From the NCBI GenBank assembly GCA_018712405.1, contig DVHB01000082.1, positions 1 through 36,800 on the forward strand: a stretch of 36,800 nucleotides of DNA. The letters run 5' to 3'. Positions 1 through 36,800 of the stretch are shown here, in pieces. The stretch's first letter is position 1. The number at the start of each line of letters is the position of its first letter. The stretch comes from Candidatus Coproplasma stercoripullorum. GTDB taxonomy: Bacteria; Bacillota; Clostridia; Christensenellales; Borkfalkiaceae. The position numbers and the translations under genes are program-made. The notes beneath the pieces are model-generated. The model saw only the letters and a program-made list of their open reading frames with translations. It was not told the DNA's origin and did no database searches.

Positions 1-92
1 GCCCTCCGCGGGCTTTTCTATTGTAAATGTTTATTGTTCGACTTTAAAAAGCGTAGCCCATAATGAGGAAACATATTGTTACTTTTCTCTTG

Positions 93-218
93 GTCATCCT
101 GAGCGAAGCCGTAGGCGAAGTCGAATGGATCTGGCGCGTAGCGCGACAAAGAGAACATTTCGTAACCCTGCCGCCGTCGCCTTCGGCTACGAGATCTTTC
201 CGCTGCGGTCAAGATGAC
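93..218. repeat. Imperfect palindromic intergenic element (MITE/REP-like)
   Basis: Ends GTCATCCTGAGCG (93) and complement of CGGTCAAGATGAC (218) are inverted. Internal short repeats (GAAGCCGTAGGCGAAGTCGAA, CGCCGTCGCCTTCGGC). No convincing CDS. Confidence 0.5.
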
Positions 219-236
219 GGCATGGATAGAGGAAAT

Positions 237-440
237 TCAATCTTCCAACCCCAAAAGGTAGTCGCTTGTAACGCCAAAATATTTGGCAAGCAAAATCAAC
301 GCCTCGCCTGAAGGTGAGCGAACGCCATTTTCCCAATGAGTTATCGCGCCTTGCGTAAGTCCTACCGCTTTTGCCAGCTCTCTCTGTGACAACCCTTTTT
401 CAGTTCTTAACTCTTTAAGTCTTTCGGCAAATATTTTCAT
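237..440 (-). CDS. Xre/Cro-CI family HTH transcriptional regulator (67 aa)
   Basis: MKIFAERLKELRTEKGLSQRELAKAVGLTQGAITHWENGVRSPSGEALILLAKYFGVTSDYLLGLED: canonical HTH_3 fold pattern. Confidence 0.93.
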   Translation of the reverse strand: MKIFAERLKELRTEKGLSQRELAKAVGLTQGAITHWENGVRSPSGEALILLAKYFGVTSDYLLGLED

Positions 441-451
441 AATTTTAAATT

Positions 452-494
452 ACTACATTTGTATTCAATATGGTTGACATAATACAACTGTATT
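452..494. promoter_or_regulatory. Two similar inverted-repeat operators in the divergent Xre/small-ORF intergenic region
   Basis: ACTACA-TT-TGTATT (452-465) and AATACA-AC-TGTATT (481-494); centres 29 bp apart. Confidence 0.6.
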
Positions 495-503
495 CTGTAT
501 AAT
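474..503 (+). promoter_or_regulatory. Sigma-A-like promoter for 532..792
   Basis: TTGACA (474-479), 18-nt spacer, TATAAT (498-503). Confidence 0.75.
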
Positions 504-531
504 AATACTACACAATTGCAGGAGGTAAAAA

Positions 532-792
532 ATGGAAGATACAATTTTGGGAAGGATCTGCAACTGGGCGGCGCAGGAGGGATTTTTTAAAATGAGCGAA
601 GAGCAGCGCAGCCTGCTTAACGATATCGATAAACTCTATCTGTATTTCAGCGAAAAGCTGGAGGGGGAGGACGCCGAAAAATTTGAAAAGCTATGCTCGT
701 CATTCGGCGGTGTAACTGCGGAAGAGGCCGAAAGTTACTTTAAAATGGGGTTCAGACTGGCATTCAGCCTTGTTGCTGAAAGTTTTGCTTAA
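532..792 (+). CDS. Small acidic hypothetical protein (86 aa), possibly DUF6809-like
   Basis: ATG preceded by AGGAGG; divergent from the Xre gene. Family suggestion is from memory of helical E/F-rich sequences, not a search. Confidence 0.7.
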   Translation: MEDTILGRICNWAAQEGFFKMSEEQRSLLNDIDKLYLYFSEKLEGEDAEKFEKLCSSFGGVTAEEAESYFKMGFRLAFSLVAESFA

Positions 793-862
793 AGCAAAGT
801 CGTACTTTGCGGCAATTGTTTAGTTAAGGTCAAAATTCTGTTTCAATTGTACTTGTAAACGC

Positions 863-891
863 TTGCCATTTGCGCACGCTTATGCTAAAAT
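863..891 (+). promoter_or_regulatory. rpsO promoter with extended -10
   Basis: TTGCCA (863-868), 17-nt spacer, TGC-TAAAAT (886-891). Confidence 0.65.
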
Positions 892-979
892 ATCTTCGTT
901 ACGGGTACAACGCGGTGCGAATACTCCACGCCCGACCTTGTTCACCGCATATTTCAGTCCATAAAGGAGGATAATTAAA

Positions 980-1234
980 ATGGATAAGCAGGAAATAATC
1001 GCTAAATTTGCAACCAAGGAGGGCGACACCGGTTCACCCGAAGTTCAGATAGCCCTTCTCACCGAGAGGATCAACCACCTCAACGAGCACCTCAAAGTTC
1101 ACATCCACGATAACCACTCGCGCAGGGGCCTTCTCAAAATGGTAGGCCGCCGCCGCGGTCTTCTCGATTACCTCAAATCCAAGGATATCGAAAGATACCG
1201 CGCCGTTATTGCCGCATTGAACTTAAGGAAGTAA
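980..1234 (+). CDS. rpsO: 30S ribosomal protein S15
   Basis: 84 aa; [48 protein letters not shown] is diagnostic; AAAGGAGG upstream. Confidence 0.98.
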
Positions 1235-1245
1235 TTTCAACGTAC

Positions 1246-1279
1246 AAAAAAGAGCGCTTATTTTATGCCGCTCTTTTTT
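1246..1279 (+). terminator. Intrinsic terminator after rpsO
   Basis: AAAAAAGAGCG ... CGCTCTTTTTT stem followed by T. Confidence 0.8.
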
Positions 1280-1343
1280 TCATAAATTTGTCTGCGGCGG
1301 GGTCGCCGCGGGCGCAAGAACAGACAAGGAGTAGATATTTTAA

Positions 1344-3440
1344 ATGAAAGAAAGCAAAAAATTCACAATGCAGGTGGGGGGCAGAGACGTCGTAATAGAG
1401 ACGGGTAAGTATGCCGAACAGGCCAACGGCGCGTGCGTCGTAAGCTGCGGCGATACCTCAGTTCTCGTGACTGTCTGCATGTCGGCAACTCCCAGAGAGG
1501 GCATGGACTTTTTCCCTCTCCAGGTAGACTACGAAGAAAAGATGTATTCCGTCGGCAAAATTCCCGGCGGCTTCAAAAAACGCGAGGGCAGGGCAAGCGA
1601 TAAGGCGATCTTAACCGCAAGGCTCATCGACCGCCCCCTTCGTCCCCTCTTTCCCAAGGGACTTTATAACGACGTAACGGTAGTTGCGCAGGCGCTCTCT
1701 GTGGAGCCCGACGTGGCTCCCGAACCTCTCGCAATGATAGGTTCTTCCGTTGCGCTTGCCATCTCCGATATACCCTGGGCAGGCCCCACGGGCTCGGTAG
1801 TTGTGGGACTTGTAGACGGCAAGTATGTCATCAACCCCGACCTCGAGCAGAGGCACGCAAGCACCATTCATTTGAACCTTGCGGGTACGCGCGACGCCAT
1901 ACTCATGATAGAGGCCGGCGCCGACGAAGTTTCCAACGACGAGATGGTCGGAGCCATCATGTTCGGCCATGAGGAGATCAAAAAGATCTGCGCCTTTATT
2001 GAGGACGAAATAGTTCCCGCAGTGGGCAAGCCCAAGAGGGAGATGGAGCTCTATCACATTCCCGAAGAGCTCGACAAGGCCGTGCGTGCCTACGCTTCCG
2101 AAAAGATCGACTGGGCTATCGACACGTTCGACAGGCAGGAGAGGGAGGCACGCCAGGCTCAGGCAGAGCAGGAAGTTCTGGAACACTTTGCCGACATCTA
2201 TCCCGAAAACACCCGCGAGATAAAGGACAGCCTCTATTATCTCACCAAAGAGAAGGTACGCGCAAAGATATTCGATAAGGGTATCCGCCCCGACGGCAGA
2301 GGCCTCAAAGAGGTACGTCCCATCTGGTGCGAAAGGCACGTTCTTCCCCGCGTGCATGGCTCGGCCGTGTTCACCCGCGGACAGACTCAGACCCTTACTA
2401 CCTGCACCCTTGCAATGCTCTCTGAAAAGCAGAAGCTCGAGGGCCTCGACGACGAGACCTCGAAGAGGTATATGCATCAGTATAACTTCCCCGGCTACTG
2501 CACGGGCGAAGCTAAAGCTCTCCGCAGCCCCGGCAGGCGCGAGATAGGACACGGCGCACTTGCAGAGCGCGCTCTCATTCCCGTGCTTCCCTCCGAAGAG
2601 GAGTTCCCCTATGCGATAAGGGTCGTGAACGACATTCTCTCGTCCAACGGCTCCTCGTCGATGGCGTCGGTATGCGGTTCTACCATGGCGCTCATGGATG
2701 CGGGCGTTCCCATCAAGGCACCCGTTGCTGGCGTTGCTATGGGTCTTATAAAGAACCAGGAGACAGGCGAGTTCAAAGTGCTCACCGATATTCAGGGCCT
2801 TGAGGACTTCCTCGGCGATATGGACTTCAAAGTTGCGGGTACGGTAAAGGGCATCACCGCTATCCAGATGGATATAAAGATCAAGGGCATATCCGAAGAG
2901 ATAATGCACACCGCGATAAATCAGGCCAACGAGGGCAGGCAGTTCATTCTTTCAAAAATGCTCGAGTGCGTTCCCGAAGTTGCTCCCGCTCTCTCGGTAT
3001 ATGCTCCCAAAATCATCAGCTTCGAGATCGATCCCGAAAAGATCGGCGACGTCATCGGCAAGCAGGGCTGCGTGATAAAGAAGATAATGGAGGAGACGGG
3101 CACGGATATCGACTTCAACGACGACGACTCCGGCCGCGGCTATATCTCCACCACGGGTCCTATCGAAAATGCCGAAAGGGCAAAGGCGATAATCATGTCT
3201 ATCGCGCACGATCCTGAAGTTGGCGACATGTTCGTCGGCACTGTAGTAAGGATCCTCACCTTCGGCGCGTTTGTTGAGTTTGCGCCCGGCAAGGACGGCA
3301 TGATCCACATCTCCAAGCTATCCGATAAGCGTGTCGATAAGGTTGAGGACGTAGTGAACATCGGCGACGTTGTAAAGGTAGAGATAATCAAGATAGGTGA
3401 AAAGGGCATCGACCTGAAGCTTTTGGAAAAGCTCTCTTAA
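1344..3440 (+). CDS. pnp: Polyribonucleotide nucleotidyltransferase
   Basis: 698 aa; GRASDKAILTARLIDRPLRPLFPKG, KH motif VIGKQGCVIKKI, C-terminal S1 domain; follows rpsO. Confidence 0.98.
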   Translation: MKESKKFTMQVGGRDVVIETGKYAEQANGACVVSCGDTSVLVTVCMSATPREGMDFFPLQVDYEEKMYSVGKIPGGFKKREGRASDKAILTARLIDRPLRPLFPKGLYNDVTVVAQALSVEPDVAPEPLAMIGSSVALAISDIPWAGPTGSVVVGLVDGKYVINPDLEQRHASTIHLNLAGTRDAILMIEAGADEVSNDEMVGAIMFGHEEIKKICAFIEDEIVPAVGKPKREMELYHIPEELDKAVRAYASEKIDWAIDTFDRQEREARQAQAEQEVLEHFADIYPENTREIKDSLYYLTKEKVRAKIFDKGIRPDGRGLKEVRPIWCERHVLPRVHGSAVFTRGQTQTLTTCTLAMLSEKQKLEGLDDETSKRYMHQYNFPGYCTGEAKALRSPGRREIGHGALAERALIPVLPSEEEFPYAIRVVNDILSSNGSSSMASVCGSTMALMDAGVPIKAPVAGVAMGLIKNQETGEFKVLTDIQGLEDFLGDMDFKVAGTVKGITAIQMDIKIKGISEEIMHTAINQANEGRQFILSKMLECVPEVAPALSVYAPKIISFEIDPEKIGDVIGKQGCVIKKIMEETGTDIDFNDDDSGRGYISTTGPIENAERAKAIIMSIAHDPEVGDMFVGTVVRILTFGAFVEFAPGKDGMIHISKLSDKRVDKVEDVVNIGDVVKVEIIKIGEKGIDLKLLEKLS

Positions 3441-3497
3441 ATTTAAAACGGCAGGCGCCCTCCTTTAAAGGAGGTCGCTGTGTTTAAAGCATTGTTT

Positions 3498-3542
3498 AAA
3501 TAATATGCGCGCGCGGCAAACTGCCGCGCGCGCATATTATTT
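3498..3542 (+). terminator. Long perfect hairpin between convergent pnp and amidase
   Basis: AAATAATATGCGCGCGCGGCA-AAC-TGCCGCGCGCGCATATTATTT, 21-bp perfect stem, 3-nt loop, T-rich on both sides. Confidence 0.85.
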
Positions 3543-3659
3543 TTAAGGAGATTGTAAAGACGGACTATTTCCGTCGGATACTTATATAAAAACAATCGGT
3601 TATATCACGCACGGTACTCCGCAGATGGTCTTTGCTCCTCCGATCGTTCTGCGGTTCTC

Positions 3660-4346
3660 CTATGAAAAATAGCTCACCGCGCCTGCAAATATGGCGTATG
3701 CTATCTGCTCCCTGTATTCCTCCGAAAGCAGCAGTTCCTCGTCCTGCGCGTTGGATAAAAAGCCGCACTCCACAATTACCGAGGGGGAGGACGTGCATTT
3801 CAGCATGTAGTAGTCGCCGATGAGAGGACTGTGGTTCGTCGCCGCACCCTCCATGGCGTTCAAACTGTGTTGAATGCACACAGCAAGCTGCTTTCCGCTT
3901 TCGCTGTCTTTGTTGAAAAAAACGGTGGCGCCCCGCCGCGTGCCGTCGGAATAAAAGTTTTGGTGTACGGAGATGACCATGTCTGCGCCGCACTCCTCTA
4001 TAACTTCGCGGCGTTTTTCCATGTCCCTGAGCTTGAATCCCTTTGTCGGGAGGCCGTACAGACCGGCCTGGCTCTTACGCGTCAGTATGGTGCAGAAGCC
4101 TGCATTATCGAAGCATCTTCGCAGGGAGTAGGCTATCGAAAGGTTGATATCGCTCTCTTTAACGCCGCTTGTTTTGCCGCGTACGCCCGCGTCGATCCCG
4201 CCGTGACCTGCGTCTATAACTATAACGGGCGCGCTTTGAGCGCTTGCCGAGGCTATGCCCGCGAATATCGTGCCCGTGGCAACGCTCAGTATTGCAATTG
4301 CCGCAAACAGTGCGGCGGCGCCCTTTTTCAGGGTAAACATTTTCAC
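3660..4346 (-). CDS. cwlD: N-acetylmuramoyl-L-alanine amidase (Amidase_3, CwlD-like)
   Basis: Signal/TM N-terminus; VIVIDAGHGGIDAGVRG, VISVHQNF, VIVECGFLSNAQDEELL motifs. Confidence 0.88.
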   Translation of the reverse strand: MKMFTLKKGAAALFAAIAILSVATGTIFAGIASASAQSAPVIVIDAGHGGIDAGVRGKTSGVKESDINLSIAYSLRRCFDNAGFCTILTRKSQAGLYGLPTKGFKLRDMEKRREVIEECGADMVISVHQNFYSDGTRRGATVFFNKDSESGKQLAVCIQHSLNAMEGAATNHSPLIGDYYMLKCTSSPSVIVECGFLSNAQDEELLLSEEYREQIAYAIFAGAVSYFS

Positions 4347-4365
4347 GCTATATAGTACTGAATAT

Positions 4366-4394
4366 TTGATTTTTTTATGACTTGATGGTATAAT
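4366..4394 (+). promoter_or_regulatory. Promoter for mrnC-rlmB-sigH
   Basis: TTGATT (4366-4371), 17-nt spacer, TATAAT (4389-4394). Confidence 0.55.
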
Positions 4395-4418
4395 AATACC
4401 GATTATAATTTTTTGTCT

Positions 4419-4811
4419 ATGTTAAATAATAACTCCCCTATGACGCCTGAGAGCGCTAAAAATTTAAGTCCGGTCACCCTTGCATTTGTGGGCGACGCGG
4501 TATATTCGCTCTGTGTACGCGAAAAACTCGTCCGCTCTGCCGATTTCAAGGCTGGCGAGCTGAATAAGCTCTCTTCGCAGAAAGTATCGGCGCACGGCCA
4601 AAGCGGGCTTGTGGAGATATTGCTGCCCCTCTTTACCGAAGAGGAGGGGGAAATTTTCCGTCGCGGCAGAAACGCTAAAAAAACGGCACGCGCCAAGCAT
4701 GCCAGCGTCTCCGAATACAACCGCTCGACGGGTTTCGAGGCGGTGCTGGGCTATCTGTATCTTACGGGGCAGTTTGATAGAATAGAATTTCTGTTGAAGG
4801 ATTTGAAATGA
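4419..4811 (+). CDS. mrnC: Mini-ribonuclease III
   Basis: LAFVGDAVYSLCVREKLV...AKHASVSEYNRSTGFEAVLGYLYLTGQ; upstream of rlmB. Start moved from track TTG 4413 to ATG 4419. Confidence 0.9.
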   Translation: MLNNNSPMTPESAKNLSPVTLAFVGDAVYSLCVREKLVRSADFKAGELNKLSSQKVSAHGQSGLVEILLPLFTEEEGEIFRRGRNAKKTARAKHASVSEYNRSTGFEAVLGYLYLTGQFDRIEFLLKDLK

Positions 4812-5527
4812 TGACCGAGGGCAGGAACGCCGTACTCGAACTTATAAGAAGCGGCAAACAGATCGAAAAGATCGTTATGGAAAAAAATCCGCAGGGCTCG
4901 CTTGCGCGCATATTCGCCGAGGCCCGCCGCGCTGGCGTGAGGGTGCAGTTTGCCGAACTGAAGGCGCTCGACAGAATGAGCGCAACCGGCCGTCATCAGG
5001 GCGTTATAGCCTTCGCCGCCGACTATGAATACTGCGAGCTTGAGGATATAATCGATTCAAAGGGCGAGGCGGGCGGCTTCGTCATTCTGTGCGACGGGAT
5101 AGAGGACGTGCACAATTTAGGCTCGATAATAAGGGTGGCGGAGTGTGCTGGCGCCGACGGCGTGGTCATCCCCGCGCAGAAGTCTGCCGCCGTTACCGAG
5201 GCGGTCATACGCATATCGGCGGGCGCGGCCAACCACATGAAGGTGGCAAAGGTGCCCTCTCTGAACGCCGCCATAGATAAATTAAAAAACAGCGGCTACT
5301 GGCTGTACGCCCTCGAGGCCGACGGCAAGAGCATATACTCTGCCGATCTTTCGGGCAATGTCGGCCTCGTCATCGGCGGGGAAGACAGCGGCGTGAGAAG
5401 GCTCACCCGCGAGAAGTGCGACGGTGTGCTGTCGCTCCCCCTTTTCGGCAAGGTCAACTCACTCAACGCCTCTGTGGCGCTCGGCATAGCCGCATACGAA
5501 GTGGTGCGATGCAGATCGAAAATTTGA
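4808..5527 (+). CDS. rlmB: 23S rRNA (guanosine-2'-O-)-methyltransferase RlmB / TrmH family
   Basis: EGRNAVLELIRSGK..., LCDGIEDVHNLGSIIRVAECAGADGVVIP, SLNASVALGIAAYEV SPOUT motifs. Confidence 0.92.
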   Translation: MMTEGRNAVLELIRSGKQIEKIVMEKNPQGSLARIFAEARRAGVRVQFAELKALDRMSATGRHQGVIAFAADYEYCELEDIIDSKGEAGGFVILCDGIEDVHNLGSIIRVAECAGADGVVIPAQKSAAVTEAVIRISAGAANHMKVAKVPSLNAAIDKLKNSGYWLYALEADGKSIYSADLSGNVGLVIGGEDSGVRRLTREKCDGVLSLPLFGKVNSLNASVALGIAAYEVVRCRSKI

Positions 5528-6081
5528 GCGACGAGCGCCTTGCGCAACTCTCGCAGAGTGGCGATAAAAACGCGACCGAGCTTTTATTAAAGCGATATAA
5601 AAATGTCGTATTGTCCGTCGCGCGCAGGTTCTTTCTCTCGGGCGGCGAAACGGAGGATCTCGTGCAGGAGGGCATGTGCGGCCTGTATTCGGCGATCGGA
5701 GGGTATTCCGAGGGTAAGTGCAAGTCGGGCTTTTCGGCATACGCCACCCGCTGCATACGCAACCGAATAATCGACGCGGTAAAGGCCACCACGGGCGCGA
5801 AGCACTCGGCTTTAAATAATTTTCTCCCCATAGTGGAAGTGGGAGAAGAGCTCTATTCATCGCCGCAGAATCCCGAGGATGAGCTTATAAAGCGCGAAAA
5901 CAGGCGCGAGTTCCTGCGCAAAATAAGTAAGGACCTGTCCTCGTTTGAGTTCAAAGTCACTGTCATGTATATGGACGGCCTCACCATGGCGGAGATATCT
6001 TCGGCTACCGGAAAGCCCGTAAAGAGCATCGATAACGCCCTTCAGCGCGCCAAACGTAAGTTGTTCAAGCTGTTCAACTGA
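5509..6081 (+). CDS. sigH: RNA polymerase sigma-70 family factor, probable SigH (Spo0H)
   Basis: LVQEGMCGLYSAI (region 2) and MDGLTMAEISSATGKPVKSIDNALQRAKRKL (region 4); mrnC-rlmB-(rae1)-sigH synteny. Start taken at ATG 5509, overlapping rlmB by 19 nt. Confidence 0.85.
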   Translation: MQIENLSDERLAQLSQSGDKNATELLLKRYKNVVLSVARRFFLSGGETEDLVQEGMCGLYSAIGGYSEGKCKSGFSAYATRCIRNRIIDAVKATTGAKHSALNNFLPIVEVGEELYSSPQNPEDELIKRENRREFLRKISKDLSSFEFKVTVMYMDGLTMAEISSATGKPVKSIDNALQRAKRKLFKLFN

Positions 6082-6169
6082 ACATAAATGAGTTTTGCAT
6101 AGTATTATGCGTGGCATAACGGCAATATTTAAAGCGCGCGCATCGCGCGCAGTCAAGCGGAGCTTATAG

Positions 6170-7960
6170 ATGGCATATCTCGCGTTTTACCGTATGTTCC
6201 GCCCCGACACACTTGACAAGGTAGTGCGGCAGGAGCATATCGTAAAAATTTTAAAAAACCAAATCGAAAGCGGTAAAATAGGGCACGCGTATCTCTTTTG
6301 CGGCCCGCGCGGCACGGGCAAGACGTCCGTCGCCAAAATTTTCGCGCGCGCCATAAACTGCGAACACCCCGTAGACGGTTCGCCATGCGGCAAGTGTGCA
6401 ACCTGCATGGCGCTCTCCGAGGGCGGCAATCTTGACATTTCGGAGATCGACGCCGCCTCCAACAACGGCGTGGATGAGATGCGCGACCTTAGGGAAAAGG
6501 TGCAGTATCCCCCCGTCGCCGGCAGGTATAAAGTTTATATCATCGACGAGGTGCACATGCTCACCGCCTCGGCGTTCAATGCCGTATTAAAGACGCTGGA
6601 AGAGCCCCCCGCGCACGCTGTGTTCATTCTGGCCACTACCGAACCGCAGAAGATCCCCGCAACCATTCTCTCGCGTTGCATGCGATTCGACTTCAAGCTC
6701 ATCCCTCAGCACGACCTGGAGGGACTGCTGAAAAATATACTCAACAAGATAGGAAAGGAGTACGAGGAGGAGGCCGTCGCCGCCATAGCCCGCGCGGGTG
6801 CGGGCAGCGCGCGCGATACGCTCTCCGTTGCAGATATGTGCGTTTCGTATTCCACCGGCAAGCTCACCTATTCCGACGTAAATGCCGTTTTAGGTTCTGC
6901 AGATTTCTATAAGATAGCCGAGGTGGTGCGTCTGCTCCTTTCGGAAGATTCCGGCGGCGCTCTCTCGTGCGCCGAGGAGATATTTTCCGGCGGCAAGAGT
7001 GCCGGCGTGTTTGTAAAGGACATCTTAAATTTTTTGAATAATGTTGCCGTCGCAAAGATGTGCAAAAACGCGCGCGAGATCTTAAACCTGCCCGACGAGA
7101 TGTTCTCCGCCGTGGTGGCGATAGCTCAGTCCGACGGGCACAGGATACTGCGCGCGACAGAGATATTTGTAAAGGCGGAGGGTGACATGCGCTACGCCGC
7201 CGACCCGCGCGTAGTGCTCGAAACGGCAATTTTGCGCTGTACGCTTCCCGCTGCCGACTACAATATCGACAGTCTGATATCCCGCGTTTCCGCGCTCGAA
7301 AAAAAGATAGCGGAGGGCGATTTCTCCTCCGCACATAAGGACATAAAGCTGCAGTCAACGCAGTCGCACGCATCGGGGACATTACAGTCTCAAGCCGCTT
7401 TTGAGAGCGCGCGCCCCGCGCAGAGAGGGGATGTTCAGTCAGACTTTTTCAGCGGCAGAAGCGGAAAAGCAACCCCCTTTTACGCGCAGGAGCCTGCGCA
7501 TGAGGGCGATGCATTGGCAAAATCTGTGCAGCGGTCCGAACCTTCGGCTGCACAGAAGAGGCCGTCACTCATTGAAACAAACGACGATCCGTTTGCCGTA
7601 AGCGGCGCAAAGCCTCAGGTTCAGCCCCAGGCGCGCCCCGCGGCAGGCGGCGGCCGCGGCGGGGTGCTGGCAAATCTCTTGAGAGCGCTGCGCACCACGC
7701 ATAAAAATGCCGTGCTCTTCACGCTGTGTTCCGACCTTGGCTGCGAGCAGAACGGCGATAAGGTAATTCTCACCACTGATAACGAGACGGTGCACCGCGC
7801 GATAACGCGGCAGGACAATGCAAAAATTCTCGCCGAAATTCTCTCGGAGTGCGGAGTTTCCGATTTCGAGGTCAGGCTCGCAAAAAAGGACGACAGCCTT
7901 TCCCGCGCGCTCAACGTGTTAAAGAACAATTTCGGCGGCACGGATATAGATATAAAATAA
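6170..7960 (+). CDS. dnaX: DNA polymerase III subunit gamma/tau
   Basis: 596 aa; FRPDTLDKVVRQEHIVKILKNQI, HAYLFCGPRGTGKTSVAKIFARAINC, YIIDEVHMLTASAFNAVLKTLEEPP; followed by ybaB-recR. Confidence 0.97.
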   Translation: MAYLAFYRMFRPDTLDKVVRQEHIVKILKNQIESGKIGHAYLFCGPRGTGKTSVAKIFARAINCEHPVDGSPCGKCATCMALSEGGNLDISEIDAASNNGVDEMRDLREKVQYPPVAGRYKVYIIDEVHMLTASAFNAVLKTLEEPPAHAVFILATTEPQKIPATILSRCMRFDFKLIPQHDLEGLLKNILNKIGKEYEEEAVAAIARAGAGSARDTLSVADMCVSYSTGKLTYSDVNAVLGSADFYKIAEVVRLLLSEDSGGALSCAEEIFSGGKSAGVFVKDILNFLNNVAVAKMCKNAREILNLPDEMFSAVVAIAQSDGHRILRATEIFVKAEGDMRYAADPRVVLETAILRCTLPAADYNIDSLISRVSALEKKIAEGDFSSAHKDIKLQSTQSHASGTLQSQAAFESARPAQRGDVQSDFFSGRSGKATPFYAQEPAHEGDALAKSVQRSEPSAAQKRPSLIETNDDPFAVSGAKPQVQPQARPAAGGGRGGVLANLLRALRTTHKNAVLFTLCSDLGCEQNGDKVILTTDNETVHRAITRQDNAKILAEILSECGVSDFEVRLAKKDDSLSRALNVLKNNFGGTDIDIK

Positions 7961-8025
7961 ATTCAGTTTAAAATTTGCGGCGGCATTTCCGCCGCAGTCG
8001 AAAAGGTAAAAAGGAGTTTTAAAAT

Positions 8026-8391
8026 ATGGCTGGTTACCGCGGAGGTATGGGCGGAGGCATGAACAACCTCGTAAAGCAGGCCCAAAAAATTCAGGAGCAG
8101 ATGCAGGCGGCCGAAAAGGAGCTTGAAGAGCTCGAAGTCGTCGGCCTTTCTGGCGGCGGCGAAGAGGGCGACGAAACGGTCGTCATCTATATGAACGGCA
8201 AAAAGGTGATAAACGGAGTGGAGTTCGGCAGCAAGATCTCCCAGATGATCGACCTTAACGACGAGGAAGACGTGGAGATGCTCGAGGACCTTATTCTTGC
8301 CGCCATAAACGACGGATACAAAAAGGCCGACGAGCTCTATGAAGAGAAGATGGGCAAGTTCGGAAGTGCGAGTCTTCCCGGCTTCATGTAA
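8026..8391 (+). CDS. ybaB: YbaB/EbfC family nucleoid-associated protein
   Basis: GGMGGGMNNLVKQAQKIQEQMQAAEKELEELEV; conserved dnaX-ybaB-recR order. Confidence 0.95.
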   Translation: MAGYRGGMGGGMNNLVKQAQKIQEQMQAAEKELEELEVVGLSGGGEEGDETVVIYMNGKKVINGVEFGSKISQMIDLNDEEDVEMLEDLILAAINDGYKKADELYEEKMGKFGSASLPGFM

Positions 8392-8411
8392 GCAATTTCA
8401 ACATTCTACGG

Positions 8412-8549
8412 GCTCAGCTCGGGTTCATATATACATCGCATAACATTGTCGCGCTTACGGTTCTGCTCAGTCACTTACCTCTAAGTAAGCTCCTTCGCAG
8501 CGTTCCGCACGCTCCTCGTTCTGCTCGTATCTCTGAACCCGTTATGAGC
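8412..8549. repeat. Intergenic repeat copy 1: conserved core 8446-8527 with 16-nt inverted flanks
   Basis: Core TTGTCGCGCTTACGG...TGCTCG resembles 26486-26567. Flanks GCTCAGCTCGGGTTCA / TGAACCCGTTATGAGC pair 13/16. Confidence 0.75.
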
Positions 8550-8583
8550 TTTAACTGAAGTAAAATTTATTTTAAAATAATTA

Positions 8584-8670
8584 TTATGCGCAAGGTAGAT
8601 TTTCCCGCCGTAAAATGTAGCGCGATGGCTCGAGCGTTAAGCATTTTACAAGGAATAAATCTTTGCCATA
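8584..8670. repeat. Composite imperfect palindrome upstream of recR
   Basis: TTATGCGCAAGGTAGATTTTCC vs GGAATAAATCTTTGCCATAA inverted; nested perfect GTAAAATG (8610-8617) / CATTTTAC (8642-8649). Confidence 0.5.
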
Positions 8671-8802
8671 ACAAGTTTAAAATTAATTATGCCGAGAAAA
8701 AGAGCAGGCGAATTTAGTTCGCCGATACCTCTTTTTCCGACATATTTACCCTCACGGCAAAGATTTTTGCATAGCAAAAAGATTTGCGTGAACTGTTTTT
8801 TT

Positions 8803-9393
8803 ATGGATATTTTCATAGAGCCTATCGGAAGGCTTATAAACGAATTTACAAAACTGCCGGGCGTCGGCAAAAAGACGGCGCAGCGGTATGCCTACAAGAT
8901 AATAAATATGAGCGCCGAGGAGGCGGCGGGGTTTGCAAACGCCATCACCGAGGCCAAGCACAAGGTAAAGTACTGCAAGGTTTGCGGTAATTTTACCGAA
9001 AACGACGTGTGCGACATCTGCCGCACGCGCGACAAGTCCACCATCTGCGTGGTGAAGGAGCCCAAGGACGTTATAGCGCTTGAAAAGCTGCACGAATACA
9101 AGGGCGTGTACCACGTTCTTCACGGCGTGATAAGTCCCATGGAGGGTATAGGGCCGAACGATATACGCGTAAAGGAACTTTTGTCGCGCATAGACGGCAG
9201 TGTTAAAGAGGTGATAATGGCCACCAACCCCGACGTGGAGGGCGAGGCGACCGCTATGTATATCGCTCGTCTTTTAAAGCCGCTCGGCGTAAACGTCACC
9301 CGTCTCGCGCACGGCATCCCCATAGGCAGCGAAATAGAGTATACCGACGACGTAACTCTCTCCCGTGCTCTTTTGGAGAGAAAATCAATTTAA
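8803..9393 (+). CDS. recR: Recombination mediator protein RecR
   Basis: [41 protein letters not shown] zinc finger, Toprim. Start at MDIFIEPIG (8803); the track N-terminal extension from 8689 lies in hairpin-rich intergenic DNA. Confidence 0.95.
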
Positions 9394-9480
9394 AACTTTT
9401 TAGCAAAGTACTTTGTGTGACATAAATGGCTCCTATCCGGGGCTGATCAAGTAAAATCAAAAAACTGACGGAGAATTGCC

Positions 9481-10470
9481 ATGAAAATTTCCGTTCTCGG
9501 CTGCGGCAGATGGGGCTCGTTCATCGCGTGGTACCAGTCGGCCGTTCTGGGCAACGACGTGATAAGCTGGGGTCCCGAAGGCGACTATTCGTATGAGGTG
9601 CTCAAAAATACGGGCAGGAACGAATATGTCGAACTTGACGGCAGGATCAAGCTCACGTGCGACCTTGAATATGCGCTCAGAGAGAGCGATATTATAATAA
9701 TTTCCATAAGCTCGCAGGGCCTGCGCGGCTTTATGCAGAGGATAATAAAATACCCCGTGAAGGGCAAGATATTCGTGCTGTGCATGAAGGGCATAGAGGA
9801 GTCGACGGGCAAGCGCCTCTCGCAGGTGCTCACCGAGAGCGGCATTTCGCCCGATAAAATAGCCGTATGGGTGGGCCCCGGGCACATCCAGGCATTTGTA
9901 AAGGGCATACCCAACTGCATGGTCATCGATTCGTCGAACGATACTTTAAAGCGCCACCTTGCCGATAACTTCAAGAGCAACCTCATCCGCTTCTACTACG
10001 GCAACGACCTCATAGGCACGGAGATAGGCGCAGCCGCCAAAAACGTTCTGGGCATCGCTGCGGGCGTTCTCGACGGCAGCGGCTATGTAAGTTTAAAGGG
10101 GCCTTTGATGTCGCGCGGCGCCAACGAGGTCGGCAGGCTCATAAAGGCGATGGGCGGCAACTTCATGTCGGCCTACGGCCTTGCGCACCTCGGCGACTAT
10201 GAAACTACGCTCTTTTCCGAGTATTCGCACAACCGCCGTTATGGCGAGATGATGGCAAAGGGCCGGAAGTTTGAAAAGCTCGCCGAAGGCGTAATGACGG
10301 CCAAGGCCATGAAAAAGATGGGTGAGGAACACGGCGTGGAGCTTCCGATAACCGAGGCCGTATACGAGGCGTGTTTTGAATCGCACGCCTTTGACAGCGG
10401 CGACGGCGCCAAGGAGTGCATGAGCATAATTTTAAGGCTGTTCGACCGCGCCACCAAGAGTGAATTTTAA
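9481..10470 (+). CDS. gpsA: NAD(P)H-dependent glycerol-3-phosphate dehydrogenase
   Basis: MKISVLGCGRWGSFIAW, GPGHIQ, TEIGAAAKNVLGIAAGVLDG, LAHLGDYETTLFSEYSHNRRYGE. Confidence 0.92.
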   Translation: MKISVLGCGRWGSFIAWYQSAVLGNDVISWGPEGDYSYEVLKNTGRNEYVELDGRIKLTCDLEYALRESDIIIISISSQGLRGFMQRIIKYPVKGKIFVLCMKGIEESTGKRLSQVLTESGISPDKIAVWVGPGHIQAFVKGIPNCMVIDSSNDTLKRHLADNFKSNLIRFYYGNDLIGTEIGAAAKNVLGIAAGVLDGSGYVSLKGPLMSRGANEVGRLIKAMGGNFMSAYGLAHLGDYETTLFSEYSHNRRYGEMMAKGRKFEKLAEGVMTAKAMKKMGEEHGVELPITEAVYEACFESHAFDSGDGAKECMSIILRLFDRATKSEF

Positions 10471-10479
10471 TATTTGAAC

Positions 10480-10524
10480 AAACGGGCGGTATTTGTGCAA
10501 AATGCACAAATACCGCCCGTTTTT
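10480..10524 (+). terminator. Intrinsic terminator of gpsA
   Basis: AAACGGGCGGTATTTGTGCA-AAA-TGCACAAATACCGCCCGTTTTT, 20-bp perfect stem. Confidence 0.92.
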
Positions 10525-10525
10525 A

Positions 10526-10554
10526 TTGATATTGCTGTTATAGTAGTTTATAAT
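10526..10554 (+). promoter_or_regulatory. Promoter for lipoprotein gene 10613..11782
   Basis: TTGATA (10526-10531), 17-nt spacer, TATAAT (10549-10554). Confidence 0.65.
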
Positions 10555-10612
10555 GTAAGAGCAATAAAGCAGATTTGTTTTAAGGCTTACAAAACGAAAA
10601 GGGAAAAAGAAT

Positions 10613-11782
10613 ATGTCAAAGAGAATAAAGCTGTTTGCAGCATGCGTAGCCTTTCTTGCTATATGTATTATCTCTGCTCTATCCGGCTGTTCTTTAGAAC
10701 TTACATTGAAGCGTGGCGCAATGAATAGGATCCCGGTTGAAGCAGACTATCTGCTCGGTTATGATAGCGGCATTTCTGTAGACGGAAAATTTATTTATTA
10801 TGACGACGTGGTCGATAAAGCGCTTAAAGACGACGGTGTAACAATAAAAAACGCTGAAAGTGAAATTGACGGGGTTTATTCTTCTGGCAAAGTGTTTTTT
10901 TCTTATGATTATCATTGCACGGATGTGCAGGCTGAGGACGACAGGGACAGCTATATTCGGGTAAAAAGCTGTACGGGTTATATAGATTTATCTGACGAAT
11001 CGGTGAGCTTCTTGCGTTTTATTGAGGGGAAAAAGAAATATAATAAAGATTCTTTGTTGCAATCGGTCAATCTCGGCGATCATGTTATTTTCTATAAAGA
11101 AGACGACTTTATAGACGTAGTCGGTGTTGAAACGGGAGATTTTATAAGCTACGACATATCTATGTATCCGTCACACAAATTTTTCAGCACGGCTGCCGTA
11201 TTTTATGACAAGAACGAAATTCTGGCGATCGATGGCGGGAAGAAGTCAGTAATTCCTTATCCCGCCGATGCAAATCAACTATCCTGTCTTTCATATGGCT
11301 GGCTTCTTTATGGTAGATATGTTTCAGACGAATTAAAGTTGGCCGCTATAAATATTTATACGGGTGAATGTGCGGATGAAGATAAGATTGCTCTTTTAAA
11401 TGAAGAGTATGGCTATTTCAACGAATACTATGATCTGGTTCCGATAGGAGACGGACTGTATAAGTATTATTCAATTAACCATTATATTCAAATCATGGAC
11501 AGTGAGTACAATGTACTCTTTGAATTGACGCCCGATTATATGCGGCAACACAATGCGGCATTTGCCAGGGTAGAAAAATTGTTTAACAGTGAATTAGATT
11601 TCGGCCAGGTATTTGTTCAAGATAAAACGGTATATTTTTCGGCCGGGAAATATGTCCCGTTTGGCAGATTTCATCTGGATGCAACCTATACTCTATGTTT
11701 CCGTTGGGATCTAAAAGGAGTCCCTCAATATATCGGATATATGCCGGCAGTTACGCCGTTCAGATTTGTCATACCAGCCTGA
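10613..11782 (+). CDS. Putative lipoprotein of unknown function (389 aa)
   Basis: Signal peptide with lipobox LSGC (KLFAACVAFLAICIISALSGCS); visibly more AT-rich than neighbours. Confidence 0.75.
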   Translation: MSKRIKLFAACVAFLAICIISALSGCSLELTLKRGAMNRIPVEADYLLGYDSGISVDGKFIYYDDVVDKALKDDGVTIKNAESEIDGVYSSGKVFFSYDYHCTDVQAEDDRDSYIRVKSCTGYIDLSDESVSFLRFIEGKKKYNKDSLLQSVNLGDHVIFYKEDDFIDVVGVETGDFISYDISMYPSHKFFSTAAVFYDKNEILAIDGGKKSVIPYPADANQLSCLSYGWLLYGRYVSDELKLAAINIYTGECADEDKIALLNEEYGYFNEYYDLVPIGDGLYKYYSINHYIQIMDSEYNVLFELTPDYMRQHNAAFARVEKLFNSELDFGQVFVQDKTVYFSAGKYVPFGRFHLDATYTLCFRWDLKGVPQYIGYMPAVTPFRFVIPA

Positions 11783-11829
11783 TATTGCAAACAATTATAA
11801 AAAATTTTTATTGTTTTACAAAAAAAGTC

Positions 11830-11867
11830 AAAAATTTGCAGCCGCATATAATGGGTTGCAAATTTTT
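11830..11867 (+). terminator. Terminator-like hairpin after 10613..11782, overlapping the typA -35
   Basis: AAAAATTTGCAGCC-gcatataatg-GGTTGCAAATTTTT, 14-bp stem including one G-U. Confidence 0.7.
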
Positions 11868-11884
11868 TGTTACAGATTTATAAT
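11856..11884 (+). promoter_or_regulatory. typA promoter
   Basis: TTGCAA (11856-11861), 17-nt spacer, TATAAT (11879-11884). Confidence 0.6.
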
Positions 11885-11918
11885 ATAACTTGAAATTTAT
11901 CTGTAAAAAAGGGAATTT

Positions 11919-13751
11919 ATGGTAAGAAACGATTTACGAAATGTTGCAATAATCGCGCACGTCGACCACGGCAAGACCACCCTCGTCGACGCAATGCTCA
12001 AGCAGAGCCATGCCTTCAGGGACAACCAGGCGGTGGAGGAGAGGGTCATGGACTCCAACGCGCTCGAGCGTGAGCGCGGAATAACCATACTTGCCAAAAA
12101 TACGTCCGTCCACTACAACGGCGTTAAGATAAACATTGTCGATACCCCGGGCCACGCAGACTTCTCGGGCGAGGTAGAGAGGGTAATGATGATGGTAAAC
12201 GGCGTGCTCGTTTTGGTTGACGCCGCCGAGGGCCCCATGCCCCAGACGAGGTTCGTCGTGCAGAAGGCGCTCGAGATGGGCCACAGACTGATAATCGTCG
12301 TAAACAAGATCGACCGTCCCGACGCCCGCCTCAATGAGGTGCAGGACGAGATACTCGAACTACTTATGGAGCTCGACGCCTCCGACGACCAGCTCATGAG
12401 CCCCGTCGTATGGTGCTCGGGCCGCAACGGCACTGCAACGCTCGATTTAAACACTCCCTGCAAGGACCTTACGCCGCTGTTCGATACCATAATTTCACAT
12501 ATTCAGCCCATGGAGGTGGACGAAATGGGCGGCGCGCAGCTGCTCGTCTCCTCTATCGACTACAACGACTACGTTGGCCGCATAGGCATAGGCAGGATAG
12601 AGCGCGGCGAGATTTTGCAGGGCCAGTCGGTGGTTGTCACCAACTACAACAACCAGCAGATGATGCTTGCGGGCAAGATAGCCAACCTCTACCAGATAGA
12701 GGGCTTAAGCCGCGTACCCTGCGAAAGGGCGATAGCCGGCGATATCGTCTGCTTCTCCGGTCTTGAAAAGATAAACATAGGCGACACGGTGTGCTCGCCC
12801 GACTGCGTGGAGCCGCACAAGTTCGTAAAGATATCCGAGCCGACTGTTGAGATGACTTTCTCGGTAAACGATTCGCCCTTTGCGGGCAAAGAGGGAAAGT
12901 GGGTGACCACCAGGCATCTCCGCGAAAGACTGTTCCGGGAACTTTTAAAGGACGTATCCCTCCGCGTGGAGGAGACGGAGTCTGCCGACAGCTACCGCGT
13001 GTGCGGCAGGGGCGAGATGCACCTCTCCATTCTGATAGAAAATATGCGCCGCGAGGGTTACGAGTTCCAGGTTTCCACGCCGCGCGTGCTCTATAAAGAT
13101 ATAAACGGCGTAAAGTGCGAGCCCATGGAGCGCCTTATCGTCGACGTGCCCGACGAATTTACGGGCGCGGTATTCCAGAGCATGGGCGAGAGGAAGGGCG
13201 AACTTCTGCACATGAGCGCCGTGGGCAGCCGCACCAGGCTGGAGTTCATAATTCCCGCGCGCGGCCTCTTCGGCTACAAGAGCGAGTTTTTGACCTCCAC
13301 CAAGGGCGAGGGCGTGTTCTCGTCGGTGTTCTTCGAATACCAGCCCTACAAGGGCGAATTTTCGCGCAGGAGCACTGGCTCTCTCGTCGCGTTCGAAACG
13401 GGCGAGGCTGTGACTTACGGCCTCTATAACGCCCAGGGCCGCGGCACGCTGTTCATCGGCCCGGGCACGCAGGTGTACGAGGGCATGGTCATAGGCGAAA
13501 GCCCCAAGGCGGAGGATATAAACGTAAACGTCTGCAAGCAGAAGCACCTCACAAATACCCGCTCTTCGTCCAGCGACGACGCACTCAGACTCATAACCCC
13601 CAAGCGCATGAGCCTTGAGGAGTGTCTCGAGTTCATCGCCGACGACGAACTTTTGGAGATAACCCCCAAAAATATCCGTATCCGCAAGCGCATTCTCGAC
13701 TCCGAGCTTCGCGCCAAGGCCGCGGCCAAAATCAGAAAAGGTCTTGTGTAA
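11919..13751 (+). CDS. typA: Ribosome-associated GTPase TypA/BipA
   Basis: RNVAIIAHVDHGKTTLVDAML, ERERGITILAKN, DTPGHADFSGEVERVM, NKIDRPDAR; BipA C-terminal domain. Confidence 0.97.
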   Translation: MVRNDLRNVAIIAHVDHGKTTLVDAMLKQSHAFRDNQAVEERVMDSNALERERGITILAKNTSVHYNGVKINIVDTPGHADFSGEVERVMMMVNGVLVLVDAAEGPMPQTRFVVQKALEMGHRLIIVVNKIDRPDARLNEVQDEILELLMELDASDDQLMSPVVWCSGRNGTATLDLNTPCKDLTPLFDTIISHIQPMEVDEMGGAQLLVSSIDYNDYVGRIGIGRIERGEILQGQSVVVTNYNNQQMMLAGKIANLYQIEGLSRVPCERAIAGDIVCFSGLEKINIGDTVCSPDCVEPHKFVKISEPTVEMTFSVNDSPFAGKEGKWVTTRHLRERLFRELLKDVSLRVEETESADSYRVCGRGEMHLSILIENMRREGYEFQVSTPRVLYKDINGVKCEPMERLIVDVPDEFTGAVFQSMGERKGELLHMSAVGSRTRLEFIIPARGLFGYKSEFLTSTKGEGVFSSVFFEYQPYKGEFSRRSTGSLVAFETGEAVTYGLYNAQGRGTLFIGPGTQVYEGMVIGESPKAEDINVNVCKQKHLTNTRSSSSDDALRLITPKRMSLEECLEFIADDELLEITPKNIRIRKRILDSELRAKAAAKIRKGLV

Positions 13752-13764
13752 AATTGCGCGCCGA

Positions 13765-13960
13765 CTTGCTTCCCTTAACGCTTCAGCTTTAAGGGAGGAC
13801 GAGCAAGGCATTTCATAGCACAACGGATATCTGTTGTGCGTGCCGTAGCGAGATGAGTGAGCACCTATGAAAGTGTGCGAACGGTGACCGAGCAGTGCAG
13901 CTTATTTGCCGCACGCACTGCGAGAGCACGCGGAGCGTGACGGAGAGATAGACGCTTGCT
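13765..13960. repeat. Hairpin-rich intergenic repeat-like region after typA
   Basis: CTTGCT/AGCAAG + CCCTTAA/TTAAGGG (13765-13807), AGCACAACGGATATCTGTTGTGC (13817-13839), GTGCGTGC ... GCACGCAC. Confidence 0.45.
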
Positions 13961-14020
13961 TTTATAAGTTTTTAAGTATATCGATTTGATTAACATAAGT
14001 TTCTGTTTTCCCGCATATAT

Positions 14021-14050
14021 AAATACTGCCCTTTAAGGGGCAGTATTTTT
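14021..14050 (+). terminator. Intrinsic terminator between typA region and yabP
   Basis: AAATACTGCCC-TTTAAG-GGGCAGTATTT followed by T run. Confidence 0.8.
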
Positions 14051-14086
14051 TTGCGCGCAGATTTTGCCGCGCCCGCGGAGGGAGAG

Positions 14087-14341
14087 ATGGAGGGAGTAAT
14101 ACACACAATAACCATAGAGGACTGCAAAAAATTTTCGGCGACGGCGATAGACAGCGTAGACGCGTTTTCCGCCGCGCAGATAGTTTTAAGCTATTCCGGC
14201 GGCAGGATAACCGTTACGGGCAGCGGACTTAAAATCGTTGCCTTTTCAAAGGGCAGCGGCGCCTTTGCCGCCACGGGCACGGTGGCAAGCGTAAAATATT
14301 CGGCAAAGGGGCTTAAATTTGCCCAAAAGCTCTTCAAATAG
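14087..14341 (+). CDS. yabP: YabP/YqfC family sporulation protein
   Basis: HTITIEDCKKFSATAIDSVDAFSAAQIVLSYSGGRITVTGSGLKIVAFSKGSGAFAATGTVASVKYS; start ATG 14087 after GGAGGGAG; precedes yabQ-like gene. Confidence 0.8.
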   Translation: MEGVIHTITIEDCKKFSATAIDSVDAFSAAQIVLSYSGGRITVTGSGLKIVAFSKGSGAFAATGTVASVKYSAKGLKFAQKLFK

Positions 14342-14368
14342 CAGGGCAATGGCCGTGCGGACACAACC

Positions 14369-14749
14369 ATGCAAATAAAAATTTTTCTCATATGCCTTGC
14401 GTGCGGCGTTTTAAGCGGCGCCGTGTATGACTTTCTTTATATAATAAGGCGCGCAGTTTTCGGCGCGCCTTCTCAAAAATCAAAAAAGCGGGAATTTATT
14501 TGCACTGCGGTATGCGACCTTTTGTATGTCCTCGCTCTGTCTGCTATATTCGTGGCGGCGTCGGTGTACTTCTGTTTTCCCGATGTGCGGCTGTATATGT
14601 TTGCGGCTGTTTTGGTTGGTGCGCTGTTATATATCAAAAGTTTCCACATAATGGTTGCATTTTTGATAAATAAATTGTATAATAGGACTTGCAAAGGTGT
14701 AAAGGTCGGCAAAAGTGGCGCAAAAGGCGCTGCGGTCGGCCGTAAATAA
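14369..14749 (+). CDS. yabQ: YabQ-like spore cortex biosynthesis membrane protein
   Basis: CLACGVLSGAVYDFLYIIRRAVF pattern, multi-TM, position between yabP and divIC. Confidence 0.75.
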   Translation: MQIKIFLICLACGVLSGAVYDFLYIIRRAVFGAPSQKSKKREFICTAVCDLLYVLALSAIFVAASVYFCFPDVRLYMFAAVLVGALLYIKSFHIMVAFLINKLYNRTCKGVKVGKSGAKGAAVGRK

Positions 14750-14779
14750 CAGAATTTGCTTTTTAAATGAGGTAGATAA

Positions 14780-15031
14780 ATGAATCAGCAGAAGCGTAAC
14801 CGTTTAGTTGCGGCGGGCACAGTTTCGGTAGTTTTATTGCTAGTAGTGCTTGTCGCCATAATGGTCTATCAGCTCGTCGTCATCGTTCAGCTCAGCAACC
14901 GCAGGCAGGAGCTTATAGACGAAATCGAAAAATACAGCACAGAAATGGATAACTATGAAGAGCTCCTGGATTATTACAGCGACTACGACGCGCTCTATCA
15001 GCTCGCAGTAAAGTATGACATAATCAAATAA
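14780..15031 (+). CDS. divIC: Septum formation initiator family protein (DivIC/FtsB-like)
   Basis: Single N-terminal TM followed by coiled coil (LSNRRQELIDEIEKYSTEMDNYEELLDYYSD); yabP-yabQ-divIC synteny. Confidence 0.8.
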   Translation: MNQQKRNRLVAAGTVSVVLLLVVLVAIMVYQLVVIVQLSNRRQELIDEIEKYSTEMDNYEELLDYYSDYDALYQLAVKYDIIK

Positions 15032-15077
15032 AGTTCACATCTGTTCGATCGCGGTTTTTTGCCGCATTTTGGTAGTT

Positions 15078-15944
15078 ATGAAGATTTCGGCAATAGACGT
15101 AGGTTCAAATTCCGTTCGCCTCATGGTTATGGCGGACGGAAAAACTTTATATAAGCAGCTCGATACTACCCGTCTTGCAGAGGGTCTCGCCCAAAGCGGG
15201 GTTTTAAAGCCGGAGGCAATAGAGCGCACGGCGCGCGCCGTGCAGATCTTTGCGGCTGCGGCCGAGTTAAACGGCGCGGGCACTCCCTATGTGTTTGCAA
15301 CGGCTGCAGTCCGCTCGTCAAAGAACGGGGCAGACTTCGTTGCGCGGGTAAAGGCGCTCACGGGCATAGACGTTGATGTTTTAAGCGGCGAAGAGGAGGC
15401 GGCGTGCGGTATCCTGGGCGCGCTGCGCGGGCGCGACGGCGGCATCATCGATCTCGGCGGCGCCAGTACGGAGATAACTCTGCAACAGGGCGGCAAAACG
15501 CTCTATTCAAAGAGCGTAAATATTGGCACAGTCCGCCTGTTCGACATGGCGGGGCAGGACAGATCTGCGTTGCAGGCGGCTATAGATAATTCGTTAAACG
15601 GTTACGGCTCTCTCTCTCTCGATGGAAAGGACATTTACGGTATAGGCGGCACTGCCACCAGCCTTGCGGCGCTGTATCATGAGCTTGAAAAATATGACCC
15701 CAAAGTGGTCGAAGGCACCGTGCTCACCCGCGAATGGCTGTGCGCGGAGGCAGAAAAGCTCTTATCGCTCACCGTTGAAGAGCGCAGGGCGCTGCGCGGA
15801 ATGGAGCCACGCCGCGCCGACGTGATAGCGGGCGGTTGCCTGCTCATGTATTCGATACTTAACCGCTTCAATGCGGACAGGATAACCGTGTCTGAAAGCG
15901 ACAATTTAGAGGGCTATGTCCTGTTAAAGGGGCTTGTAAAGTGA
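15078..15944 (+). CDS. Ppx/GppA phosphatase family protein
   Basis: SAIDVGSNSVRLMV, FATAAVRSSKNG, IDVDVLSGEEEA, GGIIDLGGASTEI. Confidence 0.88.
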   Translation: MKISAIDVGSNSVRLMVMADGKTLYKQLDTTRLAEGLAQSGVLKPEAIERTARAVQIFAAAAELNGAGTPYVFATAAVRSSKNGADFVARVKALTGIDVDVLSGEEEAACGILGALRGRDGGIIDLGGASTEITLQQGGKTLYSKSVNIGTVRLFDMAGQDRSALQAAIDNSLNGYGSLSLDGKDIYGIGGTATSLAALYHELEKYDPKVVEGTVLTREWLCAEAEKLLSLTVEERRALRGMEPRRADVIAGGCLLMYSILNRFNADRITVSESDNLEGYVLLKGLVK

Positions 15945-16657
15945 AATATTTCATAACGGCCGCGGCGGCCGCAGCAGCGCTCGCAGTCATGGGCGTCGGC
16001 ATATGGCTTTCCATGGGCGGCCTGTGGTGGCGCGCGGTAGTATACGCCGCCCTCTGCATCATATTTTTCCCTCTCGCTTCAATTTTGCACGAACTCGGAC
16101 ACAAGTTCTTCGGCCTGTTCGGCGGAATGAAGGTAAAGCTCGGCAAATTTGCCCTGTTTACCCCGTCAAGCTGTGCAATAGCGCCAAAGAGCGCCAAAAA
16201 CATAAAGTGCGGCTTTGTTTTAACAGCCTGCGGCGGGCTCGTCGTAAACCTTCTGTTTGCGGCGGCGGGCATAGTCTGCCTTTTCTTTGGCAAAGACGCC
16301 GCGCTCGCCTCGTTCATAGCCCCTTCGTCGCTATATCTTCTGATGATTAACGCCGCGCCGACCGGTTTGGGATCAGACGCCACAGATATGCAAATGATAG
16401 CAAGCGTTGTAAAAAATACTGCCGAATGGCAGGTCTTGGAGCGGGCTCTCACCATTCAGGGCATGATTGCGTGCGGCATTCCGATAGAGGAGATCGACGA
16501 AAAGACTTTTTTTTCGGTTCCGCAGATACCGGAGTATGAGCCGGCCTTTATTATGCTCGTATCCCTGCGCGCCGACTATTATGCGGCTAAGGGAGAGGAG
16601 GAGAATGCAAAGAAGTGGAGCGAAAGATTTGCGGGTTTAAAAAACGAGTATCTTTAA
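15941..16657 (+). CDS. M50-like (site-2 protease type) membrane metallopeptidase
   Basis: HELGH in a hydrophobic segment (FFPLASILHELGHKFFGLFGG) and downstream NAAPTGLGSDATD; ATGA overlap with preceding gene. Confidence 0.75.
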   Translation: MKYFITAAAAAAALAVMGVGIWLSMGGLWWRAVVYAALCIIFFPLASILHELGHKFFGLFGGMKVKLGKFALFTPSSCAIAPKSAKNIKCGFVLTACGGLVVNLLFAAAGIVCLFFGKDAALASFIAPSSLYLLMINAAPTGLGSDATDMQMIASVVKNTAEWQVLERALTIQGMIACGIPIEEIDEKTFFSVPQIPEYEPAFIMLVSLRADYYAAKGEEENAKKWSERFAGLKNEYL

Positions 16658-16680
16658 TATAAGAGATTGAATTTCAAAAG

Positions 16681-16716
16681 GGCGAGGAGCGCGCAAAATT
16701 TTGCGCGCTCCTCGCC
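16681..16716. terminator. Bidirectional terminator-like 36-bp perfect palindrome
   Basis: GGCGAGGAGCGCGCAAAATTTTGCGCGCTCCTCGCC followed by GTATTTTTTG. Confidence 0.8.
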
Positions 16717-16754
16717 GTATTTTTTGTTTTGCTTTGCTCTGAATGCCGATATGT

Positions 16755-16910
16755 TCAGCTAATTCTGTAAAGCTTTCCAAGGCAGTGCGGGCATAGTCCG
16801 CCGTTCTCCTTTGCGCAGGTTCTGCATACATGGTTGCCGCACGCGGGGCACTCAAAGCCGTCCGTAACTTCAAATTTTCCGCATAAAAAGCGCCCGCCGT
16901 TCCCGCCCAT
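16755..16910 (-). CDS. Small Cys-rich zinc-ribbon/RING-like protein (51 aa), not in the supplied ORF track
   Basis: Reverse complement ATGGGCGGGAAC...ATTAGCTGA encodes MGGNGGRFLCGKFEVTDGFECPACGNHVCRTCAKENGGLCPHCLGKLYRIS; AAAAAAGGAG 6 nt upstream. Confidence 0.75.
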   Translation of the reverse strand: MGGNGGRFLCGKFEVTDGFECPACGNHVCRTCAKENGGLCPHCLGKLYRIS

Positions 16911-16993
16911 AAAAATCTCCTTTTTTTTCGTTTAAAAAAGTATGCGCAAACGCTTTGTTTCTATGCTTTAATGTCAAAAAAACGCCCCGTAAG

Positions 16994-17022
16994 TTGACAG
17001 CCATTATATAATATGGTATAAT
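16994..17022 (+). promoter_or_regulatory. Consensus sigma-A promoter for gyrBA
   Basis: TTGACA (16994-16999), 17-nt spacer, TATAAT (17017-17022). Confidence 0.85.
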
Positions 17023-17109
17023 ATAAAAGATAAATTTTGCATTAAAAATTTGCTTTTAGTCTCTCTCGCAGGCAGGAGTGGCAGGGTGCATTTTCCCCGC
17101 CGAAATTCC

Positions 17110-19271
<2,162 letters not shown>

Positions 19272-19280
19272 GGAGTTATT

Positions 19281-21827
19281 ATGGCTAAAAAAGAAACCAG
19301 CCCCGAGCTTACCGAAGAGTTCAAAAAAACTCTCTCAATGACAAAGATGCTCGACGTAGAGGTGGACGAGGAGTTAAAGCGCTCGTTCATCGCCTACGCC
19401 ATGGCGGTAAACGTATCGCGCGCCATTCCCGACGTTCGCGACGGCTTAAAACCCGTTCACCGCAGAATACTCTATTCCATGCACGAACTCGGGCTGTATA
19501 ACGACAAGCCCTTCCGCAAGTGCGCGCGTATCGTCGGTGACTGTCTTGGTAAATATCACCCCCACGGCGACATTTCGGTGTACGACGCGCTCGTAAGGCT
19601 TGCTCAGGACTTCTCGATAAACTTCCCGCTTATCGAGGGCCACGGCAACTTCGGTTCGGTCGACGGCGATCCCCCCGCGGCAATGAGGTATACCGAGGCG
19701 AGGCTTTCAAAGCTCGCCGCAGAGATGCTGCGCGATCTCGATAAGGAGACGGTGGACTTCTATCCCACCTTCGACGACACGGGTATGCAGCCCTCGGTGC
19801 TTCCCTCGCGCTTTCCGAACATGCTCGTGAACGGCTCCGACGGCATCGCCGTAGGCATGGCTACAAATATCCCGCCCCACAATCTCGGCGAAGTCATCGA
19901 CGGCGTAATAGCCATGATAGATAAGCCCGACATCGAAGTGGACGAGCTCATGCAGTATATCCCCGCACCCGATTTCCCCACGGGCGCAATGATAATGGGC
20001 CGCAGCGGCATTCGCAAGGCCTACCGAACGGGCCGCGGTAACATAATCATCCGCTCAAAGTGCGAGATAGAGGACTACCAGAGCGGCAACCAGACTCGCA
20101 CGCGCATTGTCGTCACCGAGATCCCCTATCAGGTAAACAAGGCAAAACTCATCGAAACTATCGCCGACCTCGTGAAGGACAAAAAGATAGAGGGTATCTC
20201 CGATATCCGAGAAGAATCCGACCGCGACGGCATGCGCATCGTCATCGAAATAAAGAAGGACGCCAACGCGCAGGTAGTTTTAAATCTTTTATACAAGCAC
20301 ACCAACCTCCAGGTGTCCGACGGCATAATAATGCTCGCGCTGGTGGACGGCACGCCCAGAGTGCTCAACTTAAAGGAGTGCATCTATTATTACCTCGAGC
20401 ACCAGAAGGACATAATCACAAGGCGCACAAAGTACGACCTCGGCAAGACCGAGGAGAGGGCGCACATCTTGCGCGGCCTCGTCATCGCCCAGGCGAGCAT
20501 AGACGAGGTGGTGGAGATATGCAAGACTGCGCGCGATAAGACCGACTGCGTTGAAAAACTGATGGCGAACTTCGTTCTCGACGAAAGGCAGGCCAACGCC
20601 GTCGCAGAATTGCGCCTTTACAGACTGTCGCACCTCGAGGTGGATAAGCTTACCGACGAACTGGGCGAGCTCGAAAGGCAGATAGCCGACTTCAAGGATA
20701 TCCTCGCCAACGAGAGCCGCGTGCTTGAGATCATCCGCGCAGATCTTTTAGATATAAAGAAGAGATATCCCTCCGAGAGAAAGACGGAGATAGCCGTGGA
20801 CTACGGCGAGATAGAGGATGCCGATCTTATCCCCGTGGAGAACGTTGTGATTTCTCTCACCCATTCCGGTTATGTAAAGCGCCTCCCCGTCGCCGAATAT
20901 AAAGCTCAGCACCGCGGCGGCATGGGAGTCACCGCGCATAAGCCTAAGGAAGAGGACTTCGTGGAGCAGATGTTTATATCGTCCACGCACGACGACATAC
21001 TTCTGTTTTCCAGCTTCGGTAAGGTATATTCCATAAAGGGATATGAGATCCCCGAAGCCGCCCGTACAGCGCGCGGCAGGGCGATAGTAAATATCGTACG
21101 CATAGCGCAGGACGAAAAGATCACTGCCATGATCCCCGTGAAGGAGGGCGCGGAGGGCTATATAGCCTTCGCCACCCGCTGCGGACTCATCAAAAAGACA
21201 GGCATAGAGGAATTCTCGCATATAAACAGGAACGGCAAGATAGCCATAAAGCTGGGCGATGACGACGAGCTCATCTCCGTGCAGTTCACCACAGGCGAGA
21301 GCGAACTCATTATAGCTTCGTCAGAGGGCAAGTGCATAAGATTTTCCGAAAAGGACGTGCGCGCCATGGGCCGAGATACGGCGGGCGTGCGTGCCATGAA
21401 GCTCGACGAGGGCGACAGGCTTGTCGATATGCTCGTCGTCGACGAGAGCAAAGATATCCTTACGGTGACGTCAAACGGCTACGGCAAGCGTACCCCTGCC
21501 GAAGAGTATCACCTTCAGGGCAGGGCAGGAAAGGGCGTAAAGGCCGGCATCTTCAGCGAAGCCACCGGCAAGCTCGTGAATATGAAGCAGGTCACCGATG
21601 ACGACGACGTAATGATTATCTCTGACGCAGGCGTGATAATAAGGATGCATTGCGCGGATATCTCGCGCATAGGCCGCGCTACCCGCGGCGTGCGTCTCAT
21701 GAAACTCAAAGAGGGCTCAGTTGCCACAGTCGCCATAACCGAAAAGGACGAGGAGGCCGAAGTCGCCGCTCCTGAAGAAGCTGCAGATGGTACCGCCGAA
21801 CAACCTGAAGAGGGTTCTGAAGAATAA
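19281..21827 (+). CDS. gyrA: DNA gyrase subunit A
   Basis: 848 aa; [37 protein letters not shown]; six-bladed C-terminal region with GyrA-box-like QHRGGMG; acidic tail. Confidence 0.95.
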
Positions 21828-21850
21828 ATTTTTTATGATGATAAAATATC

Positions 21851-21893
21851 AGCAAGGCGCGCACCGCGAATTTTTCGCGGTGCGCGCCTTGCT
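21851..21893 (+). terminator. Long perfect hairpin downstream of gyrA
   Basis: AGCAAGGCGCGCACCGCGAA-TTT-TTCGCGGTGCGCGCCTTGCT; no strong T-tract. Confidence 0.6.
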
Positions 21894-22049
21894 ACGCTAT
21901 ACTATGAAGGTTCAGAGGAGAAGTGGAATAATATAAAGGCGGAAAATACAGAACTCTCCCGGGATGTAGTTTATTTTTACAGCTTGGAGCAGCCTTCGGC
22001 AGAGGGCAATTATTGGCACTATGTGGATTCTGTGCCGGTTATCTGGTGA
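21891..22049 (+). pseudogene. C-terminal remnant of a BspA-like leucine-rich-repeat surface protein
   Basis: Open frame ATLYYEGSEEKWNNIKAENTELSRDVVYFYSLEQPSAEGNYWHYVDSVPVIW* with no start codon or upstream LRR repeats. Confidence 0.7.
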
Positions 22050-22073
22050 AGTTTGATTTGATAAATAAGTTTA

Positions 22074-22100
22074 AGCGCCGCGGCAACATGCCGCAGCGCT
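22074..22100. terminator. Hairpin between gyrA remnant and the minus-strand ATPase
   Basis: AGCGCCGCGGCA-aca-TGCCGCAGCGCT, one mismatch. Confidence 0.5.
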
Positions 22101-22185
22101 CATTTCTTTAATCGATGTTACTTAATACGATTTAAGTTTTGCTTTTTTGGTTAAGTTTGTTTCTGCAACAAAGCATTTGCAAAAA

Positions 22186-24978
22186 TTATTTTGAGTTTGC
22201 AGACTTTGTCTGTTTTCTTGTGTTGCCCGTGGAGGAGGGCATTATTATCTCCATCACTTTTATGAGCGCGGACGAGAGCGGGAACGCCGCCTCTATCACG
22301 ACGACTATAACAAGTGCCTTCGCATAGTCCCATTCCAGGTCGCCCCAGCCCGTGTACAGCTGTTCTCCCAGCCACGGCACGCAGAAGCAGGTCACGGCTA
22401 TGCCCAGCATGACGGCAAACAGCACCACGCGGTAGGCGTTGAACGGCTGGCACACGCGGTACAGCATCACAAGCCCGCTGAAGGTGAGCGCTATCATGCT
22501 CATTGCAATGTAATAGCCGCCGAACTCCTCGTTGTTTGCCACGTTTGCTATATACATGGACATAACGCACAGTATCATCAGCACGCCGCCCGCAACGGCC
22601 CTGCTTATTACGTGCGTAATAAATTTGCCCTGAACGCGTGCGTTGTTTGGCTGCAGCGAGAGGAAGAACGAAGGGATGCCGATAACGCATACCTCCAAAA
22701 GCAGCATGTTCTTCGGCATAAAGGGGTACACCATGCCGGGAATTATCAATACCAGCGCCGCCAGAAGCGCCGTGAACAGCGTCTTCATCAGATACAGCGA
22801 GGACGAGTTTTTGATATTATTGATAACGCGCCTGCCCTCGCCGACTATCTTCGGCATAGAGTTGAAGTTGTTGTCCATAAGAACGAGGTGGCTTACGTTT
22901 CTCGCCGCTTCGCTGCCCGAGGCAACGGATATGGCGCAGTCGGCCTCCTTCAAGGCCAGTATGTCGTTCACGCCGTCGCCCGTCATGGCAACGGTGTTTC
23001 CCTCCGCCTTTATCGCTCTCACGAGTATGGCCTTCTGTTCGGGCGTCACTCTGCCGAACACGGTGTATTTACCCGCAACGTTCTCCACCTCGCTGTCGTT
23101 AAGCCCCTCGAGCGAGATATATTTATCCGCGCCGGCAATTCCCGCACGCCTGGCCACTTCCGAAACGGTCACGGGGTTGTCGCCCGATATCACCTTCACG
23201 GCCACGTCGTTGTCTTTGAACCATTTTATCGTTTCAATTGCATCTTCGCGGATGTTGTCTGCTATCGATATCACGGCTATCGGCCGCATTATCGCGGGCA
23301 ATTTGTCGTCCGCAATGGGGGTGGCGGAGTGCGCCAGGACAAGTACGCGCATGCCCATCTGCGCATACTGCTTTATTATTCTCTCTACCTTGGCGGGCAG
23401 CGGCTTTAAAACAAATTCGGGCGCGCCGTAGACGAATGTGCCGGCCTCGTCAAACGTCACCGCCGAAAGTTTGCGCTTTGAAGAGAATGGTATCTTGGCA
23501 ATCGGCGTAAGTTTGTCGCTGTGGCCAAAGTGGTTTGTGAGGGCTATGGAGGTCTGGTTGTTGTCGTCCAGCGCCGAAAGCATGCTGCCCATTATGTCGT
23601 TCAGCGAAAGGTCGCCGACGGTGTTCAGGATAATGCAGTCGTTCACCTTCATGCGCCCGTCAGTTATCGTGCCTGTCTTGTCGAGGCATAAAACGTTTAC
23701 CCTCGCCAGCATCTCAAGGGAGTAAAGGTCCTGCACCAGAGTGTTGTGTTTTGAAAGGCGTATAACGCCCACTGCCAGCGCCACCGAAGTCAGAAGCAGC
23801 ATGCCTGAGGGGATCATGCCTATCACCACAGTGCATGTTCGCTGTATGGCGTAGCTGACCTGCGTGGATAACAGCCAGTCGGTTATATTTTCAGAACCGG
23901 GGATGCCTTCGTAATAGGCGTTGTACATTTTGAAGAAGATGCCTATCGCAATGGGTATTATCAGCACGCCGATGGCTTTAATTATCCACTTTGTGCTGTT
24001 CATCAGTTCGGAATTGGGGCGTTTGTACTTCTTCGCCTTTGAAGTGAGCTTCTGAAGGTATGTCTCCCTGCCCACCTTTTCAACGCGGAATTTGCCGCTG
24101 CCGCTGGAGATAAAGCTGCCGGCATACAGTATGTCGCCCGGTTTCTTTTTGACGGAGACGCTCTCGCCTGTAAGCAGCGATTCGTTTACTTCCACATTCC
24201 CTTCCGCCAGAATACAGTCGGCAGGTACCTGATTGCCGAGTTCCAGAATTATAACGTCGTCTAAAACTATCTCCGAAAGCGGTATCTCGGTAACTTCGCC
24301 GTCCCGCATAACTTTTGCCGTATTCGCCGCCATTATTGATAGCTTATCTATAGACAGCTTGGAGCGTATCTCCTGAATTATGCCTATAACGATGTTTGCC
24401 GTGGTTATAAAAATCACAAGGTAGTTTGTCAGTCCCTTTGTGCCTGCAAGTATCAGCGCTATAAATGCTATAAGGCAAAGCAGGTTGAAGAATGTGCAGA
24501 TATTGCCGACGAATATGCTCGCATACGACTTGGAATACTTTTTATTCGTGTCGTTGAACAAAAACTGAGTAAATCTCGTCTGCACCTGTGCAGATGAAAG
24601 ACCGCTCTTCAAGTCTGGCGAATAGCGTTCCACATGTGTATTTATCTTATTTTTGGGGTGGCGGCGGAAGTACTTTATTATCTTTTCCTTGTCAAACTCG
24701 CCGGAGTATTCTTTAAATTTTTTGCCCTTGGCGTCGTCGTTCGCGGGACTCTGTTTGTCGCCGGCGTTCAGCGCCGCTTCGCCGCTATTTGCTTTATTTT
24801 CGGCAGTTTCGGTTGCTGCGTCGTTTTGTTCCGTCGCGGCGGCCTCGTTCAGTCCGGCATTTTTTTCGCCGTCTTCGGCGAAAGTCTCCGCGGCGCTCTG
24901 CTCCGCAGGTCTGTCTTCCCCGTCCGCAGGACCGCCAACAGTTTTCGCCGTCCCCCGCCTGAAATATATTTTGCTCAT
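22186..24978 (-). CDS. P-type (HAD-IC) cation-transporting ATPase, CtpE-like, with low-complexity N-terminal extension
   Basis: DKTGTITDGRM, LLTGES, MTGDGVNDILALKEADCAIS, TM motif IPSGM. Start proposed at MSKIYFRRG (24978), not track 25068. Confidence 0.9.
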   Translation of the reverse strand: MSKIYFRRGTAKTVGGPADGEDRPAEQSAAETFAEDGEKNAGLNEAAATEQNDAATETAENKANSGEAALNAGDKQSPANDDAKGKKFKEYSGEFDKEKIIKYFRRHPKNKINTHVERYSPDLKSGLSSAQVQTRFTQFLFNDTNKKYSKSYASIFVGNICTFFNLLCLIAFIALILAGTKGLTNYLVIFITTANIVIGIIQEIRSKLSIDKLSIMAANTAKVMRDGEVTEIPLSEIVLDDVIILELGNQVPADCILAEGNVEVNESLLTGESVSVKKKPGDILYAGSFISSGSGKFRVEKVGRETYLQKLTSKAKKYKRPNSELMNSTKWIIKAIGVLIIPIAIGIFFKMYNAYYEGIPGSENITDWLLSTQVSYAIQRTCTVVIGMIPSGMLLLTSVALAVGVIRLSKHNTLVQDLYSLEMLARVNVLCLDKTGTITDGRMKVNDCIILNTVGDLSLNDIMGSMLSALDDNNQTSIALTNHFGHSDKLTPIAKIPFSSKRKLSAVTFDEAGTFVYGAPEFVLKPLPAKVERIIKQYAQMGMRVLVLAHSATPIADDKLPAIMRPIAVISIADNIREDAIETIKWFKDNDVAVKVISGDNPVTVSEVARRAGIAGADKYISLEGLNDSEVENVAGKYTVFGRVTPEQKAILVRAIKAEGNTVAMTGDGVNDILALKEADCAISVASGSEAARNVSHLVLMDNNFNSMPKIVGEGRRVINNIKNSSSLYLMKTLFTALLAALVLIIPGMVYPFMPKNMLLLEVCVIGIPSFFLSLQPNNARVQGKFITHVISRAVAGGVLMILCVMSMYIANVANNEEFGGYYIAMSMIALTFSGLVMLYRVCQPFNAYRVVLFAVMLGIAVTCFCVPWLGEQLYTGWGDLEWDYAKALVIVVVIEAAFPLSSALIKVMEIIMPSSTGNTRKQTKSANSK

Positions 24979-25155
24979 AATTACCCTTAATTCCGCGCAG
25001 GCCTTTGCGGCATGCGCATAAAAGTATGCTACAAAAAGTATACCACAACGCGCATTTTTTTTCAACATAATAGCGCGTATTCGCCTATTTTAATTGCATT
25101 TGCCACTTTTTTGGTTTATAATTTAATCATATTTTTCAGGAGAAATTTTTTTCGT

Positions 25156-26448
25156 ATGATAGATATCAATCTCATAAGGGAAAATCCCGACCTCGTAAGG
25201 GAGAATATAAAAAAGAAGTTTCAAGACAAAAAACTTCCTCTTGTTGACGAAGTACTTGCACTCGACGCCGAAAAACGCGCCCTTCAGCGGGAGGGCGACG
25301 AGAGGCGTGCAAAGCGCAATTCGCTCTCCAAATCTATCGGCGCTCTCATGAAGGACGGCAAAAAGGAGGAGGCCGAAAGGGTAAAGGAAGAGGTCAAGGA
25401 GAATAATGACCGCGTGTCCGCCATAGAGGCCCGCCAGAGCGAGATAGAGGCGCAGCTCAAAAAGGACATGATGGCCATTCCCAACATCATCGCAGACGAT
25501 GTGCCAATAGGCAAAGACGACAGCGAGAATGTGCAGTGGAACACCTATCTCGAGGCAAAGGAAAAGCCCTTTGAAGTTCCCTATCACGTCGATATTTTGG
25601 AGCGCCTCGGCGGCATCGATCTCGACAGCGCCCGCCGCACCTCGGGCAACGGCTTCTACTATCTTATTGGCGACGTAGCCCGCCTTCACTCCGCAGTGCT
25701 CACCTATGCGCGCGACTTCATGATAGATAAGGGCTTCACCTATGTAATTCCCCCGTTCATGATCAGAAGCGACGTCGTTTCGGGCGTAATGAGCTTTGAA
25801 GAGATGGACGGCATGATGTATAAGATAGAGGGCGAGGACCTGTACCTTATAGGCACTTCCGAGCACTCCATGATAGGCCGCTTCATGAACACCGTTATAG
25901 ACGAGAGCAAGCTTCCTTTAACGCTCACGTCCTATTCCCCCTGCTTCAGGAAGGAAAAGGGCGCGCACGGCATAGAAGAGCGCGGCATATACCGCATACA
26001 CCAGTTTGAAAAGCAGGAGATGATTGTCGTCTGCAAGCCGGAAGAGAGCGACTATTGGTATGAAAAGCTGTGGTCGTACACCGTTGAGCTGTTCGTATCC
26101 ATGCAGATACCCGTGCGCACGCTTGTGTGCTGCTCGGGCGACCTTGCCGATTTGAAGTACAGGAGTCTCGACGTGGAGGCGTGGAGCCCCCGACAGAAGA
26201 AGTACTTCGAGGTAGGCAGCTGCTCAAACCTCACCGATGCGCAGGCGCGCAGGCTGTGTATAAAGTTCAAGAGCTCCAAAACCGGTAAAAACGAGTTCGC
26301 CCACACCCTCAACAACACGGTGGTGGCTCCCCCCAGAATGCTCATCGCCTTCCTTGAAAATCATCTTCAGGAGGACGGCAGCGTATTCATTCCCGAAGTG
26401 TTGCGCAAATACATGGGCGGCAAAGAGTATATCAAGCCTATAAAGTAA
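25156..26448 (+). CDS. serS: Seryl-tRNA synthetase
   Basis: MIDINLIRENPDLVRENIKKK, LYLIGTSEHSMIG, GIYRIHQFEKQEM, EVGSCSNLTDAQARR; start at ATG 25156. Confidence 0.97.
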   Translation: MIDINLIRENPDLVRENIKKKFQDKKLPLVDEVLALDAEKRALQREGDERRAKRNSLSKSIGALMKDGKKEEAERVKEEVKENNDRVSAIEARQSEIEAQLKKDMMAIPNIIADDVPIGKDDSENVQWNTYLEAKEKPFEVPYHVDILERLGGIDLDSARRTSGNGFYYLIGDVARLHSAVLTYARDFMIDKGFTYVIPPFMIRSDVVSGVMSFEEMDGMMYKIEGEDLYLIGTSEHSMIGRFMNTVIDESKLPLTLTSYSPCFRKEKGAHGIEERGIYRIHQFEKQEMIVVCKPEESDYWYEKLWSYTVELFVSMQIPVRTLVCCSGDLADLKYRSLDVEAWSPRQKKYFEVGSCSNLTDAQARRLCIKFKSSKTGKNEFAHTLNNTVVAPPRMLIAFLENHLQEDGSVFIPEVLRKYMGGKEYIKPIK

Positions 26449-26460
26449 TTATTTACTGAT

Positions 26461-26581
26461 AAAGTAATTATTTGCGTCGCAATACTGTGTCGCGCTTACG
26501 GGTGTTTTCGGTCACTTACGTCTGTGTAAGCTCCCTCAAACCTTCCGCGCGCTCCTTGTCTTGCTCGCAACTAATTACTTT
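26461..26581. repeat. Intergenic repeat copy 2: core 26486-26567 with 16-nt inverted flanks
   Basis: Core TGTCGCGCTTACGG...GTCACTTAC...GTAAGCTCC...TGCTCG as at 8446-8527. Flanks AAAGTAATTATTTGCG / CGCAACTAATTACTTT pair 15/16. Confidence 0.75.
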
Positions 26582-26605
26582 AGTCCCGCGTAAACCACTA
26601 AACTT

Positions 26606-27070
26606 ATGACTGTTCGTAAAGCAGAAAACAGGGATATCCCCGCAATAATTAACCTCTTAAAGCAGGTGAATGAGGTGCACGCCAAGGCGCGGCCCGACCT
26701 TTTCAAGCTCGCCACAAAGTATTCGGCGGAAGAGGTGAAGGGCCTTATCTCGGGCGAAAGCACCCCCATATTCGTCGCCGACGAGGGCGGCAAAGTGCTG
26801 GGCTACGCCATGTGCAAGCTCATAGTGCACAGCGGCGAGAGCATCATGCAGGACATGAAGTCGCTGTATATCGACGACATATGCGTGGACGAAGGCGCCC
26901 GCGGCAGGCACGTCGGCACGGAGATTTATAGCCATGTGCTTGCCTTTGCCAAAGATATCGGCTGTTACAACATCACTTTAAACGTGTGGGCTTGTAACCC
27001 CGAGGCCGAAGCTTTTTACAAAAAGCTCGGCCTCGTCCCGCAAAAGACGACCATGGAAAAAATAATCTGA
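26606..27070 (+). CDS. GNAT family N-acetyltransferase
   Basis: MTVRKAENRDIPAIINLLKQV...LYIDDICVDEGARGRHVGTEIY...WACNPEAEAFYKKLGL. Confidence 0.88.
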   Translation: MTVRKAENRDIPAIINLLKQVNEVHAKARPDLFKLATKYSAEEVKGLISGESTPIFVADEGGKVLGYAMCKLIVHSGESIMQDMKSLYIDDICVDEGARGRHVGTEIYSHVLAFAKDIGCYNITLNVWACNPEAEAFYKKLGLVPQKTTMEKII

Positions 27071-27127
27071 AATCAGCAGGGCGGCAAATCTTGCCGCCTT
27101 AAATTTTATTCATAAGGCGGAAAAATA

Positions 27128-27988
27128 ATGAGCGTTTTAAAAATAGCCCTCCTGCAGATATCGCCGTGCGGCGATGAGCGACAAAATGCAATAAAGGGCG
27201 AAAAATATTGCAGAATTGCCAAAGAAAAGGGTGCGAACATCGCACTGTTTCCTGAAATGTTCAGCTGCGGCTACAATATAGCAAGCATACCGCGCAAAGA
27301 GTGGAATACTGTCAGTGAGGACGGGCAGTTTCTGTACACTTTCTCGAACTTAGCGCGCGAACTGAAAATGGCGATAGGCGTGACCTGCCTCGCGGCGGGT
27401 ATGAACGGACCGCAGAACGCGCTATTTTTATATGATATGCACGGCGGCCTCGCCCTTAAGTATTCTAAGGTGCACACCTGCGATTTCGATGTCGAAAGAT
27501 ACCTTGCCCGCGGAGAAGATTTTTCCGTATGCACCCTGAATACCTCGGCAGGGGAAATAAAGGTCGGCGCGATGATATGTTACGACAGGGAATTTCCCGA
27601 AAGCGCCAGGATCCTGATGTTGCGCGGTGCCGAGCTCATACTCGTGCCCAACGCCTGCCCCATGGAGATAAACAGGCTGTCGCAGTTGCGCTCCCGCGCG
27701 TTTGAAAATATGACGGCGATAGCCACCTGCAGCTACCCCTCAGGCGTGCAGGACTGCAACGGCCATTCCACATTGTTCAGCGGCATGGCGTGGGCAGAGG
27801 GCGACATGTGCCTTCTGGAGGCAGGAGAGGAAGAGGGTTTATATCTTGCCGAACTCAATCTAAAGGAGTTTCTCGCTTACCGTGAAGAGGAAACCATGGG
27901 CAACGCCTACCGCCGACCCTCGCTCTACGGCGAATTGTGCAGTGAAGCGGTAAAGCCGCCCTTTGTCCGCAAAGATGCTCGCAGATGA
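27128..27988 (+). CDS. Carbon-nitrogen hydrolase (nitrilase superfamily)
   Basis: Catalytic triad contexts LFPEMF, KYSKVH, GAMICYDREFPESAR. Confidence 0.88.
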   Translation: MSVLKIALLQISPCGDERQNAIKGEKYCRIAKEKGANIALFPEMFSCGYNIASIPRKEWNTVSEDGQFLYTFSNLARELKMAIGVTCLAAGMNGPQNALFLYDMHGGLALKYSKVHTCDFDVERYLARGEDFSVCTLNTSAGEIKVGAMICYDREFPESARILMLRGAELILVPNACPMEINRLSQLRSRAFENMTAIATCSYPSGVQDCNGHSTLFSGMAWAEGDMCLLEAGEEEGLYLAELNLKEFLAYREEETMGNAYRRPSLYGELCSEAVKPPFVRKDARR

Positions 27989-28093
27989 CGCGTTAAAATA
28001 AATGCGGGCGGCTTTTGTCGTCACCCGCGTTTTATTGTTGATATTTTGTCGGCTATATGCTATAATTTTTGCGTTATATCACGGCGGAACACT

Positions 28094-29050
28094 ATGGATC
28101 TTGTATTTTTTGACATCGAGTGCGCGAGCGTCTATAAGACCTCGGCAAAGATATGCGCCTTTGGCTATGTCGTCTGCGACGAAAATTTTAATATAATCAA
28201 AAAGGAAGATATCCTAATAAATCCCAAGGGTGCATTTCACCTCACCGACTCAAAGGGAGAACACGGCCTCGTGCTACCCTATAAATACGCCGACTTCAAA
28301 AAATATCCCGACTTCCGTGCCGTGTACCCAAAAATCAGATCACTTTTAGAGGATAAAGGTAACATTGTGGCGGGGCACGCCACTTACAACGATGTAAACT
28401 ACCTTAATTTAGAGACGCGCCGCTTCTCGCTTCCTTCTTTCAAATTCGAGTTTTCCGATACGCAGCTTTTATACATGACCATGACGGGCGGCTATTCCCG
28501 CCAGTACGGGCTGGAATACATCACCAAAGATTTAAACGTGGAGTTCACTCCGCACCGCGCCGCCGACGATGCCTACGCCACCATGCGCATAGCCGAGGCG
28601 ATGTGCCGCTCGCACGGGTGCGGCTTTCCGGCGCTGGAAAAGCTCTTCAATTTAACGCGCGGCAAAATTGAAAATTACAGTATAGCCAAGCCCACAACTT
28701 CGGGCTTTTCGGAATTTGCGCAAAAACAGCGCGAGGCCAAGGAAGAGCGCTCGCGTGCGCGCAGAGATTTCTATATCTACCTTTCGCGCAAAAAGCGCCG
28801 CCACGAGGGGCGTTTAAAGGGCGTGGTATTCAACTTCGCCCGCTGCATCGAGGACGACCTCTCTCTTTCTGAGCCTCTCCTCGATAAGATCTATGCCGCA
28901 GGCGGCACATACACGCAAAAGCTCAACCACTGCAACATATATGTCGCTCCCGAGGGCGACAGTTCCACACGCACCCGCTCAGCGGTTCTCCGCGAGGAAC
29001 TCAGGATAATAACGCTCGATGAGCTCGGGGAGATGCTCAATGAACAATGA
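28094..29050 (+). CDS. DEDDh 3'-5' exonuclease (DnaQ-like)
   Basis: VFFDIECAS, HATYNDVNYL, HRAADDAYATMRIAE motifs; start at ATG 28094. Confidence 0.82.
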   Translation: MDLVFFDIECASVYKTSAKICAFGYVVCDENFNIIKKEDILINPKGAFHLTDSKGEHGLVLPYKYADFKKYPDFRAVYPKIRSLLEDKGNIVAGHATYNDVNYLNLETRRFSLPSFKFEFSDTQLLYMTMTGGYSRQYGLEYITKDLNVEFTPHRAADDAYATMRIAEAMCRSHGCGFPALEKLFNLTRGKIENYSIAKPTTSGFSEFAQKQREAKEERSRARRDFYIYLSRKKRRHEGRLKGVVFNFARCIEDDLSLSEPLLDKIYAAGGTYTQKLNHCNIYVAPEGDSSTRTRSAVLREELRIITLDELGEMLNEQ

Positions 29051-30359
29051 CAAAAAGTTAAGTCCGCCCGCAGGCGGACTTTGCTTTAAGGGGCTTCCGC
29101 AGGAGTTTTTGCTGCGCATGAAGAATGATATCGGCGGGGAGTTCGGCGATTTTCTGGCATCGTATGATATGCCCGCCGCCCGCGGGGTGCGCGCAAACAC
29201 GCTCAAGGTTTCGGCGGAGGAGCTTAAGGCGCTTGCGCCCTTCCAGCTCGAGCCCGTGCCGTGGTGCGACTGCGGCTTCTATATCGGTGAGGAGAGGCCG
29301 GGAAAGTATATCGAACACGCCGCAGGACTGTACTATGTGCAGGAGCCCTCTGCAATGTGCGCCGCGCCCCTTCTTAAAGATATCCGCGGCAAAAACGTGC
29401 TCGACCTGTGTTCGGCCCCGGGCGGCAAGGGCACCCAGCTCGCCGCGCAGATGTGCGGTGAGGGCGTGCTGTTTTTAAACGAAATTGTATTTTCGCGCGC
29501 AAAAATTCTTTCGCAGAATGTCGAGCGCATGGGCGTAAAAAATTCGATCGTGACGGTGGCCTCTCCGCAAAAGCTGGCAGCGGCTTACCATGCCTGTTTT
29601 GATGCCGTCTTAGTCGATGCGCCCTGCTCGGGCGAGGGCATGTTCAAAAAGGAGGAGGCGGCTATCTCCGAGTGGAGCGCGGAGAATGTTACAATGTGCG
29701 CTTTGCGCCAAGCCGAAATTCTTGAGAGTGCAGATGTGCTGTTGAAGGCGGGAGGTTCGCTCGTGTATTCCACCTGCACGTTTTCAAAGGACGAGGACGA
29801 GAGGCAGATAGAACGTTTTTTGGCCGCGCATAAAAACTATACGCTCGTCCGCACTGAAAAGCTGTGGCCGCACAAGGTGCGCGGCGAGGGGCACTTTGCG
29901 GCGCTTTTAAAAAAAGGCGAGGGGGAGGAGAACAAATTTTCCCCCGTCCCGCCCGCAAAGTTAAATGAGCGCGAAAAGCTCTACCGCTCGTTCGAGCGCG
30001 AATTTTTGAATGTACGTTTTGAAAATTTATATGCCGTGGGAGATTCGCTCTATTCTCTGCCCTTCGGCGCGCCAGCGGTCAAAGTGCAGACTTTGCGCGC
30101 CGGCGTAAAGCTGGGCGATTTTATTTCGGGTAGATTCGTGCCCGACCACGCGCTTGCCATGAGTTTAAAGCGCGGTGAGGCCGACTTTGTTGACCTGGAC
30201 GAAGATACCGCCCGCGCATATCTTTCGGGCCTGACCTTTTCATGTGATGGCAGCGGCTGGCGTGCGGCGGCATATAAAGGCTATCCGCTCGGCTGGGTAA
30301 AGGTCTCCGGCGGCGTCGCCAAAAACCACCTGCCAAAGGGCTTAAGGATAAATAAGTAA
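29040..30359 (+). CDS. RsmF/NOL1-NOP2-Sun family rRNA cytosine-C5 methyltransferase
   Basis: GLYYVQEPSAMCAAPLL, VLDLCSAPGGKGTQLA, VDAPCSGEGMF, LVYSTCTFSKDEDE; overlaps preceding gene. Confidence 0.92.
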   Translation: MNNDKKLSPPAGGLCFKGLPQEFLLRMKNDIGGEFGDFLASYDMPAARGVRANTLKVSAEELKALAPFQLEPVPWCDCGFYIGEERPGKYIEHAAGLYYVQEPSAMCAAPLLKDIRGKNVLDLCSAPGGKGTQLAAQMCGEGVLFLNEIVFSRAKILSQNVERMGVKNSIVTVASPQKLAAAYHACFDAVLVDAPCSGEGMFKKEEAAISEWSAENVTMCALRQAEILESADVLLKAGGSLVYSTCTFSKDEDERQIERFLAAHKNYTLVRTEKLWPHKVRGEGHFAALLKKGEGEENKFSPVPPAKLNEREKLYRSFEREFLNVRFENLYAVGDSLYSLPFGAPAVKVQTLRAGVKLGDFISGRFVPDHALAMSLKRGEADFVDLDEDTARAYLSGLTFSCDGSGWRAAAYKGYPLGWVKVSGGVAKNHLPKGLRINK

Positions 30360-30414
30360 ATGGAATAATGGAAAATAAGTAAAGAAAATAAGGATAAATA
30401 AGTAATGTGTATAC

Positions 30415-30442
30415 GGCGGGGCGCCAGATTGGGCGCCCCGCC
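30415..30442 (+). terminator. Terminator-like hairpin after 29040..30359
   Basis: GGCGGGGCGCC-agattg-GGCGCCCCGCC then TTTATGTTTT. Confidence 0.75.
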
Positions 30443-30469
30443 TTTATGTTTTACCGTAATTGATCGCTT

Positions 30470-30500
30470 AGGCGGCGCGAGCAAACTGCCCGCGCCGCCT
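30470..30500 (+). terminator. Second tandem terminator-like hairpin
   Basis: AGGCGGCGCG...CGCGCCGCCT, outer GCTTA/TAAGC, then CTTATTTTTTTATT. Confidence 0.65.
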
Positions 30501-30640
30501 GCAATTTAAGCGCTTATTTTTTTATTGTCATTCCATGCGAGCGAGGTGACACGCATTTTGTAACGCAGTAATTTTTGTTCGGTATTGACGAATCTTTGCT
30601 CTGGATATATAATAAAGGTGCAAAGATGGGAGGAAAATAT

Positions 30641-31396
30641 ATGAAACGTAGATTATGTAAGATATTAGTGGCTACTATTCTGATGGCAACGACGCTTATG
30701 TTGAGTGCATGTTCGGGATGTGTCCGCAATGAAGAGTGGGGGTACTTTACAGTAAAGTTTTATGATGACAGAGAAACTGCATACATAACCGGTCTGACTG
30801 AACTTGGCAAACAACAGCGCTTTTTGGTGATACCTGAAGAGGTAGACGGAGTAAAGGTATCTACAATAGGTGAACGGCCCCTTTTGCAAATGTGGAGCAG
30901 TATAGGATCGGCAGATATTTGTAGTGAAAAGCTAGAAAAAGTATACTTTCCTACATCTGTTTATATAGTAGCAGGTTCATTTAGAAATAGTCAGAACTTT
31001 ACTAAAGCGTTGATTATAACGAATGAGGATGTTAATGGACTTGATGAATCATGGATAACAAGATATTATTCAAGTAAAGAGTATTTGAGTTTTTCTTCTC
31101 ACTCGCAAGAATACAATGGCAGAGCAAATGTGTCATACTTTTACAATTATGACATAGAGGAAAATTATGGTTATTATTGGATAGATGATTGGGACTATGG
31201 CGGTAAAATCGAATTTATCCCGCCCGAGCCAGAACGGAAAGGTTATACATTTGGAGGGTGGTATAAGGAGTCGGAATGTATAAACGAGTGGGATTTTGAA
31301 ACGGATGTTCTGCCGGAAGAGCGCACTGAAATAAATGAAGAAGGTGAAGAGGAGGTGGTTTACCAAGAGACAAAGCTATATGCAAAGTGGGTTTAA
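30641..31396 (+). CDS. Lipoprotein with C-terminal InlB B-repeat (Listeria-Bacteroides repeat) motif
   Basis: MKRRLCKILVATILMATTLMLSACSGC lipobox; EPERKGYTFGGWYKESECINEWDFETDVLPEE...TKLYAKWV. Confidence 0.8.
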   Translation: MKRRLCKILVATILMATTLMLSACSGCVRNEEWGYFTVKFYDDRETAYITGLTELGKQQRFLVIPEEVDGVKVSTIGERPLLQMWSSIGSADICSEKLEKVYFPTSVYIVAGSFRNSQNFTKALIITNEDVNGLDESWITRYYSSKEYLSFSSHSQEYNGRANVSYFYNYDIEENYGYYWIDDWDYGGKIEFIPPEPERKGYTFGGWYKESECINEWDFETDVLPEERTEINEEGEEEVVYQETKLYAKWV

Positions 31397-31478
31397 TCTT
31401 TACGGTTAACTATTGGCGGGCATATTTAAAATTAATATACCCTGCGGCTTTTTCTATAAAATTGTAAAATATAAAAAC

Positions 31479-31508
31479 AGGCTCCCCTGCCGTTTGGCAG
31501 GGGAGCCT
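31479..31508 (-). terminator. Terminator of the 1415-aa surface protein gene
   Basis: AGGCTCCCCTGCC-GTTT-GGCAGGGGAGCCT; minus strand continues into GTTTTTAT. Confidence 0.85.
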
Positions 31509-31529
31509 TTCACCTTTTAAAAGGTATCT

Positions 31530-34500
31530 TTAGTTTTTCTCCTCGTCGGAGCTGTCGCCGCTCTGTTCTGCGGGCGTCTCGCCATCGCCTTCGACGGGCG
31601 TTTCTTCCGCGGAAACTTCTGCAGGCACTTCAGTTGCCTCTGCGGCATCTCCCGCTGTCTCTGCGGGAACTTCTGCCTGTGAGTTGCTTTCGGTGTTCTC
31701 AGCAGGAGTTGCCTCGTTCTCTTCAACGGCCGACTCTGTGATGCCGAGCTTGCGTATATAGTGCTTGCGCTTACCTGCATAAATGTTCTTGCCGAAGTTC
31801 TTTGTGCGCTTTTTCTTCTTGAGCAGATCTCTTATGAATATCGAGACGAGAGTGAAGATAAGTGCTACGGCAAGTATTATCGAAACTACAAGCAACCATA
31901 CGTTGGTGTCGCCCGTTGTATGATCATGGTCGTCTTCAGTATCGTCGGAGCCGTCGGATGTGCCGATATCAACTGTAACGTCGGTCGCCGAGTAGTCGAC
32001 AAACACGTTTACAGCGTTGTGTTCGTAGTCGTTTACTCCCAGGTAAACCAAAGTCTCCGAATAATCGTCGGCGGTGTAGTCGTAACCGGTCTCACCGTCT
32101 GCCGCAGTTTCGGCATTGAAGGGAACATAGCCCTGATCGTCATACAGCGAATAGGTGTAGTACATTGCGCTGTAACCTGCAGGTCGCTGGCTTTCTTCAA
32201 GATCGCCGCTTGCCACAAATTCGTCGAACTTGGCTTCATAGTATGATATGTTCTCTTCAGAACTGTCTATTGAACCCTCTGCAAGCAAACCTTCGCTTCT
32301 GAACAGCTCGATGTACTGCCTTATTATCTGCGAAGAGTAAGCCGAAGTCAAAGTGCTGTAGCCGCTTTCGTCTACGGTTACGTCGCTGTGGTCGAACATC
32401 ACATAGCTTCCGGGTACGCTGCCGTCGTTATTAACGGTGTAGGTATCGCCGTTCGCAGTGACGCCGCTCGTCTCTCTCGCGCCGCTCCAAAGCTCCAGAC
32501 TGTACGAAACTGACTGGTCGCCCGTATGGATATAGAAGGTTACGGTCTGCCATGTGTCTGCAACGTAGTTGCCGTCTGCGTCATAGCCTAATTCGGATAT
32601 GTCGGCTGTTTCGGCTGTTGCTCCTCCAAAGAGCCTTCCGTTTGCGTCATATCTTGCATCGACAGCCGTATACAGATGTTTTGAATTGTCGGTGTTGTCA
32701 TATCTGAGATCGACGCCGCCGTTTTCGCTTCCTATAACAAAGTTTTCAACGGGTTCAGAATAGCTGAGCGTGGCGTTTCCTTCGTCGTCAGTCTCAACGA
32801 TTATATAGCGGTATTCGCCGTTTTCGTATCTGAACACCCTCGTCGAATCGGATGCCACAAGATAGTGGGGGGCCTGGTTGCCCGTACCGTTCACGGCGTC
32901 TGACGCGTTCGTGTAGTATATGGTATCAGGATCGAGGTCTTCGAATGCCGTAGGTTCGCTTGAGCCGGCCGCATAGTATTCGACGCTTTCGTCGTAATAC
33001 TCGCGCGAGTAGTTATACATGTTGGCGAACAGATTGCCTTCACTGTCCTCATACAGTCCGTCGTTGCGGATATAATAAACTACATGATCGCTTGCGTCAT
33101 AGTTTTGATCATCATAGTCGGGCTCGCTGTCCAATACGTTGCCGCGGTTGTCATACCAGAAGCTGTATCTGGGAAGAGTGCAGGAGGAGATAGAAGTGCG
33201 GTCGCCGTTTTCGGTGAGGTACACATACGCTGCGGCGCCTGCGCTGACCTTGACCCTCACGCTCACTGCCTGATAACTTGCGGACGATACGGTTGTGGCG
33301 GAACTTGCCATAAAGCCGTAGTTCATCGCGGCCGCGTCTGCGAATGTCTTTACGGTATTTACGATGAGCAGGGGCTGGATCGTTTCAGTACCGAATATTT
33401 CGTTCCAGATTTCGGCGGCACGCTCTGCGGCCGTTATGCTCGAAAGGCTTAAACCTTTGCTTTCAAGCAGTTCGTTGAGCCATACGTAGGTCGAAGAATC
33501 TTCCTGCGCGTTCTGTATATAAGAATAGAAATGATCCTGGTTTATAAGTCCGGCGTTTTCGTTATTGTTGCGGCCGTCGTAGCCGTCTGCGTCGATATCC
33601 TCTTTGTAAACGACCGACGCGCTGGCTCCGTATGCGCCGTTATAAGATGAGGGACGTGAAATATTGTTCTCTATATTGTTGTTGAGAGCGCCGTAAACGT
33701 CGTCCATGTAGCTGTTTTCGCGGTTGTCAGTCTCTGTAAATGAGAAGCTTGCCGCGTAACTGCCGGTGGACGCGAGGTCAAATACGTCCTCTTCCACGTC
33801 AAAAGTCTGAATATTTGTTATGGCAGCCCAGCCCGACTTATATGCAGCCGAAGTGGTGTCGTAAATAGTGGTATTGCCGAAGCTGAAATCAAGTTTGAAA
33901 GTCATCTCCTCGTCGAGAGTATTCTCAACAAAGAAGAAGCACTGAAGCCAACCGTCGTAAATATCCTCTTCGTCGCCTACGTCAAAAGTTATGCCTGTCG
34001 TGTCTGCCGTGAGCGTTGCCGATACATCTTCATTGTTTGCATCGTATATCTTGATAGTTGCTGCGGTGTAACCGTTCATGTCAGAGGTCTTAACCCACAT
34101 CGAAACTATCTTATGTCCGCCGGGGGCAACAGTAAAGCTGCCGTCGCTGCCTGAAATTTCTGCGGTGTAAGCCGCGCCGCGCGCAGACAGCAGCATGAGA
34201 GCCGTACTGTCGGAATCGGCGCCGGGAAGAGACTGTGCGTTTGCAAACGCGTCTTCGATCAGCGTGTCGTATTTGCCTACAATAGAGCTGTTGTCGGAGA
34301 GCGCCTGCGAAAGTCCCGATAATGTGAATGAACCGATAACGTCGCTTGACGTGTTGATGTCCAGTCCGTAGTTCATGTGAACGCTTCCGTTATCGCCCGT
34401 GCCCACGTTTATGAACGAGGGGGTGGAAGAGGATGTCACATAGTTGTCCGAATCTTTTGTCAGCGCCGCAGAAACGGTTGAGGAGTTCAGCGCGCTGTCC

Positions 34501-35777
34501 GTCCTGCCCTGCCTCCATGCGAGGTCTATCAGGAAGTTTCTGCCGTAGCCCTCGTCAAAATCTGCTCTGTTTTTGTAATTGTCGTAAGAGAATACCTTCT
34601 CGTCGTCGTTGTCGGTTATCGTGCATACGGTATCGCTCTCGTCGTGGGTATCGGAGTTAACAAGATAACCGGCGTCGACAGCTGCCTGATAGTTTTCACT
34701 CTCGGAAATGTCGGAATAGAGCGTGCAGGTGATGTCGTCGAAGAAAGCATAGCCTTCAAGCGTCCTCGAATAGTCGCCGTCGTCGTCCGCTCTGCCTAAT
34801 CCTACCTCAACGGTTATTGAGCTCGTGGCAAAGTCGCAGCCCTGTACGAAGATGGTATACTGAACCCAGCCGTTGTTTTCAGTCACGCCGGCAGTATTTA
34901 TCGCGTCGATATAGAACGTATCGATCGTAGTTGATCCGACAGTCTGCTCTACAGCGATGAAGGCGCCCAGCCCCTCTTCGGGCGTTTCGCCGTTGCGGTT
35001 ATACATAAGGTCGCTCGTCTTTACCCAGACCGAGATCTCCGCCGCTGTATTCGGTTCGAGCGATATTGTGCTCGAAGAGGTGTACGTCTGCGCGGTGCCG
35101 TAGCGGTAGCTCAGGTTCCTGTAGTTGTGCACCATAAGAACGTGGCTCTCGTAAGGTTCGGTGAGTTCCTCGTCGGTAAAGTAGTCGCCGTTTTCGTCGG
35201 CATACAGAGTAACCGTCTCGCCGTTTTCATCGACGTAAGTGGCGGTATTGTCCGAGCCTTCGGTTATTACGTCGTGGGTGAGGGGATTGTCTATAAGCGT
35301 AAGGTCGGCGTCCTCGTCGTCGTTTATCGCGGAATGCGGGTTAGCATAGGGAATGTCGCGTTTGCGCATACCGTTGTAATCGACGTACTCCTCGTCGTAG
35401 TTTTCGTCGTCGGGGTCGAGGTTATAGTTGTCCTCCAGCCTGTCCGCAAGATCGTCGGCCGAAATGGTATCCCAGCCGCTCGCGCTCGTGTCGATGATTC
35501 CGTTCATCGAATAGTTTGTCTGACCGGAGGTTGAAGCTGACCAGTTGTTGGGCGTATATATAATATGAGTTTTATCGTCGCTGTCGTTGAAAAACTCAAA
35601 GTTGCCGTTTAAAATGGTCTGAGTGTCCGTCGGGGAGGTGGTCGTTTCATTGTCGTCATCGTCGTTTTCGACGGTGCACGCCGCGGCAAGGCCGAGCGAA
35701 ACCGCCATCACGCCCGATAACAGGGCAATGGAAAATTTCCTCATTCCGGATTTTAAGTGATATCTCTTTTTGTACAT
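31530..35777 (-). CDS. Large acidic surface lipoprotein with repeated jelly-roll-like motifs and C-terminal TM anchor (1415 aa)
   Basis: Lipobox LGLAAAC; repeated AEISVWVKTSDL / KIVSMWVKTSDM / AVSVRVKVS strands; C-terminal VWLLVVSIILAVALIFTLVSIFIRDLLKKKKR TM and acidic tail; AGGTG RBS. Confidence 0.88.
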   Translation of the reverse strand: MYKKRYHLKSGMRKFSIALLSGVMAVSLGLAAACTVENDDDDNETTTSPTDTQTILNGNFEFFNDSDDKTHIIYTPNNWSASTSGQTNYSMNGIIDTSASGWDTISADDLADRLEDNYNLDPDDENYDEEYVDYNGMRKRDIPYANPHSAINDDEDADLTLIDNPLTHDVITEGSDNTATYVDENGETVTLYADENGDYFTDEELTEPYESHVLMVHNYRNLSYRYGTAQTYTSSSTISLEPNTAAEISVWVKTSDLMYNRNGETPEEGLGAFIAVEQTVGSTTIDTFYIDAINTAGVTENNGWVQYTIFVQGCDFATSSITVEVGLGRADDDGDYSRTLEGYAFFDDITCTLYSDISESENYQAAVDAGYLVNSDTHDESDTVCTITDNDDEKVFSYDNYKNRADFDEGYGRNFLIDLAWRQGRTDSALNSSTVSAALTKDSDNYVTSSSTPSFINVGTGDNGSVHMNYGLDINTSSDVIGSFTLSGLSQALSDNSSIVGKYDTLIEDAFANAQSLPGADSDSTALMLLSARGAAYTAEISGSDGSFTVAPGGHKIVSMWVKTSDMNGYTAATIKIYDANNEDVSATLTADTTGITFDVGDEEDIYDGWLQCFFFVENTLDEEMTFKLDFSFGNTTIYDTTSAAYKSGWAAITNIQTFDVEEDVFDLASTGSYAASFSFTETDNRENSYMDDVYGALNNNIENNISRPSSYNGAYGASASVVYKEDIDADGYDGRNNNENAGLINQDHFYSYIQNAQEDSSTYVWLNELLESKGLSLSSITAAERAAEIWNEIFGTETIQPLLIVNTVKTFADAAAMNYGFMASSATTVSSASYQAVSVRVKVSAGAAAYVYLTENGDRTSISSCTLPRYSFWYDNRGNVLDSEPDYDDQNYDASDHVVYYIRNDGLYEDSEGNLFANMYNYSREYYDESVEYYAAGSSEPTAFEDLDPDTIYYTNASDAVNGTGNQAPHYLVASDSTRVFRYENGEYRYIIVETDDEGNATLSYSEPVENFVIGSENGGVDLRYDNTDNSKHLYTAVDARYDANGRLFGGATAETADISELGYDADGNYVADTWQTVTFYIHTGDQSVSYSLELWSGARETSGVTANGDTYTVNNDGSVPGSYVMFDHSDVTVDESGYSTLTSAYSSQIIRQYIELFRSEGLLAEGSIDSSEENISYYEAKFDEFVASGDLEESQRPAGYSAMYYTYSLYDDQGYVPFNAETAADGETGYDYTADDYSETLVYLGVNDYEHNAVNVFVDYSATDVTVDIGTSDGSDDTEDDHDHTTGDTNVWLLVVSIILAVALIFTLVSIFIRDLLKKKKRTKNFGKNIYAGKRKHYIRKLGITESAVEENEATPAENTESNSQAEVPAETAGDAAEATEVPAEVSAEETPVEGDGETPAEQSGDSSDEEKN

Positions 35778-35961
35778 ATAACACCTGCAATTATTTATAG
35801 TAAAGCAAAAACTTTAAAAAAACCGTACTATGATATTTTAATATAAAAGGTGATTATAAGCAAGCAATTTTCCGACGGTTTAAATGAAAAAACAGTTAAA
35901 TTTATTTAAAATGCGCAAACTTTCTTTTGGAAGAGCGCCCGCACGGGCGCGCGGAGGCAGT

Positions 35962-36327
35962 ATGGGAGGTTTAAAAAATACGGCGAAGGCAGTATTGTCG
36001 GGTGCGGCGGTGGGTATCGCCAACGGATTGTTCGGCGGCGGTGGCGGCATGATAGCTGTTCCGCTCCTCTCCGGCGCGATGAATTTTGAGGAAAAGGCGG
36101 CGCATGCCACGGCCATTCTCATAATAGCGCCGGTAAGCCTGGCAGGAGCCGCAGCATATATAATTTCCGGTTATGCTTTGCCATATATAATAATACCCGC
36201 AGCCGTCGGAATGACGGCGGGCGGGGCTTTGGGGGCGCAGCTTTTGAACAAATTGCCGCTTATGGCAGTTAAAGTCATTTTTGTTGCGGTGATGCTCGCC
36301 GCGGGTATAAGGATGATATTGCCGTAG
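35962..36327 (+). CDS. Half-size TauE/SafE (TSUP, DUF81) family permease subunit, first gene
   Basis: MGGLKNTAKAVLSGAAVGIANGLFGGGGGMIAVPLL; GGAGG RBS before ATG 35962; about 4 TM. Confidence 0.82.
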   Translation: MGGLKNTAKAVLSGAAVGIANGLFGGGGGMIAVPLLSGAMNFEEKAAHATAILIIAPVSLAGAAAYIISGYALPYIIIPAAVGMTAGGALGAQLLNKLPLMAVKVIFVAVMLAAGIRMILP

Positions 36328-36381
36328 GCATAGGCATACCTGATGATTGATCTGTAAGGTACGGGAGTTTATGCTTTTTAC

Positions 36382-36780
36382 ATGGGTTTTATAGTAATAA
36401 TGTTGCTCGCTTTCAGCGCGGGACTTTTAGGGGGAATGGGCATGGGCGGCGGGACCATTCTTATTCCGGCCCTCACAATTTTTTTGAACATCGGGCAGCA
36501 TGCGGCGCAGGCGGCCAATCTTCTAGCATTTCTGCCAATGGCGCTGATCAGCCTGAAGATCCACTCCGGTAACGGGTTGGTAAGGGCACGCGGGGCGCCG
36601 TGGATAATAATACCTGCGGTCGCGCTTTCGGTCGGCGGGGCTTTCCTTGCGGCGTATACTCCTGCTGATATTTTGCGCAGGATGTTCGGCGCGTTTTTGA
36701 TTGCCCTCGCGGCGAAGCAGGCATACGATGCTTTCTATGCCTGTAAGATGAGTAAAGATAAAAAGAACAGAGAGGTATAA
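36382..36780 (+). CDS. Half-size TauE/SafE (TSUP, DUF81) family permease subunit, second gene
   Basis: MGFIVIMLLAFSAGLLGGMGMGGGTILIPALTIFLNIGQHAAQAANLLAFLPMALISL; about 4 TM. Confidence 0.85.
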   Translation: MGFIVIMLLAFSAGLLGGMGMGGGTILIPALTIFLNIGQHAAQAANLLAFLPMALISLKIHSGNGLVRARGAPWIIIPAVALSVGGAFLAAYTPADILRRMFGAFLIALAAKQAYDAFYACKMSKDKKNREV

Positions 36781-36800
36781 TACCGCGTTTTGCGGTGTTG

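Follow-up and report, generated by a model that had tools for sequence, protein, structure and literature searches.

The window analysed here, a stretch of 36,800 nucleotides from Candidatus Coproplasma stercoripullorum (contig DVHB01000082.1), carries on its minus strand, at positions 31530 to 35777, the gene of a 1415-aa surface protein. ORF analysis of the window placed its ATG start codon at 35777 and its stop at 31530, with all 1415 codons open, and the assignment as a coding sequence draws on this open frame, on its single copy in the genome, where a genome search detected no paralogs, and on its family-wide orthologs. Plus-strand frames of 161, 122 and 135 aa inside the same interval are apparently shadows of the coding sequence. 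A strong intrinsic terminator, with a 13-bp stem of 10 GC pairs and a T run, lies on the minus strand at 31479 to 31508, and no further minus-strand gene follows directly downstream of it. On the other side, two half-size TauE/SafE permease genes are encoded divergently on the plus strand, both pointing away from the surface protein gene: the nearest (35884 to 36327) corresponds to the C-terminal half of the Pfam TauE model (positions 119 to 237) and the next (36382 to 36780) to its N-terminal half (positions 2 to 109). The remaining neighbours are ordinary (rsmF, an exonuclease, seryl-tRNA synthetase and Rnf). No family match of the 1415-aa protein was obtained against Pfam, NCBIfam or PDB sequences, no carriage of its gene on a plasmid was found, and a literature search retrieved no paper describing such a surface protein in the Borkfalkiaceae or Christensenellales.

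The N-terminal lipobox proposed in the first-pass annotation was borne out. The lipoprotein signal peptide (residues 1 to 34; 35676 to 35777, minus strand), MYKKRYHLKSGMRKFSIALLSGVMAVSLGLAAAC, consists of a basic n-region and a hydrophobic core followed by LAAAC, so that n-region, h-region and lipobox cysteine, the elements of a lipoprotein signal, all fall within about 40 residues. Cys34, encoded by the minus-strand codon at 35676 to 35678, is the first cysteine of the protein, the next one not occurring before residue 314; its column is invariant in an alignment of 26 homologs, and a 45-row alignment keeps the cysteine in 90% or more of its rows. The same genome encodes both Lgt (PF01790, E value of 6e-33) and LspA (PF01252, E value of 1e-24). 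From the lipobox and these enzymes, the protein would be exported by Sec via its lipoprotein signal, lipidated by Lgt at Cys34 and cleaved by LspA. To cover distant homologs, termini were read from more than 50 sequences across the order. A lipobox was found in families f1, f3, f6, f8, f10, f14, f16, f24 and f29; the homologs of f18, f20, f28, f30 and f32 instead have a Sec signal without a clear lipobox cysteine, often with an AxA-like end, and those of f19 have an N-terminal helix that is apparently uncleaved. A loose lipobox pattern still matched two members of f32, which we regarded as chance. As read from these termini, predicted N-terminal lipidation is the rule in this lineage and is not essential to the order-wide family.

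At the other end of the protein, a transmembrane helix spans residues 1292 to 1314 (31836 to 31904, minus strand; NVWLLVVSIILAVALIFTLVSIF) with a hydropathy of 3.05. Every complete homolog in the family set retains this C-terminal helix, with a mean Kyte-Doolittle hydropathy of 2.6 to 3.5, and every complete C-terminus likewise carries a basic stop-transfer segment behind it; order-wide, every complete ORF has the C-terminal helix. Because the helix is present in every complete ORF and the N-terminal lipid is variable, C-terminal membrane anchoring constitutes the constant element. Behind the helix, the first-pass annotation had described a basic stop-transfer and then an acidic tail of about 75 residues. 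The stop-transfer is evident, with 13 K/R among the 34 residues of the juxtamembrane segment (residues 1315 to 1348; 31734 to 31835, minus strand; KKKKRTKNFGKNIYAGKRKHYIRKLG), in which near relatives conserve KNVYxGKRKHYIRKLG. The acidic character applies to the distal 67 residues (1349 to 1415; 31533 to 31733, minus strand), a predicted cytoplasmic, Glu/Ala/Pro-rich and species-variable tail with 21 D/E versus 1 K/R, and does not extend to the strongly basic juxtamembrane part. This tail ranked among the least conserved parts of the protein when homologs were compared. A general conserved C-terminal motif was considered and rejected, as it holds in some families only. In the predicted topology, the helix and the stop-transfer would hold this end in the membrane, with the charged tail in the cytoplasm. 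Since both anchors are conserved family-wide and the lipoprotein enzymes are present, tethering at both ends, also suggested by the first-pass annotation, is the best reading of the Coproplasma sequence; members of the wider family do not all share it.

The large Asp/Ser/Thr/Tyr-rich ectodomain expected between the anchors comprises residues 35 to 1291 and is indeed acidic (229 D+E versus 51 K+R; pI 4.05), with 10% S, 10% T and 8% Y. We followed the proposal to examine its segments by AlphaFold and Foldseek, using 26-row alignments to model residues 50 to 700 (pLDDT 83, pTM 0.82) and 660 to 1285 (pLDDT 84, pTM 0.82). The first half contains D1 (residues ~52 to 355; 34713 to 35624, minus strand), a CBM/MAM-type jelly roll with the motifs NGNFE, ENNGWVQY and GYAFFDD, and D2 (residues ~390 to 660; 33798 to 34610, minus strand), a second jelly roll that is homologous to D1 by profile-profile comparison (probability of 98.3%, E value of 1.9e-14). 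Foldseek matched this half to SGBP-B (E value of 2e-7), a CBM22 tandem (2e-6), MAM (6e-5), CBM16 (1e-4) and CBM61 (4e-4), with probabilities of up to 1.0 for the jelly-roll matches; those assigned to D1 span E values of 2e-7 to 5e-4. Cupin and vicilin matches in the same list were set aside because of their low probability. Neither Pfam nor PDB sequences yielded a match of D1 or D2 to a named CBM family profile. D3 (residues ~690 to 1135; 32373 to 33710, minus strand) was confidently modelled as a mixed helix/beta-sandwich fold with a beta-hairpin-rich insert at about 872 to 1030. Foldseek of the second half found no clear PDB match for it, giving only weak lectin-like hits with E values of at least 0.02, and profile comparison of D3 with D1 and D2 gave nothing significant; speculatively, it might be another jelly roll with an insert. 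A helical segment with terminal beta strands, delimited by modelled secondary structure and conservation, follows at residues 1136 to 1272 (31962 to 32372, minus strand). The acidic low-complexity linker ahead of the helix (residues 1273 to 1291; 31905 to 31961, minus strand) is mostly 5 to 55% identical among homologs and has low pLDDT at residues 617 to 626 of the 660-1285 model. As anticipated, searches with Pfam, NCBIfam, PDB sequences and Foldseek recognised no catalytic domain; no enzyme fold appeared in the structure searches, and these retrieved no known complete family with the same topology. Collectively, in the predicted models, the ectodomain contains a tandem of CBM/MAM-type jelly rolls with at least two members, D1 and D2.

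In its own GTDB family, the Borkfalkiaceae of the order Christensenellales, the protein has homologs, usually in single copy, in 178 of 201 genomes and in all 18 genera sampled, including the named MAGs Candidatus Coproplasma stercoravium, Borkfalkia faecigallinarum and Scatosoma pullistercoris. A family profile search across the order detected relatives, usually one per genome, in 173 of 297 genomes from 15 families; in a sample of genomes from elsewhere in the class, it gave three weak, partial matches only. Compared at the same loci, the surface protein was 28 to 80% identical, versus 48 to 77% for rsmF, 46 to 86% for the exonuclease and 76 to 97% for seryl-tRNA synthetase, and such faster divergence is what a surface protein would show. 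A link to sporulation was rejected, since Spo0A occurs in 264 of the 297 genomes, whether or not they carry the surface protein, and hence does not discriminate.

The divergent arrangement with the TauE pair recurs in 77 of the 95 loci that had enough upstream sequence, some Borkfalkiaceae loci among them representing the same genome twice, and 14 of the 15 families show it. It is missing from f24 and from five loci of f1. In three loci of f6, the pair lies on the same strand as the surface protein gene. The position next to TauE also served as a predictor in genomes without a profile-detected homolog, where 10 of 12 such sites held a large ORF. All 10 ORFs, each at precisely the expected place, have a single hydrophobic segment near either terminus, and five of them match the family HMM as well (E values of 5e-34 to 3e-15). 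The prediction failed at one locus of f9 (L154) and on a short contig of f18 (L156), and no ORF of this kind was present at a control TauE locus from f24 (L162).

The distribution of the protein is nearly the reverse of that of sortase. In the order sample, 172 genomes had the protein only, 101 had sortase (PF04203) only, 23 had neither and one, G238, had both; its protein match has an E value of 4e-4 and is probably false. Several of the 23 genomes with neither hold homologs that the profile had missed and that were found through the TauE position. The protein's own genus has no sortase and no LPXTG sorting motif lies ahead of residue 1292, on which grounds a sortase substrate was rejected; an SLH-type S-layer protein was rejected as well, because SLH domains were absent from 31 genomes including that of Coproplasma. 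On a Spo0A tree of 36 genomes, which leaves out f20, f24 and f29, all sampled protein-bearing families lay together to the same side of one branch (support 100/99), next to sortase-bearing families. As the former make up one clade on this tree, the mutual exclusion counts as one evolutionary event, Fisher p-values for the co-distribution do not amount to independent evidence, and the loss of sortase and the gain of the protein on one branch may be a coincidence.

We favour, at about even chances, the reading that the protein is a surface scaffold or receptor that binds glycans and is held at the membrane, and that it is the core surface protein, present in single copy, of a Christensenellales clade without sortase. 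Its ectodomain would form a chain of CBM/MAM-type jelly rolls that loops out between two membrane-held ends, and these jelly rolls, judged by their fold, would most likely bind glycans. If the ligand is the cell's own wall or a capsular polymer, the protein would act as a membrane-to-envelope tether and display scaffold; if it is a host or dietary glycan, as an adhesin or receptor. In this lineage, it would take the place of surface proteins that are covalently attached to the wall. In favour of this reading we counted the invariant Cys34 and the constant C-terminal helix, the presence of Lgt and LspA, the jelly-roll folds with glycan-binding proteins as their best matches, the D1-D2 homology, the lack of an enzyme domain, the near-universal presence in the family and the spread over 15 families with rare, weak matches outside the order, the fast divergence, the conserved TauE-side position with its predictive success, the absence of sortase and of SLH domains, and a SpoVB/MurJ-like flippase that is often adjacent. 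Against it, the conserved neighbours rsmF, the exonuclease and Rnf have no envelope role, part of the wider family lacks the lipid anchor, and jelly rolls also serve protein-protein contacts, MAM domains being among the matches.

A few jelly rolls may, moreover, be too short to span a thick Gram-positive wall, and the protein may therefore act inside the envelope rather than at the outer surface. It could then be a scaffold of the inner wall zone that binds nascent wall polymer and aids envelope synthesis, for example together with the flippase, and not an outward adhesin. Attachment of the chain to the membrane by both ends would suit such a role, as would the frequent proximity of the SpoVB/MurJ-like flippase gene, which lies directly downstream of the surface protein gene in several families, and the retention of the protein as a core gene even in f28, with genomes of 0.8 to 1.3 Mb. 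We nevertheless consider this alternative somewhat doubtful, given that no known wall-binding domain was recognised in the protein and that the rapid variation of the ectodomain in sequence and length (about 830 to 1740 aa for homologs across the order) is more typical of outward-facing proteins.

The adjacency to both permease halves, together with its success in predicting homologs undetected by the profile, could also mean that the protein serves the split TauE/TSUP permease as an accessory subunit that binds a sulfonated or sulfated ligand for it close to the membrane. This is improbable: f24 and one genus of f1 keep the protein without an adjacent TauE, genome G208 of f9 carries both TauE halves but lacks the protein, the divergent genes do not form one operon, and TSUP permeases are not known to require a giant binding protein. 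More improbable still is a transmembrane signalling receptor acting through its cytoplasmic tail, which would fit the predicted single-pass N-out C-in topology and the aromatic residues near the C-terminal end in f32 (9 of 11 versus 2.6 expected) and in all members of f10, f16 and f18, but these residues are absent in Coproplasma, most of f19 and f28, and f29, and mixed in f24, the tail is poorly conserved and a signalling domain is lacking.

The combination of anchors has a precedent in a DUF4349-domain protein (candidate 9), an exported bacterial protein that unites an N-terminal lipobox and a C-terminal TM helix (PMC10924467). Pfam detects no DUF4349 in the Coproplasma protein, and the DUF4349 candidate has no counterpart of the ectodomain of about 1250 residues with its tandem jelly rolls. 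The fold of D1 and D2 is shared with CBM16, CBM22, CBM61, CBM4 and the surface glycan-binding protein SGBP-B (7kwb) at Foldseek E values of 2e-7 to 1e-3; in contrast to these, the Coproplasma protein has no sequence-family match and no attached enzyme. Bacteroides SGBP-B is an outer-membrane lipoprotein without a C-terminal TM helix. The MAM domain of receptor tyrosine phosphatases (8a1f, 2c9a) likewise places a jelly roll in a single-pass membrane protein, yet a sequence match is absent, and MAM domains are eukaryotic, protein-binding and disulfide-bonded. Sortase-anchored LPXTG proteins resemble the Coproplasma protein in their Sec signal, large ectodomain, C-terminal TM helix and basic residues, and differ from it by the LPXTG before the helix; the Coproplasma protein has a predicted long cytoplasmic tail and belongs to a clade without sortase. 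Lipid anchors are combined with TM helices in the B. subtilis lipoproteins CtaC and QoxA and in those of the YidC type, which, unlike the Coproplasma protein, are enzymes or insertases with small ectodomains. The pairing of a lipobox with a C-terminal helix is thus not without precedent, whereas we did not find a giant jelly-roll version described as a clade-wide core gene.

A bolder and rather unlikely scenario is that this single giant, doubly tethered and clade-defining jelly-roll protein, whose gene is coupled to those of a split TSUP permease, replaced sortase-dependent display when one branch of the Christensenellales lost sortase, and that it makes up the main surface scaffold in many families of uncultured gut bacteria. 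The clade includes uncultured gut Clostridia with small genomes and an undescribed cell surface. As a single-copy protein of 15 families that is unannotated in Pfam or NCBIfam, the protein provides a marker for this clade and an evident target for antibodies or cell sorting. It is also a candidate for protein display without sortase, and it opens the clade's surface biology to testing.

Within the window, the gene of the 1415-aa surface protein (31530-35777, minus strand) adjoins a TauE/SafE permease that is split into two half genes (35884-36780) and occurs in swapped order, as the C-half gene precedes the N-half gene. This arrangement of a split pair next to the surface-protein gene is conserved across the order Christensenellales. 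In several families, the conserved surroundings also comprised a SpoVB/MurJ-like flippase, YetF (DUF421), Ppx/GppA and the Rnf complex, as exemplified by, among others, the homolog loci L089, L093, L139 and L046. In one Borkfalkiaceae genome (G085, contig 12, 64363-72235), the surface-protein gene was present in two convergent copies.

On the other side of the gene, we identified a 273-aa ORF (30575-31396), for which an internal ATG is the likely start codon; it encodes a lipobox of its own (LMLSAC) and a List_Bact_rpt/Flg_new repeat. Judging from these features, its predicted product is a second, small surface lipoprotein adjoining the large one; the ORF is not conserved in most neighbours.

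Comparison of homologs within the order revealed that some of them (L105, L096, L097, L101, L107, L155 and L161) carry a signal peptide without the lipobox Cys and retain the C-terminal TM segment. In the homologs of family f19 (L157, L158 and L163-L166), the tail is short and the N-terminal helix is apparently uncleaved, and these proteins would apparently have a TM anchor at each end. Among the homolog C-termini compared, the predicted cytoplasmic tails end in aromatic-acidic motifs, such as DYDSFNE, DEFKD, DEFDD and DPYND, in families f3, f10, f16, f18, f20, f30, f32 and some members of f1, and no such end was found in Coproplasma.

Across the 33 families of the order sample, sortase and the surface protein exhibited near-perfect mutual exclusion, which maps to a single branch of the Spo0A tree.
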